Below, piece after piece: positions 1-64,000 of a stretch of DNA of 64,000 bases. The notes under the pieces were generated by a model. That model was not told the DNA's origin. It was given only the letters and a program-made list of their open reading frames with translations, and searched no databases. Made by a program: the position numbers and the translations under genes. The number at the start of each line of letters is the position of its first letter. Positions within the stretch are counted from its first letter, which is position 1. The stretch lies in NCBI RefSeq assembly GCF_000745235.1, contig NZ_JQNL01000001.1, positions 1,922,001 through 1,986,000 of the forward strand, read 5' to 3'. The stretch comes from Luteibacter mycovicinus (GTDB lineage: Bacteria > Pseudomonadota > Gammaproteobacteria > Xanthomonadales > Rhodanobacteraceae).

Positions 1-802
1 CAGTCTTTCAATGGCGTGTAGTCAGGCGATGGCAAGAAGATGCAGGTCGTCTCCCTGGCCCGATCGGCAAACCAGAAGCGGCGGCCGTGGCCGAGGTTGC
101 GTAGGTCGGTTACCCAGAGGCTGGCAAGAGACGCTTCGGTCGAACGGATCTGCAGGTCATCCGCGCCGAGCAAGGTCCAAGGGTCGGCCACCACGCTGAG
201 GTGCTCGCGGAGCGCCGAGGCCGGAATCGCACCGGCAGCCTTTCGCGACCATGCAAGGATCGCGTCTGCCGGAAGCTCGACGTCGGCATCGCGCATGGAC
301 CTTGGTCAGAGCGCACAACATCGCCCATGCGCCATTGGTCGACAGAAACCTATCGGCGCCCGCCGACGTGCCGAGACTACAACTCAGACAGCCCGCCTCG
401 TCGATTCGTCGGGCCAACGGCGTGCCGTCCCTGCCGACTATGCCGAAAACGTGCAGGGGCGCCACGGCAATGGCCCAGGCGGCGGCCGTCAGAATGTCCG
501 GATGCGACCCGCCTTGAGAGACCAGCCAGATGGCGGCGTCCCGAGGTACCGTGAGGCTCAGCGCTTCCAAGGGCGCAATGACTGTGGCGGCATGGCCGAA
601 GACCGCTAGATGCAGTCGTGCCATCCAGCGGGCTGCGACCTGCGCTCCACCGGAGGCCACGATGACCAGCGGAACGGCGCTGGAAGCATTGATGGCCCGG
701 TTCAGTTGGTCCCACCGAACGCCGCTCCCTGCCGAGGTGACGGTCAGCGGCGAGCTCTTCCTGATACATGCGTCCCACGGACCTACTCCTAAGTACCGGC
801 AT
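1..802 (-). pseudogene. SIS (sugar isomerase) domain protein, frameshifted and cut by the window edge
   Basis: Three minus-strand reading frames must be joined to read one SIS-like protein. The N-terminal piece begins near 802 (or at the ATG at 769, MYQEEL). The central SIS fold is in another frame, with the phosphosugar-binding-like segments LVIVASGGAQVAARW and LVSQGGSHPDILTAA. The C-terminal piece (DADVELPADAILAW, then SLWVTDLRNLGHGRRFWF) is in a third frame and runs off the left edge without a stop. Frameshifts lie at about 735-769 and 270-305. SIS domains bind phosphosugars in isomerases and regulators; the substrate here is unknown. It could be a decayed gene or carry assembly errors; two separate frameshifts favour decay. 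Confidence 0.6.
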
Positions 803-930
803 GCGCGCCACATCGATCGCGCCTTCCTTGATGAGGACGGTCCGCCGCCGCGGTGCCAAGCTGTTTTGTGATCGCTTGTGACGCTCGGTGCGACTAGCCC
901 GATGCCGCCCACGCAATGTTTATCGGTCGA

Positions 931-959
931 CTATAATGTGATCGAATTCACGAAATCAA
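931..959 (-). promoter_or_regulatory. Putative sigma-70 promoter in the 803-1206 intergenic stretch
   Basis: On the minus strand TTGATT (954-959) and TTATAG (931-936) are separated by exactly 17 bp, upstream of the SIS-domain pseudogene. The same -10 element reads CTATAAT on the plus strand. I see no convincing gene in the rest of 803-1206. Prediction only. Confidence 0.35.
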
Positions 960-1206
960 ACGTTGATTGTGCGCCGGCACCCCCTACAAGAGCCGGGTGT
1001 TTAATCGCATCGACATCACGCTTTTATCGACGCACCCGCCCGATTGCGATCGCCGCCAATGCGTTCCATGCAACGTCCGCTCGCTCACCCCGGGCATCGG
1101 TTCTGGCAATGGGTCGACCTAGCCTAGGGACTCAATATAAGCGAGTTCGGTGGTCAAGTTTTACGCTGACCTGCCGCTAAGTGCTCATCCTAATGGAGTC
1201 ATATGC

Positions 1207-1506
1207 ATGGAAATGAGCTGCGGGCTGTGTCACTCGCCTTTGTCATATCGCGCGCAAGTCTGCGCCTCGTGTCGTGGGACCGTGGCTTACGGTGTCAGTG
1301 GGCCCGAAGTGAGGATATGCGGCTCCCTTGGTCTAGTGGCGGGCCTGGTTTTTCTCCACCAAGGCAGTCCTTTTCTGGGCCTGCAGCTAGGCTTCGACGG
1401 TTACCTTATGAGCGCGGTGCTGGGTGCGGTCGCCGGCGGGTGCCTGATCACGTATCTGCGCCGCAACGCGGTGCGCTGCTTCCGGAACCCGGAGGATGTC
1501 CGCTAA
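1207..1506 (+). CDS. Small zinc-ribbon membrane protein
   Basis: A 99-residue protein of unknown function. The N-terminus carries two CxxC pairs (Cys5/Cys8 and Cys19/Cys22), the layout of a zinc ribbon. Two hydrophobic segments follow at about residues 37-53 and 62-85, and the protein ends with a short basic tail (LRRNAVRCFRNPEDVR). ATG 1207 was chosen because GGAG lies 8 nt upstream and because the protein then begins directly at the zinc ribbon; the upstream in-frame ATG at 1150 adds residues without recognisable features. It stands alone in an otherwise eroded region. Existence is fairly well supported; role unknown. Confidence 0.55.
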   Translation: MEMSCGLCHSPLSYRAQVCASCRGTVAYGVSGPEVRICGSLGLVAGLVFLHQGSPFLGLQLGFDGYLMSAVLGAVAGGCLITYLRRNAVRCFRNPEDVR

Positions 1507-1541
1507 CCTCTGCCTGCTGGGACGTCCTGTTGGCCGCTGCG

Positions 1542-1790
1542 ATGAGCACGCTGACGGTTTCAGCAGAGATGCGATGGTTGGGCAACAAGGAAGCAAGCAC
1601 GCTTGATCAAGAGACGCTCGAATCGTGGAAGAAAGATCGCGACTGGCCGCATCACTGCCAGCCGACAGCATTCCACATGGCTGTGACGGAGGCCTTGGAG
1701 ACGACCCGTACCGCCTACCAGCTCGGCGATGCGGAGCCGGTCATCACGGGCACCTTCCTTACGCGCGTGAAAAAAGTATCCAGCCGCTGA
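1542..1790 (+). CDS. Hypothetical small protein
   Basis: An 82-residue reading frame with ordinary amino-acid composition (MSTLTVSAEMRWLGNKE... ending RVKKVSSR), 36 bp after the zinc-ribbon gene and on the same strand. No domain, signal peptide or membrane segment is recognisable and no clear ribosome binding site is seen. It may be a remnant of a larger gene, because the surrounding 1.5-2.3 kb has no other supported coding. The antisense frame over the same bases looks less protein-like. Confidence 0.3.
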   Translation: MSTLTVSAEMRWLGNKEASTLDQETLESWKKDRDWPHHCQPTAFHMAVTEALETTRTAYQLGDAEPVITGTFLTRVKKVSSR

Positions 1791-2312
1791 CTTAGAAGCA
1801 CGGCAGTCATTTCGCCGGTCCTCATCTGGAGGCACTCGTTTTTCCTCCCAAGGAAACTCAAAGCAGGACGTCATCGCTGCTGATTAGCCCTTACTCCCTA
1901 GGTTCATCCAATAGCGGAACACGTCGGCCGCCGAACAGATGAGCGCGCCGCGCACGGCTTAAATACAGCGACGTCGATACACCTGGCCACGGCAGTCCGA
2001 CGGCTACCGAGCCTGGCGCCGCCCTAATGGGTCCGCACGCTCGGATCCCGGCAAATGTCACGGTGCTAGTAGGTGCCCTTAGCCCGGCCATAACGCCGAG
2101 ATCGCCCCTTACCCCAGCAATTCCCGGCAGTCGCCTTCGTTCGTCACAACGATTAGTCCTGTTTTCATCAGGTTACGTTCGTGGTCAAGTTGAGGTTATC
2201 CGACACAGGTGGCGGACTCGCTGCGGCGCGCTGCTGGCATGGGCAAAGATGGAGCGGTTTAGAAGCCTCCGACGCAGAAGGTTGCATCGGTCGGCAACGA
2301 ACGTCTACGCGC
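1791..2312. other. Intergenic stretch with no supported gene
   Basis: About 520 bp between the hypothetical ORF and the marR stop. Short open frames exist on both strands, but their translations are rich in Arg, Pro and Ala with no domain or ribosome binding site. I see no RNA gene or repeat. With the frameshifted SIS gene to the left, this looks like decayed DNA. Confidence 0.4.
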
Positions 2313-2762
2313 TCAACGCAACGCCTCGGCGAGCCGCAACAACAGCGCCGCGACCGCCTTCGGATCTTCCGGTATCGACGCATCGCGCAGACGTCTTTCC
2401 GCGTCGGCCACGATGCCCGACGCGGCGTCCAGTGCATCGATTCCCGCGGCGGTGAGCTCGGTTTTCTGCACCCGTCCGTGGTCGGGATCGGCCGTGCGCA
2501 CGATGAGGTCCGCGCGCTCCAGCGCGACCAGGATGCCTTGCATCGTCTGTGGCGTCACAAAGGCGCGCCGTGCGAGCGTCGCGTTCGACGCACCCGCTTC
2601 GTTCTTCAGATAGGTGAGCACGGCGTATTGCGGCGTCGTCAGTCCGATCTCCCGCAGACCGGCGTCCATCCTCGTTCGCAGCGCCTGCTGGGCCATTTTC
2701 AAGGCGTAGCCGATGGTCGCGTAGGGATCGCCCATCTTGGGTCGCGATTTACGGCTGGTCAT
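2313..2762 (-). CDS. MarR-family transcriptional regulator
   Basis: A 149-residue winged-helix regulator, usual MarR length. The recognition-helix region is at about residues 58-85 (NATLARRAFVTPQTMQGIL) and the wing carries the typical DPDHGR turn near residue 93, followed by LTAAG. MarR proteins are dimers that usually repress a divergent gene and release DNA on binding small aromatic or oxidised ligands. It is divergent from the VOC protein across a 68-bp gap holding a TATCAG-CACA-CTGATA inverted repeat, so it probably controls itself and that gene. An internal Met (MGDPYATIG) is a less likely start. Confidence 0.85.
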   Translation of the reverse strand: MTSRKSRPKMGDPYATIGYALKMAQQALRTRMDAGLREIGLTTPQYAVLTYLKNEAGASNATLARRAFVTPQTMQGILVALERADLIVRTADPDHGRVQKTELTAAGIDALDAASGIVADAERRLRDASIPEDPKAVAALLLRLAEALR

Positions 2763-2781
2763 ATCAGGGCCCTTACATTAG

Positions 2782-2797
2782 TATCAGCACACTGATA
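2782..2797. promoter_or_regulatory. Putative MarR operator
   Basis: Perfect 6-bp inverted repeat TATCAG (2782-2787) and CTGATA (2792-2797) with a 4-nt spacer, central in the divergent gap between the MarR gene and the VOC gene. Size and position fit a MarR dimer site that would block both promoters. Confidence 0.5.
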
Positions 2798-2830
2798 TCT
2801 TAGCCCAACTCACGCACAGGAGAGATTGTC

Positions 2831-3208
2831 ATGCCCCATCTGATCGGCCCCGACTTCGTCGGCATTCAAACCCATGATCTCGATGCGGCACGGGCTTTCT
2901 ACACCGATGTCGTGGGGCTGAAGGTCGCAGCCCAAAGCCCTCCCGGCGCCGTGGTCTTCGATACCCGACCCATTCCGTTCGCCGTGCGCACGCCTGTCGC
3001 CGAGCTCAGCCGAAACGACAACCTCGGTGAGGGCATCGCTCTCTGGTTCGGATGCGACGATGCCGATGCGCTGCACGATCATCTCGTCGGGCACGGGACG
3101 CCCATTGTGTTCGCACCGAAAGATGGCCCTTTCGGCCGCTACTTCGCCTTTGTCGATCCGTTCGGTTACACGATCACGGCGCATACCGTCGCGCACTCCG
3201 GCAGCTGA
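2831..3208 (+). CDS. VOC-superfamily (glyoxalase/bleomycin-resistance-like) protein
   Basis: A 125-residue single VOC unit made of two beta-alpha-beta-beta-beta modules: FVGIQTHDLDAARAFYTDVV at the start and YFAFVDPFGYTITAHT at the end. The family covers metal-dependent glyoxalases, dioxygenases and ligand-binding resistance proteins. Here the usual C-terminal Glu ligand in the F-x-D/E-P-x-G motif region is not obvious, so catalysis cannot be assumed. The start has a strong AGGAGA ribosome binding site 7-8 nt upstream. Divergent from marR, which suggests ligand-induced expression and a role in detoxifying or binding a small molecule. Confidence 0.8.
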   Translation: MPHLIGPDFVGIQTHDLDAARAFYTDVVGLKVAAQSPPGAVVFDTRPIPFAVRTPVAELSRNDNLGEGIALWFGCDDADALHDHLVGHGTPIVFAPKDGPFGRYFAFVDPFGYTITAHTVAHSGS

Positions 3209-3223
3209 GCAAGAGCAATGCCC

Positions 3224-4438
3224 TCATCCCGCCCGCGTCGCCACCACAGGCGGGACCGCCGCCGCGCGCAGGGCGGGCCCCAGCACGGCCAACTGCCCGA
3301 GAATCCACAGCGTCGCGCCACCGACCGCCAGATACCACGGCGGCAACAAGGGCACTTCGTAGAAGTGCATGAGCGTGAGGCTGGCAGCGTAAGCCAGCAG
3401 CACGCCTGCGCCGATGCCCATGCTGACGATGAAGAAATTCTCCAGCTGGAAGTACTGGACGATGTCGCGACGGGACGCGCCGATCGCCCGGCGAATGCCG
3501 ATCTGCTTACGCCGCCGCTGCACCCAGAAGCTCGCCAGGCCGACGATGCCCAGCGCCGTCACCAGCAACAGGGTCACGATGATGCCGACGAGGAGACTCA
3601 TCATCGCCCTGTCGTTGGCGAAGTGGGCGGCGCGCAACGCCGGCAGAGAGTCGCTGTTTTCACGGATCAGCACGGCATCCGGCGCCAATGCGGTCACCGC
3701 CTCGCGCGCCTTGTGCATCACGGCGGGTAGATCGCCCGGCTTCGCGCGAATCACGTAAGTGCCGGCCAGCGTGGGCCCGGCAAGCGACGGCGCGAACACC
3801 GACCAGTCCGTTTCCTCCGGCCCCATGGAACCGGGCCTGGCGATGGAGAGGTGTTCCATGACGCCGATGACACGGAAGTGGTTCTTGTCGACGAAGATCT
3901 CCTTGCCCAGGGGACTTACCCCAGGCCACATGTGATCGGCGGCGGCGCGTGTAATCAGCACATTCGCCTGGGAGGGAAAGAAGTCGCCCACCGGGCGGTA
4001 GTCCTCGGCGCCGGGCGCGCGCCCTTCGACGATGCGAATGCCCAGTGCCTCCAGCGTGCCGGGCGTGCCCAGATAAACGTCGACGACGCCACCCTCGCGC
4101 TGTCCCGCGGCGTCCAGCGTTACGCCTACGGTTCCCGCGCCGTGACTGAAGGGCACCGTGTTCACCACGTTGACCGCCGTCACCCCGGGGATGGCACGAA
4201 GCCCGGCCACCATCCGCGCGTTGAGGTCATTGGCGCGTCCCGGTTCGAAACCCGACAGATACAACGTGCCGAGCGAAGCCTCGTCGATACCGGTCACCAG
4301 CTGCATGGCTTGCCAGCGTGCCGCGATCAGCGAGCACGCATTGCACATGACGGCGCAGGCAAGCGCGATCTGCAGCACGATGAGCGTGGTGGCGAGGCGG
4401 TGATGCCGGAGTGCGGCGAAGATGGGGTGCGTCCGCAT
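3224..4438 (-). CDS. ABC transporter permease, MacB/FtsX type (second of pair)
   Basis: A 404-residue permease: one N-terminal transmembrane helix (TLIVLQIALACAVMC), a large periplasmic MacB-like domain, then the FtsX domain with three helices after about residue 275, including the conserved coupling stretch RRKQIGIRRAIGASR. ATG 4438 gives the canonical short cytoplasmic start (MRTHPIFAALRHH), with AGGA upstream and an 11-bp gap from the preceding permease stop; longer in-frame starts would run into that gene. MacB-type systems use mechanotransmission to drive periplasmic export or signalling. No ATP-binding subunit is encoded nearby. Confidence 0.85.
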   Translation of the reverse strand: MRTHPIFAALRHHRLATTLIVLQIALACAVMCNACSLIAARWQAMQLVTGIDEASLGTLYLSGFEPGRANDLNARMVAGLRAIPGVTAVNVVNTVPFSHGAGTVGVTLDAAGQREGGVVDVYLGTPGTLEALGIRIVEGRAPGAEDYRPVGDFFPSQANVLITRAAADHMWPGVSPLGKEIFVDKNHFRVIGVMEHLSIARPGSMGPEETDWSVFAPSLAGPTLAGTYVIRAKPGDLPAVMHKAREAVTALAPDAVLIRENSDSLPALRAAHFANDRAMMSLLVGIIVTLLLVTALGIVGLASFWVQRRRKQIGIRRAIGASRRDIVQYFQLENFFIVSMGIGAGVLLAYAASLTLMHFYEVPLLPPWYLAVGGATLWILGQLAVLGPALRAAAVPPVVATRAG

Positions 4439-4449
4439 GGCGATCGTCC

Positions 4450-5769
4450 TTACAGCGTCTTCAGGTGCAGCGCGGGGGCGACCCGACCGGCACGGATGGC
4501 GGGTAGCGCGCCCGCCAGCAGGCTGGTCGTCACGGCGAGAACGAACGTCGTCATGAACATCGATGCATCGAGTCGGACCATATCCGCATAAGGCACAGGT
4601 TGCTGGCGCACGAGCCACAGGCCGGCCAGGGTGAACAACCAGCCGAGCAGACCGCCGGCGATGCCGATGACGCCGGTCTCGACGAGGCACTGCATGACGA
4701 CCGCCCCGCGCGTCGCCCCCAGCGCCCGACGCACACTGAAGTCCGCGCCACGGCGAAGGAACTTCGCGAGCAACAGGCCGACGGTGTTGCACAGGCAGAT
4801 GGCGAGGAAGGCGAACGCAAGCCATACCTGCAAGCGCACGTCACCGGGTACGACACGATTGCTCGTCATCCATTCCATCAGCGATGGCACGGCCGTCAGG
4901 TCGTGACGGAAGCGACCTTGCGCCTTCTGTTGCGCGGCGTAGTCGGCCACGAAGCGGCGATACGCCGCGACTTTCGCATCGTCCTGCAGCCGCACCCACA
5001 ACCTCACCCAAAGACACGGCGCATCCTGCAGATGGCCCGGAGACGGAGGAAGTTGCCAGCACGTGAACTGGACGAAATTGCCGTCGTTGATTTCGAGGCC
5101 GGACTGGAAGGGCGTCATCACGTCCTCGACCTTCCCGTAAAAGTCGGCCGTGTCGCCATGCGCCATACGGCCGCCATAGACGTCGTAAAAGAGCGGTGAC
5201 GGACGCCAGGGTTTCAGCACACCCACGATGCGAACGTCGCTGTCGCGCAGGCGGATGATCTTGCCGATACTGTTTTCACCTCGGAAGAGCCTGTGGTTCA
5301 GATCGGACGAGATCACGGCGACCCGAGCGTGCTTCTCGTCATCCTCCGCCGTCCAGGCGCCGCCATATTCGAAGGGCGCCGCGAACATGGTGAAGAAGTC
5401 CGCATGAGTCGACAGCATGCTCAGCAGGAGTGGCGGCGATGTCGACGCCGGGACATGGACCTTGATCGTGCTCCCGACCAGAAGTGCCTGCTGATCCGCG
5501 CGCTTCGCCTTCCACAGATCCATCGCGGAGCGGTAGTCCATCACTTCGCTGGGATGCGTGGGCGTCGCATCCTGAGGATAGGGCGTGACCTGCACGTAAT
5601 GGAGATGCTCGCTTCGACCCGGAAGCGGATCCCCTGAGAGCAGATGCATCACGGTCAGCGTGGTCATGCTCGTGCCGATACCGACCGCGATGGCCAGCAC
5701 CATCAGGCCCGTCAGTACGGGATTGCGCCTGAGGCTGCGCACGGCCAGTTCCACGTAATAGCCAAACAT
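4450..5769 (-). CDS. ABC transporter permease, MacB/FtsX type (first of pair)
   Basis: A 439-residue permease starting MFGYYVELAVRSLRRNP, with an N-terminal helix (VLTGLMVLAIAVGIGTSMTT), a periplasmic domain and a C-terminal FtsX domain containing FLRRGADFSVRRALGATR. ATG 5769 is preceded by AGGGGAC at about 9 nt; an in-frame start further upstream would overlap the promoter. It is the promoter-proximal gene of a two-gene operon. A sigma-54 type promoter lies 40-55 bp upstream, with an array of GTGTCCG repeats behind it. It is paralogous to the permease at 25942-27258 (LLAKFLRR...VRRALGA in both). Confidence 0.85.
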   Translation of the reverse strand: MFGYYVELAVRSLRRNPVLTGLMVLAIAVGIGTSMTTLTVMHLLSGDPLPGRSEHLHYVQVTPYPQDATPTHPSEVMDYRSAMDLWKAKRADQQALLVGSTIKVHVPASTSPPLLLSMLSTHADFFTMFAAPFEYGGAWTAEDDEKHARVAVISSDLNHRLFRGENSIGKIIRLRDSDVRIVGVLKPWRPSPLFYDVYGGRMAHGDTADFYGKVEDVMTPFQSGLEINDGNFVQFTCWQLPPSPGHLQDAPCLWVRLWVRLQDDAKVAAYRRFVADYAAQQKAQGRFRHDLTAVPSLMEWMTSNRVVPGDVRLQVWLAFAFLAICLCNTVGLLLAKFLRRGADFSVRRALGATRGAVVMQCLVETGVIGIAGGLLGWLFTLAGLWLVRQQPVPYADMVRLDASMFMTTFVLAVTTSLLAGALPAIRAGRVAPALHLKTL

Positions 5770-5807
5770 CCCGGTCGGTCCCCTGCCCTTGTTCGCATAC
5801 CCGGAAG

Positions 5808-5823
5808 AGCAAGAGACGGGCCA
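5808..5823 (-). promoter_or_regulatory. Sigma-54 (-24/-12) promoter of the first ABC permease pair
   Basis: The minus strand reads TGGCCCG-TCTC-TTGCT. This matches the consensus TGGCACG-N4-TTGCW at both invariant dinucleotides (GG at -24, GC at -12) with correct spacing, and differs from it at one base. The predicted start point falls about 25 nt before the permease ATG at 5769. Confidence 0.65.
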
Positions 5824-5890
5824 AACCCACAAAAGGACGCTAACTCGCGCTGGCTCAGCGAGTTACGGCACCGCGTGACACGCCGGCCCG

Positions 5891-5940
5891 GTGTCCGCGG
5901 ACAGTGTCCGTGTCCGCGACCGTGTCCGCCACCGTGTCCG
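5891..5940 (-). promoter_or_regulatory. GTGTCCG repeat array, putative enhancer-binding-protein site
   Basis: Five GTGTCCG units start at 5891, 5904, 5910, 5922 and 5934; the last three are 12 bp apart. The promoter-proximal unit is part of the perfect palindrome TGTCCGCGGACA (5892-5903), 68 bp upstream of the sigma-54 promoter at 5808-5823. The same palindrome and layout recur at 12175-12215. The rest of 5770-6010 holds no gene. Confidence 0.6.
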
Positions 5941-6010
5941 ACCGGGCTGACGGTCACGTGCCCTATCCGTGCCGGTGCTTTCCCCGATGGGATCGGCCGC
6001 GCGCTGGCGA

Positions 6011-6907
6011 TCAGCCTGCCCTGACCGTCAGCAGGTCCTCGATGCCCGCGCGCCAGAACAACTCGCGACGCATGCGGTCCGCGACGCCACTGACGATTTC
6101 CGCACCGTCCTGCGACGGATCGACATGCACCCGGAACGGCCGCTTGCCGAAGGGCAGCCCGACCACCTCGACGATCTTCGTTGCCACCTCACCCGCGTCG
6201 GCGTCGGCCGGTTCGAGCGCAGCCAACCCCTTCAGGATCGTGTCCGGCATCCCCTTGTACGGACCATCCATGTAGGCGGCCGCCCGCGGCTCATCGGAGG
6301 GCTTGCCCGCATGGGCGAAGTGGTTGGTACCTCTGGTGAAGGCGCCAGGCACCATGATCGAAGTCTCGATACCGAAGCGGGTCAGCTCGCCGGCATAGCT
6401 GACGGCGAGCGAGTCCATGGCGGCTTTCGCGGCGAAGTACGGAGCGAGAAACGGCGGCGTGCCACCGCGCGTGCTGCTCGATGAGACCCAGAGCAGCAGG
6501 CCCCTGCCCTGCGCACGCATCACCGGTAACGCGGCGCGGTTCACCCTTTGCGTGCCGAGGACATTGACGTCGTAGAGCTGGGCGTACTGCTCCGCCGTAA
6601 AGGCTTCAGCGGGACCGAACACCATATGACCCGCGTTGTGCACGAGGACGTCCAGAAGGCCATCGCGATCCACGATGGTTTTCACGGCCGCCTCTGCGGA
6701 TGCCTCGGAGGTGACATCGAGCTCGACGACGCGAAGATCGACCTGCCGTTCAGCCGCTTCTTTCAGGACCGCTTCGGCGTTGGCGGCATTGCGACCCGCG
6801 ACATCGCGCATGCTGGCATAGACCGTGTGTCCCGCCGCCGCGAGTGCGCGCGCCGTCAGCAGGCCGAACCCGCTGGATGCCCCGGTAATGAGGATGATCT
6901 GCTTCAT
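6011..6907 (-). CDS. SDR-family NAD(P)-dependent oxidoreductase
   Basis: A 298-residue short-chain dehydrogenase. The Rossmann nucleotide-binding motif is at the very start (ITGASSGFGLLTARAL), the NAG motif follows near residue 90 (HNAGHMVFGP), and the catalytic Ser and Y-x3-K are in VSSSSTRGG and APYFAAKAAMDS. ATG 6907 puts the dinucleotide fold at residue 5 and is 1 nt from the stop of the upstream SDR gene, indicating translational coupling. Longer in-frame starts overlap that gene. Substrate unknown; a GFG rather than GIG in the glycine motif is common in this oxidoreductase subgroup. Confidence 0.87.
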   Translation of the reverse strand: MKQIILITGASSGFGLLTARALAAAGHTVYASMRDVAGRNAANAEAVLKEAAERQVDLRVVELDVTSEASAEAAVKTIVDRDGLLDVLVHNAGHMVFGPAEAFTAEQYAQLYDVNVLGTQRVNRAALPVMRAQGRGLLLWVSSSSTRGGTPPFLAPYFAAKAAMDSLAVSYAGELTRFGIETSIMVPGAFTRGTNHFAHAGKPSDEPRAAAYMDGPYKGMPDTILKGLAALEPADADAGEVATKIVEVVGLPFGKRPFRVHVDPSQDGAEIVSGVADRMRRELFWRAGIEDLLTVRAG

Positions 6908-6908
6908 G

Positions 6909-7649
6909 TCAGACCACCCCGCCGTTGGCGCGCAGCACCTGACCGTTGATCCAGCCGCCGTCCGGCCCCGCGAGGAATGCCACGGCAGCGGCGATGTCGT
7001 CCGGCGTGCCCAGGCGCTCCAGCGGTGACAGCTTGGCCAGTCGGTCGACCAGCTCGGGCGACTTGCCGTCGAGGAACAGGTCGGTGCCGGTCGGGCCGGG
7101 GGCGATCGCATTCACCGTGATATGGCGGCCACGCAGTTCGCGCGCCAGCACCATCGTGGTGGCTTCGATGGCCGCCTTGGTCGCGGCGTAGGCGGCATAG
7201 CCCGGCTGCAACAGGGCAACCACGCTGGAAGAGAAATTGACGATGCGGCCGCCTTCGCGAAGGCGCGTCGCCGCTTCGCGCATGGTGTTGTAGCTGCCTT
7301 TGACGTTGATCGCGAAGAGGCGATCGAAGTCCTCGTCCTTCAACTCGGCCACCGGGGCCAGCGCCATCACGCCCGCGTTGTTCACCAGGACATCCACGCC
7401 GCCGTAAACCTCCTCGGCCTTGTCGAACAGGCGACGCACATCCGCGGCGTTCGCGACATCCGCCTGCGCACTGATCGCCTGGCCACCGGCCGTTTCGATC
7501 TCCCGGACGACCGCCTCGGCCGCCTGCGCGCTACCCGAATAGTTCACGAGGACGGTAAAGCCGTCGCTGGCGAGCCGTTTGGCAACCGCGGCACCGATGC
7601 CGCGCGAGGCACCCGTCACGATGGCGATCCTGCTGTTTTTCACGTTCAT
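6909..7649 (-). CDS. SDR-family oxidoreductase, 3-ketoacyl-ACP reductase-like
   Basis: A 246-residue classical SDR: TGASRGIGAAVAKRLA near residue 10, NNAGVMA near 88, catalytic Ser in FSSSVV and Y-x3-K in AYAATKAAIE. It ends GGWINGQVLRANGGVV, the typical C-terminal signature of FabG-like enzymes. ATG 7649 was chosen because it directly precedes the Rossmann fold. First gene of a two-SDR operon that is divergent from a LysR regulator, so its expression is probably LysR-controlled. The substrate cannot be told from sequence. Confidence 0.87.
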   Translation of the reverse strand: MNVKNSRIAIVTGASRGIGAAVAKRLASDGFTVLVNYSGSAQAAEAVVREIETAGGQAISAQADVANAADVRRLFDKAEEVYGGVDVLVNNAGVMALAPVAELKDEDFDRLFAINVKGSYNTMREAATRLREGGRIVNFSSSVVALLQPGYAAYAATKAAIEATTMVLARELRGRHITVNAIAPGPTGTDLFLDGKSPELVDRLAKLSPLERLGTPDDIAAAVAFLAGPDGGWINGQVLRANGGVV

Positions 7650-7748
7650 ATCGGTTCTCCGGTACCGGCGCGATTGCCGGGCGAGACCATGATGGGCGTT
7701 GGCTGCCCGCGGATAATCCACCTATATTGGGCTTCACTATTCCTTGCA

Positions 7749-8681
7749 ATGGAACAAAAGATGGCCCTGGACCGTTTCGATACCATGCGATTGTTCGTCC
7801 GCATCGTGGAACGGAGAAGCTTCACGCTCGCCGCGACGGACCTCGACCTGCCGCGGTCGACGGTTACGCAGGCGATCAAGCGTCTCGAGGCCAGACTCGG
7901 CGTCCGCCTGCTCCAGCGAACCACCCGACATGTCAGTCCGACGCTGGATGGGGAGGCTTACCATCGCCGCTGCGTATCGATCCTCGCCGACGTGGAGGAT
8001 GCGGAGGCGGCCTTCGTGGACGCTCGCCCGGCCGGTCTATTGCGCGTGGACGTACACGGCACCCTCGCCCGCCACTTCGTCCTTCCGTCGCTGCCGGAGT
8101 TCCTGGCCCGTTATCCCGCACTGAAGATCCACGTGGGCGAAGGCGACCGGTGGGTGGATCTCGTTCGCGAAGGGGTGGACTGCGTTTTACGTGTCGGCGA
8201 TCTGAGCGACAGCACGATGGTGGGACGCCGCATCGCCTGGCTGGACGAGGTGACGTGCGCCAGCCCCGGATATCTCGAAAGACACGGTGGCATGCCCTCG
8301 TCTCCGGACGATCTCGCCGGGCATGAGGCCATCGGCTTCCTGTCGACGTCGACGGGAGCAACGCTGCCCCTGGAATTCGTCGTCGGCGACGACGTGCGGC
8401 ACGTCACCTTGCCATCGACGGTCACGGTGACGGGCGCGGAGACGAATCTGACACTCGCGCGGCTGGGGCTGGGCCTGATTCAGGTGCCGAGATACCACGT
8501 GGCCGCTGACCTCGCGGCCGGCACGCTCGTCGAAGTACTGAAAGCGTTTCCGCCGACACCGTCGCCGGTATCTCTGCTCTACCCGCACAACCGGCAGCTG
8601 TCGCCGCGGGTGCGCGTGTTCATCGACTGGCTGGCGGTGACCTTCGCCCGGCACGCGGGCGAAGGGGTGAGACCGATCTGA
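7749..8681 (+). CDS. LysR-family transcriptional regulator
   Basis: A 310-residue LysR protein. The winged helix-turn-helix spans about residues 10-70 (RSFTLAATDLDLPRSTVTQAIKRL followed by LGVRLLQRTTR) and the periplasmic-binding-like effector domain follows. It belongs to the group often found divergent from oxidoreductases, as here with the two-SDR operon 99 bp away. ATG 7749 (MEQKMALDRF) and ATG 7761 (MALDRF) are both possible. A TATATT element at about 7731 may be its -10. The likely role is autoregulation and inducer-dependent control of the SDR genes. Confidence 0.87.
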   Translation: MEQKMALDRFDTMRLFVRIVERRSFTLAATDLDLPRSTVTQAIKRLEARLGVRLLQRTTRHVSPTLDGEAYHRRCVSILADVEDAEAAFVDARPAGLLRVDVHGTLARHFVLPSLPEFLARYPALKIHVGEGDRWVDLVREGVDCVLRVGDLSDSTMVGRRIAWLDEVTCASPGYLERHGGMPSSPDDLAGHEAIGFLSTSTGATLPLEFVVGDDVRHVTLPSTVTVTGAETNLTLARLGLGLIQVPRYHVAADLAAGTLVEVLKAFPPTPSPVSLLYPHNRQLSPRVRVFIDWLAVTFARHAGEGVRPI

Positions 8682-8688
8682 GCCAGGC

Positions 8689-9105
8689 TCAGTTCTTCAG
8701 CGGGACGGTTTCGAACCCAGCCTGCGGCGCCGTGTTGTTGTTCTGCGGCGGAGGCGGCGGCGGGTTGTTGGCACGGCCCGGACCGGCACCGCGAGGCCCA
8801 CACGAATACGCGCCCCACTCCTGCGAACCACCGTTCGGATCGCCGAGCGGCTTGACGGTATCCGCGCCCATCTTCGCGGCTTCGTTGCGTGCGAGCACTT
8901 CGAGTTCGTCGCGGACCTTCAGGTCGTTGCGATCGATGGGGCCGACACGACTCTGTACGGAGACGGTGACCTTGCCCTGATCGCGGCAGCTGGACACGTC
9001 GCCGTTCCAGGCGGTGCGGACATTGCGCGCGCTGTCATCGAGCTTGATGCCCCACGTGCAGGCCGAAAGGGCGAGCGGGATGAGGAGGACAAGGGCCTTG
9101 CGCAT
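8689..9105 (-). CDS. DUF4156-like lipoprotein
   Basis: A 138-residue outer-membrane-type lipoprotein. The signal peptide MRKALVLLIPLALSAC ends in a clear lipobox (L-S-A-C, Cys16). The body matches the small DUF4156-like lipoprotein pattern (KVTVSVQ, DELEVLARNEAAKMGADTV) and the tail is a low-complexity Pro/Asn/Gly stretch (PPPPPPQNNN). It is a single gene, convergent with the LysR gene and downstream of the M16 peptidase gene on the same strand (87-bp gap). Function is not established for the family. Confidence 0.75.
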   Translation of the reverse strand: MRKALVLLIPLALSACTWGIKLDDSARNVRTAWNGDVSSCRDQGKVTVSVQSRVGPIDRNDLKVRDELEVLARNEAAKMGADTVKPLGDPNGGSQEWGAYSCGPRGAGPGRANNPPPPPPQNNNTAPQAGFETVPLKN

Positions 9106-9192
9106 GGTAGAGCTCCGGAAGATCGTTCGATGGGTATGCTAGCCGGATGGAAGCGAGGGCGCGATCTTCTTCGATCGCGCCCTCGCGCCCGG

Positions 9193-12087
9193 TCACTTTT
9201 TCGAGGGGGCCGGTTTGGACCTGGCCGCCCTGGCAGGCACGGTGTCCTTCGCGGGCGCGCCATCGGCATCGATCACGTGCACTTCGCCGAGGTTCAGCGC
9301 ACGCACCGGGGCCTCGATCTTGCGCAGATCGCCGACGATCACCCAGGTCAGCGCGTCCGGATGGATCACGGCTGACAAGGCGTCTTCGGCGTCCTTGCGG
9401 TCGACGCCTTCGATACGCGACTTCAGCGTCTGCACGTAGTCGTCCGGACGGTCGTAAATCAGGATGCCCGTGATCGCCCCCAGAACGGCCGAGGTGGTCT
9501 CGAAGCTACCGGGCAGCGCACGAACACGCTGCGCGCGGATCTTATCGATTTCCTCGTCGGTCAGCGGCTTCGGTCCGATAACGGCCTTTGCCTCCTTGAG
9601 GATTTCCGCAGCGGACTCGGCGGTCTTATCGGTCTGCACCGGCGCGTAGAACAACAGCGGGCGCTGACCCTGAGCGTCGGAAAGCATGCTGCCCGCACCA
9701 TAAGCCCAACGCTTCTCCTCACGCAGGTTCATGTTGAGGCGCGAGGTGAACGTGCCACCGAAGGCACCATTGGCGATGCCGAGGTCGAGCGCGTTCTTCG
9801 CCTTGGTCGACGGCGCCAGCAGACCCGCCAGGATCAGCGACTGTGGGGCGTCGGTCCGGTTGATCAGGAAGACGCGCGGCCTGGGCTGCGCGGCGACTTC
9901 GCCGATGTTCTTCTTCGGCAGCGCGGTGGACGGCGCCTGCCAGTCGCCAAAGACAGCATCGAGTTTTGGCAGGATGTCGGCAAGCGTCGTGTCGCCGGCG
10001 ACGACGATGCGCACGTTGTCGGGGCGCAGGTAGTCGCGCTGGAATGCGGCGAGATCATCGGCGGTGAGCGAAGCGATGGCCTTTTCGGTGCCGCTACCGG
10101 TGAACGGAATACCGTACGCGTGATCCTTGCCGTAAAGCAGCGGCGGCAGGGTGCGCAGTGCGAGTCCGGTCGGCTCGGTTTTCTCCTGCGCGATGCCCGC
10201 GATCCACTGGCCGCGCACGCGCTCGATGTCATCCGCCTTGAACGCCGGATTGCGCGTGATGTCGGCGAACAGCGCCAGCGACGGCGTGAGGTCGGTGTTC
10301 AGCGCGTTGAGGCCGACGCTGCAGTTATCGAGCGAGCAGCTGGACGACACGATGGCGCCGAGACGCTCCTTGCGGCGCGCGACCTCCACGGAATCGAGCG
10401 ACTTCGTGCTCTCTTCCAGCAGGGCGGAGGTGAAGCTCGCCGTGCCCAGCTTACGGCCCTGATCCGCCGCGTAGCCGGCATTGAACAGAAGCTGCACCTG
10501 AGTGACCGGCACCGTGTGGCGCTCGGCAAGCACGACTTCGATGCCGTTCTTCAGCTTGCCGCGCTGCAGCTTCGGGAAGGACAGGTCGGGGAACGTGTCG
10601 ACGGCGGGTACACCCGTGCTGCGGTCCACCTCGGACTTGCCGACGGTATACGTCTTCGCGGGGGGAGTGACGGCGGCCGGACGACCTTGCGCGTCGCCGA
10701 GACCCACCACGGCCTTGTCTTCGGCCGCGGGATCGAAACCCGGCGCGGCAGGCAGCACGGTCAGCGTGTAGTCGCCCTTGGCCAGCCAGGTTTTCGACGC
10801 CGCCAGCACGGAGGCCGTCGTGGCTTTCTGCGCGCGCTCGAGATCCTTCTTATAGGCTTCGGGATCATTTCGGTAGACCTGGCCCTCGGCAAGGATGACC
10901 GCCTTGCCACCGAAACCGCCGACCTTTTCAAGACCGCGCACGAAGCCGGCACGATTGGCGACCTTGGCGCGGAGCAGTTCGTCGTCGGTCGGCCCCTTGG
11001 CCAGGTAGTCCTTCCAGACGTCGGCGACCGCCGCTTCGACCTTCGCCGGGTCGACGCCGTTTTTCACGTCGACCGTAAGCTGCACCTGACTGGCCAGGGC
11101 GAAAGGCGAAATACCCAGGCTCACGTCGTCCGCGATCTTGTCCTGGTAGACGAGGCGCTGGTACAGCCGTGAGGTCTTGCCGCCACCGAGCACGGTCGTG
11201 GCAAGGTCGAGCTGCACGGCGTCGTCGGTGCCCAGCTGCGGCACGATCCACGTACGCACGATGCGCGTCTGCGCGACCTGGTCATGCTGGGTGCCCCGGG
11301 AGGATGTCTGCACCGGGGTGATCCACGCCTGCTGGCGAGGAACCGGCGGACCCGCCGGGATGTCACCGAAGTACTTCTCGGCCTTGGCCTTCGCCTGTGC
11401 CACCGTGATGTCGCCGGCGAGCACGAGGGTGGTGTTGGACGCGCCGTAGTAGTCGTGGAACCACTGCTTGACGTCGGCGAGCGAGGCCGCGTCGAGGTCG
11501 GCCATCGAGCCGATGGTGTCGTGGTGATACGGATGATTGGCCGGGAACGTGTTGACCAGGACGTTTTCGTCGACGCGGCCGTAGGGGCGGTTTTCGCCCT
11601 GGCGCTTTTCGTTCTGGACGACACCGCGCTGGGTATCCAGCTCCTTCTGGCCGATGGCGCCGAGCAGATGGCCCATGCGATCGGATTCCATCCACAGCGC
11701 CATGTCGACGGCGGTGGTCGGGACGGTCTCGAAATAGTTGGTGCGATCGAACCAGGTGGTGCCGTTCATGTCCGTGGCGCCGGCACGTTCGAAGGGCTGG
11801 AAGTAGGTGCCCTTACGGTTTTCCGACCCAGAGAACATCAGGTGTTCGAAGAGGTGCGCGAAGCCGGTCTTACCGGCCGGTTCGTCTGCCGAGCCCACGT
11901 GGTACCAGATGCTGACCGCGACGACGGGCGCCTTGTGGTCCTCATGCACGACCACTGTCAGCCCGTTGGGCAGCTGGAAACGGGTGTAGGGAATGTCGGG
12001 AATCGCATCGGGAGAGGTGGTGGCCGCGGCGGCGGCCCCGACGAAGGAGATCAGCCCGGCGGCGAGCAGGGCGAGGCGGTTCTTCAT
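9193..12087 (-). CDS. M16 (pitrilysin/insulinase) family zinc metalloprotease, two-domain
   Basis: A 964-residue protein with an N-terminal signal peptide (RLALLAAGLISFVGAAAAA) and two M16 repeats. The first repeat carries the inverted zinc motif HLFEH (about residue 85) and the downstream glutamate region; the second, beginning near residue 520 (VLAERHTVPVTQVQLLFNAG), lacks HxxEH and is the usual inactive partner. It probably degrades peptides in the periplasm. The C-terminus is Lys/Pro/Ala rich. Two-domain periplasmic peptidases of this length are common in Xanthomonadales. Its promoter region is shared with the divergent sigma-54-controlled microprotein genes. Confidence 0.9.
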   Translation of the reverse strand: MKNRLALLAAGLISFVGAAAAATTSPDAIPDIPYTRFQLPNGLTVVVHEDHKAPVVAVSIWYHVGSADEPAGKTGFAHLFEHLMFSGSENRKGTYFQPFERAGATDMNGTTWFDRTNYFETVPTTAVDMALWMESDRMGHLLGAIGQKELDTQRGVVQNEKRQGENRPYGRVDENVLVNTFPANHPYHHDTIGSMADLDAASLADVKQWFHDYYGASNTTLVLAGDITVAQAKAKAEKYFGDIPAGPPVPRQQAWITPVQTSSRGTQHDQVAQTRIVRTWIVPQLGTDDAVQLDLATTVLGGGKTSRLYQRLVYQDKIADDVSLGISPFALASQVQLTVDVKNGVDPAKVEAAVADVWKDYLAKGPTDDELLRAKVANRAGFVRGLEKVGGFGGKAVILAEGQVYRNDPEAYKKDLERAQKATTASVLAASKTWLAKGDYTLTVLPAAPGFDPAAEDKAVVGLGDAQGRPAAVTPPAKTYTVGKSEVDRSTGVPAVDTFPDLSFPKLQRGKLKNGIEVVLAERHTVPVTQVQLLFNAGYAADQGRKLGTASFTSALLEESTKSLDSVEVARRKERLGAIVSSSCSLDNCSVGLNALNTDLTPSLALFADITRNPAFKADDIERVRGQWIAGIAQEKTEPTGLALRTLPPLLYGKDHAYGIPFTGSGTEKAIASLTADDLAAFQRDYLRPDNVRIVVAGDTTLADILPKLDAVFGDWQAPSTALPKKNIGEVAAQPRPRVFLINRTDAPQSLILAGLLAPSTKAKNALDLGIANGAFGGTFTSRLNMNLREEKRWAYGAGSMLSDAQGQRPLLFYAPVQTDKTAESAAEILKEAKAVIGPKPLTDEEIDKIRAQRVRALPGSFETTSAVLGAITGILIYDRPDDYVQTLKSRIEGVDRKDAEDALSAVIHPDALTWVIVGDLRKIEAPVRALNLGEVHVIDADGAPAKDTVPARAARSKPAPSKK

Positions 12088-12174
12088 GCACGGCTCCAGT
12101 GGGCCTTCATGGCCCGGGTCCCGTGGAGGCTAGCCCGCGATGTCGTCCGGACGCAATCGGGCATGTCGGAGTGT

Positions 12175-12215
12175 GCGGACGGTGTCCGCTCGCACACGGT
12201 CAGTGTCCGCGGACA
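12175..12215 (+). promoter_or_regulatory. GTGTCCG/palindrome site, putative enhancer-binding-protein site
   Basis: Contains the perfect palindrome TGTCCGCGGACA (12204-12215), identical to that at 5892-5903. A further inverted pair, GCGGAC/GTCCGC (12175-12189), lies upstream and includes another GTGTCCG. The palindrome ends 65 bp before the sigma-54 promoter at 12281, almost the same spacing as at the ABC permease promoter. Confidence 0.6.
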
Positions 12216-12280
12216 GGCATCCGTTTCGGAACGACCTGACAAACCTCATGCGAATCAGCTGATTGCGCGCCCTTAAAGAC

Positions 12281-12296
12281 TGGCACGGCGTTTGCG
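12281..12296 (+). promoter_or_regulatory. Sigma-54 (-24/-12) promoter of the microprotein pair
   Basis: Reads TGGCACG-GCGT-TTGCG, a full match to the -24 box and a match to TTGC at -12 with correct 4-nt spacing. The predicted start point near 12308 would give a leader of about 46 nt before the ATG at 12354. This is the best sigma-54 promoter I found in the window. Confidence 0.7.
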
Positions 12297-12353
12297 TTAC
12301 TAGTCATGCCCCGCCGGACGGCCTTTCGCTCCGGCAACACTGAGGACGACACC

Positions 12354-12437
12354 ATGAAATACGAAATGCTGATGCTCCGCGCCCTGCTCGCCACGTCGAT
12401 GTTCGTCTGTGGCCTGACTCTGTTCCAGATGGTCTGA
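12354..12437 (+). CDS. Single-span membrane microprotein A
   Basis: A 27-residue open frame (MKYEMLMLRALLATSMFVCG, then LTLFQMV) with a good ribosome binding site (GAGGA, 8-9 nt upstream). It is almost entirely one hydrophobic helix after a short charged start. Coding is supported by similarity to the next gene: M-[KQ]-[YH]-E-[ML]-L-[MI]-L-R-[AT]-L-L aligns without gaps, followed by VCGL in both. Short leader after a sigma-54 promoter. Function unknown; size and topology suggest a regulator or subunit of a membrane complex. Confidence 0.55.
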   Translation: MKYEMLMLRALLATSMFVCGLTLFQMV

Positions 12438-12468
12438 CCCAAGAAAACCCGTACCCGGAGCCACCGCC

Positions 12469-12663
12469 ATGCAACACGAACTGCTCATCCTGCGCACCCT
12501 GCTCGTCGCTTCCCTGCTGGTCTGCGGCCTGATTGTCGGCAACATGCTTACGTACACCGGCGCGCCGATCCAGCTGGCTGCGACCAGCCAGATGAACCCC
12601 GTCGCGACGACCGCGTGCGTATCGGGCGAGGATGCCGCCGCGTGCCCACCGCCGGCGGCATAA
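12469..12663 (+). CDS. Single-span membrane microprotein B
   Basis: A 64-residue protein, paralogous to the 27-residue gene 31 bp upstream over the hydrophobic N-terminal half (MQHELLILRTLLVASLLVCG). It adds a roughly 37-residue polar tail with two cysteines (TTACVSGEDAAACPPPAA), probably periplasmic. GGAG lies 8-9 nt before ATG 12469. The gene ends 7 bp before trmL, so both microproteins and trmL could share the sigma-54 transcript. No known family recognised. Confidence 0.6.
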   Translation: MQHELLILRTLLVASLLVCGLIVGNMLTYTGAPIQLAATSQMNPVATTACVSGEDAAACPPPAA

Positions 12664-12670
12664 TGGGGGC

Positions 12671-13135
12671 ATGCCCCACGTCATCCTGTTCCGACCCGAG
12701 ATTCCGCCCAATACGGGCAATGTGATTCGTCTGTGCGCCAACACCGGCGCGACCCTGCACCTGATACGACCGCTCGGCTTCGAGCTGGACGATGCCCGGC
12801 TGCGCCGAGCCGGACTGGATTACCACGAGTTCGCCAGCGTCGCGGTCCATGACGACCTCGACGCCTGTCTGGATGCCATCGGCCGGCCGCGTGTCTTCGC
12901 CTTCTCGACCCGGGGGCGCCAGCTTCATACCGACGTCGCCTTCGGGATGACCGACGCACTGCTCTTCGGCTGTGAAACGGCCGGCCTGCCCGACGACGTA
13001 CTCGACGCGATTCCGGAGGCGCAGCGCGTGCGCCTGCCCATGCGTCCGGGCAATCGCAGCCTCAATCTGTCCAACGCGGTCGCGGTCGCCGTGTTCGAAG
13101 CGTGGCGTCAGGCGGGTTTCGACGGCGCGGGCTGA
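12671..13135 (+). CDS. trmL: tRNA (cytidine(34)-2'-O)-methyltransferase
   Basis: A 154-residue SPOUT methyltransferase of usual TrmL length. It methylates the ribose of the wobble nucleotide in tRNA-Leu using S-adenosylmethionine. Conserved segments: HVILFRPEIPPNTGNVIRLC at the start, the family LIRPLGFELDD stretch, and the knot-forming C-terminal motifs FGCETAGLP and LPMRPGNRSLNLSNAVAVA. ATG 12671 matches the family start; a longer in-frame frame exists but adds only Arg-rich residues. Followed by ubiJ after a 23-bp gap. Confidence 0.93.
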   Translation: MPHVILFRPEIPPNTGNVIRLCANTGATLHLIRPLGFELDDARLRRAGLDYHEFASVAVHDDLDACLDAIGRPRVFAFSTRGRQLHTDVAFGMTDALLFGCETAGLPDDVLDAIPEAQRVRLPMRPGNRSLNLSNAVAVAVFEAWRQAGFDGAG

Positions 13136-13158
13136 CCCGCGCAAGCTACAATCGGGGC

Positions 13159-13827
13159 ATGACCCCCGAACGACCCTCCGCCGACGCCGGCCCGAACCGC
13201 TTCCTGCCCCGTCCGCTGCGCGTGCTGGCCGGACGCGCCATGGAGACCGCACTCAACCGCGCGGTCGACCTCGATCCCGACACCCGTGCCCGTCTCGACG
13301 CGCTCGATGGCCGCAGTGTGCAGGTGCATCTCGCCGGCCCCGAACTGGGTATCCGCATTACGGTGGAAAAGGGCCGCTTGCGCGTGGGACCGCCTGAAGA
13401 CGGCGGCAGCCTGCGTGTCGTCGCCTCGCCCGGCAGTCTCCTCGCCATGGCCATGCGCCGTGATGACGACGGCGTGGCGCCCGGTAAGGTGGACATCGCC
13501 GGCGATGCCGAACTCGCTCGCCGCCTGGAGCGGCTCGCGCGCCAGTACGCGCCGGATGTCGAGGAAGCTTTCGCGAAGACCTTCGGCGACCGGATCGGCG
13601 TCCCCCTGGCCAAAGCCCTCCGCGATGGACTCGCCCACGCGCGCGACACGGTGTCGCACCTGACCGAGGACGGCGCCGACTGGCTTCGTGACGAAGGCAG
13701 GGTCGCGGTGGCGCCGGGCGAGATGGATATCTTCCTCGACGGGGTCGATACGGTCCGCGAACGCGCCGAGCGCGCGGAGGCCCGGCTTGCCCGACTCGAG
13801 CGTGCCCTGAAGGAGCGACATTCATGA
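13159..13827 (+). CDS. ubiJ: Ubiquinone biosynthesis accessory factor UbiJ (SCP2 domain)
   Basis: A 222-residue protein with an SCP2-like lipid-binding domain in the N-terminal 120 residues ([20 protein letters not shown]...[13 protein letters not shown]) and a charged C-terminal coiled coil ([20 protein letters not shown]). UbiJ supports the soluble Ubi complex that modifies the ubiquinone ring. The stop overlaps the ubiB start (ATGA), which fixes the assignment by context. ATG 13159 follows the -10-like TACAAT at 13147-13152 so closely that a leaderless transcript is possible. Confidence 0.87.
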
Positions 13828-15473
13828 CGCCGCTGCGCCTTGCTCCACGCCTGCTGCGTGTCGCCGCCATCCTGCTCAAGTACCAGCTCGACGAAGTGAT
13901 CGAGGGCGCGCATATCTACCGCCCGCTCAAGCTGCTGCGCCCACTGTTTCCCGGGCCGGCCGCCGACACCCGCGGCATGTCGCGCGGCGCGCGGTTGCGT
14001 CTCGCTCTGACCGAACTCGGCCCGATCTTCGTCAAGGCCGGCCAGGTGCTGTCGACACGGCGCGATCTGGTGCCGCCGGACATCGCCGACGAACTCGCGC
14101 TGTTGCAGGATCAGGTGCCGCCTTTCCCCGGCGCCGAGGCACGCGCGATCGTCGAGCGCGAATTGCGTGCGCCGGTCGCGACACTGTTCGCCAGCTTCGA
14201 CGAGAACGCACTGGCGTCCGCCTCCATCGCCCAGGTGCACGCGGCCACGCTGCACGACGGCCGCGAGGTGGTGCTCAAAGTGTTGCGCCCCGGTATCGAC
14301 AAGCGGATTGCCCGCGACATCGACCTGCTCCATGCACTCGGTGAGCTCGCCCAGCGCTGGCACCCGGCCGCGGACAAGATCCGTCCGCTCGAGGTGGTGG
14401 CCGAGGTCGAGAAGATGCTCGAGAACGAGCTCGACCTGCAACGCGAAGGCGCCAGCGCCAGCCTGCTCCGGCGCAACTTCGCCAGCGGCATCGACTTGTA
14501 TGTCCCGGAAGTGCACTGGGACTTCAGCACCCAGGGCGTGCTGACCCTCGAACGCGTGCGCGGCGTCAGCGCCGATGACGTCGTCGCGATCGATGCCGCC
14601 GGCCTCGATCGCAAGGCGCTCGCCGAGAAGGGCGTGCGATTGTTCTACGAGCAGGTCTTCCGCGACAACTTCTTCCACGCCGACGCCCACCCCGGCAATA
14701 TCTGGGTCGACACCTCGCGTGTGGACGAGCCGCGATTCATCGCGCTCGACTTCGGCATCATGGGTTCGCTGCCCGAGGCCGACCAATACTGGCTCGCCGA
14801 AAACTTCATCGCCCTGTTCGAGCGCGACTACGCGCGCATCGCGCAGCTGCATGTCGCCGCCGGCTGGATGCCGTCGACCATTCGGCTGGATGAGCTCGAG
14901 GCCGCTGTGCGCACGGTCTGCGAGCCCTACTTCACACGCCCGCTGTCGCAGATATCCATCGCCGAGCTGGTGGTGAAGCTCTTCCAGACCGCGCGTCGCT
15001 TCGAGCTCACGCTGCAGCCACAGCTGATCCTGCTGCAGAAGACGTTGCTCAATATCGAAGGCGTCGGTCGCATGCTCGACCCCGAGATCGATATCTGGGC
15101 CGTCGCTCACCCGGTGCTTCGCCGGATCCTGCGCGAGCGCTACAGCGTGCGGGCTACCCTGCGCGACGTGCGTCGTCGCCTGCCGGAATGGATCCATACG
15201 GCGCCGCGCGTGCCCGAGCTGGTGCGCGACGCGCTGCGTCAGGTCGCCAGCGGCGAACGCCGCGAGATAGCGGACCCGATCGCTCTCGCCCTGGCACGCG
15301 ACGATGCGAGACGCATGCGGCGCCTGATCGCCTGCGGCCTGCTCGGCGCTACGCTGCTGATCTGTGCGGCCCTGATCGGTACGTTGTCGTCGCGTGGCAT
15401 GTGGCCGGCGATCGCCGCCGCCGTGGTGGGTGTCGCCGCATTCATCGCGGGCTGGCCGCGCCGGGTGCCCTGA
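13824..15473 (+). CDS. ubiB: Ubiquinone biosynthesis regulatory protein kinase-like UbiB
   Basis: A 549-residue ABC1/ADCK-family atypical kinase. Conserved parts are visible: the N-terminal KxGQ-type segment ([19 protein letters not shown]), the Ala-rich nucleotide loop region ([13 protein letters not shown]), lysine in VVLKVLRPG, the catalytic [11 protein letters not shown] and the metal-binding LDFGIMG. Two C-terminal helices (residues about 500-545) anchor it in the inner membrane. It is an ATPase needed for coenzyme Q assembly. Start overlaps ubiJ by 4 nt. Confidence 0.95.
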
Positions 15474-15478
15474 CCGAC

Positions 15479-16207
15479 GTGCTCGAGATCCTCTATCAGG
15501 ACGACGACATCGTCGCCATCAACAAACCCGCGAACCTCGCCGTACACCGGTCGAAGTTCGTCGGGCCGGACGATGCGTTTCTGATCGACATGCTCCGTGA
15601 GCAAGTCGATGGGCCGCTGCACCTGGCGCACCGACTGGATCGCGCCACGTCGGGTGTCCTGCTCGTGGCACGCTCGCCGGAAGTCGCCGCCCAGCTTGGC
15701 GAACAGTTCATGGGCCGCAGTGTCCGTAAGCGCTACCTCGCCGTGGTGCGCGGCTGGCCCGATCCGGCGGAAGGCACCATCGACTACCCGTTGCCAGGCT
15801 CGAAGGACACGGGTCCACGACGCGAGGCCAGTACGGACTACCGGCAACTGGCCACGACGGAAGTCGACATTCCGCTGGGCCGTTACGAGAAACAGCGATA
15901 CGCCCTCGTGCTCGCCGAGCCACGGACCGGCCGCTTCCGACAGATCCGCAAGCACTTCGCCCACATCCATCATCCGTTGGTGGGCGACAGCCAGCACGGA
16001 CGCGGCGACCACAATCGCCTGTTCAAGCAGCACTTCGCATCGCATCGCCTGCTGCTGCACGCCGCGGCGCTCGAGTTCGTGCATCCCACCGCGATTCGCC
16101 CGATGTGCATCGAGGCGAGTCTGGACGACACCTGGCTGCGCCTGATCGAACGCTTCGCCTGGCGGGATGCCTACGCCTGGCCTGCGGCAGCGCACGACGG
16201 GATTTAG
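15479..16207 (+). CDS. truC: tRNA pseudouridine synthase, TruC/RluA family
   Basis: A 242-residue RluA-family enzyme without S4 domain, the size of TruC, which makes pseudouridine 65 in tRNA. The catalytic motif HRLDRATSGVLL carries the essential Asp; VRKRYLAVVRGW and the C-terminal RFRQIRKHFAHIHHPLVGD motif are conserved. The GTG at 15479 was chosen because translation from it begins exactly at the family start (VLEILYQDDDIVAINKPANL), 5 bp after the ubiB stop. No upstream ATG gives a credible N-terminus. Confidence 0.88.
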   Translation: MLEILYQDDDIVAINKPANLAVHRSKFVGPDDAFLIDMLREQVDGPLHLAHRLDRATSGVLLVARSPEVAAQLGEQFMGRSVRKRYLAVVRGWPDPAEGTIDYPLPGSKDTGPRREASTDYRQLATTEVDIPLGRYEKQRYALVLAEPRTGRFRQIRKHFAHIHHPLVGDSQHGRGDHNRLFKQHFASHRLLLHAAALEFVHPTAIRPMCIEASLDDTWLRLIERFAWRDAYAWPAAAHDGI

Positions 16208-16236
16208 CGGGCCGGCTGCTAGAATCCGCAGCCATC

Positions 16237-16659
16237 ATGCTTATCGTCACCGCCTCCATTGCGATTCCCGATGCCGAACTGATCGAGCGCTTCACGCGCG
16301 CGGACGGCCCCGGAGGACAGCACGTCAACCGAACCGAGAGCGCGGTCGAACTGCGCTTCGACGTCGCGTCGTCGCCGTCGCTGCCCGACGCGGTTCGCGA
16401 GCGCCTGCTTGCCCGTGGCGACCGCCGGATCACGGATGCCGGCGTGCTGGTGATCCAGGCCCGGCGTTTCCGCGAGCAGGCGCGCAACCGAGATGACGCC
16501 CGCGACCGTCTTGCCGAGATCATTCGCGCTGCGACAGTCGTGGCGAAGAAGCGCGTTGCCACCAAGCCGACCCGCGCCTCGAAAGAACGCCGTCTCGCGG
16601 GCAAGACCCAGCGCAGCCAGACCAAGAAAGGTCGTTCCACCAAGTGGAGCGCCGAGTGA
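16237..16659 (+). CDS. arfB: Peptidyl-tRNA hydrolase ArfB (ribosome rescue)
   Basis: A 140-residue release-factor-like protein with the universal GGQ motif (RADGPGGQHVNRTESAVEL) near residue 25 and a Lys/Arg-rich C-terminal tail (SKERRLAGKTQRSQTKKGR) that enters the mRNA channel of stalled ribosomes. It hydrolyses peptidyl-tRNA on non-stop complexes. Start ATG 16237 matches the family N-terminus (MLIVTASIAIPDAEL). Only about 15 nt separate it from TAGAAT, a -10-like element. Its end overlaps the next gene by 16 nt. Confidence 0.92.
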   Translation: MLIVTASIAIPDAELIERFTRADGPGGQHVNRTESAVELRFDVASSPSLPDAVRERLLARGDRRITDAGVLVIQARRFREQARNRDDARDRLAEIIRAATVVAKKRVATKPTRASKERRLAGKTQRSQTKKGRSTKWSAE

Positions 16660-17255
16660 CCCTCCCTCCCCTGGATGGCATTCCCGTACTCGGCCCGAAC
16701 ATTCCGCAGCTGCCCGTGTCCCGCTGGATGCGCATCTGCCGGTGGGTGATCAAGCGCAGCGGATGGCGTGTCGTCGGCGACATGCCGAACCTGCCCAAAG
16801 TCATTCTCATCGGCGCACCGCACTCGTCGTACTGGGACGGTGTGTGGGGCTTGCTGGTGAAGTCGGCCATGGGCATGGACGTCGGGGTGATGATCAAGCG
16901 TGAAGTCCTCAACGGGCCGTTGGGTCCTGTGGTGCGCAGGCTCGGCATGATTCCCATCGATCGTTCCGCGGCCACCAATGTCGTCGACCAGATGGTCAAG
17001 CGCTTTGCCGAGCACGAGAAGATGTGGGTCGCCATTGCGCCCGAGGGCACGCGTAAGCCCGTCAAGCAATGGAAGTCGGGATTTCTGCGTATCGCGCGAG
17101 CCGCCGGCGTGCCTATCCAGACGGTGTTCATCGATTACCCGACGAAGACATTCACCGTGGGACCGCTGGTCCATGCCTCGGGTGATATGGAAGCGGACAT
17201 GACGCGCATCCGCGCCATGTTCGCGGGGTATCGCGGGAAGCATCGCGGGGTGTGA
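16644..17255 (+). CDS. 1-acyl-sn-glycerol-3-phosphate acyltransferase-like protein (PlsC family)
   Basis: A 203-residue acyltransferase. It has the catalytic H-x4-D (HSSYWD, about residue 60), block II around MIPIDRS, the EGTR-type block III (IAPEGTRKP) and block IV near VPIQTVFIDYP. No membrane helices are obvious, as in the short soluble members of this family. The start overlaps the end of arfB by 16 nt in another frame, implying co-transcription and coupled translation. The substrate may be lysophosphatidic acid or another acyl acceptor. Confidence 0.85.
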   Translation: MERRVTLPPLDGIPVLGPNIPQLPVSRWMRICRWVIKRSGWRVVGDMPNLPKVILIGAPHSSYWDGVWGLLVKSAMGMDVGVMIKREVLNGPLGPVVRRLGMIPIDRSAATNVVDQMVKRFAEHEKMWVAIAPEGTRKPVKQWKSGFLRIARAAGVPIQTVFIDYPTKTFTVGPLVHASGDMEADMTRIRAMFAGYRGKHRGV

Positions 17256-17265
17256 AGCGTGACGA

Positions 17266-17652
17266 TCACCCGATGCCGTAGGACAGGCGCACGAGGTAAT
17301 CGAGTGGGGTGTGGTTGATATTTTTTACGCGGAGGCGGTAGGTACCGGGCGGGAGTCGCGCAAGGTTGACCGAGATGCCTTCGGCGCGGGGACGCCATTC
17401 ACCGTCCTGAAACTGCTCGAACGACAGGTAGCCTCGTCCGGCGGAAGCCATCACCGATCCCGTGCATCCAGTGCGCCACTCCCGGACGACCGCGAACTGT
17501 TGGCTCTGCAGCCTTCCACTAAGCCCTTCCAACCTCGTGTAGATCTGGCACGTACCCGCTGGCACGCCACGGGACCCCGCTTGCGCGGCGAGTGCGGCGG
17601 CAGACAGAAGTCCGAACGCAATGAGTACCACTACCTTCTTTTGATGACGCAT
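17266..17652 (-). CDS. Hypothetical secreted protein
   Basis: A 128-residue protein with a Sec signal peptide (MRHQKKVVVLIAFGLLSAAA, cleavage near ALAAQA) and a compact body with two cysteines (GTCQIY, RTGCTGS), likely a disulphide. The C-terminal half (LPPGTYRLRVKNINHTPLDY) reads like a small beta-sandwich of the type found in pre-peptidase C-terminal or similar periplasmic modules, but no family is recognised. ATG 17652 directly precedes the signal peptide. Convergent with the acyltransferase gene. Confidence 0.6.
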   Translation of the reverse strand: MRHQKKVVVLIAFGLLSAAALAAQAGSRGVPAGTCQIYTRLEGLSGRLQSQQFAVVREWRTGCTGSVMASAGRGYLSFEQFQDGEWRPRAEGISVNLARLPPGTYRLRVKNINHTPLDYLVRLSYGIG

Positions 17653-17885
17653 AGATATTCCTTGGCGACGCGCAGAACCGCGCTTCGGCAAGGTATGCGG
17701 TATCGACGACCTCAAACGGCGATCTGACGGCAGTCAGGCGGCGAGACGACACGATGTTCGTCGGCAGCTCACGAGGTCGACTTACCCACACACTTCGCGC
17801 CAGTCACCTGCGCGTCCACGCGAACCAAACTGACATCGATTTTCCGACGCCAGCTGCATTCTCGTGCTAAAGAAGGGAGATCAAC

Positions 17886-18353
17886 ATGCAAATCGCGAAT
17901 CGCACTCATGGCCCGCATCTGACACAGCAAGATCCCAATATCGTTCGCGGCCATGTCCAGCGAATCGGCACCGGGCGATTCAACACAGGCACCGCGACAG
18001 ACGCTCTGCGTCGTCTTAAACCTGAGACGCAAGAGCTGATTCGCGATCTCGATCTGACGCATGCGACTCCCCGCCAGCTAAATTCCATTACAGCTCGACT
18101 GTTCTGGGAGGGAGCGATCGACATCGAGGGCGAGGATACGCTCGCGGCCATGGGCTATGACCGGGGGATCGATACGCCGTTCGATGTCATGGAACGGCTC
18201 AATGGCCACCTTTCATACGTTAGGAATTCGACGTCCGGAATCGACTGGACCGATACCATTCGCATCTATGAGAAAGGGATGGAACTGGCCACCGGCTTGC
18301 GCGACATGATCCGCGCGTTGCACCCCGAGCGGAGCATCGACACCTACGCATGA
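17886..18353 (+). CDS. Hypothetical cytoplasmic protein
   Basis: A 155-residue polar, helix-rich protein without signal or membrane segment. Its start has a clear ribosome binding site (AAGGGAGA, about 7 nt upstream). The N-terminus (MQIANRTHGPHLTQQDPNIV) is disordered-looking; the core (ALRRLKPETQELIRDLDLTH, then TPRQLNSITARLFWEGAIDIEG) looks helical. No family recognised. It is 233 bp from the divergent secreted protein and convergent with the LysR gene that follows, which ends 3 bp after its stop. Confidence 0.5.
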   Translation: MQIANRTHGPHLTQQDPNIVRGHVQRIGTGRFNTGTATDALRRLKPETQELIRDLDLTHATPRQLNSITARLFWEGAIDIEGEDTLAAMGYDRGIDTPFDVMERLNGHLSYVRNSTSGIDWTDTIRIYEKGMELATGLRDMIRALHPERSIDTYA

Positions 18354-18356
18354 GTG

Positions 18357-19391
18357 TCAGCGTTCCGAATGCCCCGATTCATCGTAATCACGATGGGTCA
18401 GCAGACCGGGTCGAATAAGATCGATGAAGGCGCGTGCTTCAGGACTGAGAAATTTTCCTTTACGCATCACAACCCCATAGCTGCGCTGCGGGAAATACTG
18501 CCGCAGGTTTCGCACAGCAAGCTTCTCGCGATCCGCTTCCGTGATGCAGATGCCGGTGACGATGGAGATACCCAGACCCATCGCGACGTACTGCTTGATC
18601 ACGTCCCAGCCACCGACTTCAATCGCGACGGTGTAAGGCACATGCCGTTGCTGGAAAACCATATCGACCAGGCGAAATGTCGTAAGCCGCTGCGGCGGCA
18701 GGATCAGCCCATAGGGAGAAAGATCTTCAAGCCGAATCTCCGACTTCGCAGCCAGCGGATGATCGGGCGGCATGATCAACATCGGGTCGTAGTGATAGAC
18801 CGGCGCCCATGCGATGTCGTTGGGCACGTCGAGCATCGAGCCAATCGCGATATCGGCGTCGTCGGCACGAAGCAGCGCGAGGCCATCCTTACCCGTAACG
18901 TTTGCGAGCTGGAGTTGTACGGACGGATACCGCTCCCGGTACGCCTTCACGAGCTCGGGCAGCAGGTACTGGATGGTCGAGGATCCCGCCGCCACGGTCA
19001 GCTTGCCTGATTGCGCACCCCGCGTTTTCTTCTGGAATTCCCGGTCGAGGTTCTCGAAGCCTTCCACCAGTGGACGGGCCATCTCATAGAGGGCTTCGCC
19101 GGCGTCGGTCAGGGTGACGCGACGTCGTGTGCGCTCGAGGAGGGGCATACCCATCTCGCGCTCGAGCGCCTTGAGCTGCAGGCTCACTGAAGGCTGAGAC
19201 AGGAATAAAGCCTCAGCAGCGCGGCTCAGCGTGCCCAGGCGGGTGGTGTAGACGAAGGCACGCAGCTGCTTCAGACGATTGCCCTTGTAGTAAAAGCGGC
19301 TCGTGGCATCGGGGCTCTCGCGGCCTTTCGTCCGTGTCGGAGCCGGCTTCGATGAGCGTCTGGCTCGCACAACCGTCTTCTTATCCGACAT
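18357..19391 (-). CDS. LysR-family regulator divergent from aceBA (CysB-like)
   Basis: A 344-residue LysR protein with an unusual basic N-terminal extension of about 35 residues (KKTVVRARRSSKPAPTRTKG). The helix-turn-helix follows (GTLSRAAEALFLSQPSVSLQ) and then the effector domain (AAGSSTIQYLLPELVKAYRERY). It lies head-to-head with aceB-aceA, 133 bp away, with an 18-bp palindrome between. Context suggests it controls the glyoxylate shunt, but that is inference; its effector domain resembles the CysB/Cbl-like branch. Confidence 0.87.
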   Translation of the reverse strand: MSDKKTVVRARRSSKPAPTRTKGRESPDATSRFYYKGNRLKQLRAFVYTTRLGTLSRAAEALFLSQPSVSLQLKALEREMGMPLLERTRRRVTLTDAGEALYEMARPLVEGFENLDREFQKKTRGAQSGKLTVAAGSSTIQYLLPELVKAYRERYPSVQLQLANVTGKDGLALLRADDADIAIGSMLDVPNDIAWAPVYHYDPMLIMPPDHPLAAKSEIRLEDLSPYGLILPPQRLTTFRLVDMVFQQRHVPYTVAIEVGGWDVIKQYVAMGLGISIVTGICITEADREKLAVRNLRQYFPQRSYGVVMRKGKFLSPEARAFIDLIRPGLLTHRDYDESGHSER

Positions 19392-19456
19392 TTTCTTCCG
19401 ATATTTCCGCGAGATACGTACTACATTAACATATTTAATATTGATCTTTGAAACAT

Positions 19457-19474
19457 ATGCTTTGTCAAAAGCAT
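19457..19474. promoter_or_regulatory. Palindrome in the lysR-aceB divergent promoter
   Basis: Perfect 7-bp inverted repeat ATGCTTT (19457-19463) and AAAGCAT (19468-19474) with a 4-nt spacer, in an AT-rich stretch unlike its surroundings. It is a plausible binding site for the adjacent LysR protein (T-N11-A type), located about 50 bp before the aceB start. Confidence 0.5.
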
Positions 19475-19524
19475 AGCCCCGGGCATAGCTTCAACTCCAG
19501 ACCCGCATCCCGAGGCACGGACCC

Positions 19525-21123
19525 ATGGCAGTTCCAAAGAGCGCGATCGATCCCCTCTCCGGCGTCCGCTTCGGTGACGGCCGCGACACCTACAGCGACA
19601 TCCTGACGCCGGATGCCATCGCCTTCGTGGCGGGGCTGCACCGCCGGTTCGATGGCCATCGCCTGAGCCTTCTGGCTGAGCGGACGGCACGCCAACAACG
19701 CTACGACGCGGGCGAACTCCCCGACTTCCGCACCGATACGACGGCGATCCGCGATGGCGACTGGGCCGTCGGCCCGATCCCGGATGCCCTGATGGACCGC
19801 CGGGTCGAGATCACCGGTCCGGTCGAGCGGAAGATGATCATCAACGCCCTGAACTCGGGCGCGAAGGTGTTCATGGCCGACTTCGAGGACTCGAGCGCGC
19901 CGACCTGGGCCAACCAGATGGAAGGGCAGCGCAACCTCCGCGATGCGGTGAACGGCAGCATCGAGTTCACGAACGGCGAGGGTAAGGTCTATCGCGTCGG
20001 CAAGGATCCCGCGGTGCTGGTGATCCGCCCGCGCGGCTGGCACCTGCCGGAGCGCCATGCCGAGGTTGACGGTGACGTGGTCGCCGGTGCGCTCGTCGAC
20101 TTCGGGCTCTATGCGTTCCACAACGCCGCCGCGCTGCACGAACGCGATCGCGGCCCGTACTTCTACCTGCCAAAGCTGCAGAGCATGGAAGAAGCCGCAT
20201 TATGGGAATCGGTGATGACCTATGCGGAGGAGCAGCTCGGCCTGCCCCACGGATCGATGAAGGCCACCGTGCTCATCGAAACCCTCCCCGCCGTGTTCCA
20301 GATGGACGAAATCCTGCACGCGCTGCGTGCCCGCATCGTCGGGCTGAACTGCGGCCGCTGGGACTACATCTTTTCTTACCTGAAGACGTTCCGCGCCCAT
20401 GCCGACCGGCTGCTCCCGGAGCGTGGCCAGGTCACCATGACCGTGCCCTTTCTCAAGGCGTATTCCGAACTGCTGATCCGGACGTGTCATCGCCGCGGCG
20501 CGTTCGCGATGGGCGGCATGGCGGCGCAGATTCCGATCCGCGGCGACGACGCCGCGAACGACGCTGCGATGGCCAAGGTCCGCGCCGACAAGCTGCGCGA
20601 AGTGACCGCGGGACACGATGGCACCTGGGTCGCCCATCCAGCGCTCGTCCCCATCGCGATGGAAATCTTCGATGAACACATGCCGACGTCGAACCAGCTG
20701 CATGTGACACGCGACGACGTGACCGTTTCGCGTGACGCGCTCATCGCGCCCGCCATCGGTACGGTCACCCGCTCCGGCTTCGACAATAACGTCGAGGTTT
20801 GCCTTCGCTATACGGCGGCGTGGCTTGAAGGCCTCGGCTGCGTACCGATTCACAACCTCATGGAAGACGCCGCCACCGCGGAGATCGCCCGCGCGCAGCT
20901 CTGGCAATGGCTGCATCACGGACCGGTCGAGTTTAGCGACCACGCACACATCGACTTCGGCCTCTTCGACCAGGCACTTGCGGCCCATGCGCACCGCCTT
21001 CGCGGCAGCGACCTGCCCGGCGCATCGCGCGCCGATGATGCGGCCCGCCTGATTTCCGCACTGACTCACGCCGACGAACTACGCGACTTCCTCACCCTTC
21101 CCGCTTACGAACACCTGTCCTGA
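19525..21123 (+). CDS. aceB: Malate synthase A
   Basis: A 532-residue malate synthase of the A type, which condenses glyoxylate with acetyl-CoA to malate in the glyoxylate shunt. The family signature is visible around RIVGLNCGRWDYIFSYLKTF (about residue 272). Other conserved parts: NALNSGAKVFMADFEDSSAP, PFLKAYSELLIRTCHRRGAFAMGGM and the C-terminal catalytic-Asp segment HNLMEDAATAEIARAQLWQW. First gene of aceB-aceA, 24 bp before aceA, under a promoter shared with the divergent LysR gene. Confidence 0.96.
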   Translation: MAVPKSAIDPLSGVRFGDGRDTYSDILTPDAIAFVAGLHRRFDGHRLSLLAERTARQQRYDAGELPDFRTDTTAIRDGDWAVGPIPDALMDRRVEITGPVERKMIINALNSGAKVFMADFEDSSAPTWANQMEGQRNLRDAVNGSIEFTNGEGKVYRVGKDPAVLVIRPRGWHLPERHAEVDGDVVAGALVDFGLYAFHNAAALHERDRGPYFYLPKLQSMEEAALWESVMTYAEEQLGLPHGSMKATVLIETLPAVFQMDEILHALRARIVGLNCGRWDYIFSYLKTFRAHADRLLPERGQVTMTVPFLKAYSELLIRTCHRRGAFAMGGMAAQIPIRGDDAANDAAMAKVRADKLREVTAGHDGTWVAHPALVPIAMEIFDEHMPTSNQLHVTRDDVTVSRDALIAPAIGTVTRSGFDNNVEVCLRYTAAWLEGLGCVPIHNLMEDAATAEIARAQLWQWLHHGPVEFSDHAHIDFGLFDQALAAHAHRLRGSDLPGASRADDAARLISALTHADELRDFLTLPAYEHLS

Positions 21124-21147
21124 CCGACCTCTCGAAGGAGCCTTACG

Positions 21148-22437
21148 ATGAAGACGCATAACGCCGAGCACATCACGCTGGACTGGACCAACAACGAACG
21201 CTGGAAGGGCGTCGAGCGCCCCTACGCCGCCGAGGACGTGGTGAAGCTGCGTGGCACGGTCCAGGTTGAGCACACGCTCGCCCGCCGCGGTGCCGATCGC
21301 CTGTGGCGCGCCATTCATGACACGCCTTACGTCAATGCGCTGGGCGCGCTCACGGGCAACCAGGCGATGCAGCAGGTGAAGGCCGGGCTCCAGGCCATCT
21401 ACCTTTCAGGCTGGCAGGTCGCCGCCGATGCGAACACGGCCGGGGCGATGTATCCCGACCAGTCGCTCTATCCGGTCGACTCGGTGCCTAACGTCGTCCG
21501 CAAGATCAACAAAACGCTGCTGCGCGCGGACCAGATTCATCACGCCGAGGGCAAGGATGGTCTCGATTGGCTGGTGCCGATCGTCGCGGACGCCGAGGCG
21601 GGCTTCGGTGGCGTACTCAATGCGTACGAGCTGATGACGCACATGATCGAGGCGGGCGCCGCCGGCGTGCATTTCGAAGACCAGCTAGCCAGTGCGAAGA
21701 AGTGCGGCCACATGGGTGGCAAGGTGCTCGTGCCGACACAGGAAGCCGTGCAGAAGCTGATCGCCGCACGACTGGCGGCCGACGTCGCCGGTGTGCCGAC
21801 GCTGATCGTCGCGCGTACGGATGCGATGGGTGCCGCACTGGTTACCTCCGATGTGGACGACTACGACAAGCCTTTCCTCACCGGCAAACGCACCGTGGAA
21901 GGTTTTTACGAAGCGACGCAAGGCATCGATCAGGCGATCAGTCGCGGGCTGGCCTATGCACCTTATGCCGACCTGCTCTGGTGCGAGACCTCGACGCCCG
22001 ATATGGAAGAAGCGCGCCGGTTCGCCGAGGCCATCCATGCGAAGTATCCGGGCAAGAAGCTGGCGTACAACTGCTCGCCGAGCTTCAACTGGAAGAAGAA
22101 CCTCGACGAAAGGACGATCGCGACGTTCCAGAAGCAGCTGGGCGAACTTGGCTACGCCTTCCAGTTCATCACCCTGGCTGGCTTCCATGCGCTGAACTAC
22201 TCGATGTTCCAGCTGGCACGTGGCTACAAGGATCGCCAGATGGCGGCCTATGTGGAACTGCAGGAGGCGGAGTTCGCCGCGGAGAAGGATGGCTATACGG
22301 CGGCGAAGCATCAGCGCGAGGTCGGCACCGGCTACTTCGACACGGTGAACCAGGTGATCTCAGGCTCGTTCAGTTCGCTCTCCGCGCTGAGCGGTTCGAC
22401 GGAAGAACAGCAGTTTCATCCGGCCTCAGCGGCGTAA
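21148..22437 (+). CDS. aceA: Isocitrate lyase
   Basis: A 429-residue isocitrate lyase that splits isocitrate into succinate and glyoxylate. The catalytic signature [10 protein letters not shown] is present (about residue 190), with the metal-binding [10 protein letters not shown] and the substrate loop [12 protein letters not shown]. Length is that of the short bacterial AceA form. GAAGGAG lies 8-9 nt before the ATG. It follows aceB in the same operon; together the pair allows growth on acetate and fatty acids. Confidence 0.97.
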
Positions 22438-22549
22438 CGCGTTCGACGCGAAGCGCTTTGCGCCTGGGCACGGCTGCGAAAGTATGTTCGCCGCCGTGCT
22501 CATATTCACTGATGGACCATGCGAACGCCGCCTCGCGTCGCGGCGGCGA

Positions 22550-24337
22550 TCAGCGCTCGGGCGGCACCAGGGCGATCACCGTCCAGCCGGGCTTCGGCTC
22601 CAGCACTTTCTTGCCCGAAGCGATGCGAAGGTCGCCTTTCTCCTCGACCCCGAACAACGGCACCGTGCGCGAACCGTACTCTTCGATGAAATGCGGCCAG
22701 TCGAACGTCTCGGTCAGTCGCGTGGACTTGATTCGCCATCCCTCGTGCAGCAGTTCCGCGAAGCGCGCGTGCGTCATGTCTTCGGTGAACAACGCGGTGG
22801 CGACGAGACTCCCCGCCAGGGAGGCGCGACCGTGGCTTTCCTCGGGCGACAGGTTGCGCAGGCGGAATACCTTGTCGCGACCGAATTCCTCGCGATAGTG
22901 CACGCTGGCCAGCGAGTTCAGTTCGCGATGTGTCGATACGGCGAGCAGGTGGCCGATGCCCGCGAGATCGAGATTGCGATCCGCCGCCTGCGACGAAGGA
23001 TTGCCGAAGAACGTCGACAGTCCCGCCATGCGCGCCGTGCGAATGCCGTTCCAGTCGTCGTCGGCGACGACGACACGCAGCCCCTCATTGGCGGCCAAGG
23101 CGCGCGCGATCTCCAGCGCGACGATGTCGGATCCGTAGATCAGCACGCCACGCGGTTCGGGATCGGCAACCTTGAGCCAGCGTGCCAGCGGACGCGCCGT
23201 CGCGCTCTGGAAGACCACCGTGCCGATGATCATCAGGAAGACGAGCGGCACCATCTTGTCGGCACCGGCCATGCCCGCCTTCTCCAGGCGAATGGCGAAC
23301 AACGCCGACACGGATGCGGCGACGATGCCTCGCGGCGCGACCCAGGCGATCAATGCACGCTCACGCCACGACAGCCCGCCGCCAACGCTCGCCACCAGGA
23401 CCGACAGCGGACGAATGACGAGCTGCGCGACGAAGAAGATCAGCACACCACCCAGCAGCGCGCCATCGGGAAGCGGCCAGTCCAGACGCGCCGCCAGCAG
23501 GATGAAGAGCATCGAGACCAGCAAGGTGGTCAGGTGCTCCTTGAAGTCCATGATGTCGTCGATGTGTACGTCACGCATGTTGCCCAGCGCGATACCCATG
23601 AGGGTCACCGCCAGCAGGCCCGACTCGTGTGCCACCGTGTTGGACAGCGTGAACGTAGCGAGCACCGCGGCCAGCGTGCCGAAGTTCTGCAGGTACTCGG
23701 GGATCCAGTGGCGACGCAGCAGGTTGCCGTGAATGAACGCGGCGACGCCACCGACGATCGCGCCACACGCGATCGTGCCGAGGAAGATCTGGATCGAGTG
23801 ACCTTCGCGGTGCGAGACGATCGCTTCATAGACCAGCACCGCAAACAGGGCGCCGATCGGATCGATGATGATCCCCTCCCAGCGCAGGATGTTGGCGATA
23901 CGGGCATTGGGCCGAACCGTGCGCAGCATGGGCGCGATCACGGTCGGGCCGGTCACGCAGGTCAGTGCGCCGAACAGCAGCGCCAGTTCCCAGCTGAGAC
24001 CACCGATCCAGTGGGCCGCACCCGCCAGCATCAGCAGCGCGATGATCGCGCCGTAGCTGACGAGGCCACGGACCGCGTGCCCGATACCCTTCAGCTCGCT
24101 GAAGCGCAGGGTCAGGCTGCCTTCGAAAAGGATGACCGCCACCGCAAGCGATACAACCGGGAACAACAGGTCGCCCAGGACCTTGTCCGGGTGAAGGAGC
24201 CCGGTCACCGGGCCCGCCAGAATGCCTGCCAGCAGCAGGAAGAGGATGGCCGGAAGGCGTACCCGCCATGCTACCCACTGGCAGAGGAAGCCGATGCCAA
24301 GCATCAGTGTCAGCAGGATGCCGAGTTCGAGTCCCAT
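22550..24337 (-). CDS. Cation:proton antiporter (CPA1 type) with TrkA-N-like cytoplasmic domain
   Basis: A 595-residue protein with about twelve membrane segments (residues 1-410) and a C-terminal nucleotide-binding-like regulatory domain starting at GVLIYGSDIVALEIARALAA. Typical antiporter core stretches include LFEGSLTLRFSEL and GALTCVTGPTVIAPMLR. The predicted activity is exchange of Na+ or K+ for protons, gated by the RCK-like domain. ATG 24337 (MGLELGILLTL) follows AGGG by about 7 nt and starts directly at the first helix; the longer in-frame start adds 44 residues with no homology visible. Confidence 0.87.
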   Translation of the reverse strand: MGLELGILLTLMLGIGFLCQWVAWRVRLPAILFLLLAGILAGPVTGLLHPDKVLGDLLFPVVSLAVAVILFEGSLTLRFSELKGIGHAVRGLVSYGAIIALLMLAGAAHWIGGLSWELALLFGALTCVTGPTVIAPMLRTVRPNARIANILRWEGIIIDPIGALFAVLVYEAIVSHREGHSIQIFLGTIACGAIVGGVAAFIHGNLLRRHWIPEYLQNFGTLAAVLATFTLSNTVAHESGLLAVTLMGIALGNMRDVHIDDIMDFKEHLTTLLVSMLFILLAARLDWPLPDGALLGGVLIFFVAQLVIRPLSVLVASVGGGLSWRERALIAWVAPRGIVAASVSALFAIRLEKAGMAGADKMVPLVFLMIIGTVVFQSATARPLARWLKVADPEPRGVLIYGSDIVALEIARALAANEGLRVVVADDDWNGIRTARMAGLSTFFGNPSSQAADRNLDLAGIGHLLAVSTHRELNSLASVHYREEFGRDKVFRLRNLSPEESHGRASLAGSLVATALFTEDMTHARFAELLHEGWRIKSTRLTETFDWPHFIEEYGSRTVPLFGVEEKGDLRIASGKKVLEPKPGWTVIALVPPER

Positions 24338-24683
24338 GATTTTCCCTGTTCCAAAAAAGAAAACGGCCAGCGCCAGAGGCGGGCCGTCAAGAAGAGCATA
24401 GGGAATCGTTGGTGAAGATAAAGGCCGGGCCCCGGTGCTGGAGCGGGGGGAGGGAGGGGTATCCAGCACCGGAGCGGGGCAGACAGTCCATTAGAGAACC
24501 GCCTGGTACAGAATCATGCTCCTGGCCGGGGGATTCGTCAACTGGTCAGTACATGAAATAAGTCTTAATCGGCTCGGACATCAGCGTCAGGGCCACCGGC
24601 GGCTCTCCGGTAGCGTTTACTGAACGAGCTGAGCATGATGACGTCCCGGCCCGGGTCGTACCCACGACTCCCCTCCAACGTGA

Positions 24684-25934
24684 CTAGGTCGCGCGGATCG
24701 CACTGGCCGGTTCGACGCGAGCCGCTCGGCGAGCTGGTATGAGGGTCGAGACCTGACTGAGCAAAACGACCAGCACGACGCCCACCATCACGTCCGTGAC
24801 AGGAAGCCGTGGCATCTCGTAACGGGACATCAAAAGCATATTGAGGCCCACGGCAAGAATGATTCCCGTGGTCGCGCCACTGCCGACGATCAGAAGGTTT
24901 TCCAACTGAAAGTAGCCGAGGATGTTCCTTCGCGTTGCCCCAAGCGCGCGACGTATACCGATCTGCCGTTCGCGCTGATCAACCCAAAAGCTGGTAAGTC
25001 CGAAGACTCCCGCCGCCGTGACGCCCAGAAGGATCAGCGATATGCCGCCCATCAGCATCGCCATACCCAGATCGGCGCGGTAGGCCTGTTCGCGCACCGA
25101 TGCATACGACTGGATACCGTCGTCCGCGATAACGCGCTGCGGATTGGCCTTGTACAACGCGCTGGACGCCGCTTGCATCGCAGCATCGAGCTGCCCGGCC
25201 TTGGCACGGATCGCATAGCGGGAGAAAGTCGAATTCATTCGGCTCGGCACCAGCAGGGAACTGTACGCGAAGCTCGTGCTGAACTCGCTGGTTCCCGGTG
25301 TCTGCAGGCGCTCCATGATGCCGACGATGGTCGCCGGAGCGGCGCCGCCATCCAGATAAACCCGCTGCCCCAACGCATTGGCGCCGGGGAAGAGTCGACC
25401 AGCGAGTTCGTTACTGACGATGATCGCAGACGGAGTGTTGGTGTCACCCAGCGCCTTGTGATCGATCTCACCGGCGTTGAAGGTTCGCCCTGCGATCAAC
25501 CTGATGCCCAGCGTGGGCACCACCGATTCATCGACGAAATAGAAGCTGGCCTGGGCGTTCGGCTTCCGCTGGTCTGGCGTCAGAGCGACGCCACCGTTCC
25601 ACGCTGCCGAGTTAAGCAGGGGCAACGAGTTGATCGGCGTGGCCGAGGCGACCTCGGGCACGCTGCGAAGCGTACTGAGGTCCTCGCGCTGCATCGTGTC
25701 GAGCCGCTGAAGTGCGTCGGGTCCGTCGGCGGCACCGCCGCCCACCCACTGCTGTGTGACGAGGAAAAGGTCCGACTCGGCCAATCCCGTCGGGCGCCCG
25801 ATGCGCTCGATGCGCGAACCGATGATGAACACCGAATTGCAGACTATCGCGAGAGTCAGCGATATCTGCAGAACGATGAGTATCACTCCGGCTTTATGTC
25901 GGCGCAGCGCGGAGATCATGGGATGAATCGTCAT
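24684..25934 (-). CDS. ABC transporter permease, MacB/FtsX type (second of second pair)
   Basis: A 416-residue permease with the short cytoplasmic start MTIHPMISALRRHKAG, one N-terminal helix (VILIVLQISLTLAIVCNSVF), a periplasmic domain and a C-terminal FtsX domain containing RERQIGIRRALGATRRNILG. It is paralogous to the gene at 3224-4438 with the same gene order. It follows the first permease after a 7-bp gap. No ATPase or membrane-fusion protein gene is adjacent; the 350 bp downstream to the antiporter gene is empty. Confidence 0.85.
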   Translation of the reverse strand: MTIHPMISALRRHKAGVILIVLQISLTLAIVCNSVFIIGSRIERIGRPTGLAESDLFLVTQQWVGGGAADGPDALQRLDTMQREDLSTLRSVPEVASATPINSLPLLNSAAWNGGVALTPDQRKPNAQASFYFVDESVVPTLGIRLIAGRTFNAGEIDHKALGDTNTPSAIIVSNELAGRLFPGANALGQRVYLDGGAAPATIVGIMERLQTPGTSEFSTSFAYSSLLVPSRMNSTFSRYAIRAKAGQLDAAMQAASSALYKANPQRVIADDGIQSYASVREQAYRADLGMAMLMGGISLILLGVTAAGVFGLTSFWVDQRERQIGIRRALGATRRNILGYFQLENLLIVGSGATTGIILAVGLNMLLMSRYEMPRLPVTDVMVGVVLVVLLSQVSTLIPARRAARVEPASAIRAT

Positions 25935-25941
25935 GTGCCCC

Positions 25942-27258
25942 TCACTGCGACTTGAGTTGCCAGGTGGGTTGCACCAGCGCTGCCCGGAACGTCGGATACA
26001 GACCGGCCACCAGCGTCGATCCTAGCGCGAGGCCAAGAGTGAGCAGCAGCAAGCTTGGGTCGATACGTGCTAGCTGTGCGATGTCCACGGGCAACAGCCA
26101 GTGAACGCACGCGACACCGACGCCGGTGAGCGCGATGCCAAGCACCCCGCCGGCGAGGCCGATCATCCCCGCCTCGGTGAGAAACTGGGCGTAGATCGCA
26201 TGGCGAGGCGCACCCAGCGCTCTGCGAACACCGATTTCACCGCTACGCCTGAGGAACCTGGCCAAAAGAAGTCCTGACGTATTGACAAGACAGACCACGA
26301 GCAAGCCAAGTGCCACCAGCAGTGACGCGCCCGTGTCCGCAGGCACCACATGCCGCGCATCCAACCACGCCGGGATGTCACGCAAGCGATTATTCGGCTC
26401 CCAGGTGACGGCGCCCGAATCGCGCAGCTGCCGTGCATACCCGTCGAGGTAAGCCATGTAGGCGGCGACGGAGCGCTCATCGTCCAGTTGCACCAGGTAC
26501 GAAATCCAGACGCAATTCGAACGCGTCAGGCCCGCGATTCCCGACTCGGTGGGAGTTTTGCTGCAGCCAGTGTTGCCTGTAGTTTCGATGCCAGCCGCTA
26601 TCGCCGTATTGAACGGGAGAAACGCGTCTTCGCGAGTTGTCGTGAAGCCACCCGTATTGACCACATCGAAGAAGCGCGGCTGCGGATCCCAGTGACCGAC
26701 AACGCCGACGATTCGGTAGCTCCTTCCAGCCACCAGCAGGCTTTGACCTACGCTATTACGCCCCTGAAACAGCTTCCCGTTGAGCCGTTGGCTGATAACG
26801 ATAACATTTGCACGCCGTTCATCGTCCTGAAGTGTCCAACCCGCCCCGTACAGGAAAGGCACATCGAGCATGGGAAAGAACTCGCTGCCCACGGCATGGC
26901 CGTCGATATTGACAGGGTGACTCGCCGCAGCCTCGGCTTGCACAGCGGGCGAAATCTTATACATCGGTGCTTGCGCGGTACCTCGATGCGCGCGGGTAAG
27001 CGCAACGGCGGTAGCGTAGTCGAGAGAGGACCGAGGCTCGCCATCCTTGTCACGCTCTGTCGGGCCCCAGGTATCGACCTGCGGGACGAAAATCCGCCCC
27101 GATTTCCACGGCATGGGATCGCCCGATACAGCCCGGTAAACAGAGAAGGTCGTCATCGAAGCGGCGACGCCAAAGGCTATGGCTAGCACCATCAATGCCG
27201 TCAGACCCGGGCTTCGCCGGAAACTCAAGAGTGCCAATTCAGTGTAGTAAGAGAACAA
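25942..27258 (-). CDS. ABC transporter permease, MacB/FtsX type (first of second pair)
   Basis: A 438-residue permease, near-identical in length to its paralogue at 4450-5769 (439). TTG 27258 is chosen as start: it gives LFSYYTELALLSFRRSPG, aligning with MFGYYVELAVRSLRRNP of the paralogue, and AGGAG lies about 8 nt upstream. An ATG at 27294 is in frame but would add 12 residues absent from the paralogue. The FtsX coupling stretch is FLRRSGEIGVRRALGAPR. Unlike the first pair, no sigma-54 promoter is visible upstream. Confidence 0.82.
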   Translation of the reverse strand: MFSYYTELALLSFRRSPGLTALMVLAIAFGVAASMTTFSVYRAVSGDPMPWKSGRIFVPQVDTWGPTERDKDGEPRSSLDYATAVALTRAHRGTAQAPMYKISPAVQAEAAASHPVNIDGHAVGSEFFPMLDVPFLYGAGWTLQDDERRANVIVISQRLNGKLFQGRNSVGQSLLVAGRSYRIVGVVGHWDPQPRFFDVVNTGGFTTTREDAFLPFNTAIAAGIETTGNTGCSKTPTESGIAGLTRSNCVWISYLVQLDDERSVAAYMAYLDGYARQLRDSGAVTWEPNNRLRDIPAWLDARHVVPADTGASLLVALGLLVVCLVNTSGLLLARFLRRSGEIGVRRALGAPRHAIYAQFLTEAGMIGLAGGVLGIALTGVGVACVHWLLPVDIAQLARIDPSLLLLTLGLALGSTLVAGLYPTFRAALVQPTWQLKSQ

Positions 27259-27426
27259 AGTGTCCGTCTCCTGGTTCCATCCACAGCACCGCACAGCATC
27301 TTCCAGACCGGTGCAGGCGACTCGCGTTGATTCAGTTGTCGAGGTAACGCGAGCTTAGCGAGCAACTAAAACACGCGCCCGCGTCATCAGCATCCGACAT
27401 TCCGCGACGTAGCTATAAAAGCTCGT

Positions 27427-27452
27427 GACAATCGCATCAATGCGAAATTGTC
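27427..27452. repeat. Inverted repeat upstream of the second permease pair
   Basis: GACAATCGCAT and ATGCGAAATTGTC form a near-perfect inverted repeat around CA, interrupted by a 2-nt bulge (AA). It is about 170 bp upstream of the TTG start, in the gene-free 27259-27744 stretch. It could be an operator or a transcript hairpin. Confidence 0.4.
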
Positions 27453-27500
27453 TTAGCGTGATGTAGCACGCAGGCCAGGCTTTGCGATAGCCATGCCTTC

Positions 27501-27529
27501 AAAAAAGCTCTTTTCTGCTATTGAAGAGC
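27501..27529 (-). terminator. Putative rho-independent terminator
   Basis: On the minus strand GCTCTTC, a short loop and GAAAAGAGC form a hairpin followed by TTTTTT (27501-27506). It lies about 215 bp beyond the comM stop, so it could end the comM transcript or a small RNA encoded between them. Confidence 0.5.
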
Positions 27530-27744
27530 ACGCATTAGGCGGTGCGCTGTAGGCGTTCCACTAAATGAAAGTGAGAAATGGGCTCGCGCTATTTAAGGCG
27601 AGCTGAGAAGAAATGGCACAACATCGACAAACGTCTTTGGTAATCGATTCACGCGTCGCGAGTGGGGATTCTCGCCACAACTGCCGAATTCGCGCATGAG
27701 CTCGGCAGAAGCGAGTAACGGATCAACGTGCCGATGACGATGCG

Positions 27745-29244
27745 TCAGAACCGCCGGTAATGCAGCGCCTCCGCCAGATGCACCTGCTCCACACACCCCG
27801 CCCCGCCCTCCAGATCGGCGATGGTCCGCGCGACGCGCAGAATCCGGTGATACGCCCGCGCCGAGGCACCCAGCTTATCCAGCGTCACCTGCAACCACTC
27901 GCGCTCCGCGGACGGCAGCGCGCAGTCGCGTTCGAGGTTGACGACGCTCAGCTCCGCGTTCGCCTGGCCAGCGCGCAGCAGCGCTTTCTCCCGGGCCTTG
28001 ACCACCCTCGCTCGGACGGTCGCGCTGTCGTCGTCCCTGGGCCCACGCATGGCCGAGAACTCGGCGATGGAAACGCGTGGCACTTCGACGCAGATGTCGA
28101 TGCGATCGAGCAGCGGGCCTGAGATACGCCCGCGATAACGCTGTACCTGGTCGGGCGTGCAGCGGCACTCATGCAGCGGATCGCCGTTGTACCCACAGGG
28201 GCACGGATTCATCGCCGCAACGAGCTGGAACTCGGCCGGGAACGTCGATTGCCGCGCGGCGCGTGAAATTACGATCTGCCCGGACTCCAGCGGCTCGCGA
28301 AGCACCTCGAGCACGTGCCGACTGAACTCGGGCAACTCGTCGAGGAAGAGCACGCCGTTGTGCGCCAGCGAGATCTCGCCAGGACGCGGATTGGCCCCGC
28401 CGCCGACCAGGGCGACGCCTGAGGCCGTGTGATGAGGTGCGCGGAAGGGACGACGGCGCCAGCAACCCGGCTCGATCTCCTCGCCGGACAGCGAACGAAT
28501 GGCGCAGCTCTCAAGCGCTTCCGATTCGGTCATCGGCGGGAGGATCCCCGGGAGACGCTCAGCCAGCATCGTCTTGCCGGTGCCGGGCGGACCGATAAGC
28601 AAAAGATGGTGACCACCCGCAGCGGCGATTTCCATGGCGCGGCGCGCCTGATACTGGCCGCGCACGTCACGCATGTCGGGGCCGCAGGTCGGCAGGTCGT
28701 AGAAGTCGGCCGTGGCGGGACTGGTCAGATCGCCATTGCCGCGCAGCCAGGCGCAGACCTCGGCGAGGCTGTCCGCCAGCAGGATGTCGCCCTCCCCGAT
28801 CAACGCGGCTTCCGCGGCGTTGGCCCGGGGTACGACGATGCGGCGGCCGCTACGGCGAGCGCGGATCAGGGCGGGAAGGATGCCGGGTACGGCACGGAGC
28901 TCGCCGGACAGAGCAAGCTCGCCGAGGAACTCGCAATCGTCGAGCCGCTCGCGGGGCACCTGGGAGCCCGCGGCGAGGATGCCCAGCGCGATGGCCAGAT
29001 CGAACCGGCCACCGTCTTTCGGGAGTTCGGCGGGTGCCAGATTCACGGTGACCCGACGGGCCGGGTATTCGAAGGCGGTGTTCTGGATGGCGACACGAAC
29101 ACGATCCCGCGCCTCGCGCACCGCCGCTTCAGGCAGACCGACGATGGAGGTGGAAGGCAGGCCGCCGGAGAGATGCACCTCGACGATGACCTGTGGCGCG
29201 GCAACGCCTTCCTGCGCGCGCGAAAGGGTGACGGCGAGGCTCAT
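27745..29244 (-). CDS. comM: ComM/YifB family Mg-chelatase-like AAA+ ATPase
   Basis: A 499-residue protein: an N-terminal Lon-protease-like S5 fold (about residues 1-160), the Mg-chelatase AAA+ module with Walker A LLIGPPGTGKTMLAERLPG near 220 and Walker B in NGVLFLDELPEF, and a C-terminal helical domain with a CPCGYNGDP cysteine loop. ComM is a hexameric helicase that promotes branch migration when foreign DNA is integrated during natural transformation. Monocistronic on the minus strand, downstream of ubiK. Confidence 0.93.
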   Translation of the reverse strand: MSLAVTLSRAQEGVAAPQVIVEVHLSGGLPSTSIVGLPEAAVREARDRVRVAIQNTAFEYPARRVTVNLAPAELPKDGGRFDLAIALGILAAGSQVPRERLDDCEFLGELALSGELRAVPGILPALIRARRSGRRIVVPRANAAEAALIGEGDILLADSLAEVCAWLRGNGDLTSPATADFYDLPTCGPDMRDVRGQYQARRAMEIAAAGGHHLLLIGPPGTGKTMLAERLPGILPPMTESEALESCAIRSLSGEEIEPGCWRRRPFRAPHHTASGVALVGGGANPRPGEISLAHNGVLFLDELPEFSRHVLEVLREPLESGQIVISRAARQSTFPAEFQLVAAMNPCPCGYNGDPLHECRCTPDQVQRYRGRISGPLLDRIDICVEVPRVSIAEFSAMRGPRDDDSATVRARVVKAREKALLRAGQANAELSVVNLERDCALPSAEREWLQVTLDKLGASARAYHRILRVARTIADLEGGAGCVEQVHLAEALHYRRF

Positions 29245-29343
29245 GACGGGGAGTATCGTAACCGGTTACGCATCCACAAGGGATGCGAACGTCGGCGATC
29301 CTGAAGGGATCCGGCTCGCATACGCACTCCTTGCGCCTGTTCG

Positions 29344-29400
29344 GAGAAAAATAACCGCCCCCGACCGCTCTCGGGGTGAGGGTGACGGATCGGGGGCGGT
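29344..29400 (-). terminator. Rho-independent terminator downstream of ubiK
   Basis: Perfect 11-bp arms ACCGCCCCCGA (29354-29364) and TCGGGGGCGGT (29390-29400). On the minus strand the hairpin is followed by TTATTTTT (29346-29353 region), a good U-tract, 20 bp after the ubiK stop. Confidence 0.7.
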
Positions 29401-29420
29401 CCCGGGCTGTGCGGCCTTCC

Positions 29421-29675
29421 CTATTGGCCGCGCTGCGCAGCGCTGACTTCCAGGTCGGCAATGCGCTTTTCCAGAGCGTCGAGCTTTTCTCGCGTACGAG
29501 CCAATACCTGGCTCTGCACATCGAATTCTTCGCGGGTTACGAGATCGAGGCGGCGTAGTCCCTGCGCCAGAATGTCTTTGAAGTTGGCGTGCATATCCTC
29601 ACGCGCTTGCGCCAACCCTGGCGGAACCAACGATGCCAACCGCTGTGCGAGTTGATCGATACCCTGCACATCCAT
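29421..29675 (-). CDS. ubiK: Ubiquinone biosynthesis accessory factor UbiK (YqiC/BMFP family)
   Basis: An 84-residue helical coiled-coil protein (IDQLAQRLASLVPPGL, then DLVTREEFDVQSQVLARTREKLDALEKRIADLE). The family forms trimers, fuses membranes in vitro and, with UbiJ, helps assemble the aerobic coenzyme Q complex. ATG 29675 is preceded by GAGG with an 8-nt spacer; a GTG at 29684 overlaps that ribosome binding site and is less likely. It is divergent from the PII gene. ubiJ-ubiB lie 14 kb away in the same window. Confidence 0.88.
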   Translation of the reverse strand: MDVQGIDQLAQRLASLVPPGLAQAREDMHANFKDILAQGLRRLDLVTREEFDVQSQVLARTREKLDALEKRIADLEVSAAQRGQ

Positions 29676-29713
29676 CTTGCGCACCTCGATGTCGTGGAAT
29701 GAAGTTTAGGTGA

Positions 29714-30196
<483 letters not shown>

Positions 30197-30211
30197 GTGC
30201 GTCTCCGGCGA

Positions 30212-30739
30212 TCAGACCGCCTGCTCCAGCCGCTTGAAGCGGCGGTGGTGCACCAGGTTCCCCGCGTAGTAGGCCGCGTAGTAGCCGATCGTCAGACCGA
30301 CCACCAGCATGGTGAGCGGGCTGTTACCGGGCGGCGGCGTATGGGCGACAGCTGGGCCCTCGCCCTGAAACAGGGGGGCCAGCACCAGGAAGCGCCAGGC
30401 CATGCGGCCCAGCAGCAGCGCGGTGAGCGCGGCCCCAAGCCAGGGATTCGGGATATAGAAGTCGCCGCCCTGGGGGCTCGACTCGAAACGGGTGAGGCGC
30501 AGGCCGACGAAGGCCAGCGCACCGCCGAGCACGAGGCCGCCGAGGGCGCCCTCCGCAAGCCGGATGTCCTGCAGACCCGAGGTCATCATCAGGCAGGCGA
30601 TCGCCGCGAAGATGACGATGCGAGCGGTCATCCGCTTCGTCCGGATCGGCTGCCGGCCGAAACTGCCGCGAACACGGCGGTAGACGGCGAAGGCCATCAG
30701 CGGGGCGACGATGAACGGGATGGTGGTCGGAGCCAGCAT
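30212..30739 (-). CDS. CcdC/DUF1453-like integral membrane protein
   Basis: A 175-residue protein with about five membrane segments (TTIPFIVAPLMAFAVYRRV at the start; IVIFAAIACLMMTSG; GALGGLVLGGALAFVGLRL; LGAALTALLLGRMAWRFLV; MLVVGLTIGYYAAYYAG). The arrangement and the RRVRGSFGRQPI stretch after helix one resemble the CcdC/DUF1453 family, whose function is not established. Convergent with the PII gene (15-bp gap). An isolated gene with no obvious partner. Confidence 0.6.
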   Translation of the reverse strand: MLAPTTIPFIVAPLMAFAVYRRVRGSFGRQPIRTKRMTARIVIFAAIACLMMTSGLQDIRLAEGALGGLVLGGALAFVGLRLTRFESSPQGGDFYIPNPWLGAALTALLLGRMAWRFLVLAPLFQGEGPAVAHTPPPGNSPLTMLVVGLTIGYYAAYYAGNLVHHRRFKRLEQAV

Positions 30740-30847
30740 GGGCGCGGTCTCGGTGGTGGTGACTGTGACGCTACCTTACGGCGACCGTGGCGGGCATTCG
30801 AGGGCGGGATGTGAGGTGTTGGGGGTGACGGGTGTCATGCGGCCCGG

Positions 30848-30911
30848 TTTCGCGCCAGCCCGTGAGGACTGGCGCGAAAGGACATCGCGCGCGGGGCGCG
30901 CTCCTACACGA
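30848..30911. repeat. REP-like double hairpin element
   Basis: TTTCGCGCCAG (30848-30858) and CTGGCGCGAAA (30869-30879) are perfect 11-bp arms with a 10-nt loop. A second GC hairpin follows (GCGCGC/GCGCGC, about 30886-30900), ending in GCTCCTACAC. Its reverse complement begins GTGTAGGAGCGCGCC, the style of REP/REPIN repeats common between genes in Pseudomonas and Xanthomonadales. Located just downstream of the gpmA stop. Confidence 0.55.
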
Positions 30912-30922
30912 AGCGGCCAGCG

Positions 30923-31660
30923 TTATTTGGCTTTGCCCTGGTTGGCGACGGCGGCCATCTTGGCCGCGATCTCGGCCTCGTCCCCCAGGTAGTAGTGCCT
31001 GACCGGGTTGAGGTCGGCGTCGAACTCATAGACAAGCGGGATACCGTTGGGGATGTTGAGCTCGGCGATGTCGTCGTCGGAGATGCCGTCGAAGTACTTC
31101 ACCAGCGCGCGCATCGAGTTGCCATGGGCGGCCATCAGCACGCTCTTGCCGCTCTTGATCGCCGGCGCCAGTACGTCGTGCCAGTACGGCAGCACGCGGG
31201 CGACGGTGTCCTTCAGGCACTCGGTCAGCGGGACGTCGGCAATGCCGTCGTAGCGGCCGTCGTCCGCGAACGACATCTCGCCCGGCTTCAGGGCCGGCGG
31301 CGGCGTGTCGTAGCTACGGCGCCAGATCTTGACCTGGTCTTCGCCGTACTTACTGGCGGTCTCCGACTTGTTGAGGCCGGTCAGGGCGCCGTAGTGGCGC
31401 TCGTTGAGGCGCCAGTCGGTGACCACCGGGATCCACATCAGGCCCATCTCGTCCTGCACATGCCACAGGGTGCGCACGGCACGCCTGAGGTAGGAGGTGT
31501 GGGCCAGGTCGAAGGTGAAACCGGCGTCCTTGAGCAGGCGACCGGCCTCACGGGCCTCGGCCACGCCCTGCTCGGTCAGGTCGACATCGGCCCAGCCGCT
31601 GAAGCGGTTCTCGAGGTTCCAGGCCGACTGGCCGTGGCGGATCATGACAAGCTTGTACAT
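30923..31660 (-). CDS. gpmA: 2,3-bisphosphoglycerate-dependent phosphoglycerate mutase
   Basis: A 245-residue enzyme that interconverts 3- and 2-phosphoglycerate in glycolysis. The phospho-histidine motif [11 protein letters not shown] is at the start and the second catalytic His is in [15 protein letters not shown]; the family stretch [17 protein letters not shown] is intact. ATG 31660 ([10 protein letters not shown]) matches the family; the in-frame upstream start adds 19 residues not seen in relatives. Divergent from the secreted repeat protein. Confidence 0.95.
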
Positions 31661-31818
31661 GGCATCCAACGTCAGGAGGAAAAATCCGATGGTGGAACCT
31701 CGCCCGCGAGGCGTCAACTTACGCGGCGACGGCAGGCAGCCGTGCCGGAAGTCACGCTAAACCTTGCGCGGGGCGCGCGCATCTCAGGTGTCCCAGTCCA
31801 CTCGCGGAGTGCCGCAGC

Positions 31819-32469
31819 ATGCGTCGTAGCCTGATTTCCCTCCTCATCGCCCTGTCCCTCGCCGGCGCCGCCGTCGCGGCCGACGACATCAGCAAGGTCA
31901 ACGGCACCGCGTCGGTCGACGCTGGCCAGAACGCGGGCGACGTCCATACGGTGAACGGCTCGGTCCGCATCGGTTCGCGCGCCACGGTACAGAAGGCCAG
32001 TACCGTCAACGGTTCGGTCGAGCTCGGCGAAGGAGCCACCGCTACCGCCGTGAAGTCGGTCAACGGCGCGGTCTCCCTGCATGAGCAGTCGCGTGTGAGC
32101 GATGACGTGCAGACGGTCAACGGCCGGGTTCAGCTCGAGCGCGGTGCCGACGTCAAAGGCCACCTGTCCAACGTCAATGGTGAGATCTCGCTCGACGGCG
32201 CGCACGTGGGCGGCGGCATCGAGACCGTCAACGCGGACATGGATATCGGTGGCGGCTCGAAGGTCGAGGGCGGCATCCTGGTGAAGAAGCCCAACATGGG
32301 CTGGCACACCAACAACGACCGCAATCCGAAGATCGTGATCGGACCGCATGCCGTGGTCCAGGGCACGCTGAGGTTCGAACGCGCGGTCGATCTCTACGTG
32401 AGCGACTCCGCGACGGTCGGCAAGATCGAAGGCGCCACGCCGCACACGTTCTCGGGCAGCGCCCCGTAA
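31819..32469 (+). CDS. Secreted protein with VNG beta-solenoid-like repeats
   Basis: A 216-residue protein with a Sec signal peptide (RRSLISLLIALSLAGAAVAA). The mature part has about seven repeats of 18-20 residues built on [KTSN]-V-N-G-x-V-x-[LIV]: KVNGTASV, TVNGSVRI, TVNGSVEL, SVNGAVSL, TVNGRVQL, NVNGEISL and TVNADMDI. The regular hydrophobic pattern suggests a right-handed beta-solenoid like polymer-forming cytoskeletal (bactofilin-like) folds, but exported. Function unknown. Between gpmA (divergent) and hemF (convergent, 1-bp gap). Confidence 0.75.
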   Translation: MRRSLISLLIALSLAGAAVAADDISKVNGTASVDAGQNAGDVHTVNGSVRIGSRATVQKASTVNGSVELGEGATATAVKSVNGAVSLHEQSRVSDDVQTVNGRVQLERGADVKGHLSNVNGEISLDGAHVGGGIETVNADMDIGGGSKVEGGILVKKPNMGWHTNNDRNPKIVIGPHAVVQGTLRFERAVDLYVSDSATVGKIEGATPHTFSGSAP

Positions 32470-32470
32470 C

Positions 32471-34253
<1,783 letters not shown>

Positions 34254-34309
34254 GTCATGGGTGCCGTCATTCACGCGACGCTGCGGCTCAAAAAGGATAG
34301 GCTCGCCGC

Positions 34310-35512
34310 ATGCCTCATCCCATGCCTCCTCTCGCCATCCGCGCGTACACGGCGACCTCCGCGCTCGGTCGCGGTCTCGACGCTCACGCCACCGCCATCG
34401 CCACCTCCCGGGGCGGCCTTCAACCCAACGACTTCAGCTCAGCGCCCCTGGATTGCTGGATCGGCCGCGTCGCCGGACTCGAAGACGAACCGCTCCCGCC
34501 GGCTCTCGCCGAATGGGAATGCCGGAACAACCGCCTGGCCTGGCTGGCGTTGCGTCAGGACGGTTTTATCGATGCGGTCAGGGACGCACGCGAGCGCTAC
34601 GGCGCATCGCGCGTCGCCGTCCTGCTCGGCACGTCGACCGCCAGCATCGGTGCGACCGAAGAAGGCTATCGACGCCTGGAAGGAGGCCGGATGCCGGCGG
34701 ATCTCCATCGCTCCGTCCTGCACACCCCCCATTCGCTGGCCGGATTCGTCGCCACGGCGTTCGACCTGGAAGGGCCTTGCCTGACCGTCGCCACCGCGTG
34801 CTCCTCCAGCGCCAAGGTGTTCGCCAACGCCGAGCGGATGATCCGCCTCGGACTGATCGACGCCGCCATCGTCGGTGGTACCGACACGCTCTGCGACAGC
34901 GTCCTGTTCGGGTTCAATTCGCTCGAGCTCGTGTCACCTGAACCCTGCCGTCCGTTCGACGCTAACCGTGGCGGCATCTCGATCGGCGAGGCGGCCGGCT
35001 TCGCGCTCATCGAGCGCGCCGTGGAGGGTGGCGGCCTGCCGCTGCTGATCGGCTACGGCGAAGCCAGCGACGCGCATCACATGTCGACACCGCATCCCGA
35101 AGGGCTCGGCGCCGAGCTCGCACTGAACGACACGCTGGCGCGGGCGGGCATCGTCGTGGGCGATGTCGATTACATCAATCTGCACGGAACCGCCAGCCAG
35201 AAGAACGACGAGGTCGAGGCGGCACTGGTGGCACGGCGTTTCCCGGCGAGCACACGCGCCAGCTCGACCAAGGGCTTCACCGGTCATACGCTGGGCGCCG
35301 CGGGCATTCTCGAGGCCACGCTCACGCTGTTGTCGATGCGCGACGGCGTTGTGCCCGCGAACCTGGGTGCGACGACACCGGATCCGCTGTGCGGGCCGCA
35401 GATGGCGTGGACATCCGAGCGCGGCGATCTTCGCATCGCCCTGAGCAACTCGTTCGGCTTTGGCGGAAACAACGCCTGTCTTGCCTTCGCCCGGGCGGAG
35501 GTTGCCGCATGA
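34310..35512 (+). CDS. Aryl-polyene ketosynthase (FabF-like beta-ketoacyl-ACP synthase)
   Basis: A 400-residue ketosynthase with the complete Cys-His-His triad: TACSSSAK (about residue 163), NLHGTAS (about 290) and TGHTLGAAG (about 325). It extends the polyene chain on an acyl carrier protein in aryl polyene (xanthomonadin-type) pigment synthesis. Its 4-nt overlap with the next gene, a ketosynthase lacking the Cys, suggests the two act as a heterodimer (KS with chain-length factor). ATG 34322 (MPPLAIRAY) is an alternative start. First gene of the plus-strand arm of the locus. Confidence 0.87.
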   Translation: MPHPMPPLAIRAYTATSALGRGLDAHATAIATSRGGLQPNDFSSAPLDCWIGRVAGLEDEPLPPALAEWECRNNRLAWLALRQDGFIDAVRDARERYGASRVAVLLGTSTASIGATEEGYRRLEGGRMPADLHRSVLHTPHSLAGFVATAFDLEGPCLTVATACSSSAKVFANAERMIRLGLIDAAIVGGTDTLCDSVLFGFNSLELVSPEPCRPFDANRGGISIGEAAGFALIERAVEGGGLPLLIGYGEASDAHHMSTPHPEGLGAELALNDTLARAGIVVGDVDYINLHGTASQKNDEVEAALVARRFPASTRASSTKGFTGHTLGAAGILEATLTLLSMRDGVVPANLGATTPDPLCGPQMAWTSERGDLRIALSNSFGFGGNNACLAFARAEVAA

Positions 35513-36309
35513 GCGCCGCGCTGACCGTATGGATCAAGGGTATCGGCACGTGGGCACCCGGCGCCGACGACTGGCAGGCGTTCCGCGAGATCGCCAACGG
35601 TGCCGCCGCGCCGGGTGCGACCACGCGGCCCGTGGCCGACGTCCTGCCGCCGAACGAACGGCGACGCGCTCCGGAAAGCGTGCTGCTGGCCGCCGCCGCC
35701 GCGGGCCAGGCCGTGCGAATGAGTGGCCTCGACGCCGCCGCGTTGCCTTGCGTTTTCGCTTCCGCGCACGGCGACCAGGTGATCACCGACTACATGTGCA
35801 CCACGCTGGCGACGGCACCCACCGAACTGTCGCCCACCAAATTCCACAACTCCGTGCATAACGCCCCTGCCGGCTACTGGACCATCGCCACGCATTGCCA
35901 TGCCAGTTCAAGCGCGGTGTCCGGTGGCGAGACGAGCTTTGGCGCCGGACTGCTCGAGGCGGCCACCCTTGCGGTAGCCGACGAGCGCGATGTCCTGCTG
36001 GCCAGTTACGACATCGCGGGCACCGGCCCGCTCGGTGAGATGACCAGCACCACCGGCCCGTTCGCCTGCGCGCTGGTGTTGTCGCCGCGTCCGGAGGGCG
36101 CCCTGGCGCGCCTCGATCTGACGCCGTCGGCCGGCAATACGGGCGCTGTCGCGCTGGGTGACGCCTGGATGGACGACATCGCGGCCAGCAGCCCCTCGGC
36201 CCAGGCGATACCGCTGTTGCGTGCACTGGCCCTCGCACGCCCAACCGCCCTGCGCGTGGCCGCCGCCACCGGCCTGGACCTTCACGTGGATATCGAGGCC
36301 GTATCATGA
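35509..36309 (+). CDS. Chain-length-factor-like ketosynthase partner
   Basis: A 266-residue truncated thiolase-fold protein. It is far shorter than a full ketosynthase and the active-site Cys is absent (HCHASSSAVSGG in the nucleophile region). Conserved SPTKFHNSVHNAPAGYW and PFACALVLSP are typical of the beta-ketoacyl synthase-like domain found in aryl-polyene loci. It is expected to pair with the upstream ketosynthase. It overlaps both neighbours by 4 nt (ATGA), a tightly coupled operon. Confidence 0.82.
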   Translation: MSAALTVWIKGIGTWAPGADDWQAFREIANGAAAPGATTRPVADVLPPNERRRAPESVLLAAAAAGQAVRMSGLDAAALPCVFASAHGDQVITDYMCTTLATAPTELSPTKFHNSVHNAPAGYWTIATHCHASSSAVSGGETSFGAGLLEAATLAVADERDVLLASYDIAGTGPLGEMTSTTGPFACALVLSPRPEGALARLDLTPSAGNTGAVALGDAWMDDIAASSPSAQAIPLLRALALARPTALRVAAATGLDLHVDIEAVS

Positions 36310-37076
36310 ACGCCACCGGTGATCGCTGCTGCATCCTGATTCCCTGCCTCAATGAGGAACGTGCCATCGGTCGCGTGGTTGCCGAAGCCATGGAGCTGGG
36401 CTTGCCGGTGATCGTCGTCGACGACGGCTCGGACGACCGCACGCCCGGGATCGTGGGTGAGCTGCCCGTCACCCTGATTCGCCACGCGACAAGACGCGGC
36501 AAGGGCGAGGCCCTGCGCAGCGGCTTTCGCGAGGCGCTGCGTCAGGGTTTCGACAACGTCATCACGATGGACGGCGACGGACAACACCTGGCGTCCGACA
36601 TCCCGGCGATCCTCGAAGCTCACCGCCGCTATCCCGGCAGCATCGTCATCGGTGCGCGGCTGCTCGAGCGCGAACAGCAGCCGCCCGGACGCCGCCGTGC
36701 GAACGCCGTGGCCGACTGGGGCATCTCCTGGGCCTGCGGTCGCCCGGTGGCGGATACGCAAAGCGGCCAGCGCCTGTACCCGCGTGCCGCGCTCGACCTC
36801 GTCGATCTTCCCGCCGAGAACTTCGTCTTCGAAGCCGCGCTGCTGATCACGGCGTGCCGCGAGCGCGGCATCGGCGTGGTTTCGGTGCCGATCGCCTCGC
36901 GCTACGAGGGCGAGTTCCGCCTCAGCCACTTCCAGCCGGTGCGCGACGTCACCCGGATCACGGTGTATACGGTAGGCCGCATCTTCCATTACGGTCACGT
37001 AATGGCATGCTACCGGTCCTCCCGCGCGACACCGACGATTGTCGCGACGGCACCTGGGACACGCGACACGCACTGA
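36306..37076 (+). CDS. Glycosyltransferase family 2 (aryl-polyene locus)
   Basis: A 256-residue GT-A fold glycosyltransferase: CILIPCLNEERAIGRVV at the start, IVVDDGSDDRT (nucleotide-sugar binding) and DGDGQH (DxD metal motif). No C-terminal membrane helix pair, so it resembles the soluble dolichol-phosphate-mannose-synthase-like members common in polyene pigment clusters, where they may glycosylate the lipid-anchored product. The start overlaps the chain-length-factor gene by 4 nt. Confidence 0.83.
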   Translation: MNATGDRCCILIPCLNEERAIGRVVAEAMELGLPVIVVDDGSDDRTPGIVGELPVTLIRHATRRGKGEALRSGFREALRQGFDNVITMDGDGQHLASDIPAILEAHRRYPGSIVIGARLLEREQQPPGRRRANAVADWGISWACGRPVADTQSGQRLYPRAALDLVDLPAENFVFEAALLITACRERGIGVVSVPIASRYEGEFRLSHFQPVRDVTRITVYTVGRIFHYGHVMACYRSSRATPTIVATAPGTRDTH

Positions 37077-37114
37077 AAACGCTACGCGCACGCACCGCGC
37101 AAGGGGTCGATACG

Positions 37115-38710
37115 ATGGATCGCAAGTTATATGACGCAGTCATCCTTGGCGGTGGCCTGGCCGGACTGTCCCTGGCGCTGCAGCTGAAAGGCGCCTACCC
37201 CGACATGGACATCGTCGTGCTGGAGCGGCAGGCACGACCGCTGCCGGTGGCGGCGCACAAGGTCGGCGAGTCGACGGTGGAAATCGCCGCCCACTACTTC
37301 ACGCATACGCTGGGCCTGCGCGAACACTTCGAGACGGAGCACATCCGCAAGTTCGGCTTCCGGTTCTTTTTCTCGGAAGGTCGCGACGACCTCGCCGACG
37401 TTCTTGAACTGGGGGTCAGCGCTGTGTTGCCGACGCCGAGCTACCAGATCGATCGCGGCATTCTGGAAACCTTCCTCGGCGAGGAAGCGGTACGCCGCGG
37501 CATCGATTTCCGCGAGGGCGCCACCGTCCGTGGCTTTGACATCGGCAAGGGTGACGACAGCCACACGGTTCGCTTCAGCCAGTCCGGCAGTGACCACGAG
37601 CTGCAGGCACGCTGGCTGCTCGACGCATCGGGGCGTGCGGGCATGATACGGCGCAAACTCGATCTCACCCGCGACAACGGCCACCACGCCAACGCGGTGT
37701 GGTTCCGTATCGACGATCGCCTGGAGATCGACGGCTGGTGCGATGACGCCGAATGGAAGGACCGCGTGCATCCGCCGGAGCGCTGGCGTTCCACCAATCA
37801 TCTGGTCGGCCCGGGCTACTGGCTGTGGCTGATTCCCTTGTCGTCGGGGGCGCATTCGGTCGGTATCGTGGCCGACGCCAAGATGCATCCCCTGGATGGC
37901 ATGCGCGATTTCGAGAAGGCGCTGGCGTGGATCCATGAGCACCAGCCCGTGGTCGCGCGCGAGATCGAAAAGCGCCGCGACAAGTTGCTGGACTTCGCCT
38001 TCTTCCGGCATTTCTCCTATGGCTGCTCGCGGATGTTTTCGTCGGACCGCTGGGCACTCACCGGCGAAGCGGGCGCGTTTCTCGATCCGTTCTATTCGCC
38101 CGGCAGCGACTTCATCGCCATCTCCAACACGTACATCACCGAACTGATCGGTGTGGACCGGCGCGGCGAACCGCTGGCGCCGCACGCGCGTGCCTACGAG
38201 CGGCTGTTCTTCTCGTTCTACGAGAATACGCTGCACATGTACCGCGGCCAGTACAACCTGTTCGGCGATCCCGAAGTACTGTCGATCAAGGTGATCTGGG
38301 ATTACGCCTATTACTGGGGTGTGCTCTGCCAGATCATGTTCCAGGAGCGACTGGCCGACACGCACTTCATCGGGCGCCTGGCGCCGGAGCTGCTCGCCGC
38401 GGCCGACCTCAACAAGGAGATGCAGGTCTTCTTCCAGCGCTGGCACGCCGTGTCCGCGCGCCGTAACCCGAAGATGATGCTGGATCAGCGCGACCTCACC
38501 TGGTTCGCCGACATGAATGCCACGTTGCACGATTCGCTCAACGAAAAAGCGCTCGGCGATCGCATCCGCGCCAACGTGCACATGATGCGGCTGCTCGCGG
38601 CCCACGTGGTCGAGCGTGCGGCGGCGGATCATCCGTCATTGATCGAAGGTGCGGAGCATCTGGTGGATGTCGAGGGCGCGCGGACGACGCTGTTCGCTCA
38701 GGTGGCGTGA
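37115..38710 (+). CDS. FAD-dependent oxidoreductase, tryptophan-halogenase-like
   Basis: A 531-residue flavoprotein. FAD motif GGGLAGLSLALQL is at residue 11, KVGESTVEIAAHYF at about 50, the second FAD motif LTGEAGAFLDPFYSPGSDF at about 310. The stretch GPGYWLWLIPL resembles, but does not match exactly, the GWxWxIP signature of flavin-dependent halogenases. Xanthomonadins are brominated aryl polyenes, so a halogenase or polyene desaturase role are both possible. ATG 37115 precedes the Rossmann fold. Last plus-strand gene of this arm. Confidence 0.8.
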   Translation: MDRKLYDAVILGGGLAGLSLALQLKGAYPDMDIVVLERQARPLPVAAHKVGESTVEIAAHYFTHTLGLREHFETEHIRKFGFRFFFSEGRDDLADVLELGVSAVLPTPSYQIDRGILETFLGEEAVRRGIDFREGATVRGFDIGKGDDSHTVRFSQSGSDHELQARWLLDASGRAGMIRRKLDLTRDNGHHANAVWFRIDDRLEIDGWCDDAEWKDRVHPPERWRSTNHLVGPGYWLWLIPLSSGAHSVGIVADAKMHPLDGMRDFEKALAWIHEHQPVVAREIEKRRDKLLDFAFFRHFSYGCSRMFSSDRWALTGEAGAFLDPFYSPGSDFIAISNTYITELIGVDRRGEPLAPHARAYERLFFSFYENTLHMYRGQYNLFGDPEVLSIKVIWDYAYYWGVLCQIMFQERLADTHFIGRLAPELLAAADLNKEMQVFFQRWHAVSARRNPKMMLDQRDLTWFADMNATLHDSLNEKALGDRIRANVHMMRLLAAHVVERAAADHPSLIEGAEHLVDVEGARTTLFAQVA

Positions 38711-38755
38711 GTCGCGCGATCTGAGACGCCGCGGATCGACACTACGGCGGTCGGT

Positions 38756-38809
38756 CCGGAGGGGCCGGTCAGGCTCCTCATCAGTCACCCTTTCGCGCTG
38801 CCCCTCCGG
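38756..38809. repeat. Inverted repeat between convergent arms of the polyene locus
   Basis: CCGGAGGGGC (38756-38765) and GCCCCTCCGG (38800-38809) are perfect 10-bp arms with a 34-nt loop, in the 108-bp gap where the two polyene operons converge. No U-tract follows on either strand, so it may be a bidirectional but rho-assisted terminator. Confidence 0.5.
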
Positions 38810-38818
38810 CCCGGCGAA

Positions 38819-39265
38819 TCAACCCGCCGGGTGAATGACCGCGGCCCGACCCGAGGCGATCTCGACGCCATCGTGCGCGATACGAAAACTGTACTGGGCA
38901 CCGGACGTATCGGCCATCAGGCACTCCGCGTGCACGTCGAGGCGTCCTTCCAGCGTGTCGATCCGTTCGACCGCCAGCTTCACCCCTCGCAGGCTGACCA
39001 GCATCCCCGGACGGGGCTCGGTGTCCCCGCGTTCCTTCGCCAACAAGGCGCCATGCACCGCCATCGCCTGTGCGCCATATTCGGCCAGATGCAACGCGTG
39101 CAGGCCGTGGGGGCCGCGCAGCGGATGCGTCGGCAGTACATGGCTCGTGCTGAACGCATGGAGGGCGGATGCGTCAAAGGCGACCACGCCGTCGAGCAGG
39201 CACATATCGCCCGCATGCGGAATCAGGTCGATGAACTCGTGTCTGGACAGCAGGGACACGGTCAT
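38819..39265 (-). CDS. Hotdog-fold 3-hydroxyacyl-ACP dehydratase, aryl-polyene type
   Basis: A 148-residue hotdog protein (LSRHEFIDLIPHAGDMCLLDGVV at the start, LHLAEYGAQAMAVHGAL in the central helix). The pattern LIPHAGDM-LLD resembles the ApeP-like dehydratases of aryl-polyene clusters, which remove water from 3-hydroxyacyl-ACP to make the double bonds. The start overlaps the acyltransferase stop by 4 nt (ATGA). It is the last gene of the minus-strand arm ACP-dehydratase-acyltransferase-dehydratase. Confidence 0.78.
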   Translation of the reverse strand: MTVSLLSRHEFIDLIPHAGDMCLLDGVVAFDASALHAFSTSHVLPTHPLRGPHGLHALHLAEYGAQAMAVHGALLAKERGDTEPRPGMLVSLRGVKLAVERIDTLEGRLDVHAECLMADTSGAQYSFRIAHDGVEIASGRAAVIHPAG

Positions 39266-40218
39266 CCGCCGTGGGCATCGGAGTGCCCGGAGAGAGCGAC
39301 GGCGGCGGCTGGCTCCTCTACGGACTCCATCTCCTGCCAGAAGTCGTAGAAGTTGAACCAGTTGAACGGATAGGCGCGGGCGTAGTGCTCGACGCGCTGG
39401 GCGTAGCGCGCCACGACCGCATCGAGGACGGCGGCGCGTTCCGTACGAGGCACGTCGATGCCTTCGGAGAAGGCCTCGAAGATCAACCGGTAGCGGTTGC
39501 CGCCCAGATAGATACCCATGCAGACCACCACCGGAACCTTGAGCACGGCGGCGAGCTGCCACGGCCCCGTGGGAAACGGCGCAGGCTTGCCGAGGAACGG
39601 CACCATGCGCGTCGCTTCACCGCGATGCCCGCGGTCGGCCAACAGCGCGAGCATGCCGCCCTGCTCCGCGGCTTCGGCCATTGCGAGCGCGATGGATGCG
39701 CCTCCCAGCGCCGCGTCGATCACCGCGGCGCCGACATCGGGCGCGAGCGCCTCGAGCACGGCGGTCAGCGCCGGTGTCTTCTGCTTGTCCAGCACGACGC
39801 GCAGCGGCACATCGGGACGGCGTCCGCCAAGCGCGCGCAATGCTTCGAAGCTACCCTGATGGGAGCCGATCAGGAGAACACCGCGTCCCGCATTCAGGTG
39901 TCGGTCGAGTTCCGGCAGGCCCTCCACCTCGACCTCGAAGTCGCGCTCGCCACGGGCCAGAAAAAACAGCCGGTCAAGCAGCGTCGCGGCGAACATGTGG
40001 ATATGGTGAAACACGTCATATGCGGTCACCGGCCGGTCGAGCACGCGCGACAGATAGGTGCGCGAGGCCGCGCGTTCGTCGGCGCGACGCAGGAAGAAAT
40101 ACAGCGCGATGGGATAAAGCAGCAGGCGCGCGACGCCCCGTCCGAGGCGCAGGGCGATCGTTCGGATCAGCCAGATCGCAAAGCGCCCGCCGCCTTCCCG
40201 TTGTTTCCAGTGACTCAT
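39262..40218 (-). CDS. Lipid A biosynthesis-type acyltransferase (LpxL/HtrB family)
   Basis: A 318-residue acyltransferase: an N-terminal membrane-near helix (RTIALRLGRGVARLLLYPI), the H-x4-D/E catalytic motif in GSHQGSFEALRAL, and LLADRGHRG followed by VPFLGKPAPFPTGPWQLA. In polyene loci this enzyme is thought to transfer the polyene or a fatty acid onto a lipid anchor in the outer membrane. It overlaps the neighbouring genes by 4 nt on both sides, so it is translationally coupled within the ACP operon. Confidence 0.83.
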   Translation of the reverse strand: MSHWKQREGGGRFAIWLIRTIALRLGRGVARLLLYPIALYFFLRRADERAASRTYLSRVLDRPVTAYDVFHHIHMFAATLLDRLFFLARGERDFEVEVEGLPELDRHLNAGRGVLLIGSHQGSFEALRALGGRRPDVPLRVVLDKQKTPALTAVLEALAPDVGAAVIDAALGGASIALAMAEAAEQGGMLALLADRGHRGEATRMVPFLGKPAPFPTGPWQLAAVLKVPVVVCMGIYLGGNRYRLIFEAFSEGIDVPRTERAAVLDAVVARYAQRVEHYARAYPFNWFNFYDFWQEMESVEEPAAAVALSGHSDAHGG

Positions 40219-40535
40219 GCCCGGCCCTCGAGCGTGCCGCGGACCAGGGTGTCGGAGCCGCGGCGAACGGTGAAACGCACCCGCGCGGCATCCAGCCCGG
40301 TCAGCTCGACCTCGGCATTCTCATCGGGAAGCAGCGGCAGCAGGAACTTCGCGTCGATCACCTGGCCCACGCCGACACCGCGCCACGCGCGCAACGCGTC
40401 GGCCGCGGCTTCGAGCAGCAGGACGCCGGCAACGATGGGGCGACCGGGAAAATGTCCGGCGAAACTCGGGTGCGCCGCGTCGAAACGCAGCGGGCGCACG
40501 AACGATGCGATGTCGGCTGGATCGGTCATGGGCAT
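40215..40535 (-). CDS. FabZ/ApeI-like hotdog dehydratase
   Basis: About 106 residues from ATG 40535 (MPMTDPADIA); ATG 40529 is nearly as good and the ribosome binding site does not decide. The motif HPSFAGHFPGRPIVAGVLLLEAA is the FabA/FabZ-type active-site loop and helix. Its size matches the small second dehydratase of aryl-polyene clusters. It lies between the ACP gene (61 bp upstream) and the acyltransferase gene (4-nt overlap). Confidence 0.78.
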   Translation of the reverse strand: MPMTDPADIASFVRPLRFDAAHPSFAGHFPGRPIVAGVLLLEAAADALRAWRGVGVGQVIDAKFLLPLLPDENAEVELTGLDAARVRFTVRRGSDTLVRGTLEGRA

Positions 40536-40596
40536 CTCAGGCTCACGGTCGGGGCGAAGCAAAGCACGCTCCGGGCGAGTGGTGCCTGAACGACGA

Positions 40597-40869
40597 TCAG
40601 GCCGCAGCGCGGTGCTGTTCGATGTGCTCGGACAGCGTGCGGAGGCTGGTGAAGATGGTCCGGTTGTCCGGATTGTCGGACTTCAGCTGGAAGCCATAGC
40701 GCTTGGACACCGCCAGGGCGATTTCGAGGGCGTCGATGGAATCCAGGCCCAGGTCGCCGCCGAACAGGGGCGCTTCCGGGTCGATGTCGGCCGGCTGCAC
40801 CGACTCGAGGTTGAGGCTCGTGACGATCAGTTCGGCGAGTTCGTGCTGTGCTGCGGTTTGCGTTGCCAT
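40597..40869 (-). CDS. Acyl carrier protein (aryl-polyene locus)
   Basis: A 90-residue ACP. The 4'-phosphopantetheine attachment serine sits in DLGLDSIDALEIALAV, a full match to the DSL/DSI motif, preceded by an acidic helix as usual. It would carry the growing aryl polyene chain. ATG 40867-40869 (MATQTAAQHELAEL) begins the first ACP helix; a longer in-frame frame runs through the chorismatase promoter and is not supported. First gene of the minus-strand polyene arm. Confidence 0.87.
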   Translation of the reverse strand: MATQTAAQHELAELIVTSLNLESVQPADIDPEAPLFGGDLGLDSIDALEIALAVSKRYGFQLKSDNPDNRTIFTSLRTLSEHIEQHRAAA

Positions 40870-41013
40870 TGTGTTTCCAGGTCCTGGATTTCCTGCCTCC
40901 CCCCGGATGGCAGCGGTCGCGGAGTTTATCACAGGGCCCCCGGGCAAGCCCCTGCGGCCACTCAGCTTCGTGAAGAATCGACCGTTCACGTTTCTCGCCG
41001 ACGGCGTGACGAT

Positions 41014-42033
41014 ATGATGCCCCGAACGCGTTCTATGGACTACCTGATGCCCCACGGCAATGAAATGCGGGAGCGCACGGCGCTCACCGCCCACCCTTCC
41101 CCGCTGGTGCGTTACCGCGACGGCTCCGCTTCGCCGGGTCCGCGGACGCTGGCCCTTTTCGGCTTTGGCTCGACACCTCGTGACATCGACGATCCGCGCT
41201 GGCTGCGGGTCGTCCTCGATCCGCTGGGCGACGCGCCGCTGGAAGCGTGGGAAGTGGATGCCACGGTCGAGGCGGGCCGCCAGGGCGATCTGCGCTGGTC
41301 GCGCGGAGGCGGCTGGCTCTACGCCGCCGTCGAATGCCACGAGGACGACCATGGCGGACCCGAAGGCGCGGCCGTGCATGCGTATGGTTTGCTCTCGCGA
41401 TTCGTCGAGGCCGCCGAAGAACGGCACGTGCAGCGCATCTGGAATTACCTCGGCGCGATCAACGAGGGCTCGGGCGACGACGAACGCTACAAGCACTTCT
41501 GCACGGGGCGTATCCGCGGCATGGGCGACGTGTTCGCGCAGGGCTTTCCGGCTGCCTCGGCGATCGGACATCACGGCGATCCCGGGCTGTTGCAGGTGTA
41601 TCTGCTCGCGACCGACCGGCCCGGCACCCGCGTGGAAAACCCGCGTCAGGTCAGTGCCTGGCAGTATCCGCGTCAGTACGGGCGCACGCCCCCGAGCTTT
41701 GCGCGCGCCACCCTGCTGCCGGCGGGCGATGTACTGGCGATTTCAGGCACCGCCGCGGTCGTGGGTCACGCCTCCGCGCACGCCGGGGATCTCGAAGCTC
41801 AGCTGGCGGAAACGCTGCGGAATCTCGATGCCCTGCTCGAATCCGGCGGCATGCCCGCCGGCCTCGATGGCGGGGCGCCGCTGAAGGTGTACGTGCGGCA
41901 TCCCGAGGATGAAGCCGCGGTGCGGGCCTTCGCGGCAAAGCGCTTCCCCTCCGCCCCCTTGCTGCTTGTGCACGGCGATATCTGCCGGGCGGAGTTGCTG
42001 GTGGAGATCGATGGATGGCGCTACCGGGGCTGA
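41014..42033 (+). CDS. xanB2: Chorismatase / 3-hydroxybenzoate synthase (XanB2-like)
   Basis: A 339-residue chorismatase of the FkbO/Hyg5/XanB2 family: LALFGFGSTPRDI, VQRIWNYLGAINEGSGDDERYKHFCTGR (the conserved catalytic block), and a C-terminal YjgF-like region ending LLVHGDICRAELLVEIDG with a conserved Glu. XanB2 converts chorismate to 3- and 4-hydroxybenzoate; 3-hydroxybenzoate primes the xanthomonadin head group and 4-hydroxybenzoate feeds coenzyme Q. ATG 41014 is the longest start; ATG 41035 (MDYLMPHG) is an alternative. Divergent from the ACP gene with 144 bp between. Confidence 0.87.
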   Translation: MMPRTRSMDYLMPHGNEMRERTALTAHPSPLVRYRDGSASPGPRTLALFGFGSTPRDIDDPRWLRVVLDPLGDAPLEAWEVDATVEAGRQGDLRWSRGGGWLYAAVECHEDDHGGPEGAAVHAYGLLSRFVEAAEERHVQRIWNYLGAINEGSGDDERYKHFCTGRIRGMGDVFAQGFPAASAIGHHGDPGLLQVYLLATDRPGTRVENPRQVSAWQYPRQYGRTPPSFARATLLPAGDVLAISGTAAVVGHASAHAGDLEAQLAETLRNLDALLESGGMPAGLDGGAPLKVYVRHPEDEAAVRAFAAKRFPSAPLLLVHGDICRAELLVEIDGWRYRG

Positions 42034-42038
42034 TAGGC

Positions 42039-43418
42039 TTACGGCTTCCTGACGGGCCGCACCCAACCCTCGATCGCCGTCTGCCGTGCACGCGAGATCG
42101 TCAGCGTATCGGCCGGTGCGTCCTTGGTGATCACCGAGCCCGCACCGATCGTCGAACCGGCGCGCAGGGTCACCGGCGCAACGAGCGAGCTGTTTGATCC
42201 CACGAACACCCGGTCTTCGATCGTGGTACGACTCTTGTTTACGCCGTCGTAATTGCAGGTGATCGTGCCCGCACCGATGTTGACCTTGCTGCCGATCACG
42301 GTGTCGCCCAGGTAGCTGAGGTGATTGGCCTTCGATCCCTCCGCGATCACGGCGTTCTTCGTCTCGACGAAGTTTCCGATATGCACGCCGGCCGCCAGGT
42401 CGGTCCCCGGGCGCAAGCGGGCGAACGGACCGATCGTGCAAGGCCCGTGGGTGACCACGCCATCCAGGTCGCAATGCGCGAGCACGACGGTGCCGGCAGC
42501 CAGCGTCGCGTTGCGCACGCGCGTAAACGGACCGATGCGCACGTCGTCGCCGAGCACGACCTCGCCTTCGAAGATCACATTGACGTCGACCTCGACGTCG
42601 CGTCCCGCGCTCACGCTGCCACGCACGTCCAGCCGCGCCGGATCGGCGAGACGGACACCCGCGAGTGCCAGCTCGCGCGCGGCGCGTTCCCGGTACAGCG
42701 TCTCGAGACCGGCCAGCTGCCACGGGTCGTTCGCGCCTGACGCTTCGACCGGATCGCAATCGACGCAGGCGGCGGGCGCTCCTTCGGCCGCGGCCATTTC
42801 AAAGACGTCGGTGAGGTAGTACTCGCCTTGCGCGTTGCTGTTGCCCAGCGCACGCGTCCAGGCGAGAAGGCGTGCCGCATCGCCGGCGACGATACCCGTG
42901 TTGACGAGGTCCACCGCGCGCTGTTCGGCGTTGGCATCCTTTTCTTCGACGATGTGACGGACCTTGCCGGCCGCATCGAGCACGACGCGCCCGTAACCCT
43001 TCGGATCCGCGAGGCGCGTCGCCAGCATGGCGAGACCCTCGCCGGTGCCGACCAGCACCCCCAGCGTTTCGGCGCGGATGAGAGGAACGTCGCCATAGAG
43101 GATGAGGACGCGCCCATCGAGCTTGCCATCCGCCTCCAGGGCCTCGAGCGCCGTGCGCACGGCATGTCCGGTACCCAGACGCTCGCGCTGCTCGATCCAG
43201 CCCAGCGAGCCATCGGCGGCGAACGCATCGCGCACCTGCTGCCCGTTATGTCCGTAGACGACGTGCACGCCAGCGGGATTCAGCGCACGCGCGGAACCGA
43301 TCACGTGCGACAGCAGGGGCCGCCCGGCCAACGGCATCAGCACCTTGGCGGATGCGGACTTCATCCGCTTGCCTTCGCCCGCGGCGAGGATCAGGACGTG
43401 AAGGGGCGTAGCGGTCAT
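42039..43418 (-). CDS. glmU: Bifunctional GlmU (N-acetylglucosamine-1-phosphate uridyltransferase / glucosamine-1-phosphate acetyltransferase)
   Basis: A 459-residue enzyme making UDP-GlcNAc for peptidoglycan and lipopolysaccharide. The N-terminal pyrophosphorylase carries [19 protein letters not shown]; the C-terminal left-handed beta helix shows hexapeptide repeats and the acetyltransfer residues around [11 protein letters not shown] and [17 protein letters not shown] 43418 ([10 protein letters not shown]) is the family start; a longer frame upstream is non-homologous. Convergent with the chorismatase gene (5-bp gap). Confidence 0.95.
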
Positions 43419-43485
43419 GGGCTCTCGTACCTGCCTGGAAGTGAGGGCCGCACTGTCGCGCGTTTGGCCGGCGCTGCCAAGTCGG

Positions 43486-44562
43486 CTACTCGTCGTCCTT
43501 CCGTTTGCTGAGGTTTTCGAGGTTCGGCTTATAGGCCTCGACGAAGGCATTGCGCAGGATGCCGATGATGGCGTCCGACGTGGAAACACTCTTGTCGTCG
43601 ATGTTGCCGGATATCGCCACACGCGTCGCGAACTGGTCCTTGGACTGGTTCTTGAACAGCTTGGCCACGCCCTCGGCCGCCGCTTCGTAGACGATCTTCA
43701 GCGGACCCTTCTTGTCTTCCTCCACGTCCTGCTTCCAGCTGAAGATCTTCAGTCCGTGGAAGAGTGGCTTGGCGTAGCCACTGAGCTTGCGATCCTTGGC
43801 CTGGAGCTCCATGACGAAGTCGCCTTCGCCGCCCGCGAAATCGAGGCCGGAATACGCGCGCGCGAGATCGTTGGCCTTGACCAGCTTGATGTCGTGGACG
43901 GTGATCGAATAATGGAAGTCGCCGAGGCGTTCCACCGGATCGATGTCGGCATGGGTTTCGAGCGGCGCGTCGCCCAGCACCTTGGCCGTCGCGTGCATAT
44001 GGGCGACCCGGTCGCCGCCTTCGCGCTGGACGTTGGTGAGGTTGGTCACCGTGCCGTTGACGTCGGTCATCTTCAGATCGACCTTCGGGCTGGACACGAA
44101 GTTGTTGAAGGTGATCGTGCCATTCATGACATTGATTTCGTCGAACCGGAACGGCGCCAGGGCACGCAGCTGCTCGCGCCAGTCCACGCCCTTACCCGTC
44201 TGCTTGTCGCCCTCCGACTTGCCGTCCACGAAGTTGACGACGGGATCGTAGAAATCGATCTTGCCGCGGAAGTGACCTTTCACCAGCGCGCGCCAGGTCA
44301 GCGAAATGTCCGCGCGCGTGGTCTTGAACAGCGGGACCGGCACCTTGCCGTCGACCTTGGTGACCGACATCTGGTCGATCGAGTACGACCCGCGCCACAG
44401 ATGGATGTCGATGTCGGCAATCCGTCCGGCGTAGGCGCCCATGTGAGCCAGGCGACCGTTGAGGTAGTTGAGCACGACATACGGCAGCGCGACGCGGGCC
44501 GCGATGAGCACGACGGCGACGATCCCCAGGATCCAGAAGCTTCGGCGGTAGCGGGTGCGCAT
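43486..44562 (-). CDS. DUF748/AsmA-like membrane-anchored periplasmic protein
   Basis: A 358-residue protein with one N-terminal signal-anchor ([21 protein letters not shown]) and a long beta-rich periplasmic part typical of AsmA/DUF748 proteins ([41 protein letters not shown]). These proteins form repeating beta-groove bridges linked to lipid transport between membranes; this short member has no assigned role. It lies downstream of the ATP synthase operon but behind that operon's terminator. Confidence 0.75.
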
Positions 44563-44627
44563 GAGACTTTCACCTTGAAACGACAGCCCAGTGTTGCGCC
44601 GCGGCAGTCATTTCCGGATGAAGAAGC

Positions 44628-44653
44628 AAAAAAACCCCTCCGGAGAGGGGTTT
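44628..44653 (-). terminator. Rho-independent terminator of the ATP synthase operon
   Basis: Arms AAACCCCTC (44632-44640) and GAGGGGTTT (44645-44653) with a 4-nt loop; on the minus strand the stem is followed by an uninterrupted T run (44628-44634). It is 20 bp after the atpC stop. Confidence 0.85.
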
Positions 44654-44672
44654 ATCGGCGATACGGTGTCGC

Positions 44673-45098
44673 TCAGTGCTTCAGCGTCTTGCGCATGCGC
44701 TCGAGTGCCTGGAGCTGCGCCAGCGCCTCGGCCAGCTTGGCCTGGGCTTCGGCGACGTCCATCTCGGGGCCACGGTTGGACAGCGCGGCCTCGGCTTCTT
44801 CCTTCGCCTTCAGGGCCGCCGCCTCGTCGAGGTCGGCCGCGCGGGCGGCCGTGTCGGCGAGGATCGTCACGACCTGCGGCTGCACCTCGAGGATGCCGCC
44901 GGAGACATAGAACTGCTGGCGATCGCCGTTGGTGCCGACCACGTCCACGTGGCCCGGCTTCAGGCGGGTGATCAGCGGCGCGTGACGCGGCGCGATACCC
45001 AGCTCGCCAAGCTCACCGGTGGCGACCACGAGCGTGGCTTCGCCGGAGTAGATCTCGGCTTCGGCGCTGACGATGTCGACGCGGATGGTGTGGGTCAT
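44673..45098 (-). CDS. atpC: ATP synthase F1 subunit epsilon
   Basis: A 141-residue epsilon subunit: N-terminal beta sandwich ([40 protein letters not shown]) and a C-terminal helical hairpin ([19 protein letters not shown]...[12 protein letters not shown]) that regulates ATP hydrolysis. Last gene of the minus-strand atpIBEFHAGDC operon, 42 bp after atpD and 20 bp before a strong terminator. Confidence 0.96.
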
Positions 45099-45140
45099 GG
45101 GCTTGTCTTCCGTTGGTCGGGAATGGGAGGAGAAGGTCGC

Positions 45141-46598
<1,458 letters not shown>

Positions 46599-46629
46599 TC
46601 ACTGCGTCGCCATCGCGTGTAGCTTTCGG

Positions 46630-47538
46630 TCAGACCGCGGCGGCGCCGCCGACGATCTCCGAGATTTCCTGGGTGATCGCGGCCTGACGTGCCTTGTTGT
46701 AGACCAGTGTCAGTTCGCCGATGACCTTGTTCGCGTTGTCCGACGCGGCCTTCATGGCGACCATGCGCGCGGCGTGTTCGCTGGCGAGGTTCTCCAGCGC
46801 GGCCTGATACACCACCGACTCGATGTAACGCGTCATCAGGTGCTCGAGGACCGTGCGCGCATCGGGTTCGTAGATGTAATCCCAGTCGTGGGTCTGCTCG
46901 ACCTTCACGCCCGTGGATGCCTCGCCTTCGGCGTCCTCGAGTTCCTTCGCCACCAGCGTGAGCGGCAGCAGGGCCTCGATGGTCGGCTTCTGCACGATCG
47001 TGTTAACGAAGTCGTTGTAGACCAGGAAAACGCGATCGAGCTTGTTGTCGCCGTAGGCGTCGAGCACGACCTTGATCACGCCGATCAGGTCTTCCAGCTT
47101 CGGTTTTTCGCCGAGGTGCGTGGCCGAACCGATCAGGTTGACGCCCTTGATGCGACGGAAGAACTGCACGGCCTTCTGGCCGACGGCGACGACGTCGATC
47201 TCGGCACCCTTCTCCTGCCACTCGCGGATGCTGGTCAGCGTGCGACGGAACAGGTTCGAGTTGAGACCGCCCGCGAGGCCGCGATCGGTCGACACCACGA
47301 TGAAGCCCACGCGCGCGACGTTCTGACGCTCGGTGAGGTACGGATGGGTGAAGTCCGTGCTGGCCTGGGCGACGTGCGCGATGACCTTGCGCATCAGACG
47401 CGCGTAAGGACGCGACGCCTTCATCAGGTCCTGCGCCTTGCGGATCTTCGACGCCGAGACCATTTCGAGCGCACGCGTCACCTTGCGCATGTTCTGCGTG
47501 CTCTTGATCTTGGTTTTGATTTCGCGGCCGCTAGCCAT
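46630..47538 (-). CDS. atpG: ATP synthase F1 subunit gamma
   Basis: A 302-residue central-stalk subunit. N-terminal coiled coil [20 protein letters not shown] and C-terminal coiled coil [20 protein letters not shown] form the rotor shaft. It is somewhat longer than the 287-residue E. coli protein; the extra residues lie in the middle globular domain (around [20 protein letters not shown]), as in other Xanthomonadales. Between atpA and atpD. Confidence 0.96.
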
Positions 47539-47609
47539 GGCTTACTCGTCTGTAAAGGGTGACGCCGGATCACGGGGCGGACGTTGCCGCCGCCCCGCGG
47601 GTCTCGCTA

Positions 47610-49160
<1,551 letters not shown>

Positions 49161-49210
49161 GGTCGGTTCCTTGGGTCGCGCCGCTTTCACGGCACCCGGT
49201 GGTATGAGAA

Positions 49211-49744
49211 TCAGTGCGTCAGCGCGCTGGCCAGCCGCTGCAGGCGGCCTCGCGCGGAACCGTCGATGACCTGCTCGCCCGTGTCGATGACGACACCGCC
49301 AAGCAACGCCGGATCGACGTGCGTATCCAGTTCGATCTCACGCTTGAAGCGGCGCTTCAGCGAAACGCGAAGCTTGTCCGACTCGGCGGCGTCGAGATCC
49401 ATCGCGCTCGTGACCTTGACCAGCAGGGTCGACTCCGACTCACGCTTGTAGTCGTCGTACAGCGAGGCGATTTCCGGCAGGAGCGCCATGCGGCCGTTTT
49501 CCGCGAGCTCCTCGAGGAAGCGGGCGAACGGCGCCTCGGCGGCCATGCCTTGCGGCAGGTGCAGCGCGACCAGCTGGGTCGGCAGCACGCGCGGATCGTT
49601 GCCGAGGCCGGCGACGCGCTGGTCCGCGGCGACGAGCGCCGCGAAGTTCAGCGCCGACGACCAGTCGGCCAGCGAACCCGACGCATGCGCCACTTCGAAG
49701 GCGGCGCGTGCGTAGGGACGGGCGAGGGTGAGCGCCTGGGCCAT
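49211..49744 (-). CDS. atpH: ATP synthase F1 subunit delta
   Basis: A 177-residue delta (OSCP-like) subunit linking F1 to the b-subunit stalk. N-terminal helical domain [21 protein letters not shown]-terminal [20 protein letters not shown] and [20 protein letters not shown] are characteristic. It begins 2 bp after atpF ends, so translation is probably coupled. Confidence 0.96.
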
Positions 49745-49746
49745 GA

Positions 49747-50217
49747 TCAGATCTCGGCAGCGAGCTGGTCGAGCAGGGCCTTGTGGGCCGCCGGATCGAT
49801 TTCGCGCTGCACGATCTTCTCCGCGCCACGGACGGCGAGGGCGCCGACCTGCTCGCGAAGCTGCTCACGGGCACGCTGGGCCATCGAAGCGATCTCGTCC
49901 TGGGCCGAAGCCTTCAGGCGGTTGATCTCTTCGATCGCGTCGGCGCGGGCCTTCTCGAGAATCTGGTTGGCCTGCTGCTGCGCCTTGTCGATGATGTCCG
50001 TCGACTGCACGCGGGCCTGCTTGATCTCGGTGGCGACCTTGGCGTCGGCATCCTTCAGCTCGGCGCGGGCGCGCTCCGCCGCGGCGAGCCCTTCGGCCAC
50101 CTTCTTCTGGCGTTCTTCGATGGCACCGTTGAGCTGGGGCCAGATGAACTTGGTGGTGAACCAGACCAGGATCGCAAAAGAGATCATCTGGCCCAGGAAG
50201 GTCATGTTAATTTCCAT
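49747..50217 (-). CDS. atpF: ATP synthase F0 subunit b
   Basis: A 156-residue peripheral-stalk subunit, E. coli-like length. One N-terminal membrane helix ([20 protein letters not shown]) is followed by a long charged coiled coil ([20 protein letters not shown] and on) that dimerises and holds the delta subunit. Between atpE and atpH. Confidence 0.96.
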
Positions 50218-50299
50218 GATCTCTCCAAAGACTCCGAACGCTGGGGTACTGACGGTCGCCGTGACGCATTACGCCACGGCGACGAAGACGAACGCTTGC

Positions 50300-50605
<306 letters not shown>

Positions 50606-50672
50606 CTAAGAATGACGAATGGGTGGAAACGAAACGAAACTGGACTGAGCGGTCTAACGTCGGTGCGGTGAG

Positions 50673-51515
<843 letters not shown>

Positions 51516-51881
51516 TCAACCCTTGAATCTGAATGCAAATACGTTGACCGTGAAACCCGCCACCAACCCCACGAGCGCGGGCAGGAACGGCAGTTTCCAC
51601 TGGACCAGAATGAGCGCCAGCCCGCCGACGAGGACGATCCATCGAAGGATCATTCCCACCAGGAACCTCATGAACGTCGCCGCGCCTCCACCCAGCGCGC
51701 TGAACGCTCGCGCTGCGAAAAGCGCGTTGGCGATAGCGACGATCAGGGCGGCTGCAAACGCGGCCAGTCCGGCGGCACGCCCCTGCAGTGAAAAAGCGAG
51801 TCCCGCGATGATAGCCACCCCGATCTGCGCGATAACGACGCGCATGGCGAGATGACGACCGGCGGCAAGACTGTTGAGCAA
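51516..51881 (-). CDS. atpI: ATP synthase protein I
   Basis: A 121-residue four-helix protein that assists assembly of the c ring and magnesium supply. TTG 51881 is chosen as start: GGGAG lies 7 nt upstream and the protein then begins LLNSLAAGRHLAMRVVIAQI, as AtpI of relatives does. The internal ATG 51845 (MRVVIAQIG) would remove the conserved start, and the longer ATG at 52001 adds 40 residues without similarity. First gene of the operon. Confidence 0.82.
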   Translation of the reverse strand: MLNSLAAGRHLAMRVVIAQIGVAIIAGLAFSLQGRAAGLAAFAAALIVAIANALFAARAFSALGGGAATFMRFLVGMILRWIVLVGGLALILVQWKLPFLPALVGLVAGFTVNVFAFRFKG

Positions 51882-52050
51882 CGCGAGGCTCCCGTGGTTT
51901 CGCTCGAGGCGGCACCTTTGGTTCAACGGGCCACGGTCTAATCTGGAAAAGTATACCAGCGCCGTAAACGACGGGACAAGCGACGAAAGTCCAATAACCA
52001 CCCGCCGGCGCGACCGTCCGTCGCGTCGTTGGCGAGGGAGCGGCGGTGGA

Positions 52051-52386
52051 TCAGGCCCTGGCGGGCTGACCTACCAGCGCGCCGAGCGAGGTGGCCGTCT
52101 CAACGGCCACGTCGAATATGCCACCGGCGGCCGATGCGGCACGCTCGACGCCTTCCCGCTGGAGGTCCCCACCGCGCGCCATGATGGCGCGCATCGCGTT
52201 CGCATCTGTAGCGAGCATGGCATCGGCCATCAGGCCGGATGCCGCACGCGCATGCCCTTCCATCGCCTGCAGGTGCAGGTCGGCCACGCGCTCCATGCCG
52301 CGCCAGGCCAGGGCCTGCGCGGAAGTGGCCTGCTCGACGAAGCGGGCAAGATCGGCGTAACCGTTTACGTGAGGCATCGAGTGCAT
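52051..52386 (-). CDS. Phasin-like protein
   Basis: A protein of about 111 residues (or 108 from ATG 52377, MPHVNGYADLARF). The helical amphipathic sequence, with LARFVEQATSAQALAWRGME and GVERAASAAGGIFDVAVETA, resembles the phasin family that coats polyhydroxyalkanoate granules, but similar small helical proteins exist without granules. No Shine-Dalgarno decides between starts. Single gene between queD and the ATP synthase operon, all on the minus strand. Confidence 0.55.
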   Translation of the reverse strand: MHSMPHVNGYADLARFVEQATSAQALAWRGMERVADLHLQAMEGHARAASGLMADAMLATDANAMRAIMARGGDLQREGVERAASAAGGIFDVAVETATSLGALVGQPARA

Positions 52387-52470
52387 CCGTGGGGAACGGG
52401 GAGGTGCCGGAGTGTAGACCTGTCTGCGGCGGCGCAGCAACCGCTAATTGTTGCGATGACAGCCTTTGCC

Positions 52471-52827
52471 TCAGTCGCCCGTGTATTCCGCACCCGAGGT
52501 ACAGGTCTCGTTGACCACGACCTTGGCCAGACCCGGCACGTCGACACGCAGCCGCTGGAAGATCCAGCGCGCGAGATTTTCACTGGTCGGATTCTCGAGA
52601 CCTTCGATATCGTTGAGATAGTTGTGGTCGAGGCGGTCGTAGAGCGGCTGGAAGCGCGCCTTCAGGTCGCCGAAGTCCATGACCCAGCCGAAGACGGGGT
52701 CGACCGGGCCTTCCACGTGGAGCTCCACACGAAACGAATGACCGTGCAGCCGCGCGCACTTGTGGCCTTCGGGCACATTCGGCAAGCGATGCGCCGCCTC
52801 GATGTTGAACGTCTTATAGATACGCAT
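52471..52827 (-). CDS. queD: 6-carboxytetrahydropterin synthase
   Basis: A 118-residue T-fold enzyme, the second step of queuosine synthesis from dihydroneopterin triphosphate. Zinc ligands His13, His28 and His30 and catalytic Cys24 are in [41 protein letters not shown] and [11 protein letters not shown] are conserved, as is the C-terminal [12 protein letters not shown] 52827 ([13 protein letters not shown]) matches the family; the longer frame adds 17 residues. Confidence 0.95.
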
Positions 52828-53036
52828 GAGGGTGAATCGATCTCTGATGACTGGACAGTGTAGCGGACCGGGCTTCAAACGATCTCAGCGACCGCCTTCA
52901 CGACGTGGTTCGCATTTTCGAACCGTCAGGGCGTCGTTTCGTGGACTTTTACGACCGGAACGGTTGCAGTGGTAACTTGTCCGACGGAGCCGGGGGGCGT
53001 CCGTTGAGGGGATTCGTGCTCACTGAGGAGGCATCC

Positions 53037-53669
53037 ATGTGCCTTGGTCGTGACTCGCTCGACCGCCCGCACCAGTGCGGGCTGGCCGAAGAAGTGTTTG
53101 CCGCCCTGCCCATGCCCTGCGTGGTGTGGCGCGATGAAGGCGGGCGCGCGGTGATGGCCAACGCCGCATTCCGGCGGGAGTTTGGCGTGGGCCGCGGAAC
53201 AGCCGGACCGCGCTGGATCGCCGACCACCTGGAGCCTTCCGGCGGCGCCGATGAATTCGCCTTCCGCGATCCGCACGGCCAGCCTCGCCGCTATCGCGTG
53301 ACCCGGCAGCGTCTCGAAGCACCCAGCGGTGCGTTCCAGGCCGTTTTCCTGATGCCCCTCTCCGATGATGAGAGCGTGGCGGCGGATTCTTCTTCTCCGG
53401 CCAGCCCCGTCTCGATTGCCGCCACGCGTCCGGACCTCGGCCTGACGCGAAGGGAATCGCAGGTGCTCGACGGAATCATGAGCGGCAAGCTCAACAAGGT
53501 CATCGCCAGCGAACTGCGGATCAGCCCGAAGACCGTGGAACTCCACCGCGCCAATCTGATGGCGAAGCTGCGCGTGCATAACGTCGTGGAACTGGCGAGG
53601 GCCGTTCTGGACGGGCCTCCCTCCCGTCCCGACGAGCGGGTCGCGGACACCGACCTGTCGGCCGCCTGA
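53037..53669 (+). CDS. LuxR-type regulator with PAS-like sensor domain
   Basis: A 210-residue protein. The N-terminal part (FAALPMPCVVWRDEGGRAVMANAAFRREFG) reads like a PAS domain; the C-terminus is a LuxR/NarL helix-turn-helix (LTRRESQVLDGIMSGKLNKVIASELRISPKTVELHRANL). It lacks a receiver domain, so it is not a classical response regulator. ATG 53037 was chosen because GAGGAG lies 6-7 nt upstream; an in-frame ATG at 52905 adds 44 residues without homology. Signal and targets unknown. Confidence 0.82.
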   Translation: MCLGRDSLDRPHQCGLAEEVFAALPMPCVVWRDEGGRAVMANAAFRREFGVGRGTAGPRWIADHLEPSGGADEFAFRDPHGQPRRYRVTRQRLEAPSGAFQAVFLMPLSDDESVAADSSSPASPVSIAATRPDLGLTRRESQVLDGIMSGKLNKVIASELRISPKTVELHRANLMAKLRVHNVVELARAVLDGPPSRPDERVADTDLSAA

Positions 53670-53674
53670 GGCAT

Positions 53675-53706
53675 AAAAAAAGCCGCATCGTGACGATGCG
53701 GCTTTT
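53675..53706 (+). terminator. Bidirectional rho-independent terminator
   Basis: Perfect 10-bp stem AGCCGCATCG/CGATGCGGCT with a TGA loop, flanked by an A run on the left and TTTT on the right. It closes the LuxR-type gene on the plus strand and the tRNA-Met transcript on the minus strand. Confidence 0.85.
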
Positions 53707-53713
53707 CTCGTTT

Positions 53714-53790
53714 TGGTGGCTAGAGGCGGGCTCGAACCGCCGACCTCAGCATTATGAGTGCCGCGCTCTGACCAGCTGAGCTACCTAGCC
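53714..53790 (-). tRNA. tRNA-Met (CAU), elongator
   Basis: A 77-nt cloverleaf on the minus strand. The acceptor stem pairs GGCTAGG with CCTAGCC-like bases, the D arm reads TAGCTCAGCTGGTCAGAGC, the anticodon loop CTCATAA gives CAU, and the T arm contains GGTTCGAGCC. CCA is encoded. Overall layout follows the elongator methionine tRNA (GGCTA.GTAGCTCAG) rather than the initiator or the lysidine-modified tRNA-Ile(CAU). Confidence 0.93.
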
Positions 53791-53964
53791 GTGGAACCTG
53801 GTCGTTCGTAAGCGAGGCTCACGAAGGCCGGGCAGTTTAATCGGGGCTGAGCTTCCGTTCAAGTGGTGCCTTGCCCCGTCTTCTCGCGCTGTGGTTGAAT
53901 CGGGCCCATCGCGCACGTTTCCGGCCTGCAAGGCTGGCGCGCGGCATGGATTCGCGGAGGGCGG

Positions 53965-54507
53965 ATGATCGACGCAGATGGCTATCGACCGAATGTGGGC
54001 ATCGTTCTCCTCAATGGGGACGGGCGCCTGTTCTGGGCGCGCCGTGTCAATCGCGACGGCTGGCAGTTTCCTCAGGGGGGCATGCGCAGCGACGAAACGC
54101 CGCTGGAGGCCATGTATCGCGAGCTGGAAGAAGAGACCGGCCTGCTCGCCAAGCACGTGGAAGTCCTCGCCGAGACCCGTGGCTGGCTGCGCTACCGGTT
54201 GCCCAGCCGCTTCGTGAGACACCATCAGCGCCCCACCTGCATCGGCCAGAAGCAGGTGTGGTTCCTGCTGCGCCTCAAGTGCACCGAGGACACCTTTCGC
54301 CTGGATGCCTGCGAAAAGCCGGAGTTCGACCTCTGGCGCTGGGTCGATTTCTGGTATCCCGCCAACCACGTGGTGAACTTCAAACGCCAGGTGTACGAGC
54401 GCGCCTTACGTCAGTTCGCACCCACGGTCGAGACCGTCTGTTCGGTCACGGTGGGTACCTGCCCACAGCAGGCCGAAGCCGAACGGCTCGCCCGCGGCGG
54501 CGAATGA
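53965..54507 (+). CDS. rppH: RNA pyrophosphohydrolase
   Basis: A 180-residue Nudix hydrolase that removes pyrophosphate from mRNA 5' ends and starts RNase E-dependent decay. The Nudix box is [20 protein letters not shown] followed by TGL; the substrate segment [12 protein letters not shown] and [10 protein letters not shown] are typical of RppH. It starts [17 protein letters not shown], the canonical family N-terminus. An isolated gene between the tRNA and bfd. Confidence 0.95.
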
Positions 54508-54547
54508 TGGCGCGGTAACCTCGCGGCTGAATTTCACATCTGTGTAG

Positions 54548-54576
54548 TTGACAATCGTTCGCATTCGTATTCGAAT
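54548..54576 (+). promoter_or_regulatory. bfd promoter with Fur-box-like sequence
   Basis: TTGACA (54548-54553) and TCGAAT (54571-54576) with a 17-bp spacer. The region reads GAATACGAATGCGAACGATTGTC on the minus strand, resembling overlapping Fur hexamers (GATAAT-like). Iron-repressed expression of bfd would fit. Confidence 0.5.
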
Positions 54577-54584
54577 GCCGACCC

Positions 54585-54788
54585 ATGTACATATGCATGT
54601 GCAACGCCGTCACCGACCACGCCATTCGCCGCGCCGCGGCCGATGGTGTCGAATCGTTCGCCGAGCTCCAGGCCCGCACCGGCTGTTCCGACTGCTGCGG
54701 CGCCTGTGAGTCCGAGGCCCGGCAATGCCTCCGTGAGGCGGTCTCCGAGATGCGCCCGGTGCTGAGCTTTCTCCCTACCCCGGCCTGA
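54585..54788 (+). CDS. bfd: Bacterioferritin-associated ferredoxin
   Basis: A 67-residue [2Fe-2S] protein that delivers electrons to bacterioferritin to release stored iron. Cluster ligands are the CMC pair at residues 4-6 and the cysteines of GCSDCCGAC at about 34-41. ATG 54585 sits just after a Fur-box-like promoter and 103 bp before bfr, the usual partner. Confidence 0.92.
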   Translation: MYICMCNAVTDHAIRRAAADGVESFAELQARTGCSDCCGACESEARQCLREAVSEMRPVLSFLPTPA

Positions 54789-54891
54789 TCTCGCGCCCGC
54801 CTTTGCGGACGCAAACCGTCTTCATTCTCGTTACGTCATCGCTTCTCCGCGAGTCGTATAGTCGCCGCTGAATATCCAGGGAGACACCCCC

Positions 54892-55374
54892 ATGAAGGGC
54901 GACGCGAAGGTCATCGAATTCCTCAACAAGGTCCTCTACAACGAGCTGGCCGCCATCAACCAGTACTTCCTGCATTACAGGATGTTCAAGGACTGGGGCT
55001 ACAACGAACTCGCCAAGCACGAGTACGAGGAGTCCATCGAGGAAATGAAGCACGCCGACAAGCTGATCGAGCGGATCCTGTTCCTCGACGGCCTGCCGAA
55101 CCTTCAGCACCTGGGCAAGCTGCGCATCGGCGAGAACGTGGTCGAAGCGCTGCAGGGCGACCTGGATCTCGAAATGATCGCGACGAAGGATCTGCGCGAG
55201 GCCATTGCCTACAGCGAAGGCATCCACGACTTCGTCAGCCGCGACCTCTTCAAGTTCATCCTGGGCCAGGAAGAAGAGCACATCGACTGGCTGGAGACGC
55301 AGTTCAGTCTGATTTCGGACATCGGTCCGGAGCGCTACATGCTCAGCAAGGTCGGCTCGCTCGACAAGCACTGA
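54892..55374 (+). CDS. bfr: Bacterioferritin
   Basis: A 160-residue four-helix-bundle ferritin that stores iron in a 24-mer with heme at the dimer interface. Ferroxidase ligands are visible in [20 protein letters not shown] (Glu18), [15 protein letters not shown] (Glu51 and heme Met52, His54) and [11 protein letters not shown] (Glu127, His130). Usual length is 154-160. Paired with bfd upstream, and followed by a terminator. Confidence 0.97.
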
Positions 55375-55397
55375 TCAGGTCGCTACAAAGCCACATA

Positions 55398-55421
55398 AGG
55401 CCGCCGCCAGGCGGCCTTTTT
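55398..55421 (+). terminator. Rho-independent terminator after bfr
   Basis: AGGCCGCC (55398-55405) and GGCGGCCT (55410-55417) with a 4-nt loop, followed by TTTT. It lies 24 bp past the bfr stop. Confidence 0.85.
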
Positions 55422-55506
55422 CGTGGAACGAGGCGGGGTTCCTTGACCGCGGCGGAAGCCGGGGGCTATACCATCCGGCCTTCACGCCTTCTCCACGGAT
55501 CCATTC

Positions 55507-56253
55507 ATGGCCCCAAGCCATCCACCCCGCTTCGTCGTGCGCCGGCTCGACGACATGTCCGTCGAGCGGCGAAAACGGCTGCTGATGGGCGCCGCGTGGC
55601 TGGGCAGCCTGTTCCTGACCACGCTGCTGACCTTGAGTCTGACGGCGGGCAAGGCGCCGGCCGGCAAGCCAGGCCATGGCCCCATCGTGGCGCACGAGAC
55701 CGAGGCCGAAGACCTGCGCCAGCAGGTCGCCAACCTGCAGCGGGCGGGCCAGGTCAGCGAGATCGCCGCCAGGGAACTCAGGAGAAACCTCGCTGAGCGC
55801 GATGAGGAGATCAGTGGTCTGCGTACGGATCTGGCGTTTTATTCGCGCCTGGTCGGCGGTAACGGGCAGCGCGACGGCCTGAAAATCCAGGGCACACGCA
55901 CCACGGCGATCAAGGGCGCGCCGAACGGATGGAACGTGGTGATCACTCTGACTCAGAACGCGCGCCGGGGCGATGAGGTCAAAGGCGATGTCCACCTCGC
56001 CGTGGAGGGTATCCAGGACAACAAGGTGCGTACCCTCGAAGGCGCCGCTCTCGGCCAGGCCGCATCCGTGGATGGTCTGCCCTTCGCCTTCCGGTATTTT
56101 CAACAGATCCAGGGCAGCTTCACGCTGCCGGCTGGGTTCCAGCCGACGCGGCTGCGCCTCGAAGCGCGGCCTGCCGGGGACGACACCGTCAGCGCCACCG
56201 TGCCCTGGGCCGAGGCAACACGCAACGACGAGGCAAGCGATGTTCAACAGTAA
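55507..56253 (+). CDS. DUF6776-like membrane-anchored coiled-coil protein
   Basis: A 248-residue protein with one transmembrane helix (WLGSLFLTTLLTLSLTA, about residues 31-47), a short periplasmic coiled coil (AEDLRQQVANLQRAG...LRRNLAERDEEISGLRTDLAFYSRLVG) and a beta-rich C-terminal domain (DGLKIQGTRTTAIKGAPNGW). The family is found beside bactofilin genes; its role is not known. Its 3' end overlaps the bactofilin start by 14 nt. Confidence 0.7.
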   Translation: MAPSHPPRFVVRRLDDMSVERRKRLLMGAAWLGSLFLTTLLTLSLTAGKAPAGKPGHGPIVAHETEAEDLRQQVANLQRAGQVSEIAARELRRNLAERDEEISGLRTDLAFYSRLVGGNGQRDGLKIQGTRTTAIKGAPNGWNVVITLTQNARRGDEVKGDVHLAVEGIQDNKVRTLEGAALGQAASVDGLPFAFRYFQQIQGSFTLPAGFQPTRLRLEARPAGDDTVSATVPWAEATRNDEASDVQQ

Positions 56254-56674
56254 GGGGAAGAACCAGGGGCCGGCCGTCGGTATCGCCGCCACGAGCCTGA
56301 TCGCGCGGGGCGTGATCATTCGTGGAGACGTGCTTTTCAGCGGCTCGCTGCACCTGGATGGCGCGGTCGAGGGCTCCGTCCACGCCGACACGGGTAGCGA
56401 CGGCTTTCTCACCATCAGTGAGACGGGACGCGTCACCGGGCGGATCGAGGTGCCACACGCAAGCATCAACGGCGGCGTGACCGGCGACATTGATGTGTCC
56501 GAAAGGCTCGAACTGGCGCCGCTGGCGCGTATCGAAGGCGACGTTCACTACCAGGTGCTGGAAATGGCCGCCGGTGCACAGGTCAACGGCAAGATGATCC
56601 ATCGGGCGCCCCCGACCGTACGGCAGCTGGCCCAGGCGGGTATCGAGAAGACCCCGACGCTGTCCGAGGCTTGA
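56240..56674 (+). CDS. Bactofilin (polymer-forming cytoskeletal protein)
   Basis: A 144-residue bactofilin: a short N-terminal tail (MFNSKGKNQGPAVGIAATSL), then a right-handed beta helix of repeats (LIARGVIIRGDVLFSGSLHL, GRIEVPHASINGGVTGDIDV) and a short C-terminal tail. Bactofilins polymerise without nucleotide into filaments that scaffold cell-wall enzymes. Its start overlaps the 3' end of the DUF6776-like gene, indicating co-expression and possible partnership. Confidence 0.88.
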   Translation: MFNSKGKNQGPAVGIAATSLIARGVIIRGDVLFSGSLHLDGAVEGSVHADTGSDGFLTISETGRVTGRIEVPHASINGGVTGDIDVSERLELAPLARIEGDVHYQVLEMAAGAQVNGKMIHRAPPTVRQLAQAGIEKTPTLSEA

Positions 56675-56696
56675 CCTGTAGCCGATCGGCGCCATT

Positions 56697-57092
56697 ATGG
56701 GAGGCATGAACAACCCCTTCCCCATGGCTCCGTCGGCAGCCGCGCCGGATTACCGCTCGGCGGGTTCGCCCCTGATCTTTACCGAGGCCGCCGCACGAAA
56801 GGTGCACGAGCTGATCGACGAAGAGGGCAACCCCTCGCTCAAGCTCCGCGTGTATATCAGCGGAGGCGGCTGCTCGGGTTTCCAGTACGGCTTCACCTTC
56901 GACGAAGAGCAGGCCGAGGACGACCTGGCCGTATCGCGCGAGGGCGTGACCCTTGTCGTCGATCCGCTGTCGCTGCAGTACCTGACCGGCGCCGAGATCG
57001 ATTACGCCGAGTCGTTCAGCGGTTCGCAGTTCGTGATTCGCAATCCGAACGCGAAGACCACGTGCGGCTGCGGCTCCTCGTTCAGCGCATGA
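56697..57092 (+). CDS. erpA: Iron-sulfur cluster insertion protein ErpA
   Basis: A 131-residue A-type Fe-S carrier. The three cluster cysteines are in [11 protein letters not shown] (one) and TTCGCGSS (two); [22 protein letters not shown] is conserved. ErpA hands clusters to respiratory and isoprenoid enzymes. ATG 56697 is kept because the downstream ATG 56706 sits too close to GGGAGG to use it; the two starts differ only by MGG. Slight N-terminal extension ([14 protein letters not shown]) compared with E. coli. Confidence 0.92.
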
Positions 57093-57105
57093 CCGGTCGT
57101 ACCGC

Positions 57106-58092
57106 GTGAGCTACGGAACGGAGCGCCACACGCCCGTAGAAGGTCGCGTGCGGGATAACGTCTTCGCCGGCGTCGCCATCGACCGTATGGCCGAGCGCCG
57201 CGACGATCGTCTCTGGGTCGAAGAAACCGAACGCGCCGACGACACGCGCTTCCTGGTGCTGGACAGCGAAGGGCAGGCCTTCGTCGACGAGCGTGGCGAG
57301 CATCCTCAGTGGATGACTCCCGTGATGCGGGCCGAACGCTTCGGCGATGTGGTCTCCACGCTGCTGGGGATCGCCAACGGAACGGCATGGTTCGCGCTGG
57401 TGCTCGACGAGGCGCATGCTGAGATCTTCGTCGACCTGACCTCCGCGCGACGCATGTCGCTGCGCGAAGCCGGGTTGATCCTGCCGGCCTTCGAAGCGGG
57501 ACTCTTCGCGTTCGCCAAGGGCATCACGCATTGGCAGCGGCAGACGCGTTTCTGCAGTCTCTGTGGTGCTCCCACGCTCGTCGTGGCTTCGGGACATCGC
57601 GTGCAGTGCACGAATCCCGACGGTCCGCACATGCATTTTCCCCGCACCGACGCCGCGATCATCGTGATCGTGGAGGACGGCGACCGTTGCCTGCTGGGCC
57701 GACAGCGCGGCTGGCCGGCGGGCCGGTATTCCACACTGGCCGGCTTCATCGAGCCGGGCGAGTCGCTCGAGGATGCGGTCAGGCGCGAAGTGCGCGAAGA
57801 GTCCGGCGTGGAGGTACTTCACGCGACCTACCACTCGTCACAGCCCTGGCCCCTGCCGGCCTCCCTGATGGTCGGTTTCACGGCCACGGCCAGAACCCGC
57901 GAGATCATCCTCCGCGACGACGAGCTGGAAGACGCCCGCTGGTTCACCGCCGACGACATCGTGTCCGGCATGCGTTCGGGTGAACTGGGCGTACCGCCGC
58001 CGCTATCGGTCTCGTATCGCCTGATCGGACACTGGCTGGCGCAGCGGAATATCTCCCTCGAGGAACTGATCGCGAGTTCGCCGGCCCGCTGA
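57106..58092 (+). CDS. nudC: NAD+ diphosphatase / RNA deNADding enzyme NudC
   Basis: A 328-residue Nudix enzyme that splits NAD(H) and removes NAD caps from RNA. The Nudix box is GFIEPGESLEDAVRREVREE followed by SG; the NudC-specific SQPWPLPASLM motif is present. The zinc ribbon shows CSLCG and CTNPDGPHMHF: the fourth cysteine of the usual set is missing and Gly/His occupy its place. GTG 57106 is the likely start, 13 bp after erpA. Confidence 0.9.
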   Translation: MSYGTERHTPVEGRVRDNVFAGVAIDRMAERRDDRLWVEETERADDTRFLVLDSEGQAFVDERGEHPQWMTPVMRAERFGDVVSTLLGIANGTAWFALVLDEAHAEIFVDLTSARRMSLREAGLILPAFEAGLFAFAKGITHWQRQTRFCSLCGAPTLVVASGHRVQCTNPDGPHMHFPRTDAAIIVIVEDGDRCLLGRQRGWPAGRYSTLAGFIEPGESLEDAVRREVREESGVEVLHATYHSSQPWPLPASLMVGFTATARTREIILRDDELEDARWFTADDIVSGMRSGELGVPPPLSVSYRLIGHWLAQRNISLEELIASSPAR

Positions 58093-58137
58093 CGGTTCGC
58101 CTACAATCGGGCCATCGATCTGCGGATTCCGCTTGCC

Positions 58138-59004
58138 ATGGCTCTACGTCTCCTCGCGATTCTCATCTCCCTGGCCATCGTCTGGAGCGTGCCCCGGCTG
58201 GCGCGCTGGCGTGACGACCGCTGGTTCCGGGGCTGGGTCTCCCGCTTGAGCGATCTTTCCGGTCCCGGTCGCGTCGCGGTCGTGCTGCTGGTTCCCGTCA
58301 TCGCGGCGGCGATCATCGCCGGCGTACTCCGTGCCCTGCCCTTCTTCGATCTGGCATGGCTGGCTTTCGCGATCGTCGTGCTGACCTACGCACTCGGACC
58401 CCGCGAAATCGAGACCGATATCGACGCGATCCTGCGTGCGAGCGATACGCTTCGCCGCGACGAGGCCCTGATCGCGCTCCGCCACGACGAAGAGACCCTT
58501 CCGTGGTTTGCGCCGGCTCTGGTCGAGGCCGCCTTTTACGGCGCGCTTCGTCGTCGCTTCGGCGTGCTGCTGTGGTTCCTGCTGCTCGGGCCGGCCGGCG
58601 CGCTCGGCTATCGCCTCGCGCAGTTGCTGGGTCGCGACGCGTCGCTATCCGTCGACACGGACACGCGTACCGCGGCACGTCGTCTGGCCGATGCGCTCGA
58701 CTGGATTCCCGCCCACCTGATGGTTTTTGCGATGGCGCTGGTCTCCGATTTCGACGCCGTCATGGGCGCATGGAAGCAGTGGCATCGCACCTCGGGGAGC
58801 CCGCGCTCGCGGCTGGACCCGGACTTCCTGGGTGCCGTCGCCCGTGCCGGTGTCGATGCCGACGTGGAAGCCGGCGACGGCTACGCGCAGGACGTCAGCG
58901 ACCCCGTCGTCGAACTCGAAGATGCTCGCCGGGTCATACGGCGCGTGCTTGTGGTCTGGCTGGCAGTGGTTGCGCTGATCGTGCTGGCCGCCTGGGTGGC
59001 GTGA
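58138..59004 (+). CDS. ampE: AmpE-like inner-membrane protein (CobD/CbiB superfamily)
   Basis: A 288-residue protein with about five membrane segments: LRLLAILISLAIVWSVPRL at the start, RVAVVLLVPVIAAAIIAGVL, LAWLAFAIVVLTYALGPRE, LLWFLLLGPAGALGYRL and VLVVWLAVVALIVLAAWVA at the end. Topology and LVEAAFYGALRRRFGVLLWF match the AmpE/CobD superfamily; AmpE is linked to beta-lactamase induction but no ampD is adjacent here. A TACAAT element lies about 31 bp before the start. Confidence 0.75.
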   Translation: MALRLLAILISLAIVWSVPRLARWRDDRWFRGWVSRLSDLSGPGRVAVVLLVPVIAAAIIAGVLRALPFFDLAWLAFAIVVLTYALGPREIETDIDAILRASDTLRRDEALIALRHDEETLPWFAPALVEAAFYGALRRRFGVLLWFLLLGPAGALGYRLAQLLGRDASLSVDTDTRTAARRLADALDWIPAHLMVFAMALVSDFDAVMGAWKQWHRTSGSPRSRLDPDFLGAVARAGVDADVEAGDGYAQDVSDPVVELEDARRVIRRVLVVWLAVVALIVLAAWVA

Positions 59005-59145
59005 TATCGACTTACGCTGATCTGAGGCGAAGCCCTACGCGCAAGTGAAGGGTTGACTGAGCCAGACTCGGGGCGAAGGACTGACCTCGCCTCGTAGGGG
59101 AATGCGGCACGCTTCGTACTCCCCCCTGCCAAGGATATGGCAACC

Positions 59146-61179
59146 ATGAAAACCCGCACCCTTGCCCTGGTCCTGATGGCCAGCCTGAGCACTGGCGTAC
59201 ATGCCCATTCGCCGCCCGCCTCCGCACCGAACGACAGCGCCATCCACTTCCTGCGACTGAAGGCGCTCCCCGAGGCCATGGCCACGGCTCAACGCGATCC
59301 GGCTCGCTGGCGAACCCCCGACGAACTCCGCGGCCTGTCCTACCGGGAAGCCGCCGCGGAGCGAGAACCCGTCGTCGCGTGGATCTCCGGTGACGCCCTG
59401 AGCGACGCCACCGTTCGTTCGCTTGCAAGCAAGGCTCTCCACGAGGGCATCGGCGTATTGGTGACCTCGCCCGAAGGGACCACCCGTCATGAGGCGGAAG
59501 TCTTCGGCATCGAAGGCCAGGGACGGACATCGCTGTACAGGCGTGGCAAGGATGGCGTACTGGAAGTCTCGACCCTCGACGACACCACAGCCGACGTCGA
59601 AACGTCCCAACGGCTCTATCGCGAGCTGGCGGCGGCTCCAGCGTTCAGGGCATTCGCGCGCAGCGCCACCCTGAACGGTGCGAACTCCGCGTCCGACGAC
59701 ATACCCGACCACGTGCCACACGAGCGCTTCCGCTACAAACCCATCAGCGCCCATGGAAACAAGGTCGTCCACGACATCGTCGTACTGCGCGATGCGCGCA
59801 CCAGCGGGGACAGCAAGGTTATCGTCGTCAAGGCGGGAGTCGATATCGCGCCATGGGACAACGGCGTCTACGGCAAAAACCGCCCCGCCTTCGAACGTGA
59901 TGGTATCCACGACTTCCTCGCCATCGCGGGTCGCTACGAATTCAGGACGCTTGTGGATTGGGAAGGCAAGGACCGTGGCCCGGAGCTCCGTCTGGACCGG
60001 ATGGTTCCCGACACCTCGCCGGACGTGAATCGTTCCGTTGCGAAGAGCAGCCAGGTGAGCACGTCCTATGGCGTCAGCACCGCATTCAAGGCTGAGGATG
60101 CACTCAAGGGTATCGGCATCTCCGCCATCGGCAAGGTCCCGTTCGAATTCTCCGCCAATCGCACGTACACCGACTCCACCTCGGTATCGATGGAGACGGA
60201 GTCCTATTACATCGACGCCGTGACCGAGAATTACGGCCGAGCCCAGGGCGTGACCTGGAACATGCACCTCGCCAACGATGTCGCAGGCAGCCCCGGATAC
60301 TTCAACGCGAAGAGCAAGTACAAAGTCAGCACGGCGATGGTCACGCCGATGATGCGCAAAGCCTCCGCCCAGCTTATGTCGGTATGGCGAGTCCGTGGCG
60401 ACTACGAAGGAAATCTGCTGATCGGTACGGGCGGGCGCGTCGAGAATCGACGCTACGGATGGAACCGATCGATGGGCGTTTCCTGGGACCGCAGCTCCGA
60501 TGTCCATCCCGACTACACGGCCGACATTCCATGGTGGTTCTGGCACAAGGGCAACGACCCGTGGGCGCATCTCCGCCAGGTACCCGCGCAGCCGACGCAA
60601 GTGGTAAAGATCAACCTTGGCTCACCCTTTCTCACGTCCAGCCCGACGGTGCTGATTCAGTCGAGCAGCGGCGAAGGCCTTTGCATCACCCAGGGCCCCT
60701 TTGACGAGAAAGCCGGCGCCGCCCAGCTCACGGAATGCGACGAAGCCGAAAGCCATCGCGCCCAGCAATGGAACATGGATTCGGAAGGCCGATACCGCAA
60801 CCGCGAGAGTGCGCAGTGCCTTCAGATCGACACGAAGAGTGGCACGGTCGGCACGGCGAAGTGCGCCATTCGTCACAACCAGCGCTGGAAGTGGGCCGCG
60901 GATCGCGTCGTGTCCCTGATGGACGGGGGCACGCATCATCGCCTCGAAGTGTCGAATGACTCGCTGATCGCAAAGTTCGATGCCGTGCGACATGATGAAG
61001 TCGTGGTCAACACGGAAAACGCATTGCTGCCACCGTGGAGCAACTATCCGCTGGCACCGTCACCCGGCAGCACCATTCCACGCCTGTCGACGAATTCGCC
61101 GACGGTGCCGGACAGCTACCTGAGCTACCGTCGTGTACCGGCAACGGAGCGTTGGCAGACGATCCCCCTCAGTCGCTGA
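59146..61179 (+). CDS. Secreted pore-forming cytolysin, Vibrio cholerae cytolysin-like
   Basis: A 677-residue secreted protein. ATG 59146 (MKTRTLALVLMA) has AAGGA at 10 nt; ATG 59137 is too close to that site. Order: Sec signal, an N-terminal region (about 25-180) resembling the VCC pro-domain (TPDELRGLSYREAAAEREPVVAWISG), a leukocidin-fold cytolysin domain (about 190-480) with a Ser/Thr-rich alternating stem (SSQVSTSYGVSTAF; NRTYTDSTSVSMETESYYID), then a ricin-type beta-trefoil with QxW marks (AQQWNM, QRWKW) and four cysteines. No beta-prism follows. Domain calls are by eye. It would oligomerise into a pore on target membranes. Confidence 0.7.
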   Translation: MKTRTLALVLMASLSTGVHAHSPPASAPNDSAIHFLRLKALPEAMATAQRDPARWRTPDELRGLSYREAAAEREPVVAWISGDALSDATVRSLASKALHEGIGVLVTSPEGTTRHEAEVFGIEGQGRTSLYRRGKDGVLEVSTLDDTTADVETSQRLYRELAAAPAFRAFARSATLNGANSASDDIPDHVPHERFRYKPISAHGNKVVHDIVVLRDARTSGDSKVIVVKAGVDIAPWDNGVYGKNRPAFERDGIHDFLAIAGRYEFRTLVDWEGKDRGPELRLDRMVPDTSPDVNRSVAKSSQVSTSYGVSTAFKAEDALKGIGISAIGKVPFEFSANRTYTDSTSVSMETESYYIDAVTENYGRAQGVTWNMHLANDVAGSPGYFNAKSKYKVSTAMVTPMMRKASAQLMSVWRVRGDYEGNLLIGTGGRVENRRYGWNRSMGVSWDRSSDVHPDYTADIPWWFWHKGNDPWAHLRQVPAQPTQVVKINLGSPFLTSSPTVLIQSSSGEGLCITQGPFDEKAGAAQLTECDEAESHRAQQWNMDSEGRYRNRESAQCLQIDTKSGTVGTAKCAIRHNQRWKWAADRVVSLMDGGTHHRLEVSNDSLIAKFDAVRHDEVVVNTENALLPPWSNYPLAPSPGSTIPRLSTNSPTVPDSYLSYRRVPATERWQTIPLSR

Positions 61180-61224
61180 AGCAGGAAAATCGAATCGCCG
61201 GCGCTCAACGCGCCGGCGATGCCC

Positions 61225-63099
61225 TCAGGCTTTGTCGCCCCGCAGTTCGCTGACACGCGCTTCCAGTGACGCTGCATTCGCGGCCTCCGCAGGCAGCGGT
61301 GCACCACCCACCAGTTCGATCTTCGACCAGAACCGGCGTGGCAGACGCGCACGGCGCAAGGCACCGTCACGGCGACTGAAGATACTGCCCCACATGCCTC
61401 GCAGCGCCAGCGGCACGACGGGCACCGGCCGACGCGCAAGGATGCGGTCCACGCCAGGGCGGAAGGTCTGGATGTCACCGTCGCGCGTCAGACCACCTTC
61501 CGGGAAGATGCAGACGACCTCTCCGGCCGCCAGCGCCTCGTCGATCTCGTCGAACGCCTTGTCCATCAGCGCCACATCCTCGTTACGCCCGGCGATGGGA
61601 ATCGCCTTCGCGGTGCGGAAGACGAAGCGCAGCACCGGGATGTTGAAGATCTTGTAGTACATGACGAAACGCATGGGGCGGCGCACGCTGGCCATCAGGA
61701 TCAACGGATCCATGAAGCTCACGTGGTTGCACACGACCAGCGCGGCACCTTCGTCCGGCACGTTCTTCAGACCGTCCACCCGCACCCGGTAAAGCGTGTG
61801 CACGAGCACCCAGGTGATGAAGCGCATCATGAATTCGGGAACGAGGGTGAAGATGTACACCGCGACCGCGATGTTGATCAGCCCCGTCACGAGGAAGATC
61901 GTCGGCACGGAGAGTCCCAGCGCCGTCAGGCCGATGCCGAAGCCGGAAGCGGCACAGATGAAAAGCGCATTGACGATGTTGTTGCCCGCGATCACGCGCG
62001 ACAGGCGGTCGCGAGGCGCGCGACTCTGCACGAAAGCGAACAGCGGGACGACGTAGAAGCCCGCGAAGGCTCCGATCATGGTCAGGTCGAGCGCGGCGCG
62101 CCACGCTCCAGGCACGGCGAGAAAGGCCAGCCAGTCGAGCGAGGCGCCGGGCGTCACACCGGGCCGCGCGAAGAACAGATCGACAGCGAATACAGTCAGG
62201 CCGAACGCGCCCATGGGCACCAGGCCGATCTCGACGCGTTTGCCCGACAGCCTCTCGCACATGAGCGAGCCCACGCCCGTACCCAGCGAAAACAACGTCA
62301 GCACGAGCGTATTGACCGAACCGTCCCCGCCGAGGATGTGGCGCGTGTAGTTCGGCAGCTGCGCGATCATGACGGTGCCGAAGAACCAGAACCACGAGAT
62401 GCCGAGCACGGCGTTGAAGACCGCGCGATCGGCGTTCGTGATCTTCAGCACCCGCCAGGTTTCGCTGAGCGGGTTCCAGTTGAACTTCAGATCGGGCGCG
62501 GTCGCGGGCGCGGGAGGTACGGACCGGCTGACGAGGTAACCGGTCACCGCGATCGCGATGGTCGTCAGCGATGCCGCGAGCGTTCCGTAGCCGGCGATCA
62601 GCATCAGCGAGTTGCCGACGATCATGCCGATCAGCATCGCAAGCTGCGTACCCATCTCGACCAGCGCATTGCCACCGACGAGTTCGCTACGATCGAGGGT
62701 CTGCGGAAGAATGGAATACTTGATCGGGCCGAAGACGGTCGAATGGATACCCATCAGAAACAGGACGACGAGCAGCAGCGATACGTGGTGAGTGAAGAAG
62801 CCGACGGCCGCGATGGTCATCGCTGCGATTTCGAAGAGCTTCACGTAACGGATGATCCGGGTTTTCTCGAACTTCTCGGCCAGCTGTCCCGCCGTGGCGG
62901 AGAACAGGAAATACGGCAGGATGAAGAGCGCGGGCGCGAGGTTCGTGTATAGCGAGACCTCGGCGTCCGGCAGGCTCATCTGGAAGGCGACCAGCATCAC
63001 CATCGCGTTGCGGAACGCGTTGTCGTTGAAGGCGCCCAGCGCCTGGGTCCAGAAAAAAGGTGCGAAGCGGCGCGTGGCGAGCAGTGAGAACTGGGACAT
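61225..63099 (-). CDS. MFS transporter-PlsC acyltransferase fusion
   Basis: A 624-residue fusion. Residues 1-410 form a 12-helix major-facilitator fold of the LplT lysophospholipid-flippase type (WTQALGAFNDNAFRNAMVML; LMGIHSTVFGPIKYSILPQT). Residues 420-624 form a PlsC acyltransferase with H-x4-D (NHVSFMDP), FPEGGLTRDG and VPVVPLALRG. It lacks the AMP-binding acyl-ACP synthetase part of the full LplT-PlsC-Aas arrangement. The likely role is import and re-acylation of lysophospholipids to repair the inner membrane. It lies between the two cytolysin genes, on the opposite strand. Confidence 0.87.
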   Translation of the reverse strand: MSQFSLLATRRFAPFFWTQALGAFNDNAFRNAMVMLVAFQMSLPDAEVSLYTNLAPALFILPYFLFSATAGQLAEKFEKTRIIRYVKLFEIAAMTIAAVGFFTHHVSLLLVVLFLMGIHSTVFGPIKYSILPQTLDRSELVGGNALVEMGTQLAMLIGMIVGNSLMLIAGYGTLAASLTTIAIAVTGYLVSRSVPPAPATAPDLKFNWNPLSETWRVLKITNADRAVFNAVLGISWFWFFGTVMIAQLPNYTRHILGGDGSVNTLVLTLFSLGTGVGSLMCERLSGKRVEIGLVPMGAFGLTVFAVDLFFARPGVTPGASLDWLAFLAVPGAWRAALDLTMIGAFAGFYVVPLFAFVQSRAPRDRLSRVIAGNNIVNALFICAASGFGIGLTALGLSVPTIFLVTGLINIAVAVYIFTLVPEFMMRFITWVLVHTLYRVRVDGLKNVPDEGAALVVCNHVSFMDPLILMASVRRPMRFVMYYKIFNIPVLRFVFRTAKAIPIAGRNEDVALMDKAFDEIDEALAAGEVVCIFPEGGLTRDGDIQTFRPGVDRILARRPVPVVPLALRGMWGSIFSRRDGALRRARLPRRFWSKIELVGGAPLPAEAANAASLEARVSELRGDKA

Positions 63100-63295
63100 C
63101 CGTGATCGACCCTCTGATTTTTCCGGAGTGTAGCTGAGACGTGGGTCACCGTGGCCGGCACACCCGGTCTCGTCGCGGTGCGCTGCGTTTTCAGGAAAAA
63201 CCTCACGGACAGCAACGTCGGGTTCCTACCTCGCCGCCTGCCAGCAGATGCCATCCTGACCGGCATGATTGCCCACGATCCAAGGAAGACATCCC

Positions 63296-64000
63296 ATGAC
63301 AAGAAGGAAGAGAGCACCGGACCGCACGCGCCACCCCGAACCCTGGCTTGTCGCCACCGTGCTCGCGGCGGCGCCTTTCGCGGCCGTCGTCGCCCAGGAC
63401 GCGCGCACCGTCGGCGGATACGTGCCACGCCTGGAAGTACGCGACAGTGACGTCTTCGACAACGGCCGGAGCATCCACCACGACATCGTCGTCGTCCGGG
63501 AAGTGAGTCCGAGCGTCGACGAGAAGGTCGTCATCGTGAAGACCGTCGTCAACCAGCTGCCTACAGTGCAGGGTCTCCACATGTGGGGCGGGCGGGAGAG
63601 CGAAGACAACTACGGAAACATTCTGACCCTGCCCCTGCATTACGAGGTGGAAACCACCCTGACCGCACCGGACCTGCAGGACGGACAGGTGCGCCTGATA
63701 TCGCAGGCACCCCGTTCGGATGGCGCGACCGATCGCACCTTCGTGGACAAGGTCGGCGTGAAGACCAGCGTGGGCGCGGGCGCGAGTACGGAACTGACGG
63801 CGGCCGTGTCGAAAGACAGCGGTTTCTCGTGGGGAAAACTGCCTGTCTCGTTCAACGCGGGATTCGAGCAGACATCGGAGCGCAGCGTCACAATGACGCT
63901 GAAAGATTACTTCACCGAGAGCGCCGTCACGAAGAACGCCGCAGGTGAGGCATCGGCGCTGTGGCGATTCCGGCTGGCGCCCGACATCGCCAACGACGTT
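63296..64000 (+). CDS. Second cytolysin-like protein, partial (cut by window edge)
   Basis: The first 235 residues of a protein that runs off the right edge. After a signal-like start (PWLVATVLAAAPFAAVVAQD) it goes straight to the cytolysin core without a pro-domain. Alignment by eye with the 59146 protein: IHHDIVVVREVSPSVDEKVVIV matches VHDIVVLRDARTSGDSKVIVV; the stem-like segment VGVKTSVGAGASTELTAAVS occupies the same place; LWRFRLAPDIAND matches TWNMHLANDVAGS. ATG 63296 has AAGGAAG about 8-9 nt upstream. Domains beyond the core cannot be judged. Confidence 0.6.
   Translation, partial: MTRRKRAPDRTRHPEPWLVATVLAAAPFAAVVAQDARTVGGYVPRLEVRDSDVFDNGRSIHHDIVVVREVSPSVDEKVVIVKTVVNQLPTVQGLHMWGGRESEDNYGNILTLPLHYEVETTLTAPDLQDGQVRLISQAPRSDGATDRTFVDKVGVKTSVGAGASTELTAAVSKDSGFSWGKLPVSFNAGFEQTSERSVTMTLKDYFTESAVTKNAAGEASALWRFRLAPDIANDV

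Follow-up and report, generated by a model that had tools for sequence, protein, structure and literature searches.

Introduction

Transcription from sigma-54 promoters follows a familiar plan, in which NtrC-type regulators bind upstream sites and activate the sigma-54 polymerase by looping, often with the help of IHF. Likewise familiar are the Bce-type detoxification modules, in which a kinase with a short extracytoplasmic loop is encoded beside FtsX-type permeases and the regulator is of the OmpR type. The system described here resembles these modules in its FtsX-type permeases encoded together and, judging from hydropathy, in its short kinase loop, but it differs from them in its sigma-54 activator and in the addition of an adaptor and, probably, TolC. 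With DarBCD and MacAB-TolC it has in common an adaptor, a MacB/FtsX permease and an ATPase; here, however, the permeases are split into two proteins and duplicated, and control is predicted to be exerted by a sigma-54 two-component system. The resemblance to ADOP (TIGR03434) lies in the two FtsX/MacB halves and in the orphan pairs without an ATPase of their own, whereas the halves are separate proteins here and their scores of 155-192 bits against a cut-off of 622 place them outside that family.

On the regulatory side, the system to compare is GlrR/QseF of enterobacteria, for which excerpts of PMC8745638 give the site TGTCN10GACA and IHF sites at glmY. Both systems have a response regulator with AAA+ domain and Fis HTH, a paired kinase and TGTC/GACA half-sites, as well as an autoregulated operon (predicted here), which in the Proteus case has IHF sites according to the same excerpts (PMC8745638). 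The half-sites of GlrR/QseF are, however, 10 bp apart, whereas they abut in the palindrome TGTCCGCGGACA studied here, and the GlrR/QseF target is a small RNA, in contrast to the ABC exporter and microproteins predicted here. With 287 bits against a cut-off of 763 and its abutting palindrome halves our candidate regulator falls outside GlrR, and it reaches none of the NCBIfam cut-offs for named regulators, GlrR included. In the open-access literature we found no description of this regulon and nothing related under the palindrome string, and the excerpts of the sigma-54 survey PMC3162934 are silent on ABC transporters, efflux and TolC. We rate the system as a sigma-54 two-component regulon of a known type with unusual gene content.

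Results

The window, that is, the whole stretch of 64,000 nucleotides that was analysed, corresponds to bases 1922001-1986000 of a genome that consists of one contig of 4,625,266 bases. The original prediction had placed one copy of the palindrome before an ABC permease pair and another before two microprotein genes; both positions were reproduced, and so were the claimed gaps between the palindromes and their -24 elements (Table 1, in which -24/-12 elements are scored as matches out of 11 consensus positions). The minus and plus orientations that had been assigned to the two copies are meaningless, because TGTCCGCGGACA is self-complementary. The prediction also held that GTGTCCG half-sites lie further upstream and that the genes start 40-60 bp beyond the promoters. 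We indeed found four CGGACA half-sites on the promoter strand upstream of the first palindrome and one TGTCCG upstream of the second, and by their coordinates the permease ATG (5769) and the ATG of microprotein 1 (12354) lie 39 bp and 58 bp past the -12, respectively. Both sites carry -24/-12 elements with the conserved GG and GC of sigma-54 promoters, and the combination of palindrome and half-sites, with its restricted spacing and family-wide conservation, has the features to be expected of an upstream activator site. Elsewhere in the window, a 10/11 match to the -24/-12 consensus (TGGCACTTGGCTTGC, 26301-26315, minus strand) lies inside an ORF (25942-27294) and is probably due to chance.

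Table 1. Features of the two window promoters, their genes and the regulator operon. Positions are those of the window unless a locus is given.
Feature	Position	Strand	Remarks
MacB/FtsX-type permease 2, 404 aa	3224..4438	-	second half of ADOP model, below cut-off
MacB/FtsX-type permease 1, 439 aa	4450..5769	-	first half of ADOP model, below cut-off
-24/-12 element TGGCCCGTCTCTTGC	5809..5823	-	10/11 consensus matches
Predicted enhancer palindrome TGTCCGCGGACA	5892..5903	.	68 bp upstream of permease promoter
Four extra half-sites GTGTCCG	5904..5940	read on plus strand	starts 5904, 5910, 5922, 5934
Half-site GTGTCCG	12182..12188	+	
Predicted enhancer palindrome TGTCCGCGGACA	12204..12215	.	65 bp upstream of microprotein promoter
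IHF consensus match WATCARNNNNTTR	12253..12265	+	28 bp before -24 element
-24/-12 element TGGCACGGCGTTTGC	12281..12295	+	11/11 consensus matches
Microprotein 1, 27 aa	12354..12437	+	one hydrophobic stretch; at 16/19 genus loci read
Microprotein 2, 64 aa	12469..12663	+	one hydrophobic stretch; at 19/19 genus loci read
Regulator operon			order: adaptor (423 aa), ATPase, permeases (435+404 aa), permeases (437+405 aa), response regulator (449 aa), histidine kinase
Response regulator gene	L058:3342-4691		

The likeness of the two promoters could in principle be coincidental or stem from a repeated DNA segment rather than from a common regulator, and the palindrome by itself is indeed not enriched in the window (10 copies with at most two mismatches against 5.98 expected, a count reached by 9 of 100 shuffles). 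Alone, the promoter elements are mostly noise as well, given that matches with at most one mismatch number 124 genome-wide and 189 in the reversed control. It is the pairing of the two that stands out. The 4.63-Mb chromosome holds three exact copies of TGTCCGCGGACA, the third of them outside the window at 1069974, and all three are coupled to a -24/-12 element of at least 10/11, at 56, 65 or 68 bp. The chance of such a neighbour is 0.0011 per palindrome and about 1e-9 for three out of three, as a simple density estimate from the 124 elements that ignores base composition near promoters. Many palindromes unrelated to sigma-54 promoters, which the prediction had named as grounds for giving it up, are thus not what the genome holds. 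Among the 23 one-mismatch palindromes genome-wide, only that at 906776 has an element of at least 9/11 within 115 bp; a further one, at 2209462, lies before tolC (L237, 2209370 region), 121 bp from the 9/11 element TGGCATATCGCTTGC, with the ATG 37 bp further. Since the palindrome is missing from six of the eight perfect -24/-12 elements (at one of these a lone half-site stands at -163), the pairing is specific, and the idea that the palindrome is a general feature of sigma-54 promoters can be set aside. A degenerate scan for CGGACA upstream of a loose element returned 10 places, two of them already-known sites, with one per strand in the reversed control; a scan for doubled half-sites returned two, one being the promoter of the regulator operon described below. 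Across the family, 159 of 233 genomes, drawn from 21 of 26 genera, carry the strict module pattern (palindrome-N46-76-TGGCNNGNNNNTTGC), and its reversed control is absent from all 233. Moreover, the linkers between palindrome and promoter differ in sequence while the spacing stays. Together with the coupling in the genome, the reversed control and the differing linkers refute coincidence or repetition as the source of the likeness, to which we leave next to no probability.

For an overview of what these sites drive, 104 distinct sites were fetched, a selection that includes 19 picked as genus orthologues of the microproteins. Scripted assignment gave 52 microproteins, 21 adaptor operons, 14 permeases, 2 tolC, 3 pcm and 12 other targets; at the three pcm sites tolC follows pcm, and on inspection three of the others were reassigned (L107 to permease, L161 to the adaptor locus, L215 to microprotein). 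In this selection, four classes of downstream target account for 95 of the 104 sites: the adaptor operon, permease pairs, tolC (with or without pcm in between) and microproteins of 27-73 aa with a single TM. Among the remaining sites are those before DUF4440-like proteins (L116, L121), S33-type hydrolases (L122, L199) and S10-like proteins (L187, L193), calls for which Pfam was run on one of each pair, as well as one with a target without Pfam match (L200) and one with no clear target (L186). The gap between palindrome and promoter is 64-69 bp at 94 of the 104 sites and 53-58 bp at the other 10, in a search that allowed 46-76 bp; the family-wide listing also holds one gap of 63 bp (G092). The two groups differ by roughly one turn of the helix, which fits activators that work by looping. 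Linker matches to the IHF consensus were found at 27 of the 104 sites, against 0.36 in shuffles, and at a fixed place, 28-30 bp before the -24. All 27 belong to microprotein promoters and 19 of them come from the genus of the window.

The prediction had advised looking for a Fis-family AAA+ regulator near other copies of the palindrome, and one was found at the third copy. This palindrome reads into a co-directional operon with gaps of at most about 60 bp, situated about 860 kb from the window promoters, in which permease genes and an adaptor are followed by a response regulator and its kinase (Table 1). The regulator has the domains of the NtrC type (receiver PF00072, AAA+ PF00158 and Fis HTH PF02954), all above cut-off. 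Its GAFTGA loop reads GAYTGA, as it does in 13 of 15 orthologues, the other two having GAFTGA; Y can stand in for F in this motif. All 15 orthologues read share the recognition segment SRQALYRR. In the kinase we find HAMP and HATPase domains and, by hydropathy, two hydrophobic stretches about 30 residues apart. There is a single rpoN in the genome (one PF04552 match, 226.8 bits). Encoded with its kinase in the very operon that the third palindrome starts, the regulator is the obvious candidate for a common activator, and the operon is predicted to be autoregulated. On the strength of operon position and conservation, we consider it very probable that this regulator binds TGTCCGCGGACA.

The genome encodes seven strong sigma-54 activators, besides five weaker PF00158 matches that are probably other AAA proteins, and this number invites the thought that the sites are real sigma-54 promoters served by another enhancer-binding protein. 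The nearest paralogue (2112.5-2113.9 kb) is 38.6% identical and has a similar recognition segment, SRQSLYRR, and some 1.3 kb ahead of yet another activator gene there is a palindrome with one mismatch (502299), near which elements reach at most 6/11. Against this, none of the other six strong activators has an exact palindrome near it, and in the relatives read it is the adaptor operon of the L058 regulator that has the palindrome in front of it. The paralogue was rejected as the regulator, in view of the two or three 9/11 elements of its module having no TGTCC half-sites upstream. Overall, we regard a different activator as improbable. The module of the paralogue (L064, G000:C1:2111306-2117041) comprises an ATPase, an 800-aa permease, a sigma-54 response regulator and a kinase.

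Beyond the genome, a regulator orthologue (E <= 1e-120) is found in 210 of the 233 family genomes. Combining the counts by hand, we find the module in 134 of the 143 genomes whose orthologue is close (E <= 1e-215), in 18 of 67 with a weaker match and in 7 of 23 with none. To some extent this co-occurrence follows from the method, since the module matches include the promoter of the regulator operon itself. Order-wide, the strict module occurs in 106 of 398 genomes; the family contributes 103 (of 125 genomes) and the rest of the order 3 (of 273). The strict pattern understates the true distribution: G173, G099 and G015 have an exact palindrome with elements outside the pattern, and G205 has a one-mismatch palindrome. 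In a second family (f2), probably Xanthomonadaceae, three of the four genomes read have the exact palindrome and one has it with one mismatch; the TGGCAC elements that go with them stand 52-55 bp away and are altered at the -12. In four genera (g4, g5, g21 and g24), 38 genomes encode the regulator and there is no strict module match; the four loci read there (L157, L156, L154 and L152, respectively) show 3-5 TGTCC half-sites without palindrome. In these genera the site architecture thus appears to have drifted, while the recognition segment has not. At L153, palindrome and element are both present, and at the loci of families f3, f4 and f10 the number of TGTCC half-sites is 1, 0 and 0, respectively. 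At L082, in a genome without the regulator (G017), palindrome and promoter stand before a transposase-like ORF that ends in a stretch similar to the tail of this system's histidine kinase; apparently, this is the remnant of a lost operon.

As to the targets, the operon at the third palindrome unites the genes of a probable exporter, namely an adaptor, an ATPase and a MacB/FtsX permease. The adaptor matches RND_mfp above cut-off and also matches the DarC and MacA models, and the best model of the ATPase, below its cut-off, is that of the darobactin exporter DarD. None of the curated cut-offs for MacB, MacA, DarC, DarD or DarB is reached, which makes these proteins relatives rather than named members. 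The second of the operon's two permease pairs shares 46% and 43% identity with window permeases 1 and 2, respectively. In another genome (G120), permease orthologues that are 77% and 70% identical stand behind the same site, with a 15-base -24/-12 element identical to TGGCCCGTCTCTTGC (L192). We found no ABC ATPase among the 10 flanking ORFs of the window permeases that were scanned, nine of which have a Pfam match (they include MarR, a glyoxalase, two short-chain dehydrogenases and LysR), so the window permeases probably use the ATPase of the regulator operon. With tolC as probably the fifth member of the regulon, it seems likely from the gene content that the targets form one tripartite exporter with a shared ATPase and TolC.

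The same regulon could instead serve a machine like LolCDE or FtsEX for the maintenance of lipoproteins or the cell wall, with the microproteins taking part in envelope grooming. The ATPase scores well against the LolD and FtsE models and the permeases weakly match LolC/E and FtsX; in relatives, moreover, exported hydrolases (S10, S33 type, DUF4440) are the targets of certain sites, and genes of the NlpC/P60 type or with a beta-lactamase fold follow the microproteins. We nonetheless deem such a maintenance function unlikely, since an RND_mfp adaptor, a DarD-like ATPase and a tolC-class protein point to tripartite export.

The microproteins have no match in Pfam or NCBIfam. The two encoded in the window resemble each other as well as a third one, at 906.7 kb behind the weaker site 906776. 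At 18 of the 19 genus loci, all of which were chosen for carrying the site, a SpoU/TrmL-type methylase gene follows. The pN/pS values of 0.50 and 0.52 point to modest purifying selection. Among 18 aligned microproteins, M1, E4 and L8 are invariant and C19 and M26 nearly so, and of 3874 candidates, 612 match a profile of these 18 at E <= 0.01. Where the 120 matches listed have names, most read 'hypothetical protein'; the pyrophosphatase label of two is in our view a misannotation. Named relatives among the matches listed belong to Luteibacter, Dyella, Frateuria, Fulvimonas, Rhodanobacter and similar genera. A search of plasmids for the microprotein gave no match.

Discussion

The original prediction was that one regulator encoded elsewhere acts on both window promoters through sigma-54, and the comparative evidence, together with the discovery of a fitting regulator, lends it support. 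We put at roughly 0.8 the probability that the two promoters belong to one sigma-54 regulon under the two-component system encoded about 860 kb away. The evidence from the DNA consists of the shared palindrome, the -24/-12 elements, the restricted spacing, the conserved classes of targets and the sigma-54 response regulator encoded behind the third copy. The regulon is probably larger than first proposed, adding the adaptor-ABC operon, the third microprotein and probably tolC.

From these parts a working model can be drawn. The membrane histidine kinase may sense an insult to the envelope, possibly a peptide, and would then phosphorylate the regulator. Assembled some 85-100 bp ahead of the presumed start, on palindrome and TGTCC half-sites, the regulator would loop to the RNA polymerase-sigma-54 and open the promoter, with IHF bending the DNA at many microprotein promoters. 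In this way its own operon, with adaptor, ATPase, permeases, regulator and kinase, would be amplified. Orphan permease pairs without ATPase, TolC and single-TM microproteins would be made at the same time, and could assemble into a tripartite exporter with interchangeable permeases. That the inducer is an envelope-active compound, perhaps a peptide, has in our estimate an even chance of being right.

The weakest step in this model is the last one, in which the microproteins might tune the permeases or the kinase. That they are accessory membrane subunits or modulators of the kinase is a tentative proposal, to which we give somewhat better than one chance in three. Still more speculative, and rather unlikely as a whole, is a wider view in which they are a new family of small membrane subunits in one modular machine for export and sensing. 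The regulon might then let alternative orphan permease pairs dock on a shared ATPase, adaptor and TolC, and the microproteins might choose the pair or report the status of the pump to the kinase.

What began as two unannotated promoters is now a regulon that can be put to the test: it has a candidate regulator, its site spans 12 bp, and five target units are predicted in the one genome. Its conservation extends through one bacterial family and, to judge by the four genomes read, into a second. It offers a possible reason why orphan permease pairs work, namely that the ATPase is made along with them. The microprotein family, 'hypothetical' in the named records among the matches listed, gains its first context. 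Knowing the inducer and the compound that is exported would tell us what these soil bacteria secrete or protect themselves from.

A minor observation concerns proteins of a different kind. At several loci (L116, L122, L187, L129 and L138), the sites drive, or the microproteins precede, exported hydrolases or domain proteins (DUF4440, S33, S10, beta-lactamase fold and NlpC/P60).
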